A DNA stretch of 64,000 nt from Chryseobacterium luteum. Lineage in GTDB: Bacteria; Bacteroidota; Bacteroidia; Flavobacteriales; Weeksellaceae. Both the position numbers and the translations under genes were made by a program. Below, in pieces: positions 1 through 64,000 of this stretch. The stretch lies in NCBI RefSeq assembly GCF_000737785.1, contig NZ_JPRO01000003.1, positions 1 to 64,000 of the forward strand. Direction: 5' to 3'. The notes under the pieces were generated by a model that had not been told where the DNA came from, did no database searches, and saw only the letters and a program-made list of their open reading frames with translations. Within the stretch, counting starts at the first letter, position 1. Each line of letters begins with the position of its first letter.

Positions 1-613
1 TTATTTTTACAATCCAGTTGGTAGGAACGGCTGGATCTACCTGGGCTGTTACTTCGACGTGTTTATAAGTCGTGCCCTGAAAGGGTTGGGTGGTATTCAG
101 ATCCGGAGAATGAAAAGAACTTCCAGGAACATTGAAAAATTCCACGTTGTTGGCATCTGTTGTATTGGCAACCTGTCCATAAGCAACGTGTACCTTGCTC
201 ATTGTTGCAGTAGTTGTGTTATTATAAGTGTCAAGCCCTACAATAAACCCTACTGCATTTTGGGAAACTCCAAGACCTGAGCCTAATACGCTTGCGATGG
301 GAGGATTCGCTAAATACCAAAATGCGATTCCGTCTCCGTTGGATGTTTGGTTAGAATCCATTCTGAAATCGAATTCCACTCTCCATTTGTCACAGTATTT
401 TAAATTGATCTGTTCATTGAGCCTTATGGATCCGGATTGATCATTGGCATCCGGAGTAAGCTGAACAAAATCGCCTATTATCTGTGTTGGAGAAACCGTT
501 GTCCATCCAGTCGTATTTACGGGGTTTCCGGTTAGCTGATAGGTCTGGGAAAACACTCCTCCTGACAAGAAAAGCAGAAAGAGGGAGATATAAGACAGTA
601 AAAATTTATTCAT
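1..613 (-). CDS. Secreted L-type-lectin-like protein, C-terminus outside window
   Basis: The reading frame is open from an ATG at 613 to the left edge, so about 204 N-terminal residues are visible and the rest is missing. It starts with a typical signal peptide: MNK, then a hydrophobic stretch ending near GGVFSQ. The mature part has the beta-sandwich pattern of legume-type (L-type) lectins, with RVEFDFRM followed by GDGIAFWYLA, the usual DG-AFW strand of that fold, and then a VGLDTYNN-like segment around the metal/sugar-binding region. In flavobacteria such domains usually sit at the N-terminus of large T9SS-exported adhesins; that is an inference because the C-terminus is not visible. The sugar ligand is unknown. 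Confidence 0.8.
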   Translation of the reverse strand, partial: MNKFLLSYISLFLLFLSGGVFSQTYQLTGNPVNTTGWTTVSPTQIIGDFVQLTPDANDQSGSIRLNEQINLKYCDKWRVEFDFRMDSNQTSNGDGIAFWYLANPPIASVLGSGLGVSQNAVGFIVGLDTYNNTTTATMSKVHVAYGQVANTTDANNVEFFNVPGSSFHSPDLNTTQPFQGTTYKHVEVTAQVDPAVPTNWIVKI

Positions 614-769
614 TGAATCGGGATTACTTTAATTAGAAGATGTAAATATATTAAATCCCAATTAATTAATGGGTATTTAATGTTAATTTTACCGAAAATG
701 ATAATTATCTTTCAATAAATGATATAATAATCAGTTGAATATTGAATGTTGCGAAAGTAAATCAGTTTT

Positions 770-1246
770 TTAAAAAAGAGAATTGTTTTCCAGCCCTTCA
801 AAATAAGTATCAGTTTCAAGGTCAGATGAATTAGCAGCGGCTACGGCAAGCTTGTCGCAGAGTTCATTTTCAAAGTGTCCTGCATGCCCTTTTACCCAGT
901 GCATTTTTGGTGTATGTTTGTTGTACATTTCAATGAATCTTTTCCAGAGATCCGGATTTTTTACATTTTTCCATCCTCTTTTGATCCATCCGGCAATCCA
1001 GTTCTGGTTCACGGCATCAGCCACATATTTGCTGTCTGTGTAAATATGAATATCGTTCTCCGAAGATTTTAGTTTTTCCATAGCGGAAATAACAGCCAGA
1101 AGCTCCATCCGGTTGTTGGTGGTTTTCCGGAAACCTTTGGAGAATGTTTTCTGATAATTTTTTTCAGGAACGCGCATGAGAATTCCATAGCCTCCTTTTC
1201 CGGGATTTCCGCTGCATGCACCGTCAGTATAAATTTCTATTCTCAA
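770..1246 (-). CDS. rnhA: Ribonuclease HI
   Basis: This 158-residue protein cleaves the RNA strand of RNA-DNA hybrids. It has the full RNase HI pattern: IYTDGACSGNPG at the N-terminus, the catalytic acids D8, E48, D71 and D131, and the HWVKGHAGH loop with the flexible-loop histidine near 121. The length is normal for the bacterial enzyme. No ATG precedes the conserved start, and the frame begins at a TTG (1244-1246), so TTG is the likely start codon. It lies 68 bases downstream of dnaB on the same strand and may be co-transcribed with it. Confidence 0.96.
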   Translation of the reverse strand: MRIEIYTDGACSGNPGKGGYGILMRVPEKNYQKTFSKGFRKTTNNRMELLAVISAMEKLKSSENDIHIYTDSKYVADAVNQNWIAGWIKRGWKNVKNPDLWKRFIEMYNKHTPKMHWVKGHAGHFENELCDKLAVAAANSSDLETDTYFEGLENNSLF

Positions 1247-1314
1247 AAGTTCAGGTATATAAAATCAGTATTCATTTAAAATCAATCTGTTATTCAGTTT
1301 AAATACTGTTGGCT

Positions 1315-2904
1315 TTAGAACGGGAAATCATCATCGTCATCAAGATCGTTCATTGAGGATCCTGAAAGTTTTGAGCTATCCGGAAGATCAAATGCAGCAC
1401 CAGGCTGGATGGTTGTTTTGATCTTGTCAAAACCGCTGGGTTCGCCGGAGCCGAAATTGGAAGGATAACCTCCCATACCACCGTCAAAAGCAGATTCAAT
1501 ATCACCGAATTTTGCAAAATGCTTCAGGAATGATAATCTTACATCGGCTGTAGCACCATTTCTGTGTTTTGCAATGATCAGCTCTGCCTGGTTTTCCGTT
1601 GGGGTTTCCTGACCTTCTTCGTCATTATCCCAAACGGCAATTTTATAGTATTCAGGTCTGAAAATAAATGATACAATATCCGCATCCTGCTCAATCGCTC
1701 CGGATTCCCTAAGGTCAGAAAGCTGAGGCCTTTTTCCGGGACGGGCTTCCACACTTCTCGATAGCTGTGAAAGAGCAATAACAGGGACATTAAGTTCTTT
1801 GGCAATAGCCTTCAATGAACGTGATATCATGGAAATTTCCTGTTCACGGTTTCCAACTCCTTTTCCTCCGCTTCCGGCGGTCATCAGCTGAAGGTAATCT
1901 ACCATGATCAGCCTTACGCCGTGCTGCATGACCAGTCTCCGGCATTTTGCACGGAAGTCGAATATGGAAAGGGAAGGGGTCTCGTCAATGAAAAGCGGTG
2001 CGTTTTCAAGTTCGGACACATTGGAGAACAGTCTCTGCCATTCATCATCATCCAAAGTCCCTTTTCTCAGTTTTTCAGAAGAGATTTTCGTTTCCGAAGC
2101 AATCATCCTGGTGATAAGCTGTACGGATGCCATCTCCAGAGAGAAAAGCACCATCGGGATCTTGTGGCCAACGGCTATATTTCTGGCCATTGACAGAAGG
2201 AACGCTGTTTTACCCATTGCCGGACGGGCTGCGATAATGATGAGGTCGGAATTCTGCCAGCCTCCGGTCTCTTTGTCAATATCCCTGAATCCTGAAGGAA
2301 CTCCTGAAAGTCCTTCTTTATCTTTCAGGGATTTAATCGTTTCGATAGCCTGCTTTACCAGTGAATTGGCCGTGTCGAATCCTTTTTTTATCGTACCGTT
2401 GGTAATTTCAAAGAAAGATTGTTCGGCTTTATCCAAAAGTTCAAATACGTCAGTAGATTCTTTATAGGAAGAATCGATCACATTGGCAGAAACGTTGATA
2501 AGGCTTCTTAATATATATTTTTCAAGAATAACACGTACATGATATTCAATATGGGCAGAGGAGCTTACCCCCATCGTAAGATCGATGATATAATGGTCGC
2601 CACCTGCCTGGTGGAGTTTATCTTCTTTTTTCAGTTCCTGGATAATCGTCATCAGATCCACAGGATGGTTGCCTTCATAAAGCTTTAAAATCGTGGCAAA
2701 AATAACCTGATGCCTCGGGTCATAAAATACTTCAGGTGTAAGAAGGTCAATAGAATGATCAAGCCCTTTTTTATCAATTAAAAAAGTTCCTATAACCAGT
2801 CTTTCAAAATCTACAGCATTGGGTGGCATTTTTCCATCCGCAATAGACAGCTCTCTTGCAAAATTTCCGTGTGTAAGGGATGATAATGTTTCTTTCTGCG
2901 CCAT
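1315..2904 (-). CDS. dnaB: Replicative DNA helicase DnaB
   Basis: A 529-residue hexameric helicase of the replication fork. The N-terminal domain (about residues 28-150) carries the primase-interaction fold. The RecA-like ATPase domain has Walker A ARPAMGKTA near 226-234, Walker B RLIMVDYLQL near 331-340, and the DLRESGAIEQDAD segment near 397-409. No intein is present. About 80 residues after the helicase core are low-complexity and end in an acidic tip, LDDDDDFPF, that resembles the tail of single-stranded DNA-binding protein. A -7 box lies only 4 bases upstream of the ATG, so the mRNA may be leaderless. Confidence 0.97.
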   Translation of the reverse strand: MAQKETLSSLTHGNFARELSIADGKMPPNAVDFERLVIGTFLIDKKGLDHSIDLLTPEVFYDPRHQVIFATILKLYEGNHPVDLMTIIQELKKEDKLHQAGGDHYIIDLTMGVSSSAHIEYHVRVILEKYILRSLINVSANVIDSSYKESTDVFELLDKAEQSFFEITNGTIKKGFDTANSLVKQAIETIKSLKDKEGLSGVPSGFRDIDKETGGWQNSDLIIIAARPAMGKTAFLLSMARNIAVGHKIPMVLFSLEMASVQLITRMIASETKISSEKLRKGTLDDDEWQRLFSNVSELENAPLFIDETPSLSIFDFRAKCRRLVMQHGVRLIMVDYLQLMTAGSGGKGVGNREQEISMISRSLKAIAKELNVPVIALSQLSRSVEARPGKRPQLSDLRESGAIEQDADIVSFIFRPEYYKIAVWDNDEEGQETPTENQAELIIAKHRNGATADVRLSFLKHFAKFGDIESAFDGGMGGYPSNFGSGEPSGFDKIKTTIQPGAAFDLPDSSKLSGSSMNDLDDDDDFPF

Positions 2905-2908
2905 GATG

Positions 2909-2916
2909 CAAAGATA
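2909..2916 (-). promoter_or_regulatory. Bacteroidota -7 box before dnaB
   Basis: Read on the minus strand this is TATCTTTG, a perfect match to TANNTTTG. It ends 4 bases before the dnaB ATG, which would put the transcription start at or next to the start codon. No convincing -33 element was identified. Confidence 0.5.
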
Positions 2917-3133
2917 GTTTATTTAGAAAAAATAATTAAAAAATAGTAACTAACAAGTTATCAGCAATCTCCCGTAAGCTGTAATGGGCATACGCATGTG
3001 AATGTTAGTAAAAAAGGGATCAAAAATAGAAAATTTTCAACGAGTAATATTCATTGAGGTGAAATTGATCAATTGTTTTTTTAATTTTCAGATAAGAAAG
3101 GTGATTTTTGGGGTTAATTAAAATATAATGTAC

Positions 3134-3166
3134 AAAAAAAGACTGTCGCAGATGACAGTCTTTTTT
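3134..3166 (-). terminator. Intrinsic terminator of the first gliding-associated gene
   Basis: A perfect 7-bp stem, GACTGTC/GACAGTC, with a 6-base loop, is flanked by A7 on the left and T6 on the right. It lies 20 bases after the stop of the minus-strand gene ending at 3186. The symmetric A and T runs could make it work in both directions. Confidence 0.85.
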
Positions 3167-3185
3167 GTATAGCATAAGAATAAGC

Positions 3186-5306
3186 TTATTCTTTATTCTT
3201 TAACAGTATCCATCCTGAATATTTCGTTTCGGTACTGTTTTTATCGTTTTCGTTCCATGAGATCGTATACCAGTAAGTACCGGTAGGGATTTTTTTGCCG
3301 GAAGCAGTTCCGTCCCATTTATAATCTCTCATTTTATTAGCTTCGTAAAGCTTGTTTCCATATCTGTCATATACGATAAAAACAAGGTTTTTCTTATAAG
3401 ACAGGGCAGAATAGTCGATCTCGTCGTTCACCTTATCTCCGTTCGGAGTGATTGCATTGATCAGATTCGGTACAGTAACTGTAATTTGAACCGGGGTACA
3501 GTTGTAAGAATCCTTTAAGAATATCTTATTTTCTCCTCTTGGAAGTCCGCTGAATGTATTAGTCGATTGCCAGTTGGTCCCGTCTATTGAATACATATAA
3601 GGAGGAGTTCCGCCTGAAGCATTCACTGTAATAGTATTGTTGCTGATGTCTACACTTGAGATTACCGGTTGTGAAGAAGCAGAAACCGTTACGGTCTGAA
3701 GCGTGAAACATTTTCCTGTTTTCAGCTTCACCCAGTAAACTCCTATTCCTGCATCGTTAATAGCTTGTGTGGTATCACCGGTACTCCATTCGTATCCGTC
3801 AAATCCAGGCCCTGCATCCAGTGTTGTTTTACCTTCAGCACAGATCGTTTTGTCTTTCAGAACGGCAGATTTTACCGGAGGAAGAACTTTTAGTGTGATC
3901 TTAGCAATCGCATAACACTGATTGGTATTGGTAACTCTTACATACACTTCAGTACTTGTCGTAAGGTAGGTGGCCGGAGTACCAATCGGGTTGGTTTCAG
4001 CTTTAGCATCGTTTAATGTTTTATAGAATTTTTTTGTCTGTCCTGCCACGGCTCCTACATCCGCTTTTGTCAGGTCAAATTTAGCTTGCATGATATCATT
4101 TTCGATATAGCACTCTTCCAGTAAGGCATCCTTTAGTGTAACCACCGGATGGAAAGATAATGTGATTGCGGCTGTTGCTGTACATCCAAACGCAGAAATT
4201 ACCTTAACGTATACTATTTTCTCAGCCGAAATATAATCCGAAGGGTTTGTGATTTCGTTAGTATCAGCATTCAGATCGGCAAGGGTAGGATAATATTTTT
4301 TCGTAACGGTACCTGTAAATACATCTGCCGTTGTCAGGTCAAATTTTCCGGTACCTTCACCATTGTTATTACATGCGAAAATAGTAGCATTTTTTGCGGT
4401 TATACTTGCATTTACAAATTTGAACTTACCGCTTATGAAGCATTTATTGATAACGCTGTTTGGGTTTTCCGGATCCAGGTAACGGATTCTGTAGTAATAA
4501 GTAGTCGTCCCGTTTACGGTCGTTATTGTAAGTGGATCATCCCCTGTAATAACATCATTGACATTATCATGGTAAGTCACCTTGAAATTAGGGTTGTTTC
4601 CGTTGATAATACCAGGAGTAAGGGTATCAAAATTAAATTGTGAAGGAAGCCCGCACACCATCACCGTTGAAGGATCGTTTGCATCAGCTGCAGGAATACC
4701 AGGTGGAAGAAAAGGGTTAGGTGCCAGAACAGGATCATTAAATGCTGAACTCAGGCTGGCAGTACCGCCCCAAATCATTTTGAATCCGTCCGGAGAGCTT
4801 CTGAAATTGTCTACGACCAGATAATACGTTTCTCCTGCCTGTACCTGCATGTAAGGGCTCCACTCAAATGAATTCCCTGCCTGTCCGTTTGTATTGGGAG
4901 GTGGAGGAGGAGGTAAGGTTAGGGTAAGTCCCGTATTGCCCGTTGGAGTACTACCGTTGTAGTTACATCTCAGCGGTGTTACAAAAACGTTATTGGTGTT
5001 TAAAGAGGTACATCCATTAGTGGTAGGACCATATACTGCAAAATCGTAATCGTCGGCATTAACATTAGGATCAATAACGAATGTAAGAGTTCCAGATGTG
5101 GCAATAGTAAAAGTATACCATACCGAGAAATTTTCACTTCTGCCCAAACATCCGTTTGCGGATAAATTCTCTACAACATTTCCATGTCCTGATGGAGTGT
5201 ATGATAGTTCAGAGTTTCCGCAAATAGGGATTGCGCTAATGCAATCGGACTGTGCGTAAAACACCTGCGCTATAAATAAAATTAAAAGGAGTAATGTTTT
5301 TTTCAT
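3186..5306 (-). CDS. Secreted protein with gliding-motility-associated C-terminal domain (paralogue 1)
   Basis: This 706-residue protein starts with a signal peptide ending near YAQ. The next 200 residues form a beta-rich domain with a proline run (PPPPPP at about 137-142) and a GETYYLVVDNF motif, similar to PPC-type sandwich domains. Repeated beta modules follow, each with a Cys and a 'LTTADV..KKYYPTLADLNA' type pattern. The last 90 residues (LINAITPNGDKVND ... YDRYGNKLYE ... WDGT ... GTYWYTI) are the CHU_C/gliding-motility-associated C-terminal domain, a T9SS export signal of the type B class. It is the downstream one of two tandem paralogues. The function is unknown, but a surface or adhesin role is likely. 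It ends at a strong hairpin terminator. Confidence 0.88.
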   Translation of the reverse strand: MKKTLLLLILFIAQVFYAQSDCISAIPICGNSELSYTPSGHGNVVENLSANGCLGRSENFSVWYTFTIATSGTLTFVIDPNVNADDYDFAVYGPTTNGCTSLNTNNVFVTPLRCNYNGSTPTGNTGLTLTLPPPPPPNTNGQAGNSFEWSPYMQVQAGETYYLVVDNFRSSPDGFKMIWGGTASLSSAFNDPVLAPNPFLPPGIPAADANDPSTVMVCGLPSQFNFDTLTPGIINGNNPNFKVTYHDNVNDVITGDDPLTITTVNGTTTYYYRIRYLDPENPNSVINKCFISGKFKFVNASITAKNATIFACNNNGEGTGKFDLTTADVFTGTVTKKYYPTLADLNADTNEITNPSDYISAEKIVYVKVISAFGCTATAAITLSFHPVVTLKDALLEECYIENDIMQAKFDLTKADVGAVAGQTKKFYKTLNDAKAETNPIGTPATYLTTSTEVYVRVTNTNQCYAIAKITLKVLPPVKSAVLKDKTICAEGKTTLDAGPGFDGYEWSTGDTTQAINDAGIGVYWVKLKTGKCFTLQTVTVSASSQPVISSVDISNNTITVNASGGTPPYMYSIDGTNWQSTNTFSGLPRGENKIFLKDSYNCTPVQITVTVPNLINAITPNGDKVNDEIDYSALSYKKNLVFIVYDRYGNKLYEANKMRDYKWDGTASGKKIPTGTYWYTISWNENDKNSTETKYSGWILLKNKE

Positions 5307-5367
5307 GTTTAAAATGATTTTTGTGAGACAAAATCTGAGTAAAATAAAGTTATCAGCATTTATGTTG

Positions 5368-5394
5368 AAAAAAACCGCCCCGTAGAGCGGTTTT
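5368..5394 (-). terminator. Intrinsic terminator of the second gliding-associated gene
   Basis: The stem AAAACCGC/GCGGTTTT has an 8-base loop and is followed on the minus strand by a run of seven T. It lies between the two tandem paralogues, 14 bases after the stop of the gene ending at 5409. The two copies are therefore probably separate transcription units. Confidence 0.82.
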
Positions 5395-5408
5395 ATTTTG
5401 ACAGGAGA

Positions 5409-7547
5409 TTATTCTCTATTTTTTACCATTATCCATCCTGAGAATTTGAATGGAGTATTCTTTTTATCATTTTCATTCCACGTTACAGAATACCAGTAAG
5501 TTCCCGTAGGAATCTTTTTGCCGGCTACTGTTCCGTCCCATTTAAATCCATTAGATTTATCAGCCTGGTGGATTTTGGTACCATATCTATCAAAGATACT
5601 GAATATAAGACCATTTTTACCCGATAATGCTGAATAATCTATAACATCATTTACACCGTCTCCGTTTGGAGTGATAACATTAATAAGGTTAGGTACAACA
5701 ACTGTTATCTCAATAGGTTCGCAGTCATACGAATCTTTTACATATACTGTATGGTCTCCTCTTGAAACATTGGTGAATACGTTGGAGTCCTGCCAGTTAA
5801 TATTATCCATAGAATATTTGTATTCAGGAGTTCCGGCAATTACATTCACGGTTATGCTTGTGTTAGAGATATCAATGCTTGAAACAACCGGCTGTTCAGA
5901 AGCATATATTTTTACATCCTGTAATGTGATACAGTCTCCGGTTTTTAATTTCACCCAGTATGTTCCTACGCCTACGTTGTTAATAACCTGTGTGGTTGCT
6001 CCTGTGCTCCACTCATAACCATTGAATCCAGGACCTGCATCCAGGCTGGTTTTATCCTCAATACAAATGATCTTATCTTTAAGCACGTTAGAGTAAACAG
6101 GGGAAAGTACGGTTAATGTTACTTTCGCAATAGAATAACATCCCTGCGCGCTAATTACTTTTACGTAGATTACTCCGGATGGAGCGGTATAGGTTAAGAA
6201 ATTTAAAATTTCATTGGTTCCGTTTACTGCATCTGTTAGAGATGGGTAATATTTTTTTGTAGCACTTGTCAATGTAGTTACTGGTGCATTGCCTAGGTTG
6301 AATGTTCCCAGTGAAGGATTTGTTTGAAGGAAACATGTTCTCAAAGAAGCATCAGTCACGGGCACCAGCGGATGGAACTTCAGGGTGATCTCTGCTGTTG
6401 CTGTACATCCGAATTCATTGGTTGCCTTTACAAATATTTTTCCTTCAGCCGATACGAACTGGTATATAGCAGGGCTGGTGATCTCATTTGTTCCTGCATT
6501 AAGGTCGAACATCGTAGGATAATACTTCAGCACATCGGTTGGTGCAGCTCCTATAGTAGCAGTGGTAAGATCGAACATTGCTGTCCCGGAGCCATTATTG
6601 CTGCAGCTTGTAAGCGTAGCATTTGTTAAAGTAAAGCTGCCATTTCTGAATTTGAATTTTCCTGTAATAAAACAGCCGTTCATAGGGTTCGTAGGGTTCA
6701 CAGGGTCCTGATATACAATTCTGTAATAGTAAACTGTTGTAAGGTTTACAGTCTCTGTAGTCACAGGATTTCCTCCTGTAATGGCATCGTTTGTATTTTT
6801 ATGGTAAGACACCTTGAAATTCGAGCTGTTACCGTTAATAATTGCTGTACTCAGTGAAAGAAAGTTAAATGGGGTAGCAAGTGAACATACCGTTACCTCG
6901 TTCGGATCATTAGGATTGGCTGCCGGAAGTCCGGGCGTAACAAACGGAAACGGAGCCAGAGTAGAATCGTTGAACGCAGAGCTTAAACTGGCGGTACCTG
7001 TCCATGTCAGTGAGAATCCATCCGGAGAACTTCTGAAGTTATCTACAACAAGATAATAAGTCTCACCGGCCTGTACTACCATATGTGGGCTCCATTCATT
7101 CTGGTTTCCTGCATTTCCATTGGTATTTGGCGGTGGTGGCGGCGGTAGTGTTAATAATAGCCCGGTATTTCCCTGTGAGGATCCGGTACCGTTGTAGTTA
7201 CATCTCAGTGGCGTTACAAAAACGTTATTATTGTTCAAAGAAGTACAGCCGTTAGTGGTAGGGCCATAAACTGCAAAATCATAATCGTCGGTATCAACGT
7301 TAGGATTAATAACAAAGGCTAATGTTCCGGAAGTTGCTGCCGTAAACGAGTACCATACCGAAAAGTGTTCATTGTCTGTATCGTTCAGACAAGAATTGAT
7401 TCCAATACCTTCCAGTACGTTTCCTGGTCCGGCAGGGGTATAGGAAATATCTGAGTTTCCGCAGATAGATATTGCACTAATACAATCTGACTGAGCATAT
7501 AAGATGCGGGAGCAGATGATTAGAAAAACGAGTAATGCTTTTTTCAT
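5409..7547 (-). CDS. Secreted protein with gliding-motility-associated C-terminal domain (paralogue 2)
   Basis: This 712-residue protein is the paralogue of the gene ending at 3186, with the same order: signal peptide ending in YAQ, an N-terminal domain beginning SDCISAISICGNS with a PPPPPP run and GETYYLVVDNF, several Cys-containing beta modules, and a C-terminal CHU_C-type domain (LINVITPNGDGVND ... FDRYGTKIHQ ... WDGT ... GTYWYSV). The N-terminal 200 and last 200 residues are very similar between copies, while the central modules differ more. It is predicted to be exported by the type IX system and to sit at the cell surface. The ligand is unknown. Confidence 0.88.
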   Translation of the reverse strand: MKKALLVFLIICSRILYAQSDCISAISICGNSDISYTPAGPGNVLEGIGINSCLNDTDNEHFSVWYSFTAATSGTLAFVINPNVDTDDYDFAVYGPTTNGCTSLNNNNVFVTPLRCNYNGTGSSQGNTGLLLTLPPPPPPNTNGNAGNQNEWSPHMVVQAGETYYLVVDNFRSSPDGFSLTWTGTASLSSAFNDSTLAPFPFVTPGLPAANPNDPNEVTVCSLATPFNFLSLSTAIINGNSSNFKVSYHKNTNDAITGGNPVTTETVNLTTVYYYRIVYQDPVNPTNPMNGCFITGKFKFRNGSFTLTNATLTSCSNNGSGTAMFDLTTATIGAAPTDVLKYYPTMFDLNAGTNEITSPAIYQFVSAEGKIFVKATNEFGCTATAEITLKFHPLVPVTDASLRTCFLQTNPSLGTFNLGNAPVTTLTSATKKYYPSLTDAVNGTNEILNFLTYTAPSGVIYVKVISAQGCYSIAKVTLTVLSPVYSNVLKDKIICIEDKTSLDAGPGFNGYEWSTGATTQVINNVGVGTYWVKLKTGDCITLQDVKIYASEQPVVSSIDISNTSITVNVIAGTPEYKYSMDNINWQDSNVFTNVSRGDHTVYVKDSYDCEPIEITVVVPNLINVITPNGDGVNDVIDYSALSGKNGLIFSIFDRYGTKIHQADKSNGFKWDGTVAGKKIPTGTYWYSVTWNENDKKNTPFKFSGWIMVKNRE

Positions 7548-7638
7548 AAAGGGGGATTTAAAAAAAACAAATATAAAAAATTATTAAAGTTAATTTAAAG
7601 ATTTTATGATATATTTAATAGAATCGACTTATTATTGT

Positions 7639-8874
7639 CTAATAATTCATTTTTCTCAGCTTGGGATTTGTGCTTGCTACAAGAAGAGCTACCAGTACCG
7701 TCATGGTTCCCCCGAAGACTACAGACCTTACTACACCTAGTAATTTTGCCATCAGACCGCTTTCAAACTGCCCCATTTCATTACTCGACATGATGAATAT
7801 GGAATTCACACTCAGTACGCGGCCCCTGATATGATCGGGAGTTTTCAGCTGTACAATTGTTCCCCTGATCACCACCGAAATTCCGTCAAGCATTCCGCTC
7901 ATTACAAGGAATATAAATGAGAGCCAGTAAAGCTTTGAGAGCCCGAATCCGATGATGCAGAGCCCGAATCCGGCAACAACGACAAGAAGGATCTTCCCCT
8001 GGTTCTTTCTTAACGGAACAATCGCCAGAAGAGTGATGATACACATAGAACCTATATCCGAAGCGGCATTCAGAAGACCGAAACCTTCCGCTCCCGCATC
8101 TAAAATATCAGTGGCAAATACCGGGATCATAGCAACAGCCCCGCCAAAAAGAACCGCAAACATATCAAGGCATAATGCCCCCAGAATTTCTTTCGTTTTA
8201 AAAATATAGGAAATGCCCTCACGCATGCTTTCCACAACATTTACATCCTCTTTTTTATATTCGGAATGCTGCTGTTTCAGCTGCCAGAAGAATAACGAAG
8301 CAACAAATATCAATGAAATGATGACAACCAGAGTCCATTTGACTCCGAAGTAACCGATAAGAAGCCCGCCGGCAGCATGTCCGCATACCGAAGATATCAA
8401 AAAGGTGGCCTGGTTCAGGGTTACTGCATTCGGAAGATTCTCTTTCTTTACAATTTTGGGAATCATTGACGGAACAATAGGCCCGATAAAAGCTCTTGCA
8501 ATTCCTGTGAAAAATATAACACTGTATATAAAATAAGTGATTTCGTGTCCGTTGAAATGCATTTCCACGTTGAAAAATGCCGGGATCAGCAGCAGCCCGA
8601 TCAGGAAAATGTATGCATAATTGCAGATCAGAAGCAGTCTCTTCTTTTCATTCATATCAATTACATGACCGGCATACAAGGCACAGCTTACCGCGGGAAT
8701 AACCTCCGAGAGCCCGATCAGGCCTATTGAAAAAGGATCTTTTGTTAGCTGGTACACCCACCATCCTAATAAAGTTGCGAGCATTCTGAAGGCTAAAACG
8801 ATAAAAAATCTTCCCGTAAGAAGATTCCTGAATTCAACATTTTGCAATGTTTTTAACGGTGTAAAGGAAATCAT
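7639..8874 (-). CDS. MFS transporter, EntS/MFS_3-like
   Basis: A 411-residue inner-membrane protein with about 12 hydrophobic segments and the major-facilitator pattern: an N-terminal GRFFIVLAFRMLATLLGWWVYQ segment, a loop containing GHVIDMNEKKR (the loop 2-3 motif), and a second half starting near residue 220. It resembles the EntS/MFS_3 branch, which includes siderophore and drug exporters. The substrate cannot be read from the sequence. I chose the ATG at 8874 rather than the upstream TTG at 8880, because the TTG is part of a -7 box. It stands alone. Confidence 0.85.
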   Translation of the reverse strand: MISFTPLKTLQNVEFRNLLTGRFFIVLAFRMLATLLGWWVYQLTKDPFSIGLIGLSEVIPAVSCALYAGHVIDMNEKKRLLLICNYAYIFLIGLLLIPAFFNVEMHFNGHEITYFIYSVIFFTGIARAFIGPIVPSMIPKIVKKENLPNAVTLNQATFLISSVCGHAAGGLLIGYFGVKWTLVVIISLIFVASLFFWQLKQQHSEYKKEDVNVVESMREGISYIFKTKEILGALCLDMFAVLFGGAVAMIPVFATDILDAGAEGFGLLNAASDIGSMCIITLLAIVPLRKNQGKILLVVVAGFGLCIIGFGLSKLYWLSFIFLVMSGMLDGISVVIRGTIVQLKTPDHIRGRVLSVNSIFIMSSNEMGQFESGLMAKLLGVVRSVVFGGTMTVLVALLVASTNPKLRKMNY

Positions 8875-8877
8875 ACA

Positions 8878-8885
8878 CAAAAATA
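8878..8885 (-). promoter_or_regulatory. -7 box before the MFS gene
   Basis: The minus strand reads TATTTTTG, a match to TANNTTTG, ending 3 bases before the ATG at 8874. As at dnaB, the spacing implies a very short or absent 5' leader. Confidence 0.45.
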
Positions 8886-8967
8886 GCCCTAAATATTTAT
8901 TTAAGGCTGTTTGTATGAGGATTTTTTAAATGATAAATCAAATAGAGTCCGAAAGATAAAATCTATT

Positions 8968-9330
8968 TTAGTCCGCTCTTAATGAACTGATCACGATGGC
9001 TGCAACGCCTGCTGCACCAATCACGGCGGCACCGGCTGTTACCCTTGCTTTAGATCTGTCTTTTACAGCAGCTACATTGGATTTCGGGATAATCACTTCT
9101 GCACTGTCCTTTTTGCCTGCAGTTCCTATCAGGTTATCACCGTCAATGTTTCGGAACAGCATTTTCTGTTTTGGAGAACCATCTTTCATGGTAACAACAT
9201 ACATTTTTCCAGCCTGAAGATTAGAATAATTGTTTTTTGAAATGTCCTCGCTGTACTTTGTGGTAGCGCAGGATGAAATTACAAATAAAGATGTTAGTAA
9301 AGATGATTTTAAAAGTACAGATGCTTTCAT
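8968..9330 (-). CDS. Small lipoprotein of unknown function
   Basis: A 120-residue protein that I do not recognise. Its N-terminus is a lipoprotein signal ending in the lipobox VISSC, so Cys21 is probably acylated. The middle part (KMYVVTMKDGSPKQKMLFRNIDGDNLIG ... VIIPKSNVAAV) looks like a short beta domain. The C-terminus has an Ala/Gly/Val-rich hydrophobic stretch (AGAAVIGAAGVAAIVISS) that may be a glycine-zipper-like membrane segment. It is a single-gene unit between the GH3 gene and the MFS gene. Confidence 0.7.
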   Translation of the reverse strand: MKASVLLKSSLLTSLFVISSCATTKYSEDISKNNYSNLQAGKMYVVTMKDGSPKQKMLFRNIDGDNLIGTAGKKDSAEVIIPKSNVAAVKDRSKARVTAGAAVIGAAGVAAIVISSLRAD

Positions 9331-9399
9331 TATTATTTTTTATTTTTTCAAATTTATAATTTTTTTCGAATATATGTTTTTGGAATTGAAAAAATATCT

Positions 9400-10899
9400 T
9401 TAAAGTTTGTAAATTTCCAACAGATCTGCGATTTTTCTGTCATTGGCAAGTCTTGGTGTTTTATTCTGGCCTCCCAGTTTGCCCTGCGATTTTGCATACT
9501 CGTGGAAAGCATTCTTTTTTAGCGGAGTAATATGTAGCTGCTGAAGGATATTTCCTGTAATAAGATCATCATAATATGTATTTCTTGCCCGAAGCTGTTC
9601 GTCCAGCTCACTCCTGAATAACTCTAAATTTTCCGGTTCTTTTTCAAATTCAATCAGCCATTCATGATAAGGAAGGCCTTCCGTAGGATTCACCTGCGGG
9701 GCAAGGTGAAATTCCGTGATCTGGGCAGCATTTTTTTCCACCGTGGCTTTCATTGCTTCTTCTACCTCGAAAGCAATTACGTGCTCTCCAAAAGCAGAAG
9801 TAAAATGTTTCGTTCTTCCGCTCACCAGGATTCTGTACGGATCTTTACCGGTGAACCTTACAACATCTCCTATTGAATAAGCCCACAAGCCTGAATTGGT
9901 ACTAAGGATCAGGGCATAATCTTTATTGAGCTCTACATCTTTTAATGTTAATCTTCGCGCTTCAGGCTTACCATACTCCTCCAGGGGGATAAATTCATAG
10001 AAAATTCCATGATCTGTTAAAAGAAGCAGCCCTTCCTTAGTATAGTCATCCTGAAAAGCAAAAAAACCTTCAGATGCCGGAAACGTCTGAATGATATCCA
10101 CTTTTCCGCCAAGGAGATCATTCATTTTATCCCTGTAAGGCTCGTAATTAACGCCTCCCGTAACCAGCAGCTGGAGATTGGGGAAAAGCTGTTTGATCTT
10201 TTTACCGTGTTTTTCAGTAAGCTTCTCAAAATACATGATCAGCCAGGGCGGAATTCCGGAGATCAGCGTCATGTTTTCATGTTCAGTTTCCTCAATAATC
10301 TTCTCTACCTTGGCTTCCCAGTCCTCCATTATATTCGTATTCCAGCTGGGAAGGCGGTTCTTTTGAAGATAACCCGGGATGTGATGTGCCACAATTCCTG
10401 AAAGGCGTCCCGTTTTTATTCCGAAAACTTCTTCCATTTCAGGGCTTCCCTGCAAAAAGATCATTTTCCCGTTCACAAAATCCGCATTGTTTTTCTGGGC
10501 AATATAATGGAATAGTGCACTCTGTGCACCTGCAATCTGGAAAGGCATTCCCTCTTTTGAAATCGGAATGTACTTTGAGCCGGAAGTGGTTCCTGAAGTT
10601 TTTGCAAAATATTCGGGAGTCTCTGTCCAGAGAATGTTGGCCTGCCCTTTTTTTACCCTTTCAATATAAGGTTTCAGATCTTCATAATCAGCAACAGGAA
10701 CCCTGTCCTGGAATTCTTTTACAGACCGGATGCTTTCAAAATCATGTTCCCTTCCGAAAAGAGTTTTCTCTGCCGTTTTAACCAAAGACAGCAAAAGGGC
10801 TTCCTGATTTTTTACTGAGTTTTTTTTGAATTCCCCGCTTTTCAGGACATGTTTTTTTGCCCAGACAAGCGCCGCCTTTTTCTTGAAGAAGTTTAACAT
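9400..10899 (-). CDS. GH3-family acyl-adenylating protein
   Basis: A 499-residue protein of the GH3 (auxin-responsive promoter) family, which in plants are acyl-acid amido synthetases that adenylate a carboxylic acid and couple it to an amino acid. The adenylate-forming P-loop is visible as KTSGTTSGSKYIPIS near residues 105-119, with further family motifs: LVTGGVNYEPY, TFPASEGFFAFQ, YSIGDVVRFTG, LVSGRTKHFTSAFGEHV. The length is typical of bacterial members, which are common in Bacteroidota but lack an established substrate. No neighbour suggests a pathway. Family assignment is firm; the reaction is not known. Confidence 0.88.
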   Translation of the reverse strand: MLNFFKKKAALVWAKKHVLKSGEFKKNSVKNQEALLLSLVKTAEKTLFGREHDFESIRSVKEFQDRVPVADYEDLKPYIERVKKGQANILWTETPEYFAKTSGTTSGSKYIPISKEGMPFQIAGAQSALFHYIAQKNNADFVNGKMIFLQGSPEMEEVFGIKTGRLSGIVAHHIPGYLQKNRLPSWNTNIMEDWEAKVEKIIEETEHENMTLISGIPPWLIMYFEKLTEKHGKKIKQLFPNLQLLVTGGVNYEPYRDKMNDLLGGKVDIIQTFPASEGFFAFQDDYTKEGLLLLTDHGIFYEFIPLEEYGKPEARRLTLKDVELNKDYALILSTNSGLWAYSIGDVVRFTGKDPYRILVSGRTKHFTSAFGEHVIAFEVEEAMKATVEKNAAQITEFHLAPQVNPTEGLPYHEWLIEFEKEPENLELFRSELDEQLRARNTYYDDLITGNILQQLHITPLKKNAFHEYAKSQGKLGGQNKTPRLANDRKIADLLEIYKL

Positions 10900-10954
10900 G
10901 CCTCAAATTTATAAATAAGTATAGAATATGAAATCATTTTCAACCCTATATGCC

Positions 10955-10983
10955 AAAAAAAACCGGTGAATGAGTCACCGGTT
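10955..10983 (-). terminator. Terminator after the small KKDGTPDKR-repeat gene
   Basis: The stem AACCGGTGA/TCACCGGTT is a perfect 9 bp with a 5-base loop, followed on the minus strand by T8. It lies 43 bases after the stop of the gene ending at 11026. Confidence 0.85.
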
Positions 10984-11025
10984 CTTCGAAATTTGATTAT
11001 GAAAATAACAACTATATGTTAAAGT

Positions 11026-11271
11026 TTACTTGTTTGCTTTTTGCCTCTTGTCTGGAGTGCCGTCTTTTTTAAGATTCTTGTTTTCTTTATACCTTTTGTC
11101 AGGTGTTCCGTCCTTTTTCATTTTTGCTGCCGGCTGAGCTGTTTTCGCTGCCGGAGCCTTTACTGTTTTTGTTGTTGGATGAGAGGCAGCTGTAGTTGCC
11201 GGAGTAGTCTGTTGTGCGCTTGCAAATCCCAGTCCTAAGGCCAGTGACATTGCTGTTAGTAAATTTTTCAT
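11026..11271 (-). CDS. Small secreted basic protein with DGTPDKR repeats
   Basis: An 81-residue protein from the ATG at 11271; an upstream in-frame ATG at 11310 would put 13 polar residues in front of the signal peptide and is less likely. The signal peptide ends near GFASAQQ. The mature protein is an Ala/Pro/Thr/Lys-rich linker followed by two tandem 15-16-residue repeats, each with KKDGTPDKR. The DGTPD core is reminiscent of calcium-binding thrombospondin type-3 or dockerin-like loops, but without the full set of Asp ligands. Function is unknown. It is monocistronic with its own terminator. Confidence 0.72.
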   Translation of the reverse strand: MKNLLTAMSLALGLGFASAQQTTPATTAASHPTTKTVKAPAAKTAQPAAKMKKDGTPDKRYKENKNLKKDGTPDKRQKANK

Positions 11272-11399
11272 AGGATGACTGTTTGTTTTTTCTTGAGTAA
11301 AGGTATACAAAAAGCAGGCTGGAAAATCAGTATTTTCAACCTTAACTAAAGTTTATTACTGCTTAAAAAAAACTTAAATAAAAGGTCTTTAAAATGAAA

Positions 11400-11430
11400 T
11401 AAGCCTGATTCTTTTAAAGAATCAGGCTTA
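11400..11430 (-). terminator. Terminator after the 130-residue lipoprotein gene
   Basis: A perfect 12-bp stem, TAAGCCTGATTC/GAATCAGGCTTA, with a 7-base loop lies 23 bases downstream of the gene ending at 11454 and is followed by T-rich sequence on the minus strand. Confidence 0.8.
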
Positions 11431-11453
11431 CATGTTAAGTATGAATAGTTGGT

Positions 11454-11846
11454 TTAACGTGTACAGTTGGCAGTCCAGGTTTTACCATCCTTGATATACA
11501 GAATTTTCAACTCATTATTGTCTATTCTTATATAAGATGTGGCACTTGCGCCAACCATTACAAGGGTATGGTCTCCCTGTTGTTGAAATTCCACTCCGTT
11601 AAGATCCGGGATCCCGTTTGAAAATGCGAAATTATATTTTGTTCCGCTGGCGATTTTAGTTACAAATACACTTCCGTTATCTGTGCTGTTGTTGGTAGAT
11701 CCGTCATTATAAGAAATGTTTCCTTTATACGTTCCCGCAAAGAAGTCATTGTTTACAGGATCATCATCATCACTACACGCTGCAAAAGATAATGTGGCAA
11801 CAAAGACCAGCATAAAAATTCCTAAGATTCTGATTGCTTTTTTCAT
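11454..11846 (-). CDS. Small lipoprotein, probably surface-exposed
   Basis: A 130-residue protein with a lipoprotein signal ending in the lipobox FAAC at residue 23. The cysteine is followed directly by SDDDDP. An acidic run at this place matches the lipoprotein export signal described in Bacteroidota such as Capnocytophaga and Flavobacterium, so it is probably moved to the outer face of the outer membrane. The rest is a small beta-rich domain (GTYKGNISYNDGS ... FAFSNGIPDLNGVEF) like the short calycin-type lipoproteins of this phylum. Function is unknown. Confidence 0.75.
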   Translation of the reverse strand: MKKAIRILGIFMLVFVATLSFAACSDDDDPVNNDFFAGTYKGNISYNDGSTNNSTDNGSVFVTKIASGTKYNFAFSNGIPDLNGVEFQQQGDHTLVMVGASATSYIRIDNNELKILYIKDGKTWTANCTR

Positions 11847-12029
11847 AATTCTATTTCTTTAAAGTTTGATAGGGTAATTTTCCCAAACACTATGCCACTA
11901 CGGAATAATGGGATTTTTTTAACTTTTAATTAAATAAATTAATAAAAAATTAAGGTTTGGGTATGTATAGGGTACCACATGCTATGTTTTCGGTAATTCC
12001 TGATTTCCGCTGAAAGAAAAAAATATCCT

Positions 12030-12037
12030 TATCTTTG
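12030..12037 (+). promoter_or_regulatory. -7 box upstream of mfd
   Basis: TATCTTTG matches TANNTTTG. Transcription would start about 55-60 bases before the mfd ATG at 12101, which argues against the earlier in-frame ATG at 12035 as the translation start. Confidence 0.5.
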
Positions 12038-12100
12038 TTGCAAGCAAACGGTTTCGGAACACTCCCGAAATCGCTTTTGTCGTTTATACCATTACTATTT

Positions 12101-15100
12101 ATGCAGCTAAAACCTATTCACGAAAAGTTTCTACCCGAACTGCTTCAGAAAGAATTTGGAAAAGAGATCTTTACCCAGCTAGAAAAAAGCCAGCATATTT
12201 CCGTGAAGGGAAATGCAGGATCTTCAGTTTCTATCTTTGTGGCAGAGCTTTTTCTCGCACAGAAGAAGACTGTTCTGTATCTGTTAGATGACAAGGAAGA
12301 TGCCCTGTACGCCAATACGGAAATGGAAGACCTGCTTGGAAAGGACAAGGTTCTGTATTTTCCGGCAACCCATCTTGAGCCTTACCAGGTAGAAAAGACA
12401 CAGAATGCCAATCTCGTACTCCGCACAGAGGTTTTAAATAAGATCAATTCCGGGAAGGCCCCTAAAGTTATTGTGGCTTATGCCGGAGCTCTGTCTGAAA
12501 AAGTTTTGAAGAAAGAAGACTTTAAAGCGATCTCTCATCATATAAAAGTAGGTGATCAGCTGGATTTTGATTTTGTAGATGAGCTGTTGAATCATTACAA
12601 TTTCCAGCAGACAGATTTTGTTTCCGAACCGGGAGAATTTTCAGTAAGAGGAGGGATTGTTGACGTATTTTCATACTCCTATGAAAAGCCTTACCGTCTT
12701 ACCTTCTTTGGAAATGAAGTGGAGAACATTAAAACCTTTGATATAGAAACACAGCTTTCCATAGATAAGGTGAAAGACTTTCAGCTGGTTTCCAATATGA
12801 ATTTTTCGGTAATAGGAACCAGGGTCTCCCTTTTGCAGCTGCTGTCTGAAGAGAGTTTCGTTGTTTCAAGGAATGGATTGGTCGGTATGCAGAAGATCAG
12901 GACTTTTTACGAAAAATCACTGGAAAAATATGATGCTTTAAGTAAAGATATTGCGCACAGAATACCACAGGAACTCTTTATTTCGGATCAGGAGTTTCTG
13001 TTTGATTTTAAAAAATTCAAAACAATTGATTTCGCCGGTATTCCTATTGAAGGACTTAAAGACATCACTGAAATAAAAATTGAACAGCTTCCACAGCCTT
13101 CTTTCCATAAAAATTTCGAACTGCTGATAGAAGATATTGAAGAAAAGCAGAATGAAGGTTTTGATACCTGGATCTCTTTTTCTACAGAAAAGCAGAAAGA
13201 AAGGCTGGAATCCATATTTGAAGAGCTTGAGCACGAGCTTCCTTTTAAAAGTTTTAAATCTGAGCTGCATGAAGGTTTTGTAGATAACGACCACAAGCTT
13301 TTAGTGTATACGGATCACCAGATCTTTGACCGCTACCAGAGGTATAAAGCGAAAAATACGTTTGCAAAATCCGAGCAGCTTACCCTGAAGGATTTAATGT
13401 CCTTGAAAATAGGGGATTATATTGCCCATATCGATCATGGTATAGGGAAGTTCATGGGGCTTGTGAAAGTAAATAACGACGGAAAAATTCAGGAATGCTT
13501 TAAGCTTACCTATAAAAACGGGGACTTGTTATATGTAAGCATTCACTCGCTTCATAAAATATCAAAATTTAACGGTCCCGACGGAAAAGAAGTTGTACTG
13601 AGTAAATTAGGTTCTCCGGCCTGGAAATCTTTAAAGCAGAAAACAAAGGCAAAAGTAAAGCAGATCGCTTTTGATCTTATCAGGCTGTATGCCGAAAGAA
13701 AAACGGCAAAAGGGTTTGCTTTTACACCGGATTCCTATCTGCAGAATGAGCTGGAAGCCAGTTTTATTTATGAAGATACGCCGGATCAGGAAAAAGCAAC
13801 CATTGATGTAAAACGGGATATGGAAGCAGATACGGTGATGGACAGACTGGTTTGTGGAGACGTTGGTTTCGGTAAAACGGAAGTTGCAATCCGTGCTGCG
13901 TTTAAGGCGGCAACTGATGGTAAGCAGGTTGCCGTATTGGTTCCTACCACCATTCTGGCGTTCCAGCATTACAGAAGCTTCAAAGAAAGACTGAAAGACT
14001 TTCCTGTGAACGTTTCTTATGTTAACAGATTCAGGACACCTAAGCAGAAAGCAGAGGCTTTGGATGGGCTTAAGAACGGGAAAGTAGATATCATAATAGG
14101 AACCCATCAGCTGGTGGGCAGTTCTGTAAAGTTCAAAGACCTTGGGCTGCTGATCATTGATGAGGAACATAAATTCGGAGTTTCGGTTAAAGACAAACTG
14201 AAAACGATGAAAAATAATGTGGATACCCTTACATTGACTGCTACTCCTATACCAAGGACACTTCAGTTCTCCCTGATGGCTGCGAGGGACCTTTCGGTTA
14301 TAAAAACACCACCACCCAACAGGCAGCCGGTTGATACGCAGCTGATCGGTTTTAATGAAGAAATTATCAGGGATGCCGTTTCATATGAAATCCAGAGGGA
14401 TGGGCAGGTATATTTCATTAATAACAGAATCGAAAACCTTAAAGATATTGCCGGACTTATCCAGAGGCTAGTGCCTGATGCAAAAGTTATTACAGGACAT
14501 GGGCAAATGGAAGGCAAGCAGCTGGAAAAGAATGTCCTTGATTTTATGGAAGGGAAATATGACGTTCTTGTTTCCACAACCATCGTTGAAAGTGGGGTAG
14601 ATGTTCCCAATGCCAATACAATCTTTATTAATGATGCCCACAGGTTCGGAATGGCGGATCTTCACCAGATGAGGGGAAGGGTAGGGCGGAGCAACAGAAA
14701 GGCTTTCTGCTACCTGATCACGCCGCCGTACGATATGATGACTTCTGATGCCAGAAAACGTCTTGAGGCTATTGAACAATTCTCAGATCTTGGAAGCGGT
14801 TTCCAGATTGCAATGAAGGATCTTGAGATCCGTGGAGCAGGAGATCTCCTTGGGGCGGAACAGAGCGGCTTTATTAATGAAATGGGCTTTGAAACCTATC
14901 AGAAACTGATGCAGGAAGCTTTGGAAGAATTAAAAGATGATGCGGATTTTGAAAACCTGTTTGATAATGAGGAGGACAGGCAGAAGCTTTTCAAGTCTGT
15001 AAAGGAGGTCAATATTGATACCGACCTGGAGCTGATGCTTCCGGATTTTTATATCTCCAATACGGAAGAAAGATTATTGCTGTACCAGAAAATTGCAGAA

Positions 15101-15469
15101 ATCGACAATGAAAAGGATCTCTATCAATTTGAGCTTGAATTGATTGACCGTTTCGGGGCTTTGCCGAAAGAAGTGGTTAATTTATTAAAGAGTGTCGCCT
15201 TGAAATGGCTTGCTGCAGAAATCGGATTCGAAAAGATCGTTATGAAGAATGGTGTGTTTTTAGGGTATTTCCCTGCAAATCCCCAGGATAAGTTTTACCA
15301 GACGGACAGGTTCAGGCATATCATCAGCTATTTAACGCAAAATCCCGCGGAAGCCCAGCTTAAAGAGAAGATCGGGAAAGATGGCAACCTGCTTATGATG
15401 AGAAAGGAAAAAGTAAAAAATGTAGATGAGGTCAATGTGCTTTTAAAAACAATTATCGGACATAATTAA
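12101..15469 (+). CDS. mfd: Transcription-repair coupling factor Mfd
   Basis: A 1,122-residue ATP-dependent translocase that releases stalled RNA polymerase and recruits UvrA to the lesion. The order is complete: UvrB-homology N-terminus (about 1-330), RNA-polymerase-interacting CarD-like domain starting at IGDYIAHIDHGIGKFMGL near 435, Walker A GDVGFGKTE near 587, DEEH box (IIDEEHKFGV) near 686, ATPIPRT, a RecG-type translocation region with GRVGRSNRKAFCY, and a C-terminal TRCF domain. I chose the ATG at 12101 because family similarity begins at KPIHEKFLPELL and because the -7 box lies just upstream of 12035. Confidence 0.96.
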   Translation: MQLKPIHEKFLPELLQKEFGKEIFTQLEKSQHISVKGNAGSSVSIFVAELFLAQKKTVLYLLDDKEDALYANTEMEDLLGKDKVLYFPATHLEPYQVEKTQNANLVLRTEVLNKINSGKAPKVIVAYAGALSEKVLKKEDFKAISHHIKVGDQLDFDFVDELLNHYNFQQTDFVSEPGEFSVRGGIVDVFSYSYEKPYRLTFFGNEVENIKTFDIETQLSIDKVKDFQLVSNMNFSVIGTRVSLLQLLSEESFVVSRNGLVGMQKIRTFYEKSLEKYDALSKDIAHRIPQELFISDQEFLFDFKKFKTIDFAGIPIEGLKDITEIKIEQLPQPSFHKNFELLIEDIEEKQNEGFDTWISFSTEKQKERLESIFEELEHELPFKSFKSELHEGFVDNDHKLLVYTDHQIFDRYQRYKAKNTFAKSEQLTLKDLMSLKIGDYIAHIDHGIGKFMGLVKVNNDGKIQECFKLTYKNGDLLYVSIHSLHKISKFNGPDGKEVVLSKLGSPAWKSLKQKTKAKVKQIAFDLIRLYAERKTAKGFAFTPDSYLQNELEASFIYEDTPDQEKATIDVKRDMEADTVMDRLVCGDVGFGKTEVAIRAAFKAATDGKQVAVLVPTTILAFQHYRSFKERLKDFPVNVSYVNRFRTPKQKAEALDGLKNGKVDIIIGTHQLVGSSVKFKDLGLLIIDEEHKFGVSVKDKLKTMKNNVDTLTLTATPIPRTLQFSLMAARDLSVIKTPPPNRQPVDTQLIGFNEEIIRDAVSYEIQRDGQVYFINNRIENLKDIAGLIQRLVPDAKVITGHGQMEGKQLEKNVLDFMEGKYDVLVSTTIVESGVDVPNANTIFINDAHRFGMADLHQMRGRVGRSNRKAFCYLITPPYDMMTSDARKRLEAIEQFSDLGSGFQIAMKDLEIRGAGDLLGAEQSGFINEMGFETYQKLMQEALEELKDDADFENLFDNEEDRQKLFKSVKEVNIDTDLELMLPDFYISNTEERLLLYQKIAEIDNEKDLYQFELELIDRFGALPKEVVNLLKSVALKWLAAEIGFEKIVMKNGVFLGYFPANPQDKFYQTDRFRHIISYLTQNPAEAQLKEKIGKDGNLLMMRKEKVKNVDEVNVLLKTIIGHN

Positions 15470-15509
15470 GGAATAAATGACTTAATTTTTTAACTGAAAA
15501 AACAAAGAA

Positions 15510-15542
15510 AGATCCAAAAAATTACTTTTTTGGGTCTTTTTT
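15510..15542 (+). terminator. mfd terminator
   Basis: GATCCAAAAAA pairs with TTTTTTGGGTC (one G-T pair) around a short ATTAC loop and runs into T4-T6. It lies about 40 bases after the mfd stop codon. Confidence 0.75.
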
Positions 15543-15825
15543 ATTGATTATTTTAATGTCAATGCTGAAAAAAAATCTGTTCCAGACAGGAATTGGAAGC
15601 GTTTAAAAATCACTATATAATGAAAAATAATAATAGTGGATCTGCTTATGGTGCTGTATTTAAGCGATGTATATTCAGGAAGGATAATAAAAAAAGAATG
15701 GTTTGTAGTAATAATTCTACTTTTGTGTACGTATAATTCTATAACATAATTGCTTTGTTTATACGGGTTTACGTGGATTTGAGTGGTTTTTTATGATTTT
15801 AATTTATAACTTTGCAGCCCATATT
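15543..15825. other. Gene-free region between mfd and the secreted-paralogue operon
   Basis: Together with the mfd terminator this makes about 356 bases without a gene. It is AT-rich, has no ORF with a plausible start, and no strong hairpin was seen. The right end holds the -7 box of the next operon. Nothing else is recognised. Confidence 0.6.
15807..15814 (+). promoter_or_regulatory. -7 box of the three-paralogue operon
   Basis: TAACTTTG matches TANNTTTG and ends 11 bases before the ATG at 15826. The alternative ATG at 15793 lies upstream of this box, which supports 15826 as the start. Confidence 0.5.
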
Positions 15826-16647
15826 ATGAAAAAAATTATTTATTATTGCGCAACCGGGCTTTTATCAGTCAGTGTGAACGCGCAGGTGGGAATTGGGACC
15901 ACTTCTCCCAAATCTACTCTCGATGTCAACGGGAAAACCACCTTAAGAAAAGAACTTAGAGTAGGCGGTACATCTGCCCAGGCTGGAAATGCCGGGTTGA
16001 ACGGTCAGGTTTTGGTTTCACAGGGAGAAGGTCTGCCTCCTGTCTGGAAATCAGTGAATGTTTCCTTTATGGAGGAAGGGCAGTACAAATTGATCAATTC
16101 ATACCTGTCATCTGATCAGGCGGGTGTTTCAACGCTTTCTAACGGTGTTGCGGCAGATAATGTTTATAAGAACAATGTAGGAGATGATATTGCCGATACA
16201 TCAAAAGGAAAGTGGTCAAAAATTGCCGGGCTTGAAAACAATTTTATTATCAAAAACGGAAAAAACAGGCTTACTTACCAGTTTCAGACGGGGATAGAGA
16301 TGAAGGCTCCTAATGCGGGAACTTCCGAATCTGTTACGTTTACATGCGGGGTTTTCAGAAACGGAAAACTGGTAGCGGTAAGGCCTGATAAGGTTACTTC
16401 AAACAATAATACAGAGAAATCAGGAATCCAGGATTATATTTTCACGCTTAATTATACAGAGCAGAATGTTCCGCTAGGTGCACAGAAGCTTGAAGTGGCA
16501 TGCCGGAAGATCAATACATCAAATGCAAACTCACAGTTTACCATAGGCCGTAATGTTTCTGACACGAATACAGTTTCTAATGCATTTACCCTTGAGTCTA
16601 TTATGAAGATAGATGTTATTGAATACGTAACTTATAAAAGCAATTAA
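15826..16647 (+). CDS. Secreted VGIGTTSP-head protein (paralogue 1 of 3)
   Basis: A 273-residue protein with a signal peptide ending near VNAQ, followed at once by VGIGTTSPKSTLDVNGK, a motif found at the N-terminus of many Bacteroidota surface and fibre-like proteins. A second shared element is LVSQGEGLPPVWKSV. The C-terminal 150 residues form a beta-rich domain with the pattern 'FQT.....TCGVF..GKLVAVR' shared with the next two genes. No T9SS C-terminal domain is visible. It is the first gene of a three-gene operon. Function is unknown; a small fibre or envelope protein is possible. Confidence 0.75.
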   Translation: MKKIIYYCATGLLSVSVNAQVGIGTTSPKSTLDVNGKTTLRKELRVGGTSAQAGNAGLNGQVLVSQGEGLPPVWKSVNVSFMEEGQYKLINSYLSSDQAGVSTLSNGVAADNVYKNNVGDDIADTSKGKWSKIAGLENNFIIKNGKNRLTYQFQTGIEMKAPNAGTSESVTFTCGVFRNGKLVAVRPDKVTSNNNTEKSGIQDYIFTLNYTEQNVPLGAQKLEVACRKINTSNANSQFTIGRNVSDTNTVSNAFTLESIMKIDVIEYVTYKSN

Positions 16648-16650
16648 TTG

Positions 16651-17466
16651 ATGAAAAATATTATATCCATGCTGCTGTTTACGGCAGGACTGACTCTTTC
16701 TGCGCAGGTGGGAATTAACACAGATTCACCGAAATCAACCCTGGACGTTAACGGTGATCTCAATTTAAGAAATAAAATTGTTGTCCTGAATGTCACAGAT
16801 AATACTCTTTCTCAGGGAAATAACGACCAGCTACTTGTTTCGCAGGGTGAAGGCTATCCTCCGATCTGGAAGTCACTCCGTATCCCGGAATATGAACCGA
16901 ATAAATTTTATCTGATATTCAATAACTCCTTTTCAGACAAAACAGGGGTGAAGTTTACCAATAGTGAGCAATCCAGTATTGTGTCCAAAAATACAGCTTT
17001 TGTTAAAGGGGCGGATATTTCCAATCTTCCCGGATTCAAAAGAATTACAGGTCTTACACAGCCTATCAGTGTATTCAGTACAGAAAGCAAGACCTATTTT
17101 CAATTTGAGACCGTGGTACAGGCCAACCTTCCCGTGAACGGAACGCCGGATATTTCCATAGATTATGCCTGCGGTATTTTTGTGGATAACAAGCTTGTCA
17201 ATCTTAGACAGAGAAACTTAAAGGCAAGTAGCGCATCCAATACTTTTATTACCCATAACCAGATAGGAATTATATCCAATCTTTCAAAAGGAACGCATAC
17301 CGTAAGTGTTGCCTGTTCAAGATTAGGCTCATATAGAACAGCGGCCGATATTGTGCTGGCGATCGGAACGAATGCATCAACCAACATCAACAGTTTCATT
17401 ACCCAGTCCTCTCTTAAAGTGGATGTATATGAGATTCCTCAGATATTTAACCCAATTACAAACTAA
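16651..17466 (+). CDS. Secreted VGIGTTSP-head protein (paralogue 2 of 3)
   Basis: A 271-residue paralogue of its neighbours. The start is the ATG at 16651, three bases after the previous stop; the TTG before it (16648) is not needed. The signal peptide ends near SAQ and is followed by VGINTDSPKSTLDVNGDLNLR, then the shared LVSQGEGYPPIWKSLR element, and a C-terminal beta domain with FQFET ... DYACGIFVDNKLVNLR. Function is unknown. Tight spacing on both sides indicates one mRNA and possibly a shared assembly. Confidence 0.75.
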   Translation: MKNIISMLLFTAGLTLSAQVGINTDSPKSTLDVNGDLNLRNKIVVLNVTDNTLSQGNNDQLLVSQGEGYPPIWKSLRIPEYEPNKFYLIFNNSFSDKTGVKFTNSEQSSIVSKNTAFVKGADISNLPGFKRITGLTQPISVFSTESKTYFQFETVVQANLPVNGTPDISIDYACGIFVDNKLVNLRQRNLKASSASNTFITHNQIGIISNLSKGTHTVSVACSRLGSYRTAADIVLAIGTNASTNINSFITQSSLKVDVYEIPQIFNPITN

Positions 17467-17475
17467 GATACAGAC

Positions 17476-18216
17476 ATGAGAAAAATTATTATCATACCCT
17501 CTTTACTGCTGGCTGTTTCGGCAGCTGCTCAGGTGGGGGTGAACACTTCAAATCCTGTCAATATGCTGGATGTAAACGGGGATGTAAACGTAAGAAAGGA
17601 ATTAAGAACCGGCGGGACAAACCTTCTGAAGGGATCGGCAGGATCAGCAGGAACTATGCTTCATAATGATTCGGAGCTTAATGCGAATGACTGGAAGAGC
17701 GTTAAAATTGCAGACGGGCAGGGAAGTATGTCTGTGTTTTCATTAAATACAGTTGCAGATCAGACCGGCGCTTCTTTTTCTGAGCCGAACGGATCTCCTA
17801 CACCTTATTCCGAAGGTTCTGCCCTCACCAGTGACTGGACGGTTCTTCCGGGAAGTGTAGATACATTTTCCATTACCAATGCCGTGAATAAAGTGGCCTT
17901 TACTTTCCAGACTACTGCCCAGAAAACGGGTAATGGAAACTCTGCAGGTTTTGCATGCGGAATCTTTGTAGATAATCAGCTAAAAGCCGTTCGTACAGAT
18001 GTTTTAATAGGCTCGGAAGGAAGCTACAAGATTTTTAATCTTAATGCTACACTTGCGAACCTTACTCCTAAAAATAATTATAATGTAAAGGTTGCCTGTA
18101 CAAAGAGAACTTTAAACTCCAATACTCTGGGTATAGGAAAAGCTGTAAACACGACCTTTCTGAATAACGAAATGTCACAGTCCGTTCTTACAACATCTGT
18201 TCTGCAGCCTTATTAA
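17476..18216 (+). CDS. Secreted VGIGTTSP-head protein (paralogue 3 of 3)
   Basis: A 246-residue paralogue, 9 bases after the previous gene. The signal peptide ends near AAAQ; the head motif is more divergent (VGVNTSNPVNMLDVNGDVNVR), and the middle element is reduced to ANDWKSVKI. The C-terminal domain keeps FTFQTTAQ ... GFACGIFVDNQLKAVR. It is the last gene of the operon and is followed by a strong terminator. Function is unknown. Confidence 0.75.
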   Translation: MRKIIIIPSLLLAVSAAAQVGVNTSNPVNMLDVNGDVNVRKELRTGGTNLLKGSAGSAGTMLHNDSELNANDWKSVKIADGQGSMSVFSLNTVADQTGASFSEPNGSPTPYSEGSALTSDWTVLPGSVDTFSITNAVNKVAFTFQTTAQKTGNGNSAGFACGIFVDNQLKAVRTDVLIGSEGSYKIFNLNATLANLTPKNNYNVKVACTKRTLNSNTLGIGKAVNTTFLNNEMSQSVLTTSVLQPY

Positions 18217-18242
18217 ATTTCATAGTATATCATAATTTAAGG

Positions 18243-18274
18243 ACCTAAAAGCATCTTGTTTTTAGGTTTTTTTT
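18243..18274 (+). terminator. Terminator of the three-paralogue operon
   Basis: The stem ACCTAAAA/TTTTAGGT has a 9-base loop and is followed by T8, 26 bases after the stop at 18216. Confidence 0.85.
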
Positions 18275-18338
18275 GTAAAAAGATAAAGATTACTATGAAT
18301 TTGTTGAATAAGTGAATGTTTTCATCAAAAAAATGAAT

Positions 18339-18346
18339 TATATTTG
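18339..18346 (+). promoter_or_regulatory. -7 box before the first lipoprotein of the pair
   Basis: TATATTTG sits inside TTATATTTGTCAA, a 13-base string repeated exactly at 19310-19322 before the paralogous lipoprotein gene. It lies 23 bases before the ATG at 18370. Confidence 0.55.
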
Positions 18347-18369
18347 TCAACTCACTAAAATATTTTTTC

Positions 18370-19245
18370 ATGGGAAAAAACTATCTTTTTAAAATCATTG
18401 CCGGAGTGTTTTTCGGACTTATGGTTTCTTGTGACAACTCTTCTTCAGATCAATTTGAGCCTAGTGCCAATAATGGCGGAAACAATGGTAATACAACACC
18501 TCCTCCGGCCAGGGTTCTGGAAAAGATCACCTTAAGCACTAATCTTCAGGAAGAGTATACAGTTAATGGAACGGTCTTTCAGAAAGGAATGCTGCGGGAT
18601 GGAACTACCAGTAATTATTATACAGGTACTGTAACGTATATTAATAATAAAATTGGTAAAATAAAGTTTCTCGGAAGTTTGTCCGGAAGTATGACCTATG
18701 ATTTTAGCGTAAGTGAAGACAGCAAAGGAAATGTGTACAACGCAACATGTACTGCTACTGCCACCACGGCGATAGATTCTTTTGTAAGTGACTATACCTT
18801 TACTTATGATGCGAACGGTAAAAAACTTGTGAAAATTCTGGAAAAAAGAAAAGTGGCTGGAAATACGGCATACAGCTTATTCACTGAAAGCACTTTTACT
18901 TATATAGGAGATAATATTTTTAAGGTAGAATGTGCTAAAGGAACACTTACTGGCACAGGCGCACCGAACATGGCGACCGCAAAGCTTACCGTTTACAGCT
19001 ACCAGAATTATGACTCAAAGGTCAATCCGTTCTCTACGCTTCCCAAAACGTTCTTTACTGCATGGAGCCTGGTTCGTCCGGAGAATTTTTACAGAATTTC
19101 TCCAAACAACCCTACATCGGTATATGTAATGCCGCCATCTCCTGCACCGGCAGTGAATACGCCTATGACCTATTTGTATGATGCTTATAACTATCCTGTT
19201 TCAGATAAGGACCAGATCCTTAAATATACTTACAGAACGTTATAA
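18370..19245 (+). CDS. Lipoprotein of unknown function (paralogue pair, first)
   Basis: A 291-residue lipoprotein with the lipobox LMVSC at residue 21, followed by a low-complexity Asn/Gly/Pro linker to about residue 48. The remainder is a beta-rich domain with RHS/YD-like strands (YTFTYDANGKKLVKI ... FTYIGDNIFKVE). The C-terminal part, NYDSKVNPFSTLP ... ISPNNPTSV ... YLYDAYNYPVSD, is shared with the next gene, so the two are distant paralogues. No enzyme motif is visible. It probably sits in the outer membrane. Confidence 0.7.
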   Translation: MGKNYLFKIIAGVFFGLMVSCDNSSSDQFEPSANNGGNNGNTTPPPARVLEKITLSTNLQEEYTVNGTVFQKGMLRDGTTSNYYTGTVTYINNKIGKIKFLGSLSGSMTYDFSVSEDSKGNVYNATCTATATTAIDSFVSDYTFTYDANGKKLVKILEKRKVAGNTAYSLFTESTFTYIGDNIFKVECAKGTLTGTGAPNMATAKLTVYSYQNYDSKVNPFSTLPKTFFTAWSLVRPENFYRISPNNPTSVYVMPPSPAPAVNTPMTYLYDAYNYPVSDKDQILKYTYRTL

Positions 19246-19310
19246 AACTCAATTGATTATCAGTTTTACCGGAATATAAATAAAAACATGACTTTTGTTC
19301 AAAAAAAAGT

Positions 19311-19318
19311 TATATTTG
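19311..19318 (+). promoter_or_regulatory. -7 box before the second lipoprotein of the pair
   Basis: TATATTTG within the same TTATATTTGTCAA string as before the previous gene, 25 bases upstream of the ATG at 19344. A TTTG lies 13 bases further upstream, which is shorter than the usual 17-23 base spacing. Confidence 0.55.
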
Positions 19319-19343
19319 TCAAAAAATAAACAATTACCTGGAA

Positions 19344-20276
19344 ATGAAACAGTTTTTCTACTTAATTTTATTAATCGCAGGATTTTCTTCAATACATTCC
19401 TGTAAAGACATGCTAGACGAAGACGGGGATCCATTATTGGATCTGAATGATACGGGAGGACTTACAGGTCCAAGAGCATTATACAGAGAAATTACAGATA
19501 AAGATACATTAGCAGAATATCACTACAACGGACTTCTGGTAACAAAAGTAATCACAGACAGTGCATCGATTACAGATATTGCATACAGCGGCAACAAAAT
19601 AAGCCAAATTACCTTTAACGGGTTTTTGGATTTGGATGGAAACGGGAAACTGGACAAAGACAGCGTTTCTTACAGCCAGCTATTTACCTACGGATCAAAT
19701 GACAGACTGGAAACTATTTCTGAGAACCGTTCTGTTTTCAGAAGACCTGCACCTGTACCTCCGGCAACTAACCCCGGACCGCAGACCCTTTTACGTAAAA
19801 CAAAGACCCTTTACGGATTAAAGTATAACGGTTCTACTGCCAAGCTGGATTCTATCATCATGAGAAACGGTCCGGATGCTCCCGGAACACCGTTTGCTTT
19901 TATCAGCTATTCCAGAACAGGATATACTTATCTGGGTGATAACGTATCAAGAGTTGTAAGAAATTACGGACCTATGACCGGAAATGTATTTGGAAGACCT
20001 ACCACCAGGCTGGCGTATGATTTCTTAAATTATGATACAGCAATCAGTCCATTTACACTGCTTCCTGACGTTTATAAGATTTCAAGACTTTTATCCACTG
20101 AAATTAACGATAAAGAAAGTCATATCTTATCTCCGAACAATCCTAAAAAACTGTCTGTAACAGATCTTATACCTCCTATTCCGTCTCCTGTCACCAGAAC
20201 GACGAATTATAACTACGATCCGCAGACTTATATGAAGAAAGGATTTGGTATCAACTACATTTACAAGCCTTTCTAA
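19344..20276 (+). CDS. Lipoprotein of unknown function (paralogue pair, second)
   Basis: A 310-residue lipoprotein with a signal ending at SIHSC (about residue 20), followed by an acidic segment (KDMLDEDGDPLLD). As in its upstream paralogue there is a YD-like beta pattern (YHYNGLLVTKV ... YTYLGDNVSRVV), then NYDTAISPFTLLPD and LSPNNPKKLSV near the end. Each copy has its own promoter-like box, so the pair may be co-regulated rather than one operon. Function is unknown. Confidence 0.7.
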   Translation: MKQFFYLILLIAGFSSIHSCKDMLDEDGDPLLDLNDTGGLTGPRALYREITDKDTLAEYHYNGLLVTKVITDSASITDIAYSGNKISQITFNGFLDLDGNGKLDKDSVSYSQLFTYGSNDRLETISENRSVFRRPAPVPPATNPGPQTLLRKTKTLYGLKYNGSTAKLDSIIMRNGPDAPGTPFAFISYSRTGYTYLGDNVSRVVRNYGPMTGNVFGRPTTRLAYDFLNYDTAISPFTLLPDVYKISRLLSTEINDKESHILSPNNPKKLSVTDLIPPIPSPVTRTTNYNYDPQTYMKKGFGINYIYKPF

Positions 20277-20297
20277 AAGAATCTTTAAAATATACAG

Positions 20298-20325
20298 GCC
20301 CAATCTTTTGTAAGATTGGGCTTTT
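20298..20325 (+). terminator. Terminator after the second lipoprotein gene
   Basis: A perfect 10-bp stem, GCCCAATCTT/AAGATTGGGC, with a 4-base loop and a following T5, 21 bases after the stop at 20276. Confidence 0.88.
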
Positions 20326-20339
20326 TATTTTTTATACCT

Positions 20340-20347
20340 TAATTTTG
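20340..20347 (+). promoter_or_regulatory. -7 box before pth
   Basis: TAATTTTG matches TANNTTTG and ends 14 bases before the pth ATG. Confidence 0.5.
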
Positions 20348-20361
20348 CAAAAAATTTCTCA

Positions 20362-20925
20362 ATGAAATATTTAATAGTCGGGCTTGGAAACAAAGGTCCT
20401 GAATACGAAAATACACGCCACAACATAGGATTCAAAGTCGCTGAAAAAATAGCCGAAACACTGGACGCTTCATTCAATACAACTAATTTCGGCTGGATGG
20501 CAGAAGGAAAATACAAAGGAAGAAAGGTTCTTGTCCTGAAACCGGATACTTATATGAATCTTTCGGGAAATGCTGTGAGATTCTGGATGCAGAAAGAAAA
20601 TATTCCATTGGAAAATGTGCTGATCATTACTGACGATCTTGCCCTTCCGTTCGGGACTTTAAGAATGAAGATGAAAGGTTCTGATGCAGGCCACAACGGA
20701 CTGAAAAGCATTAATGAAACACTCAATACCCAGAATTATGCAAGGCTGAGGTTTGGGATTTCGGCAGACTTTTCCGAAGGACGCCAGGTAGATTATGTAT
20801 TGGGAACATGGAATGAAGAAGAATCTGAAAAGCTGAGCGAAAGAATTGAAAAATTTACTAAAGCCAGCCTGTCTTTTGTGTTTGCCGGTGTCAATAATAC
20901 AATGTCAGCATTCAACGGAAAATAA
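20362..20925 (+). CDS. pth: Peptidyl-tRNA hydrolase
   Basis: A 187-residue enzyme that releases tRNA from prematurely dropped peptidyl-tRNA. The family motifs are complete: YLIVGLGNKGPEYENTRHNIGF with the catalytic His20 and Asn10, KPDTYMNLSG, the ITDDLALPFG segment with the catalytic Asp near 94, and GSDAGHNGLKSI. Length is normal. It is a single-gene unit between two terminators. Confidence 0.96.
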   Translation: MKYLIVGLGNKGPEYENTRHNIGFKVAEKIAETLDASFNTTNFGWMAEGKYKGRKVLVLKPDTYMNLSGNAVRFWMQKENIPLENVLIITDDLALPFGTLRMKMKGSDAGHNGLKSINETLNTQNYARLRFGISADFSEGRQVDYVLGTWNEEESEKLSERIEKFTKASLSFVFAGVNNTMSAFNGK

Positions 20926-20984
20926 AATAGGGTGTCAACTCTTAATGGTTTAAAAGTATAGTAATTTCCAAGCTATTCCCCAAA

Positions 20985-21016
20985 AATAAAGACCATCAGA
21001 GAAATCCGATGGTCTT
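20985..21016 (-). terminator. Terminator between convergent pth and carbonic anhydrase
   Basis: The stem AAGACCATC/GATGGTCTT is a perfect 9 bp with a 10-base loop. The T-rich side is on the minus strand, so it mainly ends the carbonic anhydrase/SulP transcript, though pth transcription also runs into it. Confidence 0.75.
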
Positions 21017-21100
21017 GCTGTATACTTTAAAAATCAATTCCCGATCTAACCATAGCATGATTTTATCTATGTGTAATAAAAATGTACGGATTTTGATCTC

Positions 21101-21736
21101 TTAAATCCAGGTTACAACTCCTGTTTCAACATCATAATTGGCTCCAACTATTTTTATCTTACCTTCGTCTTCAAGCTTTTTAAGCGTTGAACTTTGCGTA
21201 CGGATATCTTCGATGGCGTTTTTTACGTTTTGCTGATTTAGTCTTTCCAAAAGCGAACTGTTTTTTGATGAACGTTCTTCGCCTTCTTCAATGATTTCAT
21301 TGATGATTGGGTCGAAATGATGAATTAAGTGATTGAGATTATCCATTCCCATTTCCTGGATCTGTGCTGCGTCCAAACCGCCTTTTAATGCACCACATTT
21401 AGTATGTCCTAAAACTACAACAAGCTTGGAGCCTGCAACGTTACAGCCAAATTCCATTGAACCTAAAATGTCCTGATTTATAAAATTACCGGCAATCCTG
21501 ATACTGAAAATATCTCCTAATCCCTGATCAAAGATAAGCTCCGCAGAAGTACGGCTGTCTATACAGCTTAAAACTACTGCAAAAGGCCATTGACCTTCAC
21601 GTGTTGCGTTCACTTGTTCTAAAAGATCTCTGTTTGCCTTTAGATTATTCACAAATCTTTGGTTTCCGTCTTTTAAAAAATCTAATGCTTTTTCAGGATT
21701 AATTGTAGATTGGGTTTCGTATGTATGTGCTTTCAT
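21101..21736 (-). CDS. Beta-carbonic anhydrase, SulP-linked
   Basis: A 211-residue zinc enzyme interconverting CO2 and bicarbonate. The zinc and active-site residues are present: C58-x-D60-x-R62 in SCIDSRTSAE, and H111-x2-C114 in LGHTKCGALKG. It starts 44 bases downstream of the SulP gene on the same strand and is probably co-transcribed. This pairing is known in other bacteria and suggests that the enzyme supplies or uses the bicarbonate moved by SulP. It is a different clade from the second copy ending at 23838. Confidence 0.93.
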   Translation of the reverse strand: MKAHTYETQSTINPEKALDFLKDGNQRFVNNLKANRDLLEQVNATREGQWPFAVVLSCIDSRTSAELIFDQGLGDIFSIRIAGNFINQDILGSMEFGCNVAGSKLVVVLGHTKCGALKGGLDAAQIQEMGMDNLNHLIHHFDPIINEIIEEGEERSSKNSSLLERLNQQNVKNAIEDIRTQSSTLKKLEDEGKIKIVGANYDVETGVVTWI

Positions 21737-21780
21737 ATGATTGATTTATTCTTTTTAAAATTAAAATTACTGTAATGAGC

Positions 21781-23373
21781 TTACATAGCTCTTCTGTGTG
21801 TGATAAGGATGTGGGAGTCTTCATCTGTTTCATAATCCTTATATGAAGTTTTGAAGCCTAAAAGCTCCACATTGATATCTTCCTCTTTAGCCCTGATATT
21901 GGCGAAATCCTGGATCATTTCCAGTACATCCGTTGCAATATAGGAAGTCCCTCTCGCGTCAATGGTTACAGTAGAATTGGGCTTGACATTTTTCAACGTT
22001 TTTTTGATGGCTGCTTTGTTTAAGAAAGAAACTTCTTCGGCAAGCTTAATGTTGATCCCGTCAGCATCATTCAGTTTTTCTCTGCTCAGATAATAGGCGC
22101 GCTTCATGTTCCCCTGAAGGATATAGAATATAGAAATGGCCAGACCGATTCCGACTCCTTTAAGAAGGTCAGTTGCCACAACAGCAACAACTGTAGCCAC
22201 GAAAGGAATAAACTGGAATTTACCCAAATGCCAGAAATGCTTGAACGTGGCAGGCTTAGCCAGCTTATATCCTACAAGAATCAATACTGCAGCAAGCGTG
22301 GCAAGTGGTATTAAATTTAATATAAACGGAATAGTAAGCACACATACCAGTAAAAGGACTCCGTGGATCATCGCGGAAAGCTTTGAAGTGGCTCCGGCGT
22401 TGGCATTGGCAGAACTTCTTACCACTACAGATGTCATTGGCAGCCCTCCGATAAATGAACTGATTAAGTTCCCGATCCCCTGTGCCTTAAGCTCAAGATT
22501 GGTATCGGTAATTCTTCTCTGCTTATCCAATCTGTCTGAAGCTTCAATACACAGCAGCGTTTCAATAGATGCTACAATGGCAATGGTTGCGCCTACTATC
22601 CATACCTTCGGATTGGTGAATCCGGAAAAATCCGGTATCGTAACAAGATTTTTGAAATCATCCAAAGACTGTGGAACAGGCAGAGATACCAGGTGCTGTG
22701 TGCCGATGGCCAAAGAGCTTCCGGACAGCTTGAATGCCTCATTAAGAAGTATTCCTGCCACTACTGCTACCAATGCTCCGGGAAGCATTTTCATCCTTTT
22801 CAAAACCGGGATTCTGTCCCAGGCAATAAGGATCCCTACAGAAACCATTGTTACCACAATAGCACCTGTATGTATGGCTCCTAATAATTCCGTGAAATAT
22901 TCAAAGTTAAGACCGTTATCGAAAATAGATTCGTGTCCTTCGTAATCTTTGTCGAATCCCATCGCATGAGGGATCTGTTTTAAAATAATAATAATACCGA
23001 TGGCGGCAAGCATTCCTTCAATAACATTATTAGGGAAATAATTGGATATACTTCCGGCTCTGATAAATCCTAAAATTAACTGGATAGCCCCCGCAATCAT
23101 TCCTGCACAAAGAAAGAGTTCGAAAGCTCCCAGGTCTGTAATGGCGGTTAAAACAATGGCTGTAAGTCCGGCAGCCGGACCCGATACGGATATATTTGAA
23201 TTACTTAGAAATCCTACTACTAACCCGCCTACTATACCGGCGATGACACCAGACAAGGGTGGTGCTCCCGATGCTAAAGCGATTCCGAGACATAATGGAA
23301 GCGCTACTAAGAATACAACGAGTCCTGAAGGGAAATTCTCCTTGATTCCTCCTATAAATGATGTTTTTTTCAT
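21781..23373 (-). CDS. SulP-family anion transporter with STAS domain
   Basis: A 530-residue inner-membrane protein with about 12-14 membrane segments, starting FPSGLVVFLVALPLCLGIALASGAPP, the SulP signature. Residues from about 440 form a cytoplasmic STAS domain. The family moves sulfate, bicarbonate or other anions. Because it is flanked on both sides by beta-carbonic anhydrase genes, bicarbonate (with sodium, as in BicA-like proteins) is the more likely substrate here. That is an inference from context. Confidence 0.9.
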   Translation of the reverse strand: MKKTSFIGGIKENFPSGLVVFLVALPLCLGIALASGAPPLSGVIAGIVGGLVVGFLSNSNISVSGPAAGLTAIVLTAITDLGAFELFLCAGMIAGAIQLILGFIRAGSISNYFPNNVIEGMLAAIGIIIILKQIPHAMGFDKDYEGHESIFDNGLNFEYFTELLGAIHTGAIVVTMVSVGILIAWDRIPVLKRMKMLPGALVAVVAGILLNEAFKLSGSSLAIGTQHLVSLPVPQSLDDFKNLVTIPDFSGFTNPKVWIVGATIAIVASIETLLCIEASDRLDKQRRITDTNLELKAQGIGNLISSFIGGLPMTSVVVRSSANANAGATSKLSAMIHGVLLLVCVLTIPFILNLIPLATLAAVLILVGYKLAKPATFKHFWHLGKFQFIPFVATVVAVVATDLLKGVGIGLAISIFYILQGNMKRAYYLSREKLNDADGINIKLAEEVSFLNKAAIKKTLKNVKPNSTVTIDARGTSYIATDVLEMIQDFANIRAKEEDINVELLGFKTSYKDYETDEDSHILITHRRAM

Positions 23374-23516
23374 GATGTTTTTGAAAAATACTATAACCGA
23401 TTTATCTGTCTTCAGATAATCAATTATAAAAAATTGGAATTTAATTTTAAAGCACGCGTACCCGATATCAGTTTTGATATTGAATACTATAAAAAAATAT
23501 GGCTATACTTAAAAAA

Positions 23517-23816
23517 TTAAGCTTCCGGAGGCGGAGAAAATATGGTGAGTAAGGGCGACAGATGAAAGGAATCATCTATCAGCTCAAAAGACACGCCCTG
23601 AAGATGAGGTTCGGAAAACTTCACGTAATCGAATACGTTCAAAGGTTTCGGAAGGGTCTTTTCGTAAACAATAAAAGATGATGGGTGAGAATGAGGCTCC
23701 TCTTCATTGATTGTTACATTGGTCCTTGCTATATCCCAGCCTGCAACCGCAGCAATGCCGGGCAGTGCTGTGAAGTTTAGGAAGAAGGTCAATACAATAA
23801 TACTCCAGAATTTCAT
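23517..23816 (-). CDS. Small secreted protein between SulP and carbonic anhydrase
   Basis: A 99-residue protein that I do not recognise. It has a signal peptide (WSIIVLTFFLNFTALPGIAAVA), then a His- and Glu-containing middle (NEEEPHSHPSSF) and a hydrophobic C-terminus ending SPPPEA. It begins 21 bases after the carbonic anhydrase stop on the same strand, so it is probably in one operon with it. The context suggests a link to bicarbonate handling, but no function can be given. Confidence 0.65.
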   Translation of the reverse strand: MKFWSIIVLTFFLNFTALPGIAAVAGWDIARTNVTINEEEPHSHPSSFIVYEKTLPKPLNVFDYVKFSEPHLQGVSFELIDDSFHLSPLLTIFSPPPEA

Positions 23817-23837
23817 CTTACATTCATTTTAGAAAAA

Positions 23838-24506
23838 CTAGTTTGTTTTTCTGCTCATTACCCAGTCAGAACTTGTAAGGTTATAGATTTTTTGGATGTC
23901 TTTCAGGATTTTCTCGAAATCGATCTCCAAATCAATGATCTTACCTGTTCTAAGGTCAAATACCCAGCCGTGTACGATAGGATACTCATCAATGATGTAT
24001 CTTTCCTGTACGCAGGCCATTTTGATCACGTTGATGCATTGCTCCTGAACATTAAGTTCTACAAGCCTGTCATAACGTTTTCCTTCATCTGTGATAGAAT
24101 CTAACTCAGCCTGGTGCAACCTGTAAACGTCACGGATGTTTCTCAGCCAGGGATTCAATAATCCCAGATCCTGAGGAGTCATCGCTGCTTTTACACCGCC
24201 ACAGTTGTAGTGTCCGCACACGATAATGTGTTTTACTTTAAGGTGTTCTACAGCATATTGAATGACAGCTGTGGAACTCATGTCTAAAGTATTGACGACA
24301 TTAGCAATGTTTCTGTGGACAAAAATTTCTCCAGGTTTTGCACCCATGATCTCTTCCGCTGTAGCTCTGCTGTCTGAACATCCGATGTAAAGATAATCAG
24401 GATTCTGAGTTTTTGCAAGCTCGTGAAAGAATTCCGGGTCCTGTGAAATTTTAGACTCTACCCACTTTCTATTGTTTTCGAAAATAACTTCGTACGATTG
24501 TAACAT
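23838..24506 (-). CDS. can: Beta-carbonic anhydrase, Can-type
   Basis: A 222-residue zinc enzyme of the Escherichia coli Can type. Zinc and active-site residues are visible: C43-x-D45-x-R47 in GCSDSRATAE and H99-x2-C102 in CGHYNCGGVKAAM. The stretch GEIFVHRNIANVV is also typical. It is the first gene of a minus-strand group continuing with the 99-residue secreted protein and probably SulP and the second carbonic anhydrase. It is probably cytoplasmic, as no signal peptide is present. Confidence 0.93.
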   Translation of the reverse strand: MLQSYEVIFENNRKWVESKISQDPEFFHELAKTQNPDYLYIGCSDSRATAEEIMGAKPGEIFVHRNIANVVNTLDMSSTAVIQYAVEHLKVKHIIVCGHYNCGGVKAAMTPQDLGLLNPWLRNIRDVYRLHQAELDSITDEGKRYDRLVELNVQEQCINVIKMACVQERYIIDEYPIVHGWVFDLRTGKIIDLEIDFEKILKDIQKIYNLTSSDWVMSRKTN

Positions 24507-24798
24507 AATTTTAAAAATTTAAAAAGGTTTATAATTATTTATTTCGTTTAAATTATTTTCAAATTCAATAGATTAAATCAATAATCATACAAAAATATAG
24601 TTTTTACCGAAAAAGCAATCACTTTTAACAATATTTAATATTAAAATATGTTTAAAATCATGTCCAAAGCAGCTGATGTATACAGTTTCCGGATGAATTG
24701 GCCTGAAAAATTAAATAATTCAAATTCAAAATCTGTTATAAAATTACAAACTATAAATGATAAAATTAAAACCGGAGATGAAATATTCCTATTCTACT
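24507..24798. other. Gene-poor AT-rich region upstream of can
   Basis: Upstream of can and downstream of the large T9SS gene there are about 345 bases without a convincing gene. The sequence is very AT-rich, and a 46-codon plus-strand ORF (24660-24800) is not considered real. The promoter of can should lie in the right part, but no clean -7 box was found. Confidence 0.5.
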
Positions 24799-24830
24799 AA
24801 AAAACCGCCTCAATATACATTGAGACGGTT
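24799..24830 (-). terminator. Terminator of the large T9SS gene
   Basis: AACCGCCTCAAT pairs with ATTGAGACGGTT with one mismatch around a 4-base loop and is followed on the minus strand by T6. It lies 23 bases after the stop at 24853. Confidence 0.82.
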
Positions 24831-24852
24831 CAAATTTTACCTGTTTGGTGTA

Positions 24853-27800
24853 CTATTCTTTAATAATTTTAACTATTGTTTCAGAATTGTTGATTCTTAC
24901 TAAATAGATACCTTGAATGAGTGAAGAAAGATCTGTTTTCTTGTTTTCAAATTTTCCTTCTTTTACAAGTTGTCCTGAAACATTGTAAATCTGGTAGTAG
25001 TAATCTTTATCATCAGCATTGATGTAAAGAAGACTCTTCACCGGGTTCGGGAACACTGAAAGTTTTTTCTCGTCTTTCTGAATTTCTTCAAGTTGTTTTT
25101 TGGCAAAAGTATTCACTGCTTTTCCAGTTGTGTTTTTTGGAACAGCAAGTACAAACGGGTCATATCTGCCTATTTCATTTCCGTTGCCATCATATTGGAT
25201 TTTTGCACAACGACAAGACATACCTGCCTGTGGATTGAAAGCATATGATGGAGTAAGATAATAAAGCAGGGTTGGATTAGGGGATTGACTTCCTCCCTCA
25301 ACATTAAAATACATACCGGCAGCTTTTCCAAGTTGTCCGATTGGAGAGGCAGACCAAACGCCTGATTTATAGAAACTAGCAACAGTATGATTTGTAGGTA
25401 TGATTCCATCCATATTGTTTCCCCATTCAAAACCTCTGATTCCATTGTTCGAAAAGTTACCAATATTGTATTCAGGCTTATTAAGAACAAATCCATATCT
25501 TACGGTCTGTCCACCACCTGCAGCTCTCACATAACCACCAATGTAGCTTCCTTTATTAATATTGTAATTTTCGTAATAAACCCTATTATTCGGAGCATAA
25601 CTAGGTAGAGAGGACGGAGTACTGAAGATGGTTGGATCTATTCCAAAGAAATTCTTATAGCTTCCATTTGACTGAAGGATATTGAATTTTGCCTGGTAAT
25701 ACCATGGTGTATTTCCCTTTGCGTACGATAAACCAAGACCATCTACTCCACCATCAATGCTCTCAAATAGGTCAGGTATTCTCCAGCCTTCCGGGCATGG
25801 ATCATATGGCGATTTTTCTTTGCTATGTCCCCACCTGTCTGTCATTAAGCCATTTTCATTGGCAAGCCAGTCATATTTAGGACTTTCATTAACAGCCGGC
25901 TCAGTTTGATATAAGAATGTAAAAGGATTGTTGACTGAGTATTTCAATACCTTTTTGATTTTGTTTTCCGTGTTGTCTGTAGGTAGAACATTGGCATTTG
26001 AGCTGTTAGAATATACAGAATAGCTCTTCGTTCCTGACGTCAAATAATCATCATTTGTTAATCCAACAGGTAATGGCGGATTTCCTGACATAGGATATGT
26101 TATTACTCCGCTAACTAAATTGTTTTGTCTGTATACCTTATACGTATTGAATGGTCTTCCTTTGAAAACACCGCCAACATATAACTGTGGAAAATTATAA
26201 AAACCACCAGGATTATAAAACACAGGAATAGGATCTTTTCTTCCCCATTGATAATGCATTCCTCCACTATCTCTTATTTGTTCTACTCTCAAACTGTTAG
26301 CTGAATTAGGGTTACCGGAGTCATATCCTAATGGTGAAGTAGCTGTAGCTGAACTTGATTCTAAATGTTCATTAATAAAAGGCATAAGCGCTCCAAGATC
26401 TCTGTCCATGAACTTCGTATTCAATGGGACTCCATATGGGCTGTTTGCAGGGTTTACAAACTGTTCATTTGCAGATCTTATTCCTGTGCCAGTAGTTTCT
26501 GTTACAAATTCTGTCTGTTCCTGTACCATAGATTTCGGAGCCCAAATATGCCAGCTCCAAAGAATTGGATCTGCATTATTTCCATTTACCCATTGTCCTG
26601 AGTTTCCTAGATGAAACGCAATGACTGCATTACCTGCTTCTTGTTCATCAAGTGTGACTCTTAATTTTCCATTTTCAATAGAAGATCCATCAATAATTTC
26701 AATATTTGAAATTAAACTTGGGTTAGTAGTCCAGACTACAGAGAAAGATGTTACACTTCCAGCCGGCATCTCATTATTCTGAGAAAAATAAAGTTTATTC
26801 ATTGCATACGCCTTTCTTAAAGGAATATCAATTATTTTGTCTTTACTGGCGGCTGGTACATCTAATGTAGAATTGGTATATTCAATATAACTGTTAGGTT
26901 CCTTTGTCCAGCTTTTTAATTGCTCTAAGGTATATTGAGAAGCTGGAGTATCCACATATTCTGTTTCAAATATTGTAGGCATGTATGCGTTGTTAGGATC
27001 TTTTATACAACGTACTCCTCGTGATTCAAATGCATTACCATCAATAAGTGAATTTTGAATGATCTTATGGAAACCTACACTTGTATGACCGGTTGTATTA
27101 CCGGGGTCTGACACTAATGCCAATCCTCTTGTTCCTGTATTTTCCGGTTCTGCATAAGTAAAGAATGTTGAAGAATGTAGTTGTCCGTCACTAATTTCAT
27201 CCTGAAGAACGGCTTCCGGCCCTATATTAGCATTCATTCCTAAATACACTTTATCCGCACTTCTGGTTATGTCTTTTACTTTTACATTGCTGCTATTATA
27301 TTCATTTAAAGTCATTGGTTGTGGGTAATACTCATAATTACCATTAATTGGAATTACCCCTAAATTTCTGCCCGAAACTCCTGTGAAATCAAATCCCAGT
27401 GATGGATATACTTTGATCCCCGGGAATGATGAATTCATTGAAGTTGGTGAAATTTCAACTGCACCACCATAGAAATCATTTTCCTTTCCCCAGGGACTTG
27501 CTTCAGGTTCTGTAGAAAAGCCTGCTGTACTAGAGTAAAAGGAAGGTGTTCTCCATTCGCAAGGACAAGGGTCATAAGGTGATTTCATTGCATACATCAT
27601 ACTTTGTGCTTTTAAATCGGCATCGCTTGTATTCAATTTAGTCTGCTGTCCACCTCTCGGATCTCCCCATAAATCCCATGCAACATTTTTTGAGAAATCT
27701 GTCTGGTCGTAGTTTTTATACTTGCTTTTAGAGAACCAGGTTGTTTTATCTTTTCTTACCCAATCCTTTACGGTAGGGCCCTGAATAGCATAGCTTTCTC

Positions 27801-29943
27801 CATTATTAACAGGTGTTTCGCCTATTCTGTAAATGTAAACGGGAGGAACGATATAATTTATAGGATTATTAATGGAATATCTGATATTTCCATTAGGTGA
27901 ATCAAATCCTGTATTATTAGTGATACCGGCTGCATTGGCAGGTTGTATACTTCCTCTGAATTTTACGGGAATCGGGTTTGCCTGAGCAATACCGGGACTC
28001 AATTTTCCGGCCTCACCTTCTATCTTAGATGTAGGGAATGGGTCTTTTCTTCCCCATTGGTATTGTAAACCTTTAGTTTTATAGAAATCATGACCTGTAA
28101 GTTTTGCATTGGTAGCTCCAAGATTTCTGTCCATCCATTTCCAGTCAGTAAAGGAATTTCCGTTTTTGTCTTTTTCAAAGCCATGATGATAAGTGCTCCC
28201 GTCTCTAGGATCATCCGTTACCCAAACATGCCATGTCCAGTAGATCTGGTTATTTACTTTATAAGAAACAACAGCATTCCCTTCTTTAAGTTTGTTTACT
28301 AAAACTTTGATTTTAGCATCTTCTCCGTTACCTTCTAGCGTTACAGATTTGATCAAGCCCATTTCATCTTCCCAATAAAGCCCTGCACTGGCAGATCCTC
28401 CATCAGGAATTTTAGTATAATTGCCTTGCTCATCTTTCATAAACTCACCTCCTTTCGCCCACATTTCGTAAGCTTTTTTTACAGGGATATAAAGACCGTC
28501 AGCATCAACAATTACATTATTTTTTTTATATTTTCCTGTGAAAATATAACTGTTTGGTGCCTTGGTCCAGTCTACATAATCTGATTGAGCTCCTGAATTG
28601 ATCGTATAACAGGTAACTGGACAATCTTCCGTGACAGGATTTCCGAAAAGGCCTACATATTTTATAAATTTATTGATTTCAGTTTCTATATCCATCAAAG
28701 GTCTTGACGGACCGTTCCAGCTACTAATTACCTTTGTATTTCTAATAGCACCCACACCATACAATGACGCCTGCGAAGTGTTACTTAATGAAAAATTTTC
28801 AGAGCCAGGACCTCTATGCTTGCTGTATAAATCAGGATAGCCAAAATCATTTTGAGTATCATAATTACTCGTTGCAGAAAGAGAAACATATTGTCCGTTA
28901 TTTTTATATACCCTTAAGCCTGTAACTTTACTGATAACGATTACTACAGGTTGCTGATTTGTAAAGACATCACCCAATTTCTCATTGATATAATTGTAAA
29001 GATTATAATACCTGTTAACAAGAGCATTAGGGTTTGTGAAGTCAAGATATCCTCTTCCCGACGGCTCTCCTCCTTCCTCCGGAGGTAAGAACCAGTTGCT
29101 GAAATTGATAAAAAAGCTTTCATTTGAAAATTTTCCGGCAAACATATACACCGGATCATGATATGAAAACTCAAAAGGACTCATATCACTACCCTGATAG
29201 ATAAATTTCTGTGAACTGGCGATCGTAGAAAGGCCATTGGGATTGGTAATGTTAATAATCGGTGAGTTGGCATTAGAATTATCCAATGATGCATTACCTT
29301 GAAAAGACAAAACAATATCATCTAATTTTTTTGTCAGATGTTGAGACGTTACCCTGTCTTTAACCCCGGAAACAGATCCATTTGAGTTGTATAAAACCGT
29401 TCCGTCCTTTTTAGGGGTAAATAGAATCGTATACTGGTTTTCATCTAAATCACAGGTTCCATAGGTATAATTCGCCTTTTTGTAGTGGTTTAATGTTTTG
29501 TTCCATGTGATGGACTGCCAGTTGGTAATGCTTGAGTCTGAACTTAGTTCGACCTTTACCGAATGGGTATTCAAAGTCGATTCAGGTAATTCGAAATTAG
29601 CGGTAAGATCTTCATTGTATTCATAATTACCTGCAAAAGTCTTACACCATACCGAGACCCAATTATTTTGGGAATCCTTGTACTTGATTGTAATTTTTAC
29701 ATCTCCCGAGGTATTTGGTTTTTGAAAGTTTCCTTTCATGACAACCAATCCCTTCTCATTCACGTTTTGTGAAATAACGATAAGAGGATCCAGATCATAA
29801 ACACTTGGAGGTACAGGTGTTTTATGATTGGGCCCAATACTTGTCTCATTAGGCTTGGGGACGATAAAGGTCCCCGAATAAGCATGAGATGATGCAATAC
29901 AAAAGACTGCAGCAAAAATCTTTAAAGTCGATTTTTTTTTCAT
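24853..29943 (-). CDS. Large T9SS cargo protein with two FISUMP-like repeats
   Basis: About 1,696 residues from the ATG at 29943, where a signal peptide (KKKSTLKIFAAVFCIASSHAYSG) begins; the upstream ATG at 29991 adds 16 residues before it. The N-terminal 450 residues are beta-rich and unrecognised. Two long repeats follow, at about 585-1000 and 1120-1600, each with W-DPxxG.., KWMDRNLGA or FMDRDLGAL, QYQWGRKDP or HYQWGRKDP, and SPYDPCP.x.WR.P, as in the Fibrobacter succinogenes major paralogous (FISUMP) domain. The last 75 residues (VFPNPVKSLLYIN ... YQIYNVSGQLVKEG ... GIYLVRI) are a type A T9SS sorting domain. It is probably surface-bound; the ligand is unknown. Confidence 0.85.
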   Translation of the reverse strand: MKKKSTLKIFAAVFCIASSHAYSGTFIVPKPNETSIGPNHKTPVPPSVYDLDPLIVISQNVNEKGLVVMKGNFQKPNTSGDVKITIKYKDSQNNWVSVWCKTFAGNYEYNEDLTANFELPESTLNTHSVKVELSSDSSITNWQSITWNKTLNHYKKANYTYGTCDLDENQYTILFTPKKDGTVLYNSNGSVSGVKDRVTSQHLTKKLDDIVLSFQGNASLDNSNANSPIINITNPNGLSTIASSQKFIYQGSDMSPFEFSYHDPVYMFAGKFSNESFFINFSNWFLPPEEGGEPSGRGYLDFTNPNALVNRYYNLYNYINEKLGDVFTNQQPVVIVISKVTGLRVYKNNGQYVSLSATSNYDTQNDFGYPDLYSKHRGPGSENFSLSNTSQASLYGVGAIRNTKVISSWNGPSRPLMDIETEINKFIKYVGLFGNPVTEDCPVTCYTINSGAQSDYVDWTKAPNSYIFTGKYKKNNVIVDADGLYIPVKKAYEMWAKGGEFMKDEQGNYTKIPDGGSASAGLYWEDEMGLIKSVTLEGNGEDAKIKVLVNKLKEGNAVVSYKVNNQIYWTWHVWVTDDPRDGSTYHHGFEKDKNGNSFTDWKWMDRNLGATNAKLTGHDFYKTKGLQYQWGRKDPFPTSKIEGEAGKLSPGIAQANPIPVKFRGSIQPANAAGITNNTGFDSPNGNIRYSINNPINYIVPPVYIYRIGETPVNNGESYAIQGPTVKDWVRKDKTTWFSKSKYKNYDQTDFSKNVAWDLWGDPRGGQQTKLNTSDADLKAQSMMYAMKSPYDPCPCEWRTPSFYSSTAGFSTEPEASPWGKENDFYGGAVEISPTSMNSSFPGIKVYPSLGFDFTGVSGRNLGVIPINGNYEYYPQPMTLNEYNSSNVKVKDITRSADKVYLGMNANIGPEAVLQDEISDGQLHSSTFFTYAEPENTGTRGLALVSDPGNTTGHTSVGFHKIIQNSLIDGNAFESRGVRCIKDPNNAYMPTIFETEYVDTPASQYTLEQLKSWTKEPNSYIEYTNSTLDVPAASKDKIIDIPLRKAYAMNKLYFSQNNEMPAGSVTSFSVVWTTNPSLISNIEIIDGSSIENGKLRVTLDEQEAGNAVIAFHLGNSGQWVNGNNADPILWSWHIWAPKSMVQEQTEFVTETTGTGIRSANEQFVNPANSPYGVPLNTKFMDRDLGALMPFINEHLESSSATATSPLGYDSGNPNSANSLRVEQIRDSGGMHYQWGRKDPIPVFYNPGGFYNFPQLYVGGVFKGRPFNTYKVYRQNNLVSGVITYPMSGNPPLPVGLTNDDYLTSGTKSYSVYSNSSNANVLPTDNTENKIKKVLKYSVNNPFTFLYQTEPAVNESPKYDWLANENGLMTDRWGHSKEKSPYDPCPEGWRIPDLFESIDGGVDGLGLSYAKGNTPWYYQAKFNILQSNGSYKNFFGIDPTIFSTPSSLPSYAPNNRVYYENYNINKGSYIGGYVRAAGGGQTVRYGFVLNKPEYNIGNFSNNGIRGFEWGNNMDGIIPTNHTVASFYKSGVWSASPIGQLGKAAGMYFNVEGGSQSPNPTLLYYLTPSYAFNPQAGMSCRCAKIQYDGNGNEIGRYDPFVLAVPKNTTGKAVNTFAKKQLEEIQKDEKKLSVFPNPVKSLLYINADDKDYYYQIYNVSGQLVKEGKFENKKTDLSSLIQGIYLVRINNSETIVKIIKE

Positions 29944-30374
29944 ACGTATAAAAATTAAAAGTGTTTTTAGAAATAGATAAAATGGTAGCATGGTAAGATC
30001 TCGTTAAATAAGGTGCAATAAGCTTTAAGAATACTGCTTTATTTCTTATCCCAACTTAATCAATACCGATAAGCTTTACAATAAATAAAATATTTACTGT
30101 CTTTATATCAGGCTGTATAGGTGATTTAAATCAGATCTCTGAAATTGAAAAATGGGGCAGTATGGAAAACTGCATCATGTTTGGGAAGTAAGTTTTTTTC
30201 ATTTGTTGTGTTTAAGTTTTGTTGTGTTTTTTGAAAGATTAAAAATTTAAGACAAAGCTTTATTTTTAAAAATTTCTTTAACAAAATTCGATAAAATAAT
30301 TTTCTCCGACAATAGATACATTAATTTTTTAAGAAAAATGTTATATCGATTTTATGAATTTATAGCAAGGGTTT
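29944..30374. other. Gene-free boundary between the T9SS gene and the glycan locus
   Basis: 431 AT-rich bases without a plausible ORF. They hold the upstream region of the large T9SS gene and the 3' end of the glycan locus. No clear hairpin terminator for the glycan operon was found here, and no -7 box with confident spacing. Confidence 0.5.
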
Positions 30375-30926
30375 TTATATTTTATTATTGATATAACCTT
30401 CTGTAGCGCTTTCTGTTGGGTAAATTTTGCCGGGATTCCCAACCACTACAGAATTGGCGGGAACATCAAAATTTACATACGAATTGGGTGCAATTAAAAC
30501 ATTGCTTCCAATAGTAATTCCACCTACAATCACGGCATTGGGCCCTATCCATACTTCATCACCGATTGTAGGGAAGCCCTGGAACTTCCCCCGGTTTTGC
30601 TGGCCGATCGTTACCCCTTGTGCAATATTACAGTTTTTCCCGATTTTAGCTTTAGGATTGATCACCAGACTTCCCCAGTGCCCCAAATAAAAGCCTTCCC
30701 CTATTTCCGTGTCGGGATAAATCTGATACCCATATTTTATCTGATAATGTCTGAGAACAAATTTCCAGAATATCCCTGAAACAGGCTTTTTGTTATACTT
30801 CTGAGCTTTTCTTAAAATATAAATAAAATGCAGATTCGGATTGATACATTTTTTCCATATCTCAAATGAAGAGAGCCATTTTCCGCTTTCCCTGTAAAAA
30901 TCTTTTTGTATGACAGTGTAGCTCAT
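30375..30926 (-). CDS. Left-handed beta-helix acyltransferase, serine-acetyltransferase-like
   Basis: A 183-residue hexapeptide-repeat acyltransferase of the CysE/WbbJ-like class. The N-terminal 70 residues are helical, followed by repeats from about 85: GEGFYLGHWGSLVINPKAKIG, the NIAQGVTIGQ segment, FPTIGDEVWIGPNAVIVG, then a GNPGKIY end. His in LGHWG is the likely catalytic base. In a glycan locus it probably O- or N-acetylates a sugar rather than serine. It lies 9 bases after the adjacent glycosyltransferase and is the last gene of this minus-strand block. Confidence 0.82.
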   Translation of the reverse strand: MSYTVIQKDFYRESGKWLSSFEIWKKCINPNLHFIYILRKAQKYNKKPVSGIFWKFVLRHYQIKYGYQIYPDTEIGEGFYLGHWGSLVINPKAKIGKNCNIAQGVTIGQQNRGKFQGFPTIGDEVWIGPNAVIVGGITIGSNVLIAPNSYVNFDVPANSVVVGNPGKIYPTESATEGYINNKI

Positions 30927-30935
30927 TTTAATTTT

Positions 30936-32087
30936 TTATAGTTCATCAATGATTTCCTGAAGCTTTGCTACAGATTTCTGCAGGACAAAAGGCAGGTCAG
31001 TCGCGGCGATTTCTTTTTCGTAATGGCCGGCAAGTTCTGCGTCGGTAAGGAGTTTTTTCATTCCTTCGTAAATTCCTTCTTCAGAATTTGGGGTGATAAC
31101 GCCTAATTTTCCTTCCTGGAGAAGATCTTTTATTCCGGAAACATCTGTGGATACAATAGGTTTATTTAAAATCAAAGCTTCTGCGATAATGGTAGGGAAG
31201 CCTTCGTGTCTTGAAGACATCACATAAAATTCAGCTTTTTTCAGATACGGATAGGGATTGCTTCTGAAACCGAGCATTTTTACAGTCTCCTGAAGACCTA
31301 ATTGATTTAGCTTTGTCTGGATATTCTCAAAATCAAAACCATCACCAATAATGATGATCTGATGCTTCAATCCCTCACCGATCAGTTTTTTATGCACATC
31401 AATAAGCCTGTCGTAGCCTTTCTGCGGATAAACCGTTCCAATAGTAATAAAAGTGGGGATGGTGTTGGAAAAAGGATAATCATTGATGGCCGTATTGGCT
31501 TTACTTAAAGTATCATCCTTATCGATCGGGTTAAAGATTTTAATAACCGCCTGTTTCTCTCTTTCATTTTGGGCAGCCTTTTGCATTTCTTCTTTCAGCT
31601 TATTGGAAATTACCAGTATTCTGTCAAACCTGAAAAGCTGTCTGATCACGTCCGGCGTATATTCTTTCAGATTAAAAATATCATTCTGTATCCAGATAAT
31701 TTTTTTTGAATCTTTCTGTGGACTGGAAAGCAGCTCTCTATACATACCATGGATAGCCGCTATTTCTACATCGTATTTTTTATTTTTCAGAACGAACCTA
31801 TACAGAAGCCCCGGAAACCACAGGAACATTTTCTGATAAAGCACCCTGAATGCTTTCACCGGAATTTCGTGAGGTCTGTTGGTGGTTATCATTTCCCCTT
31901 TAAGGAGATAATGCAGATTCACCCATGACGGAACTTCCTGGATGTACATTCCTGTGTAGAGATTGATCAGCAGGTCTATTTCATATTTGTCCTCAGGGAG
32001 GTTTTTGAGAAAGTTGATGAGAACTTTTTCTGCACCGCCATGCCGGAGAGAACCTATACGAATAAGAACTTTCTTTTTTTGTGACAT
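30936..32087 (-). CDS. Glycosyltransferase family 4
   Basis: A 383-residue GT-B enzyme adding a sugar to a lipid-linked glycan at the cytoplasmic face of the membrane. The N-terminal domain has the RIGSLRHGGAEKVL glycine-rich loop of the acceptor side. The donor domain has TIGTVYPQKGYDRLI, and SSRHEGFPTIIAEAL with the E-x7-E motif, then VSTDVSGIKDLL. Length is normal. It is 6 bases downstream of a GT2 gene. It resembles the GT4 gene ending at 36677 in length and motifs. Sugar and linkage are unknown. Confidence 0.88.
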   Translation of the reverse strand: MSQKKKVLIRIGSLRHGGAEKVLINFLKNLPEDKYEIDLLINLYTGMYIQEVPSWVNLHYLLKGEMITTNRPHEIPVKAFRVLYQKMFLWFPGLLYRFVLKNKKYDVEIAAIHGMYRELLSSPQKDSKKIIWIQNDIFNLKEYTPDVIRQLFRFDRILVISNKLKEEMQKAAQNEREKQAVIKIFNPIDKDDTLSKANTAINDYPFSNTIPTFITIGTVYPQKGYDRLIDVHKKLIGEGLKHQIIIIGDGFDFENIQTKLNQLGLQETVKMLGFRSNPYPYLKKAEFYVMSSRHEGFPTIIAEALILNKPIVSTDVSGIKDLLQEGKLGVITPNSEEGIYEGMKKLLTDAELAGHYEKEIAATDLPFVLQKSVAKLQEIIDEL

Positions 32088-32093
32088 AAACTA

Positions 32094-32945
32094 TTAGTCG
32101 GTTACGATATTGTTTTTATAAAATCCTTTGGATACAAAATAACTGAATAAAGATGGGAAAAATATTATTAACAGGAGTTTAATAATATGTTTTTTATGAG
32201 CAGTGAAATTGTTAATGACATATTTGTTGACTTCTTCCTGCGTAATCTCCCGGTGGGCATCGAATTGTGATTTTATAAAAGATTCCACCTCATTTTTCAT
32301 TCCAATATTCTTCTGCGAAAGAGACTGGCTGTTGAAAACCCTTCTGTAAAGGCAAAAAGGCTTTTTAAAATGTTTGAACTGAAAGCCTGAACTTGCTGCT
32401 CTTGAAAAAAAATCCCTGTCCTCCGAATAAGAAAGACTTTCATTAAATAATATTTTGGAAATTAATTTCTTACTGAATAATGTGGAAGAGGGAGTAAGCA
32501 TATTGCTGACGTACATAAGCTGGAATTTAGAAAATTCACATTTCTTATGCAGGAATTCTGTGTCCCCGAAAAACTGAAGATCACAGTATAAAACATCATA
32601 ATTTGTATGATTATTAAGATAGCTGATCCCATCACTGATGGCCGGTAATAAACGGTCATCTGAATCCAGACACAATAAAAAACTACCTTTTGCCTGCTTC
32701 AAACCCATATTCCTGCTGGCGGAAACTCCTGAGTTTTCTTTATGAATTATTACGGTGTGAGGATTCTTATATTCTTTCAGAAAACCCAGTAGTTCATTAT
32801 CTGTAGATCCGTCGTTAACAATAATAACTTCGTAGGAATAACGGATCTGAGCCTGATCGATGCTTTCCAGGCATTCTTTTACATACTTTAAAGGTGTGTT
32901 GTAGACAGGAATGATAATGGATAACTCTAAAGAATCTGTTTCCAT
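32094..32945 (-). CDS. Glycosyltransferase family 2
   Basis: A GT-A enzyme of 283 residues from the ATG at 32945, or 292 from 32972; the first gives the usual short lead before the first strand. Motifs: LSIIIPVYN, IIVNDGSTDNE, ENSGVSASRN, and the metal-binding LCLDSDDRLLP. The C-terminus has a hydrophobic helix (HIIKLLLIIFFPSLFSYF) that may attach it to the membrane. Its start overlaps the end of the upstream GT4 gene by 19 bases, which indicates translational coupling. Substrate is unknown. Confidence 0.86.
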   Translation of the reverse strand: METDSLELSIIIPVYNTPLKYVKECLESIDQAQIRYSYEVIIVNDGSTDNELLGFLKEYKNPHTVIIHKENSGVSASRNMGLKQAKGSFLLCLDSDDRLLPAISDGISYLNNHTNYDVLYCDLQFFGDTEFLHKKCEFSKFQLMYVSNMLTPSSTLFSKKLISKILFNESLSYSEDRDFFSRAASSGFQFKHFKKPFCLYRRVFNSQSLSQKNIGMKNEVESFIKSQFDAHREITQEEVNKYVINNFTAHKKHIIKLLLIIFFPSLFSYFVSKGFYKNNIVTD

Positions 32946-34060
32946 TGCTGTGTTATTTTTTCTTTCTTCCATTTGTGAGTTTCTTCGTAAGAAGATTTTA
33001 TAAGAGAGTTTAATCTATTTTCATCGTGCACCAGCGTTTCAAGTTCCTGTATAAATTTATCTTTATCATGAAGCGGAATGAGAAAACCGTTTTTTTTATT
33101 AATAATATCAGAAGGTCCGTAATTACAGTCATAGGCAATCAGGATATTGGAAAAGAACATAGCCTGTATCAGTATCGTAGGCAGCGCTTCTTCAGTAGAG
33201 GTAAGGCAGTTGATTTTTGAAGACATAAGGATCTGGTATACCTCTTCCATGCTTCTGTTTCCTAAAAGCTCAATCTTTGAGGTAAGGTTCTTATCAATAA
33301 CCTCCTGCTGAATTCGTTTTTCCTCCCGGCCGCTTCCTATGATAACTACTTTCCAGTCTTCGGGCAGATGGGTTTTAGAAATGATATCAATGAATTCACT
33401 TATATTTTTCTCCGGATCAAGTCTTGCTACCACGGAAATAATATTCTTCTTTCGGTCAGGCTCGATGTAGCTTTGGGTTTCAACCTCATTGTCCATGAGA
33501 TTATAAATAGTCAGTGAATTTTTATTAATCTCCTTATAATATTTTTCGCCGGGAATATTGGTGCTTACAACTGTTCTTAAATTTTTGTAGTAGCGCCTTA
33601 AGCCTTTATTCCAGAATAGGCCTCCTGATGTATAGCTCATATGTTCCCAGGCAATAGTCTTTTTACTGATTTCCCTGTCTAAAGAAAGCATGGAGGAAAT
33701 TTTATACCAGCAGGAAACGATAGTGTCGTAATTGTGGTGGTTTTCCTTTATCCATTCCTTTAAAGTCTTATAAGAACCGAAATCATACAGGTAAGAATAG
33801 ATATTGTAGATTTTAGGAACTTTGTTGAATTTCTTATAAATGGAAGTTGCAAATCTCGAATGTTTGTTGGCAAAAGAATCAATATAATGCTTTTTTATTT
33901 TGGGATGGATAGGATAAAAATCCTTGTGGGGAGCCATCAGAAAGAGTATTTCAATGTCATAGTTCTGCTCTGTGAGTTCTGAGGTGAGATTAGAGAGCAC
34001 TTTAGCTACGCCGCCGGGCTTGATATTCTGATAGTATATAAATAAAATTTTTCGGGTCAT
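32927..34060 (-). CDS. Glycosyltransferase family 4, altered E-x7-E motif
   Basis: A 377-residue GT-B enzyme. Visible are the N-terminal FIYYQNIKPGGVAKVL loop, the donor domain starting at NIISVVARLDPEKNI, and the stretch STEEALPTILIQAM. In this last motif the second glutamate of E-x7-E is replaced by glutamine (E-ALPTILI-Q), so its activity is less certain than that of the neighbours. It overlaps the downstream GT2 gene and follows an acyltransferase gene by 8 bases. The substrate is unknown. Confidence 0.82.
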   Translation of the reverse strand: MTRKILFIYYQNIKPGGVAKVLSNLTSELTEQNYDIEILFLMAPHKDFYPIHPKIKKHYIDSFANKHSRFATSIYKKFNKVPKIYNIYSYLYDFGSYKTLKEWIKENHHNYDTIVSCWYKISSMLSLDREISKKTIAWEHMSYTSGGLFWNKGLRRYYKNLRTVVSTNIPGEKYYKEINKNSLTIYNLMDNEVETQSYIEPDRKKNIISVVARLDPEKNISEFIDIISKTHLPEDWKVVIIGSGREEKRIQQEVIDKNLTSKIELLGNRSMEEVYQILMSSKINCLTSTEEALPTILIQAMFFSNILIAYDCNYGPSDIINKKNGFLIPLHDKDKFIQELETLVHDENRLNSLIKSSYEETHKWKKEKITQQWKQIL

Positions 34061-34068
34061 TTGCGGTG

Positions 34069-34638
34069 TTATTTTATTCTTCTGGCCTTTTTGAATTTAT
34101 AAGGGAGATTGGCCTTAATATATTCGTCCAGTTTTTTTCTGTCCTTTTCCAGTTCCCTGGGATATTCCGGGCTGCTTTTTAAAACAATATCGCCATAATC
34201 TTCTATGGTACACAGAAACTGTGCGGGATTACCAATAAATACCGTATTATCAGGCATAGACTGGGACAAAACAGAATTGGCTCCCAAAATACAGTTGTTT
34301 CCGATTTGTACATCATGGGTGATAACACAGTTGATTCCGATTGTGCTGTTGTTGCCGATTTTTATTCTTCCGAAGATCCTTGCATTCTCATAACCGGGAA
34401 GTTTTCTCAGGAGGGTAGTGGTACCGCCGTGGTTAACAAATCTTACCCCGGCAGCAATATTTACATCATTTCCGATTTCAATCAGGTAAGGCTCTGTTCC
34501 GAAATAAACTTTGTCGGGCATATTGAAATTTTTCCCGACCTTCATACCGCGGTATTTTGCTGCCTCAAGGCTGGCCTTGTTGAGAAAAGCATGATAGACG
34601 GAATGTATTTTTAATACGATTCTGAATATGAACATCAT
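34069..34638 (-). CDS. Left-handed beta-helix acyltransferase (WbbJ-like)
   Basis: A 189-residue hexapeptide-repeat acyltransferase. Repeats run from about residue 40 (IEIGNDVNIAAGVRFVNHGG), with the His of VNHGG as likely catalytic base, through IGNNSTIGINCVITHDVQIG to VFIGNPAQFL. The C-terminal 40 residues are basic and may bind the partner subunit or membrane. It is the first gene of a minus-strand block, divergent from the KAS III block with only 44 bases between ATGs. It is a candidate for using the acyl-ACP made there. Confidence 0.82.
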   Translation of the reverse strand: MMFIFRIVLKIHSVYHAFLNKASLEAAKYRGMKVGKNFNMPDKVYFGTEPYLIEIGNDVNIAAGVRFVNHGGTTTLLRKLPGYENARIFGRIKIGNNSTIGINCVITHDVQIGNNCILGANSVLSQSMPDNTVFIGNPAQFLCTIEDYGDIVLKSSPEYPRELEKDRKKLDEYIKANLPYKFKKARRIK

Positions 34639-34656
34639 TATTGTGAATTTGTTTTT

Positions 34657-34664
34657 TACTTTTG
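34657..34664 (+). promoter_or_regulatory. -7 box before the KAS III gene
   Basis: TACTTTTG matches TANNTTTG and lies 18 bases before the ATG at 34683, in the short divergent gap shared with the acyltransferase gene. Confidence 0.5.
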
Positions 34665-34682
34665 CAAAGAAAAAGAATTTAT

Positions 34683-35657
34683 ATGATAAAAGTTTCCAAA
34701 ATAGAATATTATTTGCCTGAGAAGGTTCTTACAAATGAGGATCTTGAGAAAGAATTCCCTGAATGGAGCTCCGATAGAATTCACGAGAAAGTAGGCATCA
34801 GGCAGCGCCATATTTCTTCGGACAGCGAGACCGTTTTGGAACTTGCCGTAAAATCTTCCGAAAAAATTTTCGAAAATTATGACAGGAATAAAGTAGATTT
34901 TATTCTTTTCTGTACCCAAAGTCCGGATTATTTTCTTCCCACTACTGCCTGTATCCTTCAGGACAGACTGGGCCTTAGAAGAAATATAGGAGCAATGGAT
35001 TTTAATCTTGGCTGTTCCGGATTCGTTTATGGACTGGCTTTTGCTAAAGGATTAGCAGCAGCCGGTATTGCGAAAAGTATTTTACTGATCACATCAGAAA
35101 CCTATACCAAGCATATCAACCCAAAAGATAAGGCCAACCGAAGTATATTCGGGGATGCATCCGCATCGGTGATTGTAGAGAAGGATGAAAATGCTGAAGG
35201 TTACCAGTTCTGCCTCGGTACAGACGGAAGCGGAGCCGAAAATCTTATTGTAAAGAAAGGAGCTTTCAAAAAAGATTTTGAGCTCAATCCGGAAAATGAT
35301 TTTGAGCCGGAAAATCTTTACATGAACGGACCCGAAATTTTTAATTTCACCATTGAAAATATTCCGGGACTGGTAAAAGAAACTTTGGAAACAAACGGGC
35401 TGACGATGGATGATATCGATCATTTTGTTTTCCACCAGGCCAATTCTTTTATGCTGAATTATTTAAGGAAAAAGACCAAAATACCAGCAGAAAAGTTTTA
35501 TATTGACATGGAAAACACGGGAAATACAGTTTCCGCAACCATTCCTATCGCCCTGAAAAATATGATGGATAAAGGAATGCTGAAGGAAGGAGACCGGGTC
35601 TTAATGGCTGGTTTCGGAGTAGGATATTCCTGGGGAGCAACCGTGATGAAATTTTAA
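34683..35657 (+). CDS. 3-oxoacyl-ACP synthase III-like enzyme
   Basis: A 324-residue thiolase-fold enzyme. The full KAS III triad is present: C111 in NLGCSGFVYG, H251 in FVFHQAN and N281 in ENTGNTVSAT. It is probably active in condensing an acyl-CoA or acyl-ACP with malonyl-ACP. I chose the ATG at 34683, which gives the usual MIKVSKIEYYLPE start; the ATG at 34662 overlaps the -7 box. It stands in an operon with an acyl carrier protein and an SDR reductase inside a glycan locus, so it is probably not the housekeeping FabH but makes a special short acyl group for sugar decoration (inference). Confidence 0.88.
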   Translation: MIKVSKIEYYLPEKVLTNEDLEKEFPEWSSDRIHEKVGIRQRHISSDSETVLELAVKSSEKIFENYDRNKVDFILFCTQSPDYFLPTTACILQDRLGLRRNIGAMDFNLGCSGFVYGLAFAKGLAAAGIAKSILLITSETYTKHINPKDKANRSIFGDASASVIVEKDENAEGYQFCLGTDGSGAENLIVKKGAFKKDFELNPENDFEPENLYMNGPEIFNFTIENIPGLVKETLETNGLTMDDIDHFVFHQANSFMLNYLRKKTKIPAEKFYIDMENTGNTVSATIPIALKNMMDKGMLKEGDRVLMAGFGVGYSWGATVMKF

Positions 35658-35688
35658 GTAGTAACATAATGTTGTAAAATAAAAATAT

Positions 35689-35922
35689 ATGAAGACATCC
35701 GTTTTTTTAGAGAAATTACAAGAAGAATTAGAAGAAGACGAAACCCTGACAACTGAAACCAACCTGAAACAGCTGGAAAGCTATGATTCTATCAGCCTGC
35801 TTTCCGTTATTGCATTTGTTGATGAAAATTTCGATAAGAAAATTGACACCAAGCATTTTAAAGATATAGAAACCGTTTCTGATCTTATGAATGCTATTGG
35901 TAAAGAAAACTTTGAAGATTAA
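35689..35922 (+). CDS. Acyl carrier protein 1
   Basis: A 77-residue four-helix carrier protein with the phosphopantetheine site S34 in YDSISLLSV, the DS-x-x-L context of ACPs. It is acidic and normal in length. It lies 31 bases after the KAS III gene and overlaps the SDR gene start by one base (TAATG), so the three are co-translated. It probably carries the growing acyl chain between the two enzymes. Confidence 0.88.
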   Translation: MKTSVFLEKLQEELEEDETLTTETNLKQLESYDSISLLSVIAFVDENFDKKIDTKHFKDIETVSDLMNAIGKENFED

Positions 35923-36680
35923 TGAACCAGTTTTCTTTAAAAGATAGAACAATTCTTATTACAGGCGCTTCTTCCGGTATCGGGAGAAGCTGTTCTGTAG
36001 AATGCAGCAAAAGCGGGGCAGACCTTATTCTTATTGCCAGAAACGAAGAAGAACTGAAGAAGACAGTATCCATGTTGGCTCCGGATACCAAAGCCGAAAC
36101 CATTATTGCAGATATCACCGGAATTGAAAATCTTGAAGACCTGATCGCTGAAAAAGTAGCAGTTTCAGGTAAGATATCTGGATTTATCCACTGCGCGGGA
36201 ATAGAAAAAACCCTTCCGCTGAAAAAGCATACTCCCCAGCTCTACACAGATATCTTTGCAGTCAATGTGATCTCAGGCTTTGAAATTGCCAAAATTTTAT
36301 CCCTGAAAAAATATAAAAACGAAACTTCCAGTTTTGTCTTCATTTCCTCAGTAGCCGGAATGGTGGGCGAAATAGGAAAAGCTGCTTATTCAGCCAGTAA
36401 AGGTGCTGTAGTTTCCGGAGCGCGCTCTCTGGCTATGGAACTTTCAAGAAGCGGAATCAGGGTGAATAGTGTAAGTCCAGCCATGGTAAATACCCCCATA
36501 CTGGAAAAAATGTTTGAAAACATTGGTGAAGATGCCGCAGAAGAGATTCTTAAAAAACATCCGCTGGGAATAGGCGAGCCTGAAGATGTGGCCAACGCAT
36601 GCATTTTCCTGCTTTCAGATGCTTCAAAATGGATTACGGGATCCAACCTTGTGGTAGACGGAGGATATTCCGCCCATTAA
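35922..36680 (+). CDS. SDR oxidoreductase, 3-oxoacyl-ACP reductase-like
   Basis: A 252-residue short-chain dehydrogenase. The nucleotide loop is TGASSGIGRS (about residues 15-24). The active site has S in FISSVAGMVG and Y-x3-K in AYSASKGAVV. The end WITGSNLVVDGGYSAH is typical of FabG. Placed after KAS III and ACP, it should reduce the 3-oxoacyl-ACP to 3-hydroxyacyl-ACP. It is the last gene of the plus-strand block. Its stop overlaps that of the converging GT4 gene by 4 bases. Confidence 0.88.
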   Translation: MNQFSLKDRTILITGASSGIGRSCSVECSKSGADLILIARNEEELKKTVSMLAPDTKAETIIADITGIENLEDLIAEKVAVSGKISGFIHCAGIEKTLPLKKHTPQLYTDIFAVNVISGFEIAKILSLKKYKNETSSFVFISSVAGMVGEIGKAAYSASKGAVVSGARSLAMELSRSGIRVNSVSPAMVNTPILEKMFENIGEDAAEEILKKHPLGIGEPEDVANACIFLLSDASKWITGSNLVVDGGYSAH

Positions 36681-37843
36681 TTTTTCCGGTAAAGATCTTC
36701 AAGAATTCCTTCCACCGCATCAAAGATTTTCTGATTATCAAACTGGTCCTCTATGGTTTCCAGGTTTTTTCTTATTCGGGCAATAAGCTCCGGGTCCGTC
36801 AGAAAAGTCTTCATCGCAGCATACATCTCATCCTTTTCGTAATTGATGAGGTAGCCGGTTTCCCTGTCTTTGATCATCACACCTACATCTCCCGTATCGG
36901 TAGCAATGATAGGCTTCTGAAGAATAAGGGCCTCGGCAATTACTAACGGCCACGCCTCAGATTCGGAAGGCATAATGAAATAATCTGCATTTTTTACGTA
37001 AGGATAGGGATTCATTCTGTTACCGATCAGAATAAATGTATCCTGAACATTATTGGTACGGATCTGCTCGGTAAGATTTTTCATTTCTTCACCGCTGCCT
37101 ATGACTATAATGGTATGGTGAAAACCTTCATCAATCAATTTTTTGTGGGCATCAATCAGTTTATGGTATCCTTTTCTGTTGTGAAGACGTCCTACCGAAA
37201 CAAAAACAGGTCCTTCGGGAAGCGGTTCTATCTTTTCCTGCGCTTTTCTCTTGATTTCGTCTATAGGAATAGCGTTGATCACCACACTTTCTTCAGGATA
37301 TTTCAGCTCCGGATAATATTTGTGCATCAGGTCCTTGATTTTCTGTGAACAGTAAATCATGTGGTCAAACTGCGGGAAATTGTCAAGAATATCAGGAACC
37401 AGTGGCTGCAAAGTAGGGACATTGATCTCGGAATGAAACCAACCTACTTTCTTTGAGGCTTTGTTGCTGGACTTGATGACAGATGAAAATGCTGAATAAG
37501 TAGGAGCGATCTCAATATCGAATTTTTTATTTCCTAGAAGGTGGTCAGAGATTTTATGGCTTCTCAAAGCGCTGGAAAGCTTCAGCCTTCTGCGAACCAG
37601 CTGCAGTTTATGGATCAGTGGATTTTTAGAGAAATCTTCCTTTCCATCGGTAAAATATACTTTTTTAACATGTTCCGGGAATTCATTTCTAAGCTCACCC
37701 TGATTCAGATTCAGACAGACCGTGATGTCAAATTTTTCAGGATTAAGATTGTGAAGAATACTGAGGATCACTTTTTCCACGCCGCCCATTTCCATAGAGC
37801 GGTGCCTGAAAAGGACTTTTATTTTCTGATTTTCTGCTGGCAT
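36677..37843 (-). CDS. Glycosyltransferase family 4
   Basis: A 388-residue GT-B enzyme. The N-terminal loop is RHRSMEMGGVEKVI, and the donor domain has FVSVGRLHNRKGYHKLI, then MPSESEAWPLVIAEAL with the intact E-x7-E motif and IIATDTGDVGVMI. It overlaps the upstream GT2 gene by one base and converges with the SDR gene. It resembles the GT4 gene ending at 30936, suggesting a common origin of both copies. The sugar is unknown. Confidence 0.88.
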   Translation of the reverse strand: MPAENQKIKVLFRHRSMEMGGVEKVILSILHNLNPEKFDITVCLNLNQGELRNEFPEHVKKVYFTDGKEDFSKNPLIHKLQLVRRRLKLSSALRSHKISDHLLGNKKFDIEIAPTYSAFSSVIKSSNKASKKVGWFHSEINVPTLQPLVPDILDNFPQFDHMIYCSQKIKDLMHKYYPELKYPEESVVINAIPIDEIKRKAQEKIEPLPEGPVFVSVGRLHNRKGYHKLIDAHKKLIDEGFHHTIIVIGSGEEMKNLTEQIRTNNVQDTFILIGNRMNPYPYVKNADYFIMPSESEAWPLVIAEALILQKPIIATDTGDVGVMIKDRETGYLINYEKDEMYAAMKTFLTDPELIARIRKNLETIEDQFDNQKIFDAVEGILEDLYRKN

Positions 37844-38682
37844 TACCTGAAAAGTTTTTGCAAAGTAATAGAGATTTTTCTTTTTATCCTATATGGAACT
37901 GAATTCTGATATTCCAAAAGTTTAAAAATTTCCTGTTGACCGGGATAAGCTTCCGGAACCTTCATTCCATTAATACTTTTGATATTTCTTCTTTTCATAG
38001 CATTAAAGACCACCTGGGCAAAATACCCGTAGGACTTCTGCTTATTTTCATTCTGGGATATTCCTCCCGTGTGAGTTCTGTAAAGATAGTTGGTATCGTT
38101 GATGAAATAAACGTCCCCTTTTTCATACATTTTTAAATACAGGTCCTGGTCTTCCGATATCTTCAGTTCCGGATTCATTTTTTCCGTCTGTTCATAAATG
38201 TCCTTTCTGAACGTTACAAAATGAGCGATCTGAATAGGATAATTAAAGAAATACGGATCTTTATTCTGAACCTGCATGGCAGATTTAAAAGGAGCAATAG
38301 GTTTCAGATCTTTGTCACAGCTCATTAATCTTGAATAAGCCAGCACTACATTTTTTTTCCGGGTAAATATGGCTACTGCTTTTTCAACAGCATCAGGAAG
38401 AATGGCGTCATCCGGGTCCACAAAACCGCAGATCTCTCCGGAAGCCAGTTCAATAAGCTTGCTTTTGGTGATGCCGACACCCGAGTTTTTTTCATTTTCG
38501 AAAAACCTAAACCGCTCATCTCCTGCAATGATGGCTTTGATCTGTTCTTTCTCTCCTTCAGACGAGGCATCATCCAGGATGACAGCTTCCCAGTTTTTAT
38601 AGGTTTGTGCAAGTAATGAACTGTGGCAGTCTTTAAAAAGCACAGCATTATTGTAGTGGGCGATAAGTATGGAAAATTTCAT
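37843..38682 (-). CDS. Glycosyltransferase family 2
   Basis: A 279-residue GT-A enzyme. Motifs are FSILIAHYNNA, AVILDDASSEGE, KNSGVGITKSKLIELA, and the metal-binding FVDPDDAILP. A conserved SEDQDLYLKMY segment near the end of the fold holds the likely base. It is flanked by an acyltransferase (6 bases upstream) and a GT4 gene in one short minus-strand operon. Substrate is unknown. Confidence 0.87.
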   Translation of the reverse strand: MKFSILIAHYNNAVLFKDCHSSLLAQTYKNWEAVILDDASSEGEKEQIKAIIAGDERFRFFENEKNSGVGITKSKLIELASGEICGFVDPDDAILPDAVEKAVAIFTRKKNVVLAYSRLMSCDKDLKPIAPFKSAMQVQNKDPYFFNYPIQIAHFVTFRKDIYEQTEKMNPELKISEDQDLYLKMYEKGDVYFINDTNYLYRTHTGGISQNENKQKSYGYFAQVVFNAMKRRNIKSINGMKVPEAYPGQQEIFKLLEYQNSVPYRIKRKISITLQKLFR

Positions 38683-38688
38683 CTGAAT

Positions 38689-39231
38689 TTAAAGAGAATT
38701 GAATACTAAATCCTGTTTATTGACAACCCGTGTATTGGCCGGAATGTCTTTATATATTGTACATCCTGCTCCGATAATGCAGTTGTCGCCTATCGTTACC
38801 CCTTTCAGCACCGTAACGTTGCTTCCCAGCCAGCAGTTGCTGCCTATTTTGATAGGAGCTGTTGTAAATTTTGATGGATGAACCTTGAATGCCGGAGAGG
38901 TTTCATAAGCATGGTTGTGATCATACAGTCTGACATTTTCACCAAACAAAGTGTTTTCGCCGATTGAAATATGCTCCAGGCAGTTGATCGAGCAGAAGTT
39001 ATTCATGAAAAAGCGGTCACCTATTTCCAAATAGGCATCTTTCATAACCAAAACACAGGTATAGTTTCTGAATTCAACAGATTTTCCAATACTTACCTTT
39101 TTTAAATCCTTGTCAAGAACAAAGCGTCCGCCCATTCCTATTCTGATATTTTCAAAAAATACTTTAGGATTTTTTTTCAGGATAGAAAGCTGCTGTTTTC
39201 TGTAGATTTTTTCGAAAAAACTGTAGAACAT
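38689..39231 (-). CDS. Left-handed beta-helix acyltransferase (maltose-acetyltransferase-like)
   Basis: A 180-residue hexapeptide-repeat acyltransferase. The catalytic His is in VRLYDHNHAYE, followed by the repeats KIGSNCWLGSNVTVLKGVTIGDNCIIGAGCTIYKDIPANTRV in the usual order. Length and motif match capsule and O-antigen O-acetyltransferases. It is the first gene of a three-gene minus-strand block with a GT2 and a GT4 gene. Acetyl-CoA is the usual donor. Confidence 0.86.
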   Translation of the reverse strand: MFYSFFEKIYRKQQLSILKKNPKVFFENIRIGMGGRFVLDKDLKKVSIGKSVEFRNYTCVLVMKDAYLEIGDRFFMNNFCSINCLEHISIGENTLFGENVRLYDHNHAYETSPAFKVHPSKFTTAPIKIGSNCWLGSNVTVLKGVTIGDNCIIGAGCTIYKDIPANTRVVNKQDLVFNSL

Positions 39232-39308
39232 ATCGAGACTTTTATTTTTTCATTTCATTTGAGTATCACAAATATAACCTGTTTTTAGATAAATGAGAAA
39301 AAAATATT

Positions 39309-39316
39309 TATTTTTG
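39309..39316 (+). promoter_or_regulatory. -7 box before the plus-strand methyltransferase block
   Basis: TATTTTTG matches TANNTTTG and ends 19 bases before the GTG start at 39336, in the divergent gap next to the acyltransferase gene. Confidence 0.5.
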
Positions 39317-39335
39317 CGGTATTAAAGACAACACA

Positions 39336-40106
39336 GTGAGTGAAATAACAAGAGTTCTCAAAACATTTATAGGGTATCTGAAAAGACCCGATCTTTACCC
39401 GGAACTGGGCAGGAAAATCATTAAAAATACAGTCAACAGGGGCAATGCCTTCAAAGGCAAGGAAAAAACGAATTCCTGGGCTGCCGGAAAAGCAATTTCC
39501 CAGGAGGAGGCTGTTTTAAAACTATTCGGTCTTGAAATCAGTGCTTTCCGCAGTGATTATGCTGAAATCCTGAAGACAGCAGAGCAGCGGGAAAAAGAAT
39601 GTCCTGTAAAAATGGGCGGTCCGGGAGCTTTAGAGTTGATCTATTATGCATGTGAATTTGCCAATGCAAAGCATGTAGTGGAAACAGGAGTTGCTTACGG
39701 ATGGTCGTCACTGGCTTCCCTTCTGTCTCTGGCGAAAAGAAACGGAACGCTGTACAGTTCAGATATGCCTTACCTGGCACAGGACGGAGATCAGTATGTA
39801 GGTTACGTCGTTCCTCAAAACCTTAAAAACAGCTGGAAACTGTTCCGTTTTGCAGATAAAGAATCGCTTCCGAAAATTTTTGCTGAAAATTCAGTTTTTG
39901 ATGTTCTTCATTATGATTCCGATAAGAGTTATAACGGAAGAATGTGGGCATATGACGAGCTGTATAAGCATCTGAAAAAAGGAGGTGTCTTTATCAGTGA
40001 TGATATTGGTGACAATTCTGCTTACCAGGATTTCTGTGAGAAAAACAATATAGAGACCACCGTGGTGGAATACGAAGGAAAGTATATCGGCGTTTTTGTT
40101 AAGTAA
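39336..40106 (+). CDS. Class I SAM-dependent methyltransferase (Methyltransf_24-like)
   Basis: A 256-residue protein starting at a GTG. The SAM-binding motif is VVETGVAYGWSSLASL (near residues 110-125), followed by the acidic strand YSSDMPYL and by VLHYDSDKSYNGRMWAYDELYKHLKKGGVFISDDI, as in the Methyltransf_24 family. Such enzymes methylate sugars or hydroxy groups in glycan loci. The target is unknown. It opens a plus-strand block but lies 115 bases from the next gene. Confidence 0.82.
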   Translation: MSEITRVLKTFIGYLKRPDLYPELGRKIIKNTVNRGNAFKGKEKTNSWAAGKAISQEEAVLKLFGLEISAFRSDYAEILKTAEQREKECPVKMGGPGALELIYYACEFANAKHVVETGVAYGWSSLASLLSLAKRNGTLYSSDMPYLAQDGDQYVGYVVPQNLKNSWKLFRFADKESLPKIFAENSVFDVLHYDSDKSYNGRMWAYDELYKHLKKGGVFISDDIGDNSAYQDFCEKNNIETTVVEYEGKYIGVFVK

Positions 40107-40221
40107 TTTTTAGAGCGCGATGTATCTGTTTGTTTTTCATGAGTATAAAATTGCTTTATTGAAAACCTCTGCTTTTTATAATGACTAAAAATATTGTAAG
40201 GCTGTTGAACAGTTTTTGTGA

Positions 40222-41250
40222 ATGAAGATAAGCCAGATAACCTTTACCCGATTCCTTGCCGCTATAGCTATCGTTATTTCTCATTTTAATAAAGATATGT
40301 TTGTCTATAAGACCGATTATATTTCAGCTATCTTTTTAAAAGCCAATGTTGGGGTGAGCTATTTTTTTATCCTCTCAGGTTTCATTATGATTGTAGCCTA
40401 TCATAAAAAAGAGAAAATCAACTATTTAGAGTATTATAAGAACAGGTTTGCAAGGATCTATCCGCTGTATGTGGTGGGACTGCTGCTTTATCTGGTGACC
40501 AGGTATTCAAACTTCAGTATTACGAATGTTTTTTTGTATCTGTTAGGGCTTCAGAGCTGGATTCCGGGTAAGGCCATGATCCTGAATTTTCCGGGATGGT
40601 CTATTTCCGTGGAATTTCTGTTTTATCTGATTTTCCCGGTGCTGTACAATTATTTTTACTCCAAAAACAATAAAAGCATTTGGGTAGCGGGCATCGTGCT
40701 GTGGATTATTACCCAGGTATTTTCGCATCTTTATGAAGCTTCACCGTCTTATAAAGGGCCGCATACGGAAAGCCATGAGCTGCTGTATTATTTCCCGCTG
40801 ATGCATGTAAGCGAATTTTTAGTGGGAAATCTTGCCGGACTGTTTTTTGTGAACAATTTTAAGCAGAAGAATTATGATATTCCTGTGGTCCTGATCTTTG
40901 CAGCTGTTATGCTTTCGCTGATCTTTGTTCCGCTTTTTTATCATAACGGGCTTATGGCAGTGCTTTTTATTCCGCTGATTGTTTTTATCTCATGGAATAA
41001 CGGGCTGGTGACAAAAATTTTCGCCTTGAAACCGCTGGAATACCTGGGCGAAGCAAGTTATGCCGTCTATATTACGCATATCCCCATTCTGTATATCCTG
41101 AGGGAGATTCTGAAATGGCAAAATTATAAACCTGATATTAACAGCGTGTTCTGGATTTACCTGGCTGTTCTTATCATTACTTCGATGCTGTTTTATCAAT
41201 TTATTGAAAAACCGCTCAGAGATTATCTTAAAAAAGTAAATATCAGATAA
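40222..41250 (+). CDS. Acyltransferase family 3 membrane protein
   Basis: A 342-residue inner-membrane protein with about 10 membrane helices. The family signature is at the N-terminus: ITFTRFLAAIAIVISHF with the conserved Arg and His, followed by GVSYFFILSGFIM and FARIYPLYVVGLL. Members move acetyl or other small acyl groups to glycans across the membrane. It is full length, unlike the fragment ending at 62110. A second promoter-like box follows directly, so the genes downstream may be separately expressed. Confidence 0.87.
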   Translation: MKISQITFTRFLAAIAIVISHFNKDMFVYKTDYISAIFLKANVGVSYFFILSGFIMIVAYHKKEKINYLEYYKNRFARIYPLYVVGLLLYLVTRYSNFSITNVFLYLLGLQSWIPGKAMILNFPGWSISVEFLFYLIFPVLYNYFYSKNNKSIWVAGIVLWIITQVFSHLYEASPSYKGPHTESHELLYYFPLMHVSEFLVGNLAGLFFVNNFKQKNYDIPVVLIFAAVMLSLIFVPLFYHNGLMAVLFIPLIVFISWNNGLVTKIFALKPLEYLGEASYAVYITHIPILYILREILKWQNYKPDINSVFWIYLAVLIITSMLFYQFIEKPLRDYLKKVNIR

Positions 41251-41256
41251 AATCTT

Positions 41257-41264
41257 TATTTTTG
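41257..41264 (+). promoter_or_regulatory. -7 box before the FkbH/ACP/MBOAT block
   Basis: TATTTTTG matches TANNTTTG. It starts 6 bases after the acyltransferase stop and ends 16 bases before the ATG at 41281. It would give the FkbH block its own promoter and supports the small ORF at 41281 as the first gene. Confidence 0.5.
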
Positions 41265-41280
41265 CAGCAAACAAAACACA

Positions 41281-41412
41281 ATGAAAAAAAACACGAATGT
41301 TCCCAACCCATATACTGCATATCTATATGCTGAAGATCCGTCGCTTACGGAAACCTTTAAATGGAATAACACAGACCTGACTGAAATGGAACCCGGTACA
41401 TTCATTTTTTAA
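41281..41412 (+). CDS. 43-residue small ORF at the head of the FkbH block
   Basis: An ORF with an ATG 16 bases after a -7 box, ending 14 bases before the FkbH-like gene. The product begins MKKNTNVPNPYTAYLYAED and ends in EPGTFIF. It is polar, rich in Asn/Thr/Tyr, with no signal peptide or membrane segment. I do not recognise it. Position and spacing are those of a real gene; alternatively it is a translated leader or a decayed remnant. Its length means that homology alone will be weak evidence. Confidence 0.45.
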   Translation: MKKNTNVPNPYTAYLYAEDPSLTETFKWNNTDLTEMEPGTFIF

Positions 41413-41426
41413 TAAAATAAAAATTC

Positions 41427-43154
41427 ATGTACAAAACGTTTTCGGAACTGAAAAAAGGGCTCCGCAGAGACATCCCTCAGCTTAAGAAGGTCAGGGTGGC
41501 ATTACTGGGCGACACGGCGACACAATTTCTCAATGTTGCTTTGAGGGGAACTGCTGTGAATGAAGGCTTTGAATTTGAAATTTTTGAAGCGGATTTCGGC
41601 CAGATTTCCCGGCAGATCCTGGATCCTGCCTCAGAATATTATGAGTTCAATGCAGACTATACGATCATCTTTGAGTCTTCTCATAAATTATTAAGCCAAT
41701 ATTATAAATCTTACGATACGCAGAATACTTTTGCGGAAAATAAGATTTCCTATATCCGGGACCTTTACAGAACGATTCAGGACAGGACTAAAAGCAGGCT
41801 GATTTACTGTAATTTCCCGATGATCAATAATCAGATCTTTGGAAACTTTTCCAACAAGGTAGAATCTTCTTTTGTTTTCCAGCTGAATAAGCTGAATTAT
41901 CTGCTTTCGGCGGAACTGGCGATCAGAAATGATAATTTTTTTATTGCAGATCTCCTTTCAATACAGAATAAATGGGGAAGAGACTTTATGTTTTCTCCAA
42001 ACATTTATATCAACACGGAAATGGTGATTTCACTGGATGCTCTTCCGATTGTTGCCCACCATATTACAGGGATTATTTCTTCTCTGGAAGGGAAGTTTAA
42101 GAAATGTCTGATCCTGGATCTGGATAATACAACCTGGGGCGGTATCATTGGTGATGACGGTCTGGAAAAGATCCAGGTAGGAAGTCTGGGAATAGGAAAA
42201 GCCTTTACCGAATTTCAGTATTGGATCAAAGCACTTCAGAGAAGAGGGGTGATCCTGGCTGTTTGCAGCAAGAATGATGAAGATAAGGCTAAGGAACCTT
42301 TTGAAAAGCATCCGGATATGGTCCTTAAGCTGGACGATATTGCCGTTTTTGTGGCTAATTGGGATAATAAAGCGGATAATATCAGAAAGATCCAAAGCAT
42401 TCTGAATATCGGATTGGATTCCATGGTGTTTCTTGACGACAACCCGTTTGAAAGAAATATTGTACGGGAAAATCTTCCGGAAGTCTGCGTCCCTGAACTA
42501 CCTGAAGATCCGGCAGAATATCTGGAATATTTATATGGCCTGAATCTTTTTGAAACCTCCAGCTTCTCGCAAAATGATGCGGAGCGAACGAAACAATACC
42601 AGGTGGAAGCACAGAGAGCGGTTGATCTGGACAGTTTTACCAACGTAACAGATTTTCTGAAAAGCATGAATATGGTTTCTGACGTGAAATCTTTCGACAG
42701 CTTTTCAAAGCCGAGAGTTTCACAGCTGACCCAGCGTTCCAACCAGTTTAATTTAAGAACGGTAAGGTACACGGAACAGGACGTGGAAAACCTGATCAAT
42801 TCTGAAGAACACCACACTGTTTCTTTCACTTTGGAAGATAAATATGGTGATAACGGGTTGATCTGTGTGGTGGTTCTGGAAAAGAAAGATCCGGAAACTC
42901 TTTTTATAGATACCTGGCTGATGAGCTGCCGTGTCCTTAAAAGAGGGATGGAAGATTTTACCCTGAATACCATTGTGGAAACGGCCAAAAAGCACGGATT
43001 CAAAAATGTTGTGGGAGAATACCTTCCTACCGCAAAGAACCAGATGGTAAAGGATCATTATGAAAGATTAGGATTTACAGAACATAATGGACAATGGATA
43101 CTGAACGTCAGTGAATACCAGCCAAAAGAAGTATATATTATTAATAAAAATTAA
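41427..43154 (+). CDS. FkbH-like HAD-IIIC enzyme, probable acyl loading of ACP
   Basis: A 575-residue protein with the three-part layout of the FkbH/HAD-IIIC family: an N-terminal GDS-like domain (LLGDTATQFL, near 27-36), a HAD phosphatase-fold domain with the nucleophile motif LILDLDNTTWGG at 228-239, AVCSKNDEDKA and FLDDNPFER, and a C-terminal GNAT-like domain (RVLKRGMEDFTLNTIVE ... DHYERLGF). Characterised members take 1,3-bisphosphoglycerate, remove the phosphate and attach glyceryl to an ACP thiol. The ACP gene follows 8 bases later, so glyceryl-ACP or a related product is likely. The rest of the methoxymalonyl pathway is absent. Confidence 0.87.
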   Translation: MYKTFSELKKGLRRDIPQLKKVRVALLGDTATQFLNVALRGTAVNEGFEFEIFEADFGQISRQILDPASEYYEFNADYTIIFESSHKLLSQYYKSYDTQNTFAENKISYIRDLYRTIQDRTKSRLIYCNFPMINNQIFGNFSNKVESSFVFQLNKLNYLLSAELAIRNDNFFIADLLSIQNKWGRDFMFSPNIYINTEMVISLDALPIVAHHITGIISSLEGKFKKCLILDLDNTTWGGIIGDDGLEKIQVGSLGIGKAFTEFQYWIKALQRRGVILAVCSKNDEDKAKEPFEKHPDMVLKLDDIAVFVANWDNKADNIRKIQSILNIGLDSMVFLDDNPFERNIVRENLPEVCVPELPEDPAEYLEYLYGLNLFETSSFSQNDAERTKQYQVEAQRAVDLDSFTNVTDFLKSMNMVSDVKSFDSFSKPRVSQLTQRSNQFNLRTVRYTEQDVENLINSEEHHTVSFTLEDKYGDNGLICVVVLEKKDPETLFIDTWLMSCRVLKRGMEDFTLNTIVETAKKHGFKNVVGEYLPTAKNQMVKDHYERLGFTEHNGQWILNVSEYQPKEVYIINKN

Positions 43155-43162
43155 ATAAAAAC

Positions 43163-43402
43163 ATGAATAAAAACGAAATTTTATCTAAGCTTACCAAGGT
43201 CTTCCGTGACGAATTGGACAATGAAGAAATTGTATTAAACACTGAAACTACAGCCGATGATGTTGAAGAATGGGATTCCCTTTCCCATATTCAGTTAATT
43301 GTTGCCGTGGAAAAGGCTTTCGGAATCCGTTTTACTTCTTCTGAAATTCAGGGGTGGAATAACGTAGGTGAAATGGCTGATTCTATAGATTCAAAGCTGT
43401 AA
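43163..43402 (+). CDS. Acyl carrier protein 2
   Basis: A 79-residue carrier protein with the phosphopantetheine site S39 in EEWDSLSHIQLI. The WDS-x-x-H/Q pattern is typical of the stand-alone ACPs found next to FkbH-like enzymes and D-alanyl carrier proteins, and differs from the YDS site of the other ACP at 35689. Its stop overlaps the start of the VOC gene by one base, which indicates coupled translation. It probably carries the acyl group delivered by the FkbH-like enzyme. Confidence 0.9.
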   Translation: MNKNEILSKLTKVFRDELDNEEIVLNTETTADDVEEWDSLSHIQLIVAVEKAFGIRFTSSEIQGWNNVGEMADSIDSKL

Positions 43403-43782
43403 TGAAATTTCATCATGTTGGGGTTGCCTGTAAAGATATACAGGCAGAACTCCAAAATATCAGACAGCTGCATACAATTATTGAAGAAACTCCTGTTGTT
43501 TTTGATCCTAACCAGCAGGCAGAACTTTGCATGGTTACCGTGGAAGATGGCTTAAATATTGAGTTTGTTTCCGGAAAGCCTGTAGAAAATCTTTTGAAAA
43601 AGAGAATTTCATATTATCATATCTGCTACGAAGTTGAAGATATTGATAAGGCTATAGAACATCTTACACAAAGCGGAGGAATGCTTATTTCCCCTCCCAA
43701 AGAAGCTGTTCTTTTTAATAACCGGAAAGTAGCTTTCCTGATGCTTTCTTATGGAATTGTTGAACTTTTAAACAGTAACTAA
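43402..43782 (+). CDS. VOC-family protein, methylmalonyl-CoA-epimerase-like
   Basis: A 126-residue vicinal-oxygen-chelate protein made of two beta-alpha-beta-beta-beta units: KFHHVGVACKDI at the start and YYHICYEVEDIDKAI near 70. Potential metal ligands are His in the first strand, His in YYHICYE, and Glu in IVELLNS at the end. The closest type by length and motifs is methylmalonyl-CoA epimerase. In this operon it might change the stereochemistry or the alpha-carbon of the ACP-bound acyl group. This is inference. It overlaps the MBOAT gene by one base. Confidence 0.8.
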   Translation: MKFHHVGVACKDIQAELQNIRQLHTIIEETPVVFDPNQQAELCMVTVEDGLNIEFVSGKPVENLLKKRISYYHICYEVEDIDKAIEHLTQSGGMLISPPKEAVLFNNRKVAFLMLSYGIVELLNSN

Positions 43783-45200
43783 TGCAGTTTACATCATTAG
43801 TATTCATTCTTTTTTTCTCAGTTGTTTTTGCTGTGTATTGGTGGGTTTTAGGTAAAAAGCTTAAAGCTCAGAATATCTTTTTATTGTTAGCCAGCTATGT
43901 ATTTTATGCCAACTGGGACTGGCGGTTTTTGGTGCTTTTGATCATAAGTTCAGCTGTCAGTTATTATTTAGGGTTGAAAATTTCAGAAAGCAAGACTCCT
44001 CAGAGGAAGAAACTACTGGTAAACTTAGGGCTTCTTTTCTCCATTGGAACCCTGTTTTATTTTAAGTATTTTAATTTCTTCATAGATTCTTTTGCGCAGT
44101 TATTTCATATTAAAAGTACACTTACCCTAACGATAATTCTTCCTTTGGGAATCAGCTTTTATACGTTTAGAATGATAAGTTATCTGCTCGATATTAAGAA
44201 TAATAAGCTGAAAGCAGAGACCGATGTACTGGCGTTTTTTAATTACATTGCCTTCTTTCCGAGCATGACTTCTGGGCCTATTGATAAGGCAGGATTGTTA
44301 CTGCCACAATTAAAGAAAGAACGGATTTTTACCCTGGAAAACAGCTCAGATGCTGTAAGGCAGATTCTTTTGGGAGCATTTAAAAAATTAGTTGTTGCCA
44401 ACAGTATTACACCGGTTACTCAGGAAATATTTCAAAACTATGATCATCTTTCAGGGAGCACGGTTGCTTTCGGGATGATCTTATTCCTTTTTGAAATGTA
44501 TGCGGATTTTTCCGGATATTCCGATATGGCCATTGGTTTTGCCCGGCTTTTAGGATTTAAAATAACGAGAAACTTTGCCTTCCCCCTGTTTGCGCAGAAC
44601 ATCGCAGAATACTGGAGAAAGTGGCATATTTCGCTGACTTCATGGCTGACGGAGTATGTTTTTACTCCTTTGGTCATTCAGTTCAGGGATTATGAGAAGA
44701 AGGGACTCATTGCCGCCATTATTTTAAACTTTATATTAATAGGAGCCTGGCACGGACCGAGATTTACTTTTGTGCTGTTTGGTCTGCTTCACGGGCTTTA
44801 TTATATCCCTTTGATTTTAAATAATAAGCTGAACAAGAAGAAAAAGTTTTCAAAGTCTGTTCCTACATTTCAGGAATTGGGGAATATCATACTGACAATG
44901 GCAATGGTCTGTTTTGCTTTGGTACTGTTCGTTGCGCCAACACTTAAAGACGCATTGGGAATGTACGGAAGGATTTTCAGTCTCTCTGTTTTTTCAGTTC
45001 CGGAATTTATTAAGATTAAGATTTTAGGATTAATAGGAATTGTAATATTGATAGACTGGCTGAATAAAGATCAGGAACACGGTCTTGAAATCAGCAGGTT
45101 CAGGCCTGTTACGAGAAGACTTTTTTACGTATTTCTTATTTTCATGATCTTGTATTTCGGTGTGTTTGGTAATAGTAGTTTCATCTATGAACAGTTCTGA
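43782..45200 (+). CDS. MBOAT-family membrane O-acyltransferase
   Basis: A 472-residue protein with about 10-12 membrane helices, of the DltB/AlgI type. The family motif is complete: NIAEYWRKWHISLTSWLTEYVF, then AWHGPRFTFVLFGLLHGLYY with the invariant His at about residue 337. These proteins pass an acyl group from a carrier on the cytoplasmic side to an acceptor outside. Directly after an ACP gene and before an SGNH-like gene, it matches the DltB position of the Dlt pathway. The likely donor is the acyl-ACP of this operon and the acceptor a surface glycan. Confidence 0.9.
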   Translation: MQFTSLVFILFFSVVFAVYWWVLGKKLKAQNIFLLLASYVFYANWDWRFLVLLIISSAVSYYLGLKISESKTPQRKKLLVNLGLLFSIGTLFYFKYFNFFIDSFAQLFHIKSTLTLTIILPLGISFYTFRMISYLLDIKNNKLKAETDVLAFFNYIAFFPSMTSGPIDKAGLLLPQLKKERIFTLENSSDAVRQILLGAFKKLVVANSITPVTQEIFQNYDHLSGSTVAFGMILFLFEMYADFSGYSDMAIGFARLLGFKITRNFAFPLFAQNIAEYWRKWHISLTSWLTEYVFTPLVIQFRDYEKKGLIAAIILNFILIGAWHGPRFTFVLFGLLHGLYYIPLILNNKLNKKKKFSKSVPTFQELGNIILTMAMVCFALVLFVAPTLKDALGMYGRIFSLSVFSVPEFIKIKILGLIGIVILIDWLNKDQEHGLEISRFRPVTRRLFYVFLIFMILYFGVFGNSSFIYEQF

Positions 45201-45201
45201 T

Positions 45202-46128
45202 ATGAAAAAGTTTTTATTTAAAATATCCTTTTATATTGTTGCCGTTGCTGCTGTTTTATTGTGGCTGGGAAGCTATGCAGACGGTAATACGGATGATAAT
45301 TACAGACATTTTACAGGTCCCAAGCCTTCCAATATGATCTTGGGAGATTCCCGCGGTTCCCAGGCTTTGGTTCCTGATGTTTTAGACGGGAAGTTGAAAG
45401 ATAGAAAATTTGATAATTTTTCCCTCAACCTTACCGAATCACCTTACGGGCAGATCTATCTTGAAGCAATAAAGAAAAAGCTTCACCCTGGCACAAAGGA
45501 TGGCATCTTCATCCTGACTGTTGATCCGTGGAATGTATCCACCGGTAAAGACGTAAAAGATGCGAAAGAATATACCGAGAATACTTCCGCGCTGGCAGAT
45601 ATGCATTTTTACGACATGGCACCCAATTACGAATACCTTTTAAAGCATTTTCCCAAAAGCTGGTTTAATATCTACAACGACAGGGAAGCAGTGGGAAGAT
45701 CCAATACGTATCTGCATAAAAACGGGTGGATGGAAGTAACGGTTGACATCAATCCTGCCGATTTAAGAAAAAGAGAAGCCAGCAAAATAACCCAGTACAA
45801 AGAATTTGCAGCCAATCAGAAAATATCCCGTTACAGGCTGGATGCCCTGGAAGACATCATTCAATATCTTGACACTAAAGGAACGGTTTATATTGTCAGA
45901 ATTCCCGGATTTAAGGGAATTATGGATATAGAAAATGCATTTTCCCCTGATTTTAATCAAATTATAGGATCTATTGCCCAAAAAAAGAAGGTGAAATTTT
46001 TTGACTTTTCTTCACAATACGATCAGTACATCTATACGGACGGAAACCATATGTACAAAGAGTCTGGAAAAGTATTTACTGCCCGGATTGCCGATTCTAT
46101 TCTTCTGGATAAGAAGATGTTAAAATAG
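45202..46128 (+). CDS. Membrane-anchored SGNH-like protein, partner of MBOAT
   Basis: A 308-residue protein starting one base after the MBOAT stop; longer in-frame starts inside the MBOAT gene are less likely. An N-terminal membrane anchor (FLFKISFYIVAVAAVLLWLGS) puts the rest in the periplasm. The motif NMILGDSRGSQ (Ser near 50) and a late DGNH (about 279-282) are the Ser and Asp-His blocks of SGNH hydrolases, as in DltD and AlgJ/AlgX. It probably receives or hands over the acyl group outside the membrane. It converges with the next GT2 gene, overlapping its end by 9 bases. Confidence 0.82.
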   Translation: MKKFLFKISFYIVAVAAVLLWLGSYADGNTDDNYRHFTGPKPSNMILGDSRGSQALVPDVLDGKLKDRKFDNFSLNLTESPYGQIYLEAIKKKLHPGTKDGIFILTVDPWNVSTGKDVKDAKEYTENTSALADMHFYDMAPNYEYLLKHFPKSWFNIYNDREAVGRSNTYLHKNGWMEVTVDINPADLRKREASKITQYKEFAANQKISRYRLDALEDIIQYLDTKGTVYIVRIPGFKGIMDIENAFSPDFNQIIGSIAQKKKVKFFDFSSQYDQYIYTDGNHMYKESGKVFTARIADSILLDKKMLK

Positions 46129-47058
46129 ATTTTTCCTGAAATTAATATTGAATAAGCCCGAACGGATGCCCGGATAATCTGTAATCAGGTATTTTGCGAT
46201 CATTCCCCATTTTTTGAAAGCCGGAGCGACGGCGATCTCGAAACTGCGGAGCATTCTTTTGATGTGAAGTTTTACATGATCAGGAACGGTTTTCTCATTT
46301 TCAGCCCATTTATTTAATTCTCTCCAAAGTAAAACACGCGTTTTTGCAGGGTTTATTTTCCCTGAATCTACTTTTGTGATCCTGTTATTTTCATGCACCC
46401 CTCTTAACGCAATAGCTTTATCATTAATACCCGTATAAAGCTTAAGGTAATAGGCGAATCTTATGGTGATTTCCGAATCCTGATGAAGTCTGAGAGAAGT
46501 CTCAAAAAACCTGTCCATTTTAGACAGGGAAGATTTTCTTAAGGTTAAAGTATCCAGGTGAATGAACCCGAAAGAGCCCCGCAAACTTATCAGTCCCATA
46601 TAAACATCCTCAGGATTCGTTTTTTCGTATACAGTATCCAGTTTGTCTTTATAAATAGGGTAGTACTGTTCTCTGGCTTTCTCCGAATAATATTTTACTC
46701 CTATTGCTCCATACACGCCTTCCACTTCAGGATTTTTGAAAAGTTCCCTTTCCGCATCGAACCTGTTGGGCAAATAATAATCATCCGCGTCCAGAAATGC
46801 AATGAAATCCCCGGTTGCCTTCTCCATACCTAAATTTCTGGAAGCTCCGGCGCCATGATTTCCTTTGTCAGGATGCTGGTAAAGCTTAACCCTGCCGTAT
46901 TGTTCAGCTAATTTCTGACAAACCTGAAGGGCGTTATCCGGCGATTTATCTTCAACTAAGACAACTTCATATACTTCTTCAAACTGAAGAGCCGATTCTA
47001 CGGCCTGTGACACATATTCTTCAGCATTATAAACGGGAATAATTACGGATATTTTCAT
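46120..47058 (-). CDS. Glycosyltransferase family 2 (tandem pair, downstream)
   Basis: A 312-residue GT-A enzyme with ISVIIPVYNAEEYV, VLVEDKSPDN, GNHGAGASRNLGME and AFLDADDYYLPNRFDAE as metal-binding motif. RLHQDSEITIRFAYY is the likely base region. It is a close paralogue of the next gene: almost all the motifs are shared, including DYYLPNRFDAE and RGVHENNRIT. It is the last gene of the long minus-strand operon. Substrate is unknown. Confidence 0.88.
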   Translation of the reverse strand: MKISVIIPVYNAEEYVSQAVESALQFEEVYEVVLVEDKSPDNALQVCQKLAEQYGRVKLYQHPDKGNHGAGASRNLGMEKATGDFIAFLDADDYYLPNRFDAERELFKNPEVEGVYGAIGVKYYSEKAREQYYPIYKDKLDTVYEKTNPEDVYMGLISLRGSFGFIHLDTLTLRKSSLSKMDRFFETSLRLHQDSEITIRFAYYLKLYTGINDKAIALRGVHENNRITKVDSGKINPAKTRVLLWRELNKWAENEKTVPDHVKLHIKRMLRSFEIAVAPAFKKWGMIAKYLITDYPGIRSGLFNINFRKNLF

Positions 47059-47060
47059 TC

Positions 47061-47996
47061 TTATCGGTTGAGATACGTAAAACGGTATTGTGTTTTTGCT
47101 AGTTGAGGATTTTTAATCACCTCTAAAAAGGTACAAAAATATTTATTGAATCCTGTTTTTAAGGATAAATCAAATGATTTGTACGTTAAATAAATCTTTC
47201 TTTTGCAGTCGGGCGGCAAAGGATTGTTCTCTGCCCAGTCGTTTAATGATTTCCATAAAAGGAACTGCCTCTGATTGTATTGTGGTGAATACCTTATAAT
47301 TTTGGTTATCCTGTTATTGTCATGAACCCCTCTTATCGCAACAGCCTTATCTATAATACCTGATTTTAAATAACAGTGATAGGCTAATTTGATGATAAAA
47401 TCGGAATCCTGATGTACACGAAGGTTTTCGTTGAAGCGAAGATTATTCGCCACCAGCGCTGATTTTCTGAGGGTAAGCGTATTCAAATGAAAGAAGGTTC
47501 CAAAAAAAATAGAAGTTAAGCCCAGTAAACCTTTCAGAACCTCTTCGCCTTCCGCCGGAAAGTTAACCGTAGTTAAGGAAACATTTTTAAACTTATCCTG
47601 AAACTCTTTTCTGCCTTTTTCGGATAAATATTCTACGCCGATAGCTCCGAAAACACCCTCAATTTTTTGTTCTCTGAAGGCTTCCTTTTCAGCATCAAAA
47701 CGGTTGGGAAGATAATAATCATCGGCATCTAAAAAGGATATGAATTCACAGCCTGCTTTTTCGAGCCCTAAATTTCTCGTGGCTCCTGCTCCGTGATTTC
47801 CTTTGTCCGGATGCCGGTATAATTTAATCCTTGAATCTTTTTGGATCAGTTTCTGGCAGATTTCCAGTGAATTGTCAGTGGATTTATCCTCAGCCAATAC
47901 AATTTCCTTTACTTCATCAAACTGTAAAGCAGAATCTACAGCCTTTTCCAGGAATCCGGATGCATTGTAAACGGGTATAATTACAGAGATATTCAT
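47061..47996 (-). CDS. Glycosyltransferase family 2 (tandem pair, upstream)
   Basis: A 311-residue paralogue of the gene directly downstream (2 bases apart), with ISVIIPVYNASGFL, VLAEDKSTDNS, GNHGAGATRNLGLE, SFLDADDYYLPNRFDAE, RVHQDSDFIIKLAYH and RGVHDNNRIT. The tandem copy may add the same kind of sugar at another position. It overlaps the upstream GT4 gene by 4 bases. Substrate is unknown. Confidence 0.88.
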   Translation of the reverse strand: MNISVIIPVYNASGFLEKAVDSALQFDEVKEIVLAEDKSTDNSLEICQKLIQKDSRIKLYRHPDKGNHGAGATRNLGLEKAGCEFISFLDADDYYLPNRFDAEKEAFREQKIEGVFGAIGVEYLSEKGRKEFQDKFKNVSLTTVNFPAEGEEVLKGLLGLTSIFFGTFFHLNTLTLRKSALVANNLRFNENLRVHQDSDFIIKLAYHCYLKSGIIDKAVAIRGVHDNNRITKIIRYSPQYNQRQFLLWKSLNDWAENNPLPPDCKRKIYLTYKSFDLSLKTGFNKYFCTFLEVIKNPQLAKTQYRFTYLNR

Positions 47997-49141
47997 GCCT
48001 TGCTGTATATTGCTTTTAATTGTTCACTGAAAATAGCCGGATCGTGATTCTTTTTGATTCTTTCCAATGAATTCCCTGACTTTTCAAGAAGTTGTTCAGG
48101 GTTTGTAAAAATATCCTCCAGAATATTTTCAAGCTGTACTTTCAATGTTTTTTTAAGCTCTTCCCGCTGTTCACCTGTAAAGTAAAGAGCCTGTTTTAAA
48201 CGGTTTTGGGGAAGATGAATAAGCCAGCCGCAGTTTTTATTATTAATTTCCGGCAATGCGCGGATATCTGTCGTGATAACAGGAACACCTGCTGCCTGCA
48301 TTTCCAGAACAGAAAATCCATAGGTGTCCGACCAGGTGGGTAAGAGGCCGATGTGGGACTGCCTGATAAGCTCTATTACTTTTTCGTTGGGAATATTTTC
48401 AAAAATATCAATCCATTCCTCCTTTTTCAGCATTTCTTTAGTTTCCAGAGCTTCCTTTTCAGTTACTTTGGTTACGTAATTGTCCGTTTTAAACGATGAA
48501 ACAATACTGAGCCTGAAATTGTATTTTTGTCTTAATTTCTTCAAAACCTCGATCATTTGGGGGCCTCCTTTCAGATGAAACTGTGTTCCGACGAAAATAA
48601 GATGAAAGATTTCCGTGTTTTGGTAAATCTTCTGCGAATCTCTCGGGATAATTTCCTGAGAGGGATGGATCACTGAAAGTTTAGACTTTATCGCTTCCTG
48701 AAATTCAGGATAGTTTTTTAACAGCTCCAGCTGGATATTGGCAGAAGCCTGTGAAATAGAAATAATTCCCAGACAGTTCTTTTTGCCAATCTGCTTGAGG
48801 GCATTTTCCGTTTTTTCGTTGCGGATATGCTGAGGTTCTGTTTTCTGATGGTCATTTTTAGTTTCAGGAAATCTGGGAACAAGGGTCTCAAAAGAAGTTA
48901 CCCATTTCTGAGAAGAATAATTGATGTCATTATAAAGATGGAGGATATCAATCTTAGGTTTCTGATAAAAAAAATACCTTCCTTCGATATCCGTTTTTTT
49001 TCTGAATACCATTTTTTTGACAGTAGAGAGTGAATGAAAAAGATTGTTGTTCTTTCTCAAAAAAACATATTCACATCCGGAAACTTTATTTAAAATATTT
49101 CTTTTAATGGGATAGTCATTTTGTGTCAGCCCTATTCTCAT
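47993..49141 (-). CDS. Glycosyltransferase family 4-like
   Basis: A 382-residue GT-B-type enzyme. The N-terminal half is unusual and weakly conserved. The donor domain is clear: HLIFVGTQFHLKGGPQMIEVL, then LLPTWSDTYGFSVLEMQAAGVPVITTDIRALPEI. The first acid of the E-x7-E motif is Asp (D-TYGFSVL-E), which is common in this subgroup. It sits between the asparagine-synthase-like gene (1 base) and a GT2 gene (4-base overlap). The sugar is unknown. Confidence 0.85.
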   Translation of the reverse strand: MRIGLTQNDYPIKRNILNKVSGCEYVFLRKNNNLFHSLSTVKKMVFRKKTDIEGRYFFYQKPKIDILHLYNDINYSSQKWVTSFETLVPRFPETKNDHQKTEPQHIRNEKTENALKQIGKKNCLGIISISQASANIQLELLKNYPEFQEAIKSKLSVIHPSQEIIPRDSQKIYQNTEIFHLIFVGTQFHLKGGPQMIEVLKKLRQKYNFRLSIVSSFKTDNYVTKVTEKEALETKEMLKKEEWIDIFENIPNEKVIELIRQSHIGLLPTWSDTYGFSVLEMQAAGVPVITTDIRALPEINNKNCGWLIHLPQNRLKQALYFTGEQREELKKTLKVQLENILEDIFTNPEQLLEKSGNSLERIKKNHDPAIFSEQLKAIYSKA

Positions 49142-49142
49142 A

Positions 49143-50945
49143 TTACTGTAAATGATTTTTATTGTTCTTAAACCAAAGTGCTAAGATCAGCAGGCTCCAG
49201 TGCTGGTGGTGCTTATTCAGTTTTTTCTGTACCTCGTCAAAATCTAGAAACTCAAAAATATAGCTGTTCTTATTTTCAAGAAGTTCTTTACTTAGAGTCT
49301 GAAGTTCAGGTTCTTTGAACCATTCGTTCACAGAAGCTCCGAAGCCGTTTTTGCTGCGGGCTGCAATTTCTTCCGTCCATGCCTGAGCATAGGCTTTTCT
49401 CAGTATGATTTTATCTTCCGTTGAATTTACCTTATACTGCCATGGCATCCGGATACAGAATTCGGCGAAATCAATATCTAAAAACGGGATCCTTACTTCT
49501 ACGGAATTGTACATGGAAGTTCTGTCGCCCTTCAGCAGCATGTTGCCCGGAACATATTTTTCCAGATCTATCCGCATCAGATCATTAAAGTCTTCATTGG
49601 ATGGCTTAAAGCTAAATTCCTGCCCGGGAATTTTATCGGTGATTCCCAGTTTTCTGATTTCGGAGGCAGAAAAATAATTCCGTACTTTATTCTGATGATA
49701 ATCCAGGGTGTCGTTATATTCTGCCCTGAGGCGTCTTTCCGAACCAATATCCCTGAATTTACCGGCTAAAAGAAGCATTTTTGAAAGATACCGCGGGTAA
49801 TAGCCTTTCTGGGAAAGGTTGATGTTGTATTTATAAAAAGTATATCCTCCAAACAGCTCATCACCTACATCCCCTGAAAGGATAACCTTCAGATCTTTTG
49901 AGGCTTCTTTAAAAATAAGATGGGTAGGAAGCAGGGAAGAATCCATCAGCGGCTCATCCATGTATGAATACACTTCCTGCAGTGTTTCGGAGATTTTCTG
50001 TTTCTTATCTAAAAGAATATGATGGTCCGTTTTGTATTTGTCTGCAATGGCCTGTGCATACGGCATCTCGTTCAGATCACCGCTTTCGTACCCGTAAACC
50101 AATGTTTTTATATTCTCCTGATACTTTGATGCAATGGCAACAATGGTGCTGGAATCCAGACCGCCTGAAAGAAAAGAACCTACGGGAACATCGGCCACCA
50201 GCTGCTTTTTTACGGCATTGTCTAAAAGATATTTAAATTTTTCAATGCTCTCGTCCAGGCTCAGTTTCGAGGTTTCGGCAGGAATGGTCCAGTAAGGTTT
50301 TATCTCTGTTTTTCCACCTTTAAATACCAGCGTATGGGCAGGTTTAAGGTTGAAAATATTCTTGTAAATGGTTTTCTGAGGATGAATGTAGCCGTTCTTT
50401 AAATAATAGGCGATCTGTGCCTGGTCAATTTCAGGCTTTACTAATCCTGAGGCCAGAATGGCTTTAATTTCCGAAGCAAAAATAAATTCACCGTTCTTTC
50501 CGATGGTATAGTAAAACGGTTTTTCCCCGAAACGGTCTCTGGCACAGAAAAGCTCCTGTTTTTCTTCATCCCAGATTGCAAAAGCGAACATTCCGGGAAG
50601 ATCATAGATGAGATTTTTTTCTTTTTTCTGATACATGGCAAGGATCACTTCGGTATCTGAGCTCCCGCGGTACGGGTAATCAGAATACTGATCTTTTATA
50701 TCCTGGTAGCCGTAAATTTCACCATTCAGTACGATGCATTCCTTTTTGGTGCCGGAAAACATGGGCTGCTTTCCGTTTTCGGACAGGTCTATAATAGAAA
50801 GCCGGCGATGGCCTAAAGCTGCATGATCATAAAATTCAAAGTGTGAAGAATCGGGACCGCGATAGGCGATGGCATCCGTCATTCTCTGGATTTCATTCTG
50901 GTAGTTTCTGGCATTATTGGATATAATTCCGGCTATTCCGCACAT
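49143..50945 (-). CDS. asnB: Asparagine-synthase-like amidotransferase
   Basis: A 600-residue glutamine-dependent amidotransferase. The glutaminase domain starts with the nucleophile Cys2 (MCGIAGI) and contains RGPDSS, HRRLSIIDLS and SDTEVIL. The synthase domain has the PPi loop FLSGGLDSSTIVA near 257-270 and LSGDVGDELFGGY. Asparagine-synthase homologues in O-antigen loci often amidate a uronic acid or another carboxylate rather than aspartate, which may be the case here given ten neighbouring glycosyltransferases. True asparagine synthesis is not excluded. Confidence 0.9.
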   Translation of the reverse strand: MCGIAGIISNNARNYQNEIQRMTDAIAYRGPDSSHFEFYDHAALGHRRLSIIDLSENGKQPMFSGTKKECIVLNGEIYGYQDIKDQYSDYPYRGSSDTEVILAMYQKKEKNLIYDLPGMFAFAIWDEEKQELFCARDRFGEKPFYYTIGKNGEFIFASEIKAILASGLVKPEIDQAQIAYYLKNGYIHPQKTIYKNIFNLKPAHTLVFKGGKTEIKPYWTIPAETSKLSLDESIEKFKYLLDNAVKKQLVADVPVGSFLSGGLDSSTIVAIASKYQENIKTLVYGYESGDLNEMPYAQAIADKYKTDHHILLDKKQKISETLQEVYSYMDEPLMDSSLLPTHLIFKEASKDLKVILSGDVGDELFGGYTFYKYNINLSQKGYYPRYLSKMLLLAGKFRDIGSERRLRAEYNDTLDYHQNKVRNYFSASEIRKLGITDKIPGQEFSFKPSNEDFNDLMRIDLEKYVPGNMLLKGDRTSMYNSVEVRIPFLDIDFAEFCIRMPWQYKVNSTEDKIILRKAYAQAWTEEIAARSKNGFGASVNEWFKEPELQTLSKELLENKNSYIFEFLDFDEVQKKLNKHHQHWSLLILALWFKNNKNHLQ

Positions 50946-50993
50946 AGCTTTATATTTTTTTTAATTTTTTGATTCTTTTCTGCAAATCATATT

Positions 50994-51863
50994 TTATTTT
51001 AATGGCATAGAGTGCCCTGAAAAAATTTCTTTGGCTAATATAATTTTACTGAAATCTATATTAATATCAAAACCGTTTCTCCATATGATCTCACGGTATT
51101 TCTTTAACAGTAATTCGATGAAATCTTCAGGAAATATCTTTCCATAATTTTTAATAATATGTTCACAAAATAGGTAAGTGGCCAATTGCTTATCTCTTGT
51201 GGTGTTGTCCATTCCTGAAATGCTCTCGCTTGAAATCCTTACTCCCACTTTTGCATCATGTATAAATAAAAAATCTTTCAGGTCTGAAAACTCAAGGATT
51301 GCCAGATCATCGGAATGCCATGCCAAAGGGAATTTTTTGAATCTGTATTTCAGATATATTTCCTTACTGAAAATATTTTCTGATAAGCTATTGGGAAACT
51401 GGCTGCTTATTTTTTTAATTAAAAAATCTTTTGAAGAAACAATATCCTCCATATGGGTAGGCTTTCTTGTCTGAGATCCGTTTTCATCTATAATATACTG
51501 AGAGAATTTTACTAAAGAAATTTTATTGTCCTGAATTGTTTCCAGATTTTTATAAAACATTTCCACTACGTTATTCTCCAATATATCATCGTCACCCAAG
51601 ATCATTATCCATTCTTCATTTTTTGCCTCACCAATGACTCTTTCCCATTGTAAAGCCAGGTTTTTGCCTCCCAGATTTTCTTTGTACGGGAAATAGGTAT
51701 AACTGGTGTTTTTGAGTATCTGGTTGATAAGGTCTTCCGGATCTTCCGGACTGGCATCATTTCCTATATATACATTAAATCTTTTATCGGTTTGAGCTTC
51801 AATAGATTTCAATGTTTCCGAAAAAAAACTTTTTTTGTAATAAGGAACGATAACTGCTAACAT
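50994..51863 (-). CDS. Glycosyltransferase family 2 (PYYK type, copy 1)
   Basis: A 289-residue GT-A enzyme with LAVIVPYYKKSFF, VYIGNDASPEDP, GGKNLALQWERVI and the metal motif ILGDDDILE. Its paralogue ends at 61187 and shares all these motifs, including a SLSENIFSKEIY segment and a W-SDDLAIL block, so the two copies are related although 10 kb apart. It overlaps the upstream methyltransferase by 7 bases. Substrate is unknown. Confidence 0.87.
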   Translation of the reverse strand: MLAVIVPYYKKSFFSETLKSIEAQTDKRFNVYIGNDASPEDPEDLINQILKNTSYTYFPYKENLGGKNLALQWERVIGEAKNEEWIMILGDDDILENNVVEMFYKNLETIQDNKISLVKFSQYIIDENGSQTRKPTHMEDIVSSKDFLIKKISSQFPNSLSENIFSKEIYLKYRFKKFPLAWHSDDLAILEFSDLKDFLFIHDAKVGVRISSESISGMDNTTRDKQLATYLFCEHIIKNYGKIFPEDFIELLLKKYREIIWRNGFDINIDFSKIILAKEIFSGHSMPLK

Positions 51864-52624
51864 ATAAAAAACGATTTAAATGTATCAAAAGAAATTAAAT
51901 TCAGGCTTTCCTGTCTATATTTTTCAAAAGTATGATATTCAAAAAAATTATTTTCAATTTTATTGGAAGAACCAAAATTCATTTTTTTTGAAATGATCCC
52001 AATGCCCCAATCCGTATCAATACAACAGGAATAGATGTCGTCTCTTTTTCTGTTTTTAACAAATGCTTTCCATGTCGTGCCATTCCAAAGAGTTGAAGCC
52101 GGAGACAAATTATAATCATAATTTTCTGAAGCATGAAATTCGGTAGGAGGGTTACAGTCATGCATCACAATAAACCCGTCTTCTTTAAGATAATTCAAAG
52201 AGTTTTGGATATCTTTTTCCACCTGTTCTGCAAAATGGGAGCCATCAATGAAAATAACATCAAACTTTATGCTATCGTTAAGGGCTGTCCCGTTTTTCAG
52301 CATTTCAAAAAACTCATCACTGGTGACTTTGAAATCTACACTGTTTTCAGCATTTTCATACCCCGGATCGACACTGTATTTTTCCTGGGAGGAAATCTTA
52401 TTAAAGTTGTCATTAGGATTTCTTACCCCTATTTCCAGATAGACCGTTGGTGAGGTAAACTGGCCTAAAAGAAAATTAATGATATCCGTTCTCAAAGGGG
52501 TTTTCCCGATTTCTTCAACAAACTTCTGTCTGGCATTGAGGTGATATTTATCATTAAGGTATCTGTTAGCTAATTCTATTTTTCTGATTTGAGTTTTTAT
52601 AACGTTTACTCCGGGTATTTTCAT
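51857..52624 (-). CDS. Class I SAM-dependent methyltransferase
   Basis: A 255-residue methyltransferase of the Methyltransf_24 type. The SAM site starts at VYLEIGVRNPNDNF, followed by YSVDPGY as acidic strand 2, then FDVIFIDGSHFAEQVEKDI and GFIVMHDCNPP. It lacks a membrane segment. It lies between a membrane protein gene (48 bases) and a GT2 gene and probably methylates a sugar of the glycan. The target position is unknown. Confidence 0.83.
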   Translation of the reverse strand: MKIPGVNVIKTQIRKIELANRYLNDKYHLNARQKFVEEIGKTPLRTDIINFLLGQFTSPTVYLEIGVRNPNDNFNKISSQEKYSVDPGYENAENSVDFKVTSDEFFEMLKNGTALNDSIKFDVIFIDGSHFAEQVEKDIQNSLNYLKEDGFIVMHDCNPPTEFHASENYDYNLSPASTLWNGTTWKAFVKNRKRDDIYSCCIDTDWGIGIISKKMNFGSSNKIENNFFEYHTFEKYRQESLNLISFDTFKSFFIC

Positions 52625-52672
52625 GATTTTTGTGTTAATTGTGTGTTTATTCGAAATAAAGAAAGTACTATT

Positions 52673-54271
52673 TTATTTTTTTTGAAATTGAGAGGGAAGA
52701 TATAAGGTAAACCGTCCTGCTTTTACCACTTTATACTGTTCAGGATGATTTACGAATTTTAAAGGTACGAATTCTTTCGGGCTGAAAGGATAGTCGTTAC
52801 TTTCAATATAAATATAATCGTCCGGCGTTTTGCCCGCTTTTTTGATGATATAATACATATAATCCTTTAAGGGAAAATAATAATAGATCGGGGGGTTGGC
52901 ATCAAGAATATACAGATATCCTATCAGGTGATTGCTGGAATAAATAACATTGGGCTGATTCTGCAGGTAAGGGCGTAAATCTTCTATGTCTTTTTTCCTC
53001 TGTTTATCCAGGTACAGATCATATCCGTTTACCTTGACTTTTTCTGTCTGTTCTGTAAATATAAAGTCTTTCCAGCCTTTGGTATGAAGAGTGTCCGGAA
53101 ATGCAAAGATCATCAGGGACAAGGCTGCGAGATAACCCGACATCCACATCACATTCTTATACAATCTTATCAGGCATATAAAGATAAGGAGGAAATAATA
53201 ATATTTGTAGGCAGGAAGACGCAGGTGGAACCAGGTCTGGGAACCGAAAGCCAGGCAGTATGGGATGATTAAAATTAAAATAATCAGGTATTTATTCTCT
53301 CTGGATTCGGTTTTACTGGTCCAAAACCTTACGGCAAGCAGATGGGTGAAAAGAATAAAAGAAAAAATAAAATAGGAGTGTGAGAATATAAGCAGTCCTA
53401 AAGTAACAGCCCCGGTTACAGCTAATATTTTATCTAATGTTGTAACGGAGCTCTCAGAAAATTTTGCCCGCCATAACAGGAAAAATGCAATTGCTGAAGG
53501 TAAAACGGCATTTACAAAAAGATAAACACACCAAAGCACCATGAAGGTTTTGGAATGCTGCTTCTTATGAAAACCAAGATAATCTTTAAGAAATTTGAAC
53601 TGGTAAATAAAGTTGTCTAAGGTATCAAGGAATGTGAAATAGATCACTATTCCCAGTATAAATCCGGTCAAAAACCAAGTAATATTGGTTCTCCATCGTT
53701 TGAGATCACACAAAATAATAAAGGCAAAGATGGGAGCTATGATAATACTGTGGGAATTCCCGTTAAACAAAACAAACGATAAAACAAATCCTGCCAAAGT
53801 CTGAATGATCTGTTTTTTGGTAATCAGTGATATCAGTATCAGCGAAACGCCGGTGTTTATTAAAATGGTGTTTCCAATATACTGGTGAATAATGAGATTG
53901 TTGATAGCCCAGCTTTCAAACCCGATCAGAATACCTAAAAGGCTTAAAATAAAAATGTTGTTTTTTAAGTTAAAATATTTGAACACCGAGAAGCAAAACA
54001 GAAAATTACTCAGCACCAGTGCGGTGATAGAAATAATTCTGAAATGATAGATATTCGGGGTATAAAGAAACCTGAATATCCTGAAAAAATTGGTTCTGTC
54101 AAAACTTAAGCTTTCACCTTTGTTTTTGTAATACGATAAATAGTAGGCCTCATCATTAAAAATAAAGCCTTTGTCAAGATTGGCATAAGTAAGGTAACCC
54201 AGAAATACAGCCCCGGTTATCAATACAAAATAAATGAGTATCTGAACAGGATTTTGAAATAGTTTATTCAT
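52673..54271 (-). CDS. GT-C-like membrane glycosyltransferase
   Basis: A 532-residue inner-membrane protein with about 11 helices. After the first helix the external loop contains KGFIFNDEAYYLSYY; an Asp-Glu pair at this place is the catalytic signature of GT-C enzymes such as ArnT and protein mannosyltransferases. The C-terminal 130 residues form a soluble domain outside the membrane. It probably uses a polyprenyl-phosphate sugar, made by the GtrB-like gene at 56771, to modify the glycan outside. The assignment is from topology and the DE motif, not close homology. Confidence 0.68.
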   Translation of the reverse strand: MNKLFQNPVQILIYFVLITGAVFLGYLTYANLDKGFIFNDEAYYLSYYKNKGESLSFDRTNFFRIFRFLYTPNIYHFRIISITALVLSNFLFCFSVFKYFNLKNNIFILSLLGILIGFESWAINNLIIHQYIGNTILINTGVSLILISLITKKQIIQTLAGFVLSFVLFNGNSHSIIIAPIFAFIILCDLKRWRTNITWFLTGFILGIVIYFTFLDTLDNFIYQFKFLKDYLGFHKKQHSKTFMVLWCVYLFVNAVLPSAIAFFLLWRAKFSESSVTTLDKILAVTGAVTLGLLIFSHSYFIFSFILFTHLLAVRFWTSKTESRENKYLIILILIIPYCLAFGSQTWFHLRLPAYKYYYFLLIFICLIRLYKNVMWMSGYLAALSLMIFAFPDTLHTKGWKDFIFTEQTEKVKVNGYDLYLDKQRKKDIEDLRPYLQNQPNVIYSSNHLIGYLYILDANPPIYYYFPLKDYMYYIIKKAGKTPDDYIYIESNDYPFSPKEFVPLKFVNHPEQYKVVKAGRFTLYLPSQFQKK

Positions 54272-54277
54272 GTCCTA

Positions 54278-55063
54278 TTATTTTTTGCATTCAAAAATAA
54301 ATGCGGAAGCAATATTTTTACTCATTGGGTGATACTGTAAAATGACATCCAGAAATTTAATAGGGAAGGTAAGGCACATAACAATGATCAGTAAGATATT
54401 ATGCAGCGGTTTGATGCCGAAAGAAAACAGCATAACGATCCATTCCTGTAAAGGCCATAGCATTCCTCCCGTAGGGCTTATGGAGTGTATTTTAAGGTCT
54501 TTGAAGTCTTTGAACTGCACTTTGATCCCTTCATAGGTGAATCTTTGGAAATCATAAGGAGATGCGTGAAAAGCCTGCATAAAAGGAATTTCGCATAACA
54601 GCTCTCCGCCGGGTTTCAAAACCCTGTGGATTTCTGCAATTACGGCCTGCGGATCCGGAACGTGCTCCAAAACTGCAATATTGATAATCTGGTCAATGGA
54701 GTTGTCTTTAAAAGGCAGTCTGGTAATATCGCAAACGACATTCACCGGATTGTAAGGGATAAGATCAACGTTGATGATGTCCTCTCTCAGGTCCGTATAG
54801 CCGCTTCCAAGGTTCACTACAACCTTATCGGAATTTTTGGTTTTTTTCAGGACTCTTCTTAAGAAAAAATACCTTGAAGGGTATAGAGGGGCTATGATAT
54901 AAATGAGCAGCTCATATAACCATACATATTTTTTGAAAAATGTTTTTATCTTGTCCAGGGAATCGGAAACAATGTCTTCATCGAACTCAAGAAATACAAA
55001 TTTTCCGTTTTTGTATTCATACCTGGTTCCTTCAGCAATAATTGACTGTATTTTTTCTTTCAT
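54278..55063 (-). CDS. SAM-dependent methyltransferase (Methyltransf_11 type)
   Basis: A 261-residue protein. The SAM fold is clear: VVVNLGSGYTDLREDIINVDLIPY (motif I and acidic strand 2), VCDITRLPFKDNSIDQIINIAVLEHVPDP and EIHRVLKPGGELLCEIPF. A C-terminal hydrophobic stretch (HNILLIIVMCLTFPIKFLDV) and one near 55 may bind the membrane. It overlaps the upstream membrane protein gene by 4 bases. The target is probably a sugar or lipid-linked glycan. Confidence 0.84.
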   Translation of the reverse strand: MKEKIQSIIAEGTRYEYKNGKFVFLEFDEDIVSDSLDKIKTFFKKYVWLYELLIYIIAPLYPSRYFFLRRVLKKTKNSDKVVVNLGSGYTDLREDIINVDLIPYNPVNVVCDITRLPFKDNSIDQIINIAVLEHVPDPQAVIAEIHRVLKPGGELLCEIPFMQAFHASPYDFQRFTYEGIKVQFKDFKDLKIHSISPTGGMLWPLQEWIVMLFSFGIKPLHNILLIIVMCLTFPIKFLDVILQYHPMSKNIASAFIFECKK

Positions 55064-56604
55064 TTTGAATGTTTTTTTAATTTAATAGTTGTATAATTTT
55101 CTATAATATAAACTTCCTTATTATTAATATACTGATTCAAATTTTTATAATTTTCTTCAGAAATCAATAAAGGATAGCTGTCCATTTCATAGGGATTGGA
55201 ATTGTATAATGGATGCTGTTCTTTTATTAAAGGGAAATTGGTAATCCAGCCAAAGAACATTGTTTTGATCCCGGGTTTTTCAAAAGCCAGCCTGCTGTAC
55301 ATCAGCATATTACTTGTAGCATCAACAAGATAGATCTTGTTTTTTGGAAGCTGTTTTTCCAGGGTTCTTATATGATCCAAAGCCCTCAAAGCAAATTTTT
55401 TTGTCTGATTTACATCTTTCAGGGCCAATAAAAAGAAAAGGCCTGTAACGGATATATTTACTATAAAAAGAGAAGGACGTTCATCATCTTTGAAATTCTG
55501 TAGAAAGAAGAAAACGATACCGAAAAGCGTAGGGTAAAGGATTCTGTACTGTACATTATTTACATATTTCATGGTAATAACGATCAGGATAAAGTGCAGT
55601 AAAATGAAAAGAGCTACTTTATAGTTTCTGAAAACTAAAGCCAGAACGAGAAAAATACTGATTGCTATACAATATGAACCCGTATAACTGAAGCAGAACT
55701 TTAAAGCATCAATCACTGAAATAGATTTTTTATTCTCTTTTGAGAACTGTTTCATGACTTCGGTACTGAAATTTTCCGTAAAAATAAATTTCTCTGCCAG
55801 GGTGATGTCTTTTTCAGAAAGCCTGAGTTTCTCATTATTTTTTCTGTTGTCAAAATCAATATTGCTGTTGGCTGTTATGGATTGCCGGGCTTTATTAAAT
55901 TCATAATAATCTTTCCACTTCGCCTCCGAACCATATTGGTAATTGTGAAACAAATTTAAAAGGACCGTCAGAAACAGTCCGGCATAAACGATTTTATAAT
56001 CCCTGAATTTTTTAATGTTGAAAACAAAGACGGCAAAAAATATAAAATAGGTAAATAAAAACATTTCAAATCTTATGGCGGAAGATAAAGCCATTAAAAG
56101 AACAGAAAAAAACAGGAGTTTTTTGGCTCCGTTTTTATAACCGTAATATTGTAAAATCACGGCAGAAACAGCCAGGAACCCGGTGATGTAACTAAACTGC
56201 AGCCTGGATAAAAAGTATATTAAAAGAATATTAAAAAGGGTAAGGGTAAGCCTCTTTATTCCTGTTTCATATCTCAAAATACAGTAAAGATTACTGAAAA
56301 AGGACAGCAAAAATGCTGTTATCATGAATAAAGCATACCATTCTGTATCGTGAAAGTTTCTGTACAGGAAACTTAATAAATAGCCAATCACATTGTTTTC
56401 ATAAACAAGATGGAAATCCGGGCTGCCTGTAAAATATCCACTGGCAATTGAACGAAGCCAGATATCATCGTTCTGCTCATAAACCACCGGAAAAAAAGCA
56501 AAGTATCCCGATACACAGAGAATGCTTATGATAAGACAGGTTATCCATGATGATGAAATCCGGATAACAGCTGAATCGTTAAAAGTGTTTTTCTTTGGCA
56601 ACAT
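55060..56604 (-). CDS. GT-C-like membrane protein
   Basis: A 514-residue inner-membrane protein with about 11 helices. The first external loop has VVYEQNDDIWLRSIASGY; acidic NDD at this site is typical for GT-C-type glycosyltransferases and some polymerases. The C-terminal third is a soluble domain. It lies between a methyltransferase (4-base overlap) and the 54-residue ORF (5 bases). Together with the GtrB-like gene it forms a plausible periplasmic sugar-transfer unit. A polymerase (Wzy) role is an alternative. Confidence 0.62.
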   Translation of the reverse strand: MLPKKNTFNDSAVIRISSSWITCLIISILCVSGYFAFFPVVYEQNDDIWLRSIASGYFTGSPDFHLVYENNVIGYLLSFLYRNFHDTEWYALFMITAFLLSFFSNLYCILRYETGIKRLTLTLFNILLIYFLSRLQFSYITGFLAVSAVILQYYGYKNGAKKLLFFSVLLMALSSAIRFEMFLFTYFIFFAVFVFNIKKFRDYKIVYAGLFLTVLLNLFHNYQYGSEAKWKDYYEFNKARQSITANSNIDFDNRKNNEKLRLSEKDITLAEKFIFTENFSTEVMKQFSKENKKSISVIDALKFCFSYTGSYCIAISIFLVLALVFRNYKVALFILLHFILIVITMKYVNNVQYRILYPTLFGIVFFFLQNFKDDERPSLFIVNISVTGLFFLLALKDVNQTKKFALRALDHIRTLEKQLPKNKIYLVDATSNMLMYSRLAFEKPGIKTMFFGWITNFPLIKEQHPLYNSNPYEMDSYPLLISEENYKNLNQYINNKEVYIIENYTTIKLKKHSK

Positions 56605-56609
56605 TGGGG

Positions 56610-56774
56610 TTACAAATAGGTATTGTATAATTTTGGAAGGTATTCTTCAGCAGCTGGCCGCAAAAGATGGATTTCTTTCATTTCGGGAGAATCAGAACCT
56701 CCTGAAGCGTATGAAATTATATTTTCCGCACCGACAGATCTTAATGCCTTTGAAATTCCCATTCCCGTCATCAT
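56610..56774 (-). CDS. 54-residue small protein, coupled to the GtrB-like gene
   Basis: An ORF of 54 residues. Its ATG overlaps the stop of the GtrB-like gene by 4 bases (ATGA), and it ends 5 bases before the ATG of the membrane protein gene, so it fills the gap exactly. The product runs MMTGMGISKALRSVGAENII and then ASGGSDSPEMKEIHLLRP to a C-terminal EEYLPKLYNTYL. It is soluble and not GtrA-like, as it has no membrane helix. I do not recognise it. It could be a real small protein or the C-terminal stump of a lost enzyme. Confidence 0.6.
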   Translation of the reverse strand: MMTGMGISKALRSVGAENIISYASGGSDSPEMKEIHLLRPAAEEYLPKLYNTYL

Positions 56775-57697
56775 ATGTTGACCGTTTTTTCAATAATGGT
56801 ATAAGGCCTGTTTCTCACCTCATTATAAATTCTGTAAATATATTCTCCAATAATTCCTAAGCTGATCAGCAAAATAGAATTGAAGAAAAGAATAATAATG
56901 ATAATAGTGGTATAACCGGCTACTTCAATCTCATTTGTAAAATATCTTATAATGGTAAAAAGACTGAATAGTATAGAGATCAGCAAACCAATATTTCCGA
57001 GTATGCTGATGATCTGAAGGGGAAGGGATGAAAAGGAAAAAATTCCGTCTTTCGCAATTTTGATAAGCTTTTTTAAAGAATATCCGGATTCACCCTCTAT
57101 TCTTCCGCTTCTGTCATATTCCAGGCCGATCTGTTTAAAGCCTACCCATGCTCTTATGCCTCTCAGATAAGGATTCTGCTCATTAAGGGTCAGCATTTTA
57201 TCTTTTACATTCTTTGTCATGACACAGAAATCCCCGGAATCTAAAGGTATTTTTGTTTCACTTATAGTATCAAGCAATCTGTAAAATCCGGTATAGGCCA
57301 GTTTTTTCAGCCTGCTTTCTTTTCTTTTTCTCCGGATTCCATAGGCAACTTCATAGCCCGAATCAAGCTGCTCAAAAAAGCGGGGAAGCAGGGAAGGTGG
57401 ATCCTGTAAATCATCATCAATAATCGCAATATAATCACCGGTGGCATAATGCAAACCTGTTTTTACAGCGATCTGGTGTCCGAAATTTCTTGAAAGTTTA
57501 ATTCCTTTGATATAAGGATATATCTTCGCAAGGTCCTGCACCACCTCGAAGCTGTTGTCCGGGCTTCCGTCCTCTACCAGAACGACTTCCAGATCCCAGC
57601 CGGATTCCTTTTTCTGATTGTCAACGGCTTCTAGGGTTTTGTGAAGGAATTTGGCCGAGCGATAAACCGGTATTATAAGGGTTATTTTTCGATTCAT
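56771..57697 (-). CDS. Polyprenyl-phosphate glycosyltransferase (GtrB/ArnC-like)
   Basis: A 308-residue GT2 enzyme with two C-terminal membrane helices, as in GtrB, ArnC and DPM synthase. Motifs: ITLIIPVYRSAKFL, VVLVEDGSPDNS, LSRNFGHQIAVKTGL, AIIDDDLQDPPSLLP and the GYSLKKLIKIAKDGIFSFSSLPLQ amphipathic region before the membrane part. The enzyme moves a sugar from its nucleotide form to undecaprenyl phosphate. This makes a donor for periplasmic GT-C enzymes such as those at 55060 and 52673. No GtrA flippase is seen in the window. Confidence 0.88.
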   Translation of the reverse strand: MNRKITLIIPVYRSAKFLHKTLEAVDNQKKESGWDLEVVLVEDGSPDNSFEVVQDLAKIYPYIKGIKLSRNFGHQIAVKTGLHYATGDYIAIIDDDLQDPPSLLPRFFEQLDSGYEVAYGIRRKRKESRLKKLAYTGFYRLLDTISETKIPLDSGDFCVMTKNVKDKMLTLNEQNPYLRGIRAWVGFKQIGLEYDRSGRIEGESGYSLKKLIKIAKDGIFSFSSLPLQIISILGNIGLLISILFSLFTIIRYFTNEIEVAGYTTIIIIILFFNSILLISLGIIGEYIYRIYNEVRNRPYTIIEKTVNI

Positions 57698-57731
57698 TGT
57701 GTTTAATAAAGTTTAAAAATACACAAAATAA

Positions 57732-58652
57732 TTATATTTTTAAAAACGCAGGTCCTTCCTGGCTTACCTCTGCTCTTATTTTACTAAGAATATGGGACTC
57801 ACCGGATATCTTTTTATATTTCCCCATCAGCTGTTTTGAAATACCTAATTTACCTGACGCTGAATTTTTAATTATACTTTGTATCAATGCTTTTTTTTCT
57901 GATTTCAGTGCATACGGAAGATTGGGATTCATGATCTTGGTTTCGATGGTAAGATCACTATACCGGGTGTAATCTACTTTATCTAGAGACTGTTTGCCGT
58001 CGTGTACCACTTTGCTGCCGGGGACGAGAATGATTTTCTTTTTATGGAAATGAAGCCTGTTGACATATTCGTTATCCTCGCCGTAATGAAAAAAATAAGG
58101 ATTGAAGCCGCCTACAGTTTCTATTGTTTTTTTAGGCAGCAGCCAATGGGCGGCATTGACAAAATTAATTTCATAATAAGGCTTCAGGGTCTGAAAATAC
58201 AGATCAGAAATCAGTCTTGTTTTTTCGTAATTATGCGCAATGTATTTATCTAAAAACAGATCAAGCCTCTTTTCGGTCCCGTCTACATGGATAGGGCTTA
58301 TGATGCCTATTTCTTCTTTATTGGGATGGGAATGGTAAACTTCCAGCAGCTTTTTCATGCTGTCTTCATACAGCCATGCGTCCTGATTCATCAGATAAAA
58401 AAAATCCGCTCCTTGTCTGTATGCTGTTTCTATCCCGATATTATTAGCTTTTCCAAATCCGAGATTCTGCTCAGACTGTATAAAATGAACCTCAGGGAAA
58501 TGGGTTTTTATATATTCCTGCGAGCCGTCCGAAGAGCCGTTGTCTATCACAATACACTGTACCGGAACCGATGAATGCTTTAAACTGGTAAAACATCTCT
58601 CGGCCCATTTCATGGCATTGTAGGTAACAATAATAACGTGGATACTGAACAT
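57732..58652 (-). CDS. Glycosyltransferase family 2, rhamnosyltransferase-like
   Basis: A 306-residue GT-A enzyme with SIHVIIVTYNAMKWAERC, IVIDNGSSDGS, SEQNLGFGKANNIGIE and YLMNQDAWLYE. The NLGFGxANNxG block is typical for WbbL-like rhamnosyltransferases. HYGEDNEYVNRL is the likely base region. Rhamnose transfer is a family-level guess. It follows the short SDR gene by 9 bases and precedes the GtrB-like gene by 34. Confidence 0.86.
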   Translation of the reverse strand: MFSIHVIIVTYNAMKWAERCFTSLKHSSVPVQCIVIDNGSSDGSQEYIKTHFPEVHFIQSEQNLGFGKANNIGIETAYRQGADFFYLMNQDAWLYEDSMKKLLEVYHSHPNKEEIGIISPIHVDGTEKRLDLFLDKYIAHNYEKTRLISDLYFQTLKPYYEINFVNAAHWLLPKKTIETVGGFNPYFFHYGEDNEYVNRLHFHKKKIILVPGSKVVHDGKQSLDKVDYTRYSDLTIETKIMNPNLPYALKSEKKALIQSIIKNSASGKLGISKQLMGKYKKISGESHILSKIRAEVSQEGPAFLKI

Positions 58653-58661
58653 ACCGGGTTT

Positions 58662-59330
58662 TTAAATATACTTTCGGGTTATAGATTCCAGATACGCCTC
58701 AGGATTTATTCCCGAAAAGAACGCTTCCGTATCTTCATCAAAATTGACTTTATAAAAATCACCTTCATCAATCTCTGAATAGCAGGCTGTGTCTCCGGTT
58801 TCTTTCTCTATGGCACCGATAATCTCTTTCAGATCATAATAATAAGGGAAGGCGAAACTGAGCGTCTTATTATTCAGTCCCAAACAGTGGGAGTCTAAAA
58901 ATTTTGAAATATCTTCAATATCTACAAGCAGCCTTCTTGCTTTAAGGTGCAGGGAGAATTCTTTTTTCGCTGCAATCTGTGCCTTCAGAAAATTGAAAAG
59001 CGTATTCGGATTTCCTCCTTTGCCTACAATATTTCCTATTCTTAAAATAAGAAAACTGCCGGCATTGCTTTCAATATAGTTTTCGACGGACTTTTTGTGA
59101 ATTACATAAGGACTTTCCTGTTTGGACTGGTCGTAAATGCTTAATGTAGAAAAATAGATCAGTTTTTTATCTTTATTTTCTTCATGTACGGCCTTTAAAA
59201 GGGAAAGTTCTCTTTCAAATTCTGCGTCTCTGGTTTCCAGGGAGTTTGAAACCCCGGAAGCAAAGAAGATCGTGTCATTTCTGTCATAAGATTTTACAGC
59301 GTTGGCTATAATACCATTTCCGATAATCAT
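58662..59330 (-). CDS. Short NAD-dependent epimerase/dehydratase-like protein
   Basis: About 222 residues from the ATG at 59330, which places the nucleotide loop IIGNGIIANAV directly at the N-terminus; an upstream ATG at 59372 adds 14 residues. The SDR active site is LIYFSTLSIYDQSK ... PYVIHKK, with Ser/Thr and Y-x3-K. LILRIGNIVGKGG and LLVDIEDISKFL fit extended SDRs of sugar metabolism. It is much shorter than usual (over 300), with a reduced N-terminal half, so it may be a special reductase rather than a full epimerase. Confidence 0.75.
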   Translation of the reverse strand: MIIGNGIIANAVKSYDRNDTIFFASGVSNSLETRDAEFERELSLLKAVHEENKDKKLIYFSTLSIYDQSKQESPYVIHKKSVENYIESNAGSFLILRIGNIVGKGGNPNTLFNFLKAQIAAKKEFSLHLKARRLLVDIEDISKFLDSHCLGLNNKTLSFAFPYYYDLKEIIGAIEKETGDTACYSEIDEGDFYKVNFDEDTEAFFSGINPEAYLESITRKYI

Positions 59331-59406
59331 ACGTTGGTTTTTTTCATTAGTTGTGTTATATATAAGGAACAAAATTTCATGTCATGTCTTGTGAATCAGC
59401 GGTTTT

Positions 59407-60333
59407 TTATTTTAAAAAATCAAATATATGAAAATAGTATTTCATTTTTATTTGGGTTATAAAACGATCAGGAAAAGAGAGCTTTTCAAGATAGTCCCTG
59501 TATTTTTTGTGGCAGTAATGAATGTAATCTAAAGTCAGATCAGCATTTAAATTTAATCCGGAAACTGCTTTTTTCACAAAAGGAAATCTTTTGAATGCTA
59601 TAAAAAGATCTTCACGGCTCAGCGGTTTTTCATCTTCAGCAGAGAACTTTGTGAAGGTATTAAACCCGATATTCTGTTTGGGATGAATTCTGTATTCCCC
59701 CAGGACCGAATTCTCGATCCAGACCGAATTTGTATCACTGGCAAGGAGGAGCAGTTCATAATCGTGAATGATTGTTTCATTGAGTCTTTTCAAAGGTAAA
59801 TGCTGTTTGAGAAAGATATTCCGGACGGCCATGCCCATTCCCGGGAATACATTCCCCTGATACAGTAAGCGCTTAACGATTTCCTGCGAATTTTTAAAAT
59901 GTTCAGGATTAAAATGTTCAATATCCCAATAGGTGAGGTCCTTCCGGCTGTCCAGAGATTCACCGAAAAGTTTAGTGTTGTGGCATACGGCATTCATGTC
60001 CGGATGTTTTTCGAAGATCCCGGTGATCACTTCAGTTTTATTGTTGTACCAACGGTCGTCCTGATCGCATAGCAGTACAATATCACCGGTGCATAAGCTC
60101 AGTGCTTTTTCAAAATTCCGCACATATCCCAGATTTTCAGTGTTTTGATTCACCTTAATGATCTCCGGGTACTGTTCTGCATAATGGGAAAGTATCTTTA
60201 ATGTGCCGTCTGTAGAGCTGTCGTCACAGATGATGATCTCAGAAACCGGCAGAGTCTGGCTCAGAATACTGTCCAGCTGTTCGGCAATATAAGCTTCGCC
60301 ATTATAGGTGCATAGTGCTACAGATGAGGTCAT
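59407..60333 (-). CDS. Glycosyltransferase family 2 (RgpB-like)
   Basis: A 308-residue GT-A enzyme with SSVALCTYNGEAYIAEQLDS, IICDDSSTDGT, NTENLGYVRNFEKAL and LLCDQDDRWYNNK. The 'LCDQDDxW' block is typical of the rhamnan-type GT2 subgroup that includes RgpB. HDYELLLLAS is the likely base region. It is separated from the next gene by 76 bases, so a weak internal promoter is possible, but none was identified. Confidence 0.87.
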   Translation of the reverse strand: MTSSVALCTYNGEAYIAEQLDSILSQTLPVSEIIICDDSSTDGTLKILSHYAEQYPEIIKVNQNTENLGYVRNFEKALSLCTGDIVLLCDQDDRWYNNKTEVITGIFEKHPDMNAVCHNTKLFGESLDSRKDLTYWDIEHFNPEHFKNSQEIVKRLLYQGNVFPGMGMAVRNIFLKQHLPLKRLNETIIHDYELLLLASDTNSVWIENSVLGEYRIHPKQNIGFNTFTKFSAEDEKPLSREDLFIAFKRFPFVKKAVSGLNLNADLTLDYIHYCHKKYRDYLEKLSFPDRFITQIKMKYYFHIFDFLK

Positions 60334-60347
60334 AATATATAAATTTC

Positions 60348-61211
60348 TCAGTTTTTTTTCTGAAAAAGGCTGTAATAATATCTTTTCAGGGCAAGGTATC
60401 CGGAAACTACCCTGCCTCCGGTTGCTTTATTAAATTCGTACTTCAATTGTGAAAGCTGAGTCATTTGAAAATTGATCATATGATAGGCAAGCCTGTCGTG
60501 AAGATCTTCTCCATACAGTTTCTTTACTATGGGAAGCAGACCTGTTCTTTGGCGCAGGACTTTGTAGGGATCGGAGGATAAGCTTTTTTTATCATCTTCT
60601 TTCCGGTAATGGGCCAGCGGTTCATCAATCAGAAGAACTTCGGGATTATTTTTCGTGATATACATCCACATCAGCCAGTCTTCGTTAATGCTTAGAGAAG
60701 TGTCAAATGTAAATCCTTCAAGAAGTTCCCTGGAAATTAAAGCACAGTGTATAGGAATCGTAAATTGAAGATTCCACCCGAATACAATATTTTCAAATGT
60801 TGCAAAATCTTTTTCAATACGGTTATAGCCGGGATAATGAATGTTATTTTTATACATCGTGAACTGGCTTATAATCAGAGGATAATCTTTGTCGTGGGCG
60901 AGACTTTTTGTAAACTTTTGACGATCTATGATATCGTCAGCATCCAGAAACTGTATATAGCCTCCGGAAGCTTTTTCAAGCCCGGCATTCCTCGCAGAAG
61001 ATATCCCTCCATTTTCTTTATATACATAATGAAATCGGGGATCTTTATCGGTCCAGTTTTTTGCTGAAGCCTCTGTATTGTCGGTAGAGCCGTCATTGAC
61101 GATAATACATTCCCAGTTCATATAGGATTGCTCTGATACGGACAGCAGGCATTCATCAAGATAAGGCCCTTGATTATAGCATGGTACTATGATGGATATT
61201 TTTGGAGACAT
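60348..61211 (-). CDS. Glycosyltransferase family 2
   Basis: A 287-residue GT-A enzyme: KISIIVPCYNQGPYLDECL, CIIVNDGSTDNTE, KENGGISSARNAGLEKA, QFLDADDIIDRQK, then INEDWLMWMYI as the likely base region. The first 25 bases overlap the end of the upstream GT2 gene, which indicates tight coupling. It is the only copy of this exact type in the window. Substrate is unknown. Confidence 0.88.
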   Translation of the reverse strand: MSPKISIIVPCYNQGPYLDECLLSVSEQSYMNWECIIVNDGSTDNTEASAKNWTDKDPRFHYVYKENGGISSARNAGLEKASGGYIQFLDADDIIDRQKFTKSLAHDKDYPLIISQFTMYKNNIHYPGYNRIEKDFATFENIVFGWNLQFTIPIHCALISRELLEGFTFDTSLSINEDWLMWMYITKNNPEVLLIDEPLAHYRKEDDKKSLSSDPYKVLRQRTGLLPIVKKLYGEDLHDRLAYHMINFQMTQLSQLKYEFNKATGGRVVSGYLALKRYYYSLFQKKN

Positions 61212-62113
61212 TTCTTTTTGATGTAATAAATTTTTTTGAGTGCTTTTAAAAAAGTTTTAATTTTTAAATGTTTAAGGTAATAGAAAATTACTGTATAACG
61301 GGCATTGTATTTTTTGTAATAACTAAAATTTAAATAATCTTCCACCACTTTTGACATAAACGGATAGTCAAACAATGAAGAGTATTTTGAGATAAGTATT
61401 TCTCTTAATTCAAAATAGGCTTTTTGTTTTTCGTCAGACAAATATAATGATCCTGAAATACTTGATCCTGAAATCCGGACCTTTACGATACTGTTTTTAA
61501 TATATAAAATAGAATTCCCGGCAGCGAATAAAAGGATGGCCAAATCATCACTTCCCCAGGCTAATGTTATTTTTTCAAATTTAATTTTTTTATAAATATC
61601 AAGTTTAAAAATATTCTCGGAAAGACTGCTCTGTATTTCGTGGTTGTATTTTTTGATAAAAAACTCTGAAGGTTTCAGCTCTGAAAAATGATAAGCAAAA
61701 TTTTCTATGACCTTATTTTTCTCATCAATCCACTGATGGGAAAATTTCATGACAGATATATTTTTAGATGTTGCGGTTTGAAGATGATTATAAAATTCTT
61801 CTACAAAGTTTTCGGAAATAACATCGTCATCACCCAGAATCTGAAACCATTCTTCTTTTACATTTTCTAAAACTCTCTCCCACTGCAGAGCCAGATTTTT
61901 ACCGCCTACGTTGTCTTTATATTCAAAATAATGATAACTTTCAGGGGGAAGGTGTTTTTCAATGATGCGGGCAGGATCATCCGGGCTGGCATCATTTCCT
62001 ATATACAAAACAAAATTTTTGTTAGTCTGTGCAGCAACAGATTGTATTGTTTCCTCAAAAAAATCTATTTTATAGTAAGGAATAACTATGGCAAGCTTGT
62101 TTTGATGGATCAT
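61187..62113 (-). CDS. Glycosyltransferase family 2 (PYYK type, copy 2)
   Basis: A 308-residue paralogue of the gene ending at 50994, with LAIVIPYYKIDFFEETI, LYIGNDASPDDP, GGKNLALQWERVLE, ILGDDDVISE, a SLSENIFKLDIY segment and WGSDDLAILL. The C-terminus is basic and rich in Tyr. It overlaps the truncated acyltransferase gene upstream by 4 bases. Two separated copies suggest internal duplication or recombination within the locus. Confidence 0.87.
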   Translation of the reverse strand: MIHQNKLAIVIPYYKIDFFEETIQSVAAQTNKNFVLYIGNDASPDDPARIIEKHLPPESYHYFEYKDNVGGKNLALQWERVLENVKEEWFQILGDDDVISENFVEEFYNHLQTATSKNISVMKFSHQWIDEKNKVIENFAYHFSELKPSEFFIKKYNHEIQSSLSENIFKLDIYKKIKFEKITLAWGSDDLAILLFAAGNSILYIKNSIVKVRISGSSISGSLYLSDEKQKAYFELREILISKYSSLFDYPFMSKVVEDYLNFSYYKKYNARYTVIFYYLKHLKIKTFLKALKKIYYIKKKCLQKYPS

Positions 62114-62475
62114 TTTATCAGATTTTTATACGTTAACATTCTTTTTTCGATCAGATGCCACGAGCCGTATGCAAAGATGCAGGTAATAACGATATTTGCC
62201 AGCATAAGCCTTATAGTTCCTAATCCAAAATAATACATTAATGTTTGCTGTATGATGAATGCATAAATATAAACTCCATAAGAAATATCTCCTGTTTTTG
62301 AGCCTATACTGCTTATATACCGGGTTTTGTGAACACCGATGAGTAAAATTAATAAAGGCAAAAGGACAGGACTTACGTATTTATAGAATTCAAAATATAA
62401 AGAGATTATTAATGCTAAAAAAAGCATAAGAAAATCGAAATTATTACTCCTGTTAATTTGTGTAGCGATATTCAT
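62110..62475 (-). pseudogene. C-terminal remnant of an acyltransferase-3 gene
   Basis: A 121-residue ORF with about four membrane helices. The segment KTGDISYGVYIYAFIIQQTLMYYFG and the end YGSWHLIEKRML match the C-terminus of OafA-like acyltransferases (compare GEASYAVYITHIPILYIL and QFIEKPLRDYL at 40222-41250). The N-terminal two thirds with the catalytic Arg/His region are missing. The frame is intact and starts with a 4-base overlap (ATGA) with the upstream gene, so it may still be translated. It is probably non-functional as an enzyme. Confidence 0.75.
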
Positions 62476-64000
62476 TCTTTTTTACGAAAGTAATTGATTA
62501 ATTGTTTCTTATGAAAATAATTAATATTAGGATTTTTAGGCTTTGTCATTTTATAAACAAAATATTTTCCGAGTAATGACATGTTTTCTGTAAAACTATA
62601 ATGTGAAAATGCTCTTTTATCAATCGTTACAAGAAGTTTTTCATTCTCACCGTTATAATATCTGTCCGGGTTAGGCATCCGGTAAGTATGTTCTTTCTTG
62701 TCTATTATTTGATAAAGCTCCTGAATACGGGATTTCCATACTTCTATACTGTAACTGTTCAGGATATATCCGTGTTGTTTCTGTGAGGTTTCTTTTCTGT
62801 ATTCCTTGTCCCGAATCAGCTTTCTGATATTGGAATGCCATTCGTCCAGATTTTTTGGATACACTATATGATGCTCATTATTGTCACTGAAAAGTTTAAA
62901 TAGAGGGAGTGGATTATAGTGAAGAGCAAAAGGGATCTTACGTAAAGCAGCCTGAAGTAGAGCTGTAAAAGAAGGCATAGGATAACCTTCAATATAAATG
63001 TCTGTTGTTTTTTCAATTTCAGCTAATCTCTGCGGAGATACAATTCCGTGTAAAACAATCCTTTCATGCTGATATTCTTTAGCATACTCATAATCGGAAT
63101 CAATCCCTACAATATGAAATATGACATCAGGATTTTCCTCTGCAATTTTATAAGCCTCTCTCAGAAAATTGTAATGCTCATTAGGATTGTATTTGTAAGC
63201 CGTTCCCGTGCTTAGCAGGTTGATGAAATGAGTTTCGTGGCCAGTATTTTCTTCTTCCATCTGATGAACAGTTTCGATAGGAATTGGCAAAAAAAACTGT
63301 CTTTCCTTCAGAATATCCCGTCTTTCCTCATCAACCGGTATGCTGGATTCTCTGATTTGAAGGACAATATCTGCAACAGATGTTCCCAGCCAGAATACAT
63401 GATCTGCATGGTTGATAAAACATACAGGTGTTGTGATGTCTTTTTGAGATAAAACTATATTGGTAATCGTTTCGTCCGGATGAATATGAAGCGCTATCGC
63501 ATCGTAACCGTTTAGAAGCTGCCGGTTTAAAAGCTTGGCCGACTCTATTTTAGATGGGGATTTTACGCTGATATGCTCCGCATCAATATGGTCTGCCAGA
63601 TAGAAATGACTAATTTCTGTTAATTCTTCAAGGGAAAGGCGCGTACTTAAAATAGTATGCTTTTTTGAAGAGTCGTTTTTGATCCAGTTATAAAGCAATT
63701 TAGAATGTCCGCCCGATGTATAAACTATAGAGCAGATATGAAGTATTTTATTTGTTTTTTTCTGTTTTTTCTGATGAGATGCTGGTGGTAAAATCTTTTG
63801 CTGAATTTTGGCTAAAAGTACTTCCAAAGGCCCGCTCTTGTAATACCCGGAAAAATTAAACCATCCGAAAGAGGCGGTTTTTTCAATATAATTTATACAA
63901 TCCTCATAAAGCTTTTCTTCAAATAATTTTTGTGCAATCCGGATGCATGATTCGAAATACACCTTATTTGAGTATAATGCCTTTTCTGGATCGTTATGTA
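62472..64000 (-). CDS. GT4-like glycosyltransferase, N-terminus outside window
   Basis: The frame is open to the right edge: residues DPEKALYSNK precede the first in-frame GTG at 63962, so the gene starts outside the window and about 509 residues are visible. The visible N-terminus is helical and TPR-like (YFESCIRIAQKLFEEKLYED). From about 80 there is a GT-B fold with ILHICSIVYTSGGHSKLL, LSTGTAYKYNPNEHY and DIYIEGYPMPSFTALLQAAL as donor site. This layout, a helical region before a GT-B domain, is seen in flavobacterial glycan loci. Donor and acceptor are unknown. Confidence 0.78.
   Translation of the reverse strand, partial: HNDPEKALYSNKVYFESCIRIAQKLFEEKLYEDCINYIEKTASFGWFNFSGYYKSGPLEVLLAKIQQKILPPASHQKKQKKTNKILHICSIVYTSGGHSKLLYNWIKNDSSKKHTILSTRLSLEELTEISHFYLADHIDAEHISVKSPSKIESAKLLNRQLLNGYDAIALHIHPDETITNIVLSQKDITTPVCFINHADHVFWLGTSVADIVLQIRESSIPVDEERRDILKERQFFLPIPIETVHQMEEENTGHETHFINLLSTGTAYKYNPNEHYNFLREAYKIAEENPDVIFHIVGIDSDYEYAKEYQHERIVLHGIVSPQRLAEIEKTTDIYIEGYPMPSFTALLQAALRKIPFALHYNPLPLFKLFSDNNEHHIVYPKNLDEWHSNIRKLIRDKEYRKETSQKQHGYILNSYSIEVWKSRIQELYQIIDKKEHTYRMPNPDRYYNGENEKLLVTIDKRAFSHYSFTENMSLLGKYFVYKMTKPKNPNINYFHKKQLINYFRKKE

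Follow-up and report, generated by a model that had tools for sequence, protein, structure and literature searches.

A putative FkbH-charged, carrier-fed MBOAT-SGNH operon for surface hydroxyacylation in Chryseobacterium luteum

The window that we analysed, a stretch of 64,000 nucleotides from Chryseobacterium luteum, carries five closely packed genes on the plus strand. They encode an FkbH-type enzyme with FkbH_N, HAD-IIIC and C-terminal domains (41427–43154; 575 aa), an acyl carrier protein (ACP; 43163–43402; 79 aa, with Ser39), a VOC metalloenzyme (43402–43782; 126 aa, with H5, E54, H73 and E121), an MBOAT O-acyltransferase (43782–45200; 472 aa) and an SGNH-like transferase in which an N-terminal helix precedes the SGNH fold (45202–46128; 308 aa). 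FkbH and ACP are separated by an 8-base gap, ACP and VOC as well as VOC and MBOAT overlap by 1 base, and a 1-base gap precedes the SGNH-like gene when its start is taken as the ATG at 45202 (the ORF list has a GTG at 45160). The first four products matched their families: FkbH_N PF21211 (3e-69) and TIGR01686 (308 bits, cut-off 147) for FkbH, PP-binding PF00550 for the ACP, Glyoxalase_4 PF13669 for the VOC protein and PF03062 for the MBOAT. Characteristic residues are in place as DLDNT at 231 in FkbH, DSL at 38 in the ACP, His337 in the MBOAT, and GDS at 48 and DGNH at 280 in the SGNH-like protein; moreover, D231, D233, D337, D338 and C501 of FkbH were invariant across 113 sequences, all of them picked by the FkbH profile. 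An earlier sequence-only reading had described five tightly packed plus-strand genes with intact key residues, which the coordinates, family matches and residues bear out. The start of the stretch that it names, 41281, cannot be read as the start of FkbH: that position belongs to a separate small ORF of 43 codons, and FkbH begins at 41427. The genome contains a single FkbH and a single MBOAT (the sole PF03062 match), and the same cluster continues with RmlA, RmlB, a nucleotide sugar dehydrogenase, FdtA, a DegT aminotransferase and an ABC exporter.

Upstream of these genes, a putative promoter element, TATTTTTG (41257–41264, plus strand), fits TAnnTTTG, which we take to be the consensus of the Bacteroidota -7 promoter element. 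In 13 of 14 relatives compared, the identical eight bases precede the small ORF, and the fourteenth (L042) has TACTTTTG at this position, which fits the consensus too. The small ORF (41281–41412, plus strand) lies between the element and FkbH, and its frame is kept in relatives. Nevertheless, its differences at codon positions 1, 2 and 3 numbered 140, 143 and 187 in six relatives that share the window's type and 142, 93 and 123 in six of the other type, compared with 222, 119 and 783 and with 238, 119 and 855 for the start of FkbH. Given the scant sign of protein constraint in these differences and a stop codon that interrupts the frame in one relative (L120), a conserved protein is unsupported here.

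We considered how widely the gene order recurs. This FkbH was present at 79–100% identity in 25 of 60 Chryseobacterium genomes searched, its own included, and an MBOAT lay downstream at all 25 loci. A genome search for the order FkbH-ACP-VOC-MBOAT-SGNH, the check suggested by the sequence-only reading, also found it outside the genus, on MAG contigs of Methylomonas type and from Clostridia and Bacilli. The order occurs in several phyla, and its recurrence shows a real operon. The survey covered the best 80 of 215 relatives of the VOC protein. An MBOAT came directly after the VOC gene in 20 of the 66 non-Chryseobacterium loci; one of the two same-strand ORFs ahead was FkbH in 16 of these 20, and 17 had an ORF of 313–381 aa next. 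ORFs in the loci were chosen greedily, and an antisense ORF replaced the ACP in some (e.g. L136, L138 and L182). FkbH lay within 4 kb of the VOC gene in 69 of the 80 loci. The 11 remaining source genomes carried FkbH elsewhere in five cases and showed none in six, mostly incomplete MAGs in which binning errors are possible; in one of the six (L143), the contig ends just upstream of its ACP. Two loci, L132 and L145, carry VOC-MBOAT in a stretch without FkbH. Both genomes have FkbH elsewhere, which weakens the idea that the VOC protein acts without FkbH, although six of the 11 genomes still show none. In a phylum sample, an MBOAT adjoined FkbH in only four of 28 FkbH-ORF loci, two of them from the window's genus and the window itself, a fifth case, being excluded. 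Furthermore, FkbH-ACP-VOC occurs without an MBOAT within 4 kb (e.g. L165, L169 and L193), so the acyl group can have another destination. A plasmid search returned 136 records with an MBOAT match, every one below 60% identity.

The C-terminus of the MBOAT is FIYEQF (467–472), an instance of FxYxxF, the acyl-shuttle motif reported for PatA and DltX (PMC12148441). This motif was terminal in 76 of 82 FkbH-linked MBOATs of at least 380 aa versus one of 1228 other ORFs. It was also terminal in all six MBOATs without FkbH nearby, indicating that it marks the MBOAT-SGNH mechanism rather than the identity of the acyl group. The SGNH-like protein had no Pfam match, and structure comparison assigned its predicted structure to the SGNH fold. 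The model scored Z 12.2 against PatB (8tlb) and Z 11.3 over 228 residues against DltD (7dxm), with PatB and several esterases equal to or above the latter and hydrolases level with PatB. G48, S50, D280 and H283 were invariant in 14 sequences.

An ordinary Dlt system is rejected for this locus, as none of 11 genome matches to the DltA model TIGR01734 reached the cut-off, the MBOAT scored 170 bits against DltB TIGR04091 (cut-off 375), and the MBOAT itself carries the shuttle motif as a fusion. In its published description, the Dlt pathway (DltA, DltB, DltC, DltD and DltX) D-alanylates teichoic acids, and the present operon would share with it a carrier-protein thioester donor, an MBOAT, an FxYxxF tyrosine shuttle and an SGNH-fold partner (PMC12148441). 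It differs from Dlt in having FkbH in place of the ligase DltA, in bearing on the MBOAT the motif that Dlt has on DltX, and in an acyl group that is probably a hydroxyacid. A dedicated carrier beside the MBOAT, as Dlt requires, is present in the form of the PF00550 ACP, and the ACP and MBOAT trees agree on tailoring type. In having a fused C-terminal FxYxxF and, as a distinct protein, an SGNH partner that bears Ser and D-x-x-H, the operon resembles PatA-PatB, which O-acetylates peptidoglycan, and related MBOAT-SGNH pairs. In the same source, PatA uses acetyl-CoA, and pathways of the PatA-PatB type are described as having no carrier protein (PMC12148441); in contrast, this operon encodes an ACP together with its loader and tailoring enzymes, and the history of the ACP matches that of the MBOAT. 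The gene context points to acyl-ACP, rather than acyl-CoA, as the MBOAT donor. Carrier-fed like Dlt and with a fused shuttle like PatA, the system would be a variant of MBOAT-SGNH acylation.

The operon also shares FkbH and a stand-alone ACP with the tetronate and methoxymalonyl polyketide systems (Tmn16, AbyA2, Mad7 and Mad14), for which the cited reports describe loading of a glyceryl group from 1,3-bisphosphoglycerate (PMC3625739, PMC7489565). Unlike these systems, it has no FabH-like ligase or dehydrogenase, and its product apparently passes to a membrane acyltransferase.

Between FkbH-ACP and MBOAT, the operon has a slot for tailoring genes, which in sister operons holds VOC, MaoC and SDR, a methyltransferase with VOC, or nothing, the slot being empty in 11 of 25 Chryseobacterium operons. 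We infer that an empty slot leaves plain glyceroyl. With MaoC and SDR, dehydration to pyruvyl followed by reduction to lactoyl would be the simplest chemistry; the bryostatin starter follows the same logic, although our literature search did not turn up that chemistry. L130 and L136 each combine VOC with a MaoC dehydratase in a single operon, which weakens the notion of VOC as a substitute for MaoC and SDR. In the VOC protein, H5, E54, H73 and E121, which we take to be the metal-ligand positions of known VOC enzymes, were invariant together with D35 and C75 in all of the best 80 of 215 relatives, H73 being part of the pattern used to pick these relatives and H5, E54 and E121 lying outside it. 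Scores against curated equivalogs fell below cut-off both for methylmalonyl-CoA epimerase (TIGR03081; 31 bits, cut-off 115) and for glyoxalase I (TIGR00068; 28 bits, cut-off 120). We propose that the VOC protein is a putative 2-hydroxyacyl-ACP epimerase. It is unlikely that it acts instead as a dehydratase, converting glyceryl-ACP to pyruvyl-ACP, or as a glyoxalase, for which methylglyoxal and holo-ACP would form the hemithioacetal that it converts to lactoyl-ACP. Among solved structures the VOC protein comes closest to glyoxalase I, the two that sequence comparison retrieved being named glyoxalase I or lactoylglutathione lyase, and this would suit such activities. So would the two His and two Glu ligands, which are also the metal ligands of E. 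coli glyoxalase I, and the stretches without FkbH in L132 and L145. However, the proximity of FkbH in most VOC loci and its presence elsewhere in the L132 and L145 genomes suggest that VOC and FkbH act together, and a VOC dehydratase would be redundant beside the MaoC dehydratase of L130 and L136.

To compare gene histories, we counted changes of tailoring type on gene trees of 26 rows each, which gave eight for FkbH, two for ACP, two for MBOAT and five for SGNH; four flanking-gene trees (16–21 rows) gave five to seven. The trees were quick IQ-TREE runs with SH-aLRT support only; L053 was left out because it lacks an MBOAT, and L038, whose first SGNH is fragmented, was represented by the SGNH of its second pair, with the label 'none' and outside the 15-row tests. 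In the 15-row trees, the seven MaoC rows formed a clade for ACP (SH-aLRT 96) and MBOAT (99), whereas AU tests, which followed a first look at the trees and used MaoC and VOC groups set by gene content, rejected such a clade for FkbH (p 5e-5) and SGNH (p 2e-9). In Chryseobacterium, then, ACP, tailoring genes and MBOAT share one history, and FkbH, SGNH and the flanking genes do not. This is expected if the MBOAT takes the acyl-ACP made by those enzymes, and linkage of these neighbouring genes may be the source of part of the shared history. The pattern also bears on the idea that two separate pathways merely adjoin, an MBOAT-SGNH O-acetyltransferase fed by acetyl-CoA and an FkbH-ACP-VOC set that feeds a cytoplasmic acyltransferase. 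Acyl-CoA is held to be the donor of non-Dlt MBOAT-SGNH pairs in the cited account (PMC12148441), FkbH-ACP-VOC stands without an MBOAT, for example, beside an apparent DegT aminotransferase read by eye (L054 and L055), and the same cluster contains hexapeptide and AT3 acyltransferases. Against this, ACP and MBOAT track the tailoring enzymes when the adjacent SGNH, FkbH and flanking genes do not, the five-gene order is repeated across several phyla, and the genome has only one FkbH and one MBOAT, making two adjoining pathways rather improbable. Supply of a hydroxymalonyl or methoxymalonyl unit in polyketide style is very improbable, since, even though known FkbH use of this kind, as described, involves two dehydrogenases and an O-methyltransferase (PMC7489565) and some sister operons include a methyltransferase, the window operon has no dehydrogenase gene and the slot between FkbH-ACP and MBOAT is empty in those 11 genus operons.

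We favour, with a probability of roughly two in three, a carrier-fed MBOAT-SGNH system that puts a three-carbon hydroxyacid on a surface polysaccharide. By analogy with its family, FkbH would move the glyceryl group of 1,3-bisphosphoglycerate onto holo-ACP, and the VOC protein may then take the alpha proton off the glyceryl thioester and put it back to yield the other epimer. The acyl group would pass from the ACP arm to Tyr469 in the C-terminal FIYEQF of the MBOAT, as PatA and DltX suggest, and the SGNH protein could deliver it via Ser50 to a sugar hydroxyl of the polysaccharide outside the inner membrane. The sequence-only reading put forward an architecture with FkbH in place of DltA, transfer from ACP through MBOAT to SGNH and a target beyond the membrane. 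Good support for it comes from synteny beyond the genus, from FxYxxF, from the fold of the SGNH protein and from the history that the ACP and tailoring genes have in common with the MBOAT. A three-carbon acyl, a change of stereochemistry by VOC and a glycan as target are best regarded as proposed extensions of it.

Surface polysaccharides offer precedents for such a product. The D-glyceroyl of the Pragia fontium 97U124 O-antigen makes this group known on bacterial surface polysaccharides, albeit as an amide on an amino sugar and with genes not given in the cited description (PMC10609480). A further precedent, both for glyceric acid on a surface glycan and for FkbH at such a locus, is the region that includes cj1302, an FkbH-domain gene, although the reports, as cited here, draw no link between cj1302 and the glyceric acid group and describe no MBOAT-SGNH route (PMC3068675, PMC7099621). 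No Chryseobacterium polysaccharide structure was recognised in our literature search, and no description of an FkbH-MBOAT system was found in open-access full text, consistent with the earlier claim that no described system has this gene set.

More tentatively, at somewhat less than even odds, we envisage modular hydroxyacylation of surface glycans across phyla, in which FkbH as the shared loader and SGNH as the shared deliverer serve an exchangeable ACP/tailoring/MBOAT cassette whose swap yields glyceroyl, its epimer, O-methyl-glyceroyl or lactoyl, VOC is a new 2-hydroxyacyl-ACP epimerase, and non-Dlt MBOAT-SGNH pairs can be carrier-fed. Bacterial MBOAT-SGNH acylation has been divided, in the published scheme, into Dlt, with a carrier and D-alanine, and the rest, which use acyl-CoA and are hence said to be carrier-less (PMC12148441). 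If our reading is true, the operon would break this split, since its MBOAT, with the shuttle fused to it, would draw on an ACP that an FkbH enzyme charges. FkbH would gain a role beyond polyketide assembly, testable with purified proteins, and VOC enzymes a new activity on carrier-bound 2-hydroxyacyls. Glyceroyl- and lactoyl-type esters would become predictable from genome sequence, and surface antigens would diversify through exchange of a small acyl-making cassette.

The five-gene operon in the window is real, conserved and ordered. FkbH (41427–43154), which matched FkbH_N and FkbH TIGR01686 over the cut-off, is followed on the same plus strand by a PP-binding ACP after an 8-base gap (43163–43402), a Glyoxalase_4 VOC protein (43402–43782; gap to ACP, −1), an MBOAT-family protein with a DltB match below cut-off (43782–45200; gap to VOC, −1) and an SGNH-like protein (45202–46128; gap to MBOAT, 1), whose sequence had no match in a Pfam search. 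Inspection of the sequences confirmed the key residues named in the sequence-only reading, namely DLDNT at 231 in FkbH, Ser39 in the ACP, His337 in the MBOAT, and GDS at 48 and DGNH at 280 in the SGNH-like protein. The operon start coordinate given in that reading, 41281, was instead the start of a 43-codon small ORF (41281–41412), located between FkbH and an element at 41257–41264 that conforms to the promoter consensus TAnnTTTG. The frame of this ORF is preserved in relatives, with a stop 8–18 bases ahead of FkbH, and the preceding promoter-like element is conserved; codon-position bias is almost nil, and the ORF is perhaps a leader.

As described in parts of one report, PatA auto-acylates the Tyr of its own C-terminal hexapeptide, and DltX bears an FxYxxF motif as in PatA (PMC12148441). 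The window MBOAT ends in FIYEQF, and an FxYxxF ending was found in 76 of 82 FkbH-near MBOATs of at least 380 aa. Four of the six exceptions retained the Tyr (two YIYEQF, FIYRQI and FIYSRI), and the remaining two (L038 and L152) were short. The motif was also terminal in all six MBOATs without FkbH nearby, compared to 1 of 1,228 other ORFs of at least 200 aa. A structure model of the SGNH-like protein (pLDDT 79, pTM 0.78), with an N-terminal helix, resembled the SGNH structures of PatB (8tlb, Z 12.2) and DltD (7dxm, Z 11.3 over 228 residues). Scores at this level were also obtained for several esterases. G48, S50, D280 and H283 were invariant in 14 of 14 sequences.

Within Chryseobacterium, FkbH of this type occurred in 25 of 60 genomes at 79–100% identity, the own genome counted, and ACP and MBOAT lay downstream in all 25 loci. 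The segment between FkbH/ACP and MBOAT differed, comprising VOC in 8, MaoC-like plus SDR in 6 (Pfam-tested in L030) and nothing in 11; L090, one more genome of the genus that came from the phylum sample, was of the MaoC type. Five of the eight VOC-type operons (L031, L032, L035, L036 and L043) carried an ORF of ~300 codons between FkbH and ACP, a methyltransferase by Pfam in L031, the one tested, and a sixth (L052) carried a 442-aa membrane-like protein there. Seven genus loci (L114, L116–L118, L120, L121 and L123) had a second MBOAT with a 321–322-aa partner (GSSK motif) upstream of FkbH. In L038 (reverse strand, ~3557–6243), two neighboring MBOAT–SGNH gene pairs were fragmented, the relatives' copies being intact. 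Two genus genomes (L054 in G006 and L055 in G005) held the FkbH–VOC pair in another setting: a distant FkbH (36%) beside VOC (36–37%) and ACP, an SDR 44–45% identical to the window SDR at 35922, and a neighbor that reads as a DegT aminotransferase.

Mapped onto gene trees built from 26 operons, the tailoring type (VOC, MaoC plus SDR, or none) changed twice for ACP and twice for MBOAT, the minimum possible with three states, versus 8 times for FkbH and 5 for SGNH. Trees of flanking genes required 6 changes for GT2b (21 rows), 6 for GT2c (16), 5 for the methyltransferase (20) and 7 for GT4 (20). When restricted to the 15 operons of VOC or MaoC type, the ACP (96) and MBOAT (99) trees united the MaoC members in one clade, a grouping that was rejected on the FkbH (p = 5e-5) and SGNH (p = 2e-9) data. 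Thus, ACP, tailoring genes and MBOAT travel together, whereas the directly flanking genes do not. This shared history fits an MBOAT matched to the acyl-ACP that the neighboring enzymes supply; linkage across ~2 kb could instead explain part of it. MBOAT/SGNH pathways other than Dlt are stated, in a section of the same report, to be without a carrier protein because acyl-CoA is used (PMC12148441).

FkbH-type enzymes, as outlined in portions of two reports, transfer glyceryl from 1,3-bisphosphoglycerate to ACP (PMC3625739, PMC7489565). Cysteine 501 of the window FkbH, within an SCR motif, was invariant across 113 sequences, and the closest solved structure was 3slr, the uncharacterised protein BF1531. 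The window VOC matched two solved glyoxalase I chains and scored far under the cut-offs of epimerase and glyoxalase models. Its H5, E54, H73 and E121, together with D35 and C75, were invariant in all of the best 80 of 215 relatives. VOC epimerases and glyoxalases both form a metal-bound enediolate adjacent to the thioester. Such chemistry suits alpha-proton exchange on a 2-hydroxyacyl-ACP, so the VOC protein may act as an epimerase.

A VOC alignment was searched against 84,980 species genomes, and the best 80 of 215 relatives were kept, 14 of them from Chryseobacterium (L114–L127). Among these best 80, FkbH lay within 4 kb of VOC in 69, MBOAT in 41 and both in 36; of the 11 genomes without FkbH in that range, five encoded it elsewhere and it was not seen in six. 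MBOAT directly followed VOC in 20 of the 66 non-Chryseobacterium loci of this set. FkbH was one of the two same-strand ORFs before VOC in 16 of these 20, and the ORF after MBOAT measured 313–381 aa in 17. Hosts of the 20 loci were Methylomonas/Methylococcaceae (L129, L131 and L133), Proteiniphilum (L143), Clostridia, Bacilli and one Firmicutes MAG. In two loci (L130 and L136), a single operon combined VOC, MaoC and SDR with FkbH and MBOAT. In a phylum sample of 395 genomes, FkbH matched in 33, above cut-off in 28; across 29 inspected loci, 28 had an FkbH ORF. ACP was no more than 3 kb away in 13, and a distance of up to 4 kb took in VOC in 5 loci and MBOAT in 4. Two of these four (L098 and L100), outside the window's family, had the order FkbH–ACP–MBOAT, and the next gene encoded a protein of 307 or 319 aa that matched DUF1574 or AlgX weakly. 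Only a minority of FkbH genes stand beside MBOAT, yet the pairing recurs. FkbH, ACP and VOC of this kind were also close together on Candidatus Thorarchaeota archaeal contigs (L158, L160 and L161). In eight Lachnospiraceae loci (L171, L174, L175, L178, L183, L185, L186 and L190), VOC was on the opposite strand from FkbH and adjoined a ~500-aa protein, which had no Pfam match in L171, the one tested.

The window cluster is rich in glycosyltransferases and acetyltransferases and extends into a region with a DegT aminotransferase, a nucleotide sugar dehydrogenase, FdtA, RmlA and RmlB (over cut-off), as well as an ABC exporter whose best NCBIfam names, below cut-off, were Wzt and Wzm. The acceptor is likely a surface polysaccharide that carries a dTDP-aminosugar and is exported by an ABC transporter. 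Glyceroyl is listed in part of one source as a known O-antigen substituent (PMC10609480), and an excerpt of another describes di-O-methyl-glyceric acid on C. jejuni flagellin (PMC3068675). The cluster also contains another acyl-making set, consecutive KAS III, ACP and SDR genes (34662–36680), perhaps for a 3-hydroxyacyl group.

Collectively, the operon would work in a manner like Dlt, yet it is not a member of that system; it represents a new form of MBOAT–SGNH acylation with putative acyl chemistry, VOC step and acceptor.
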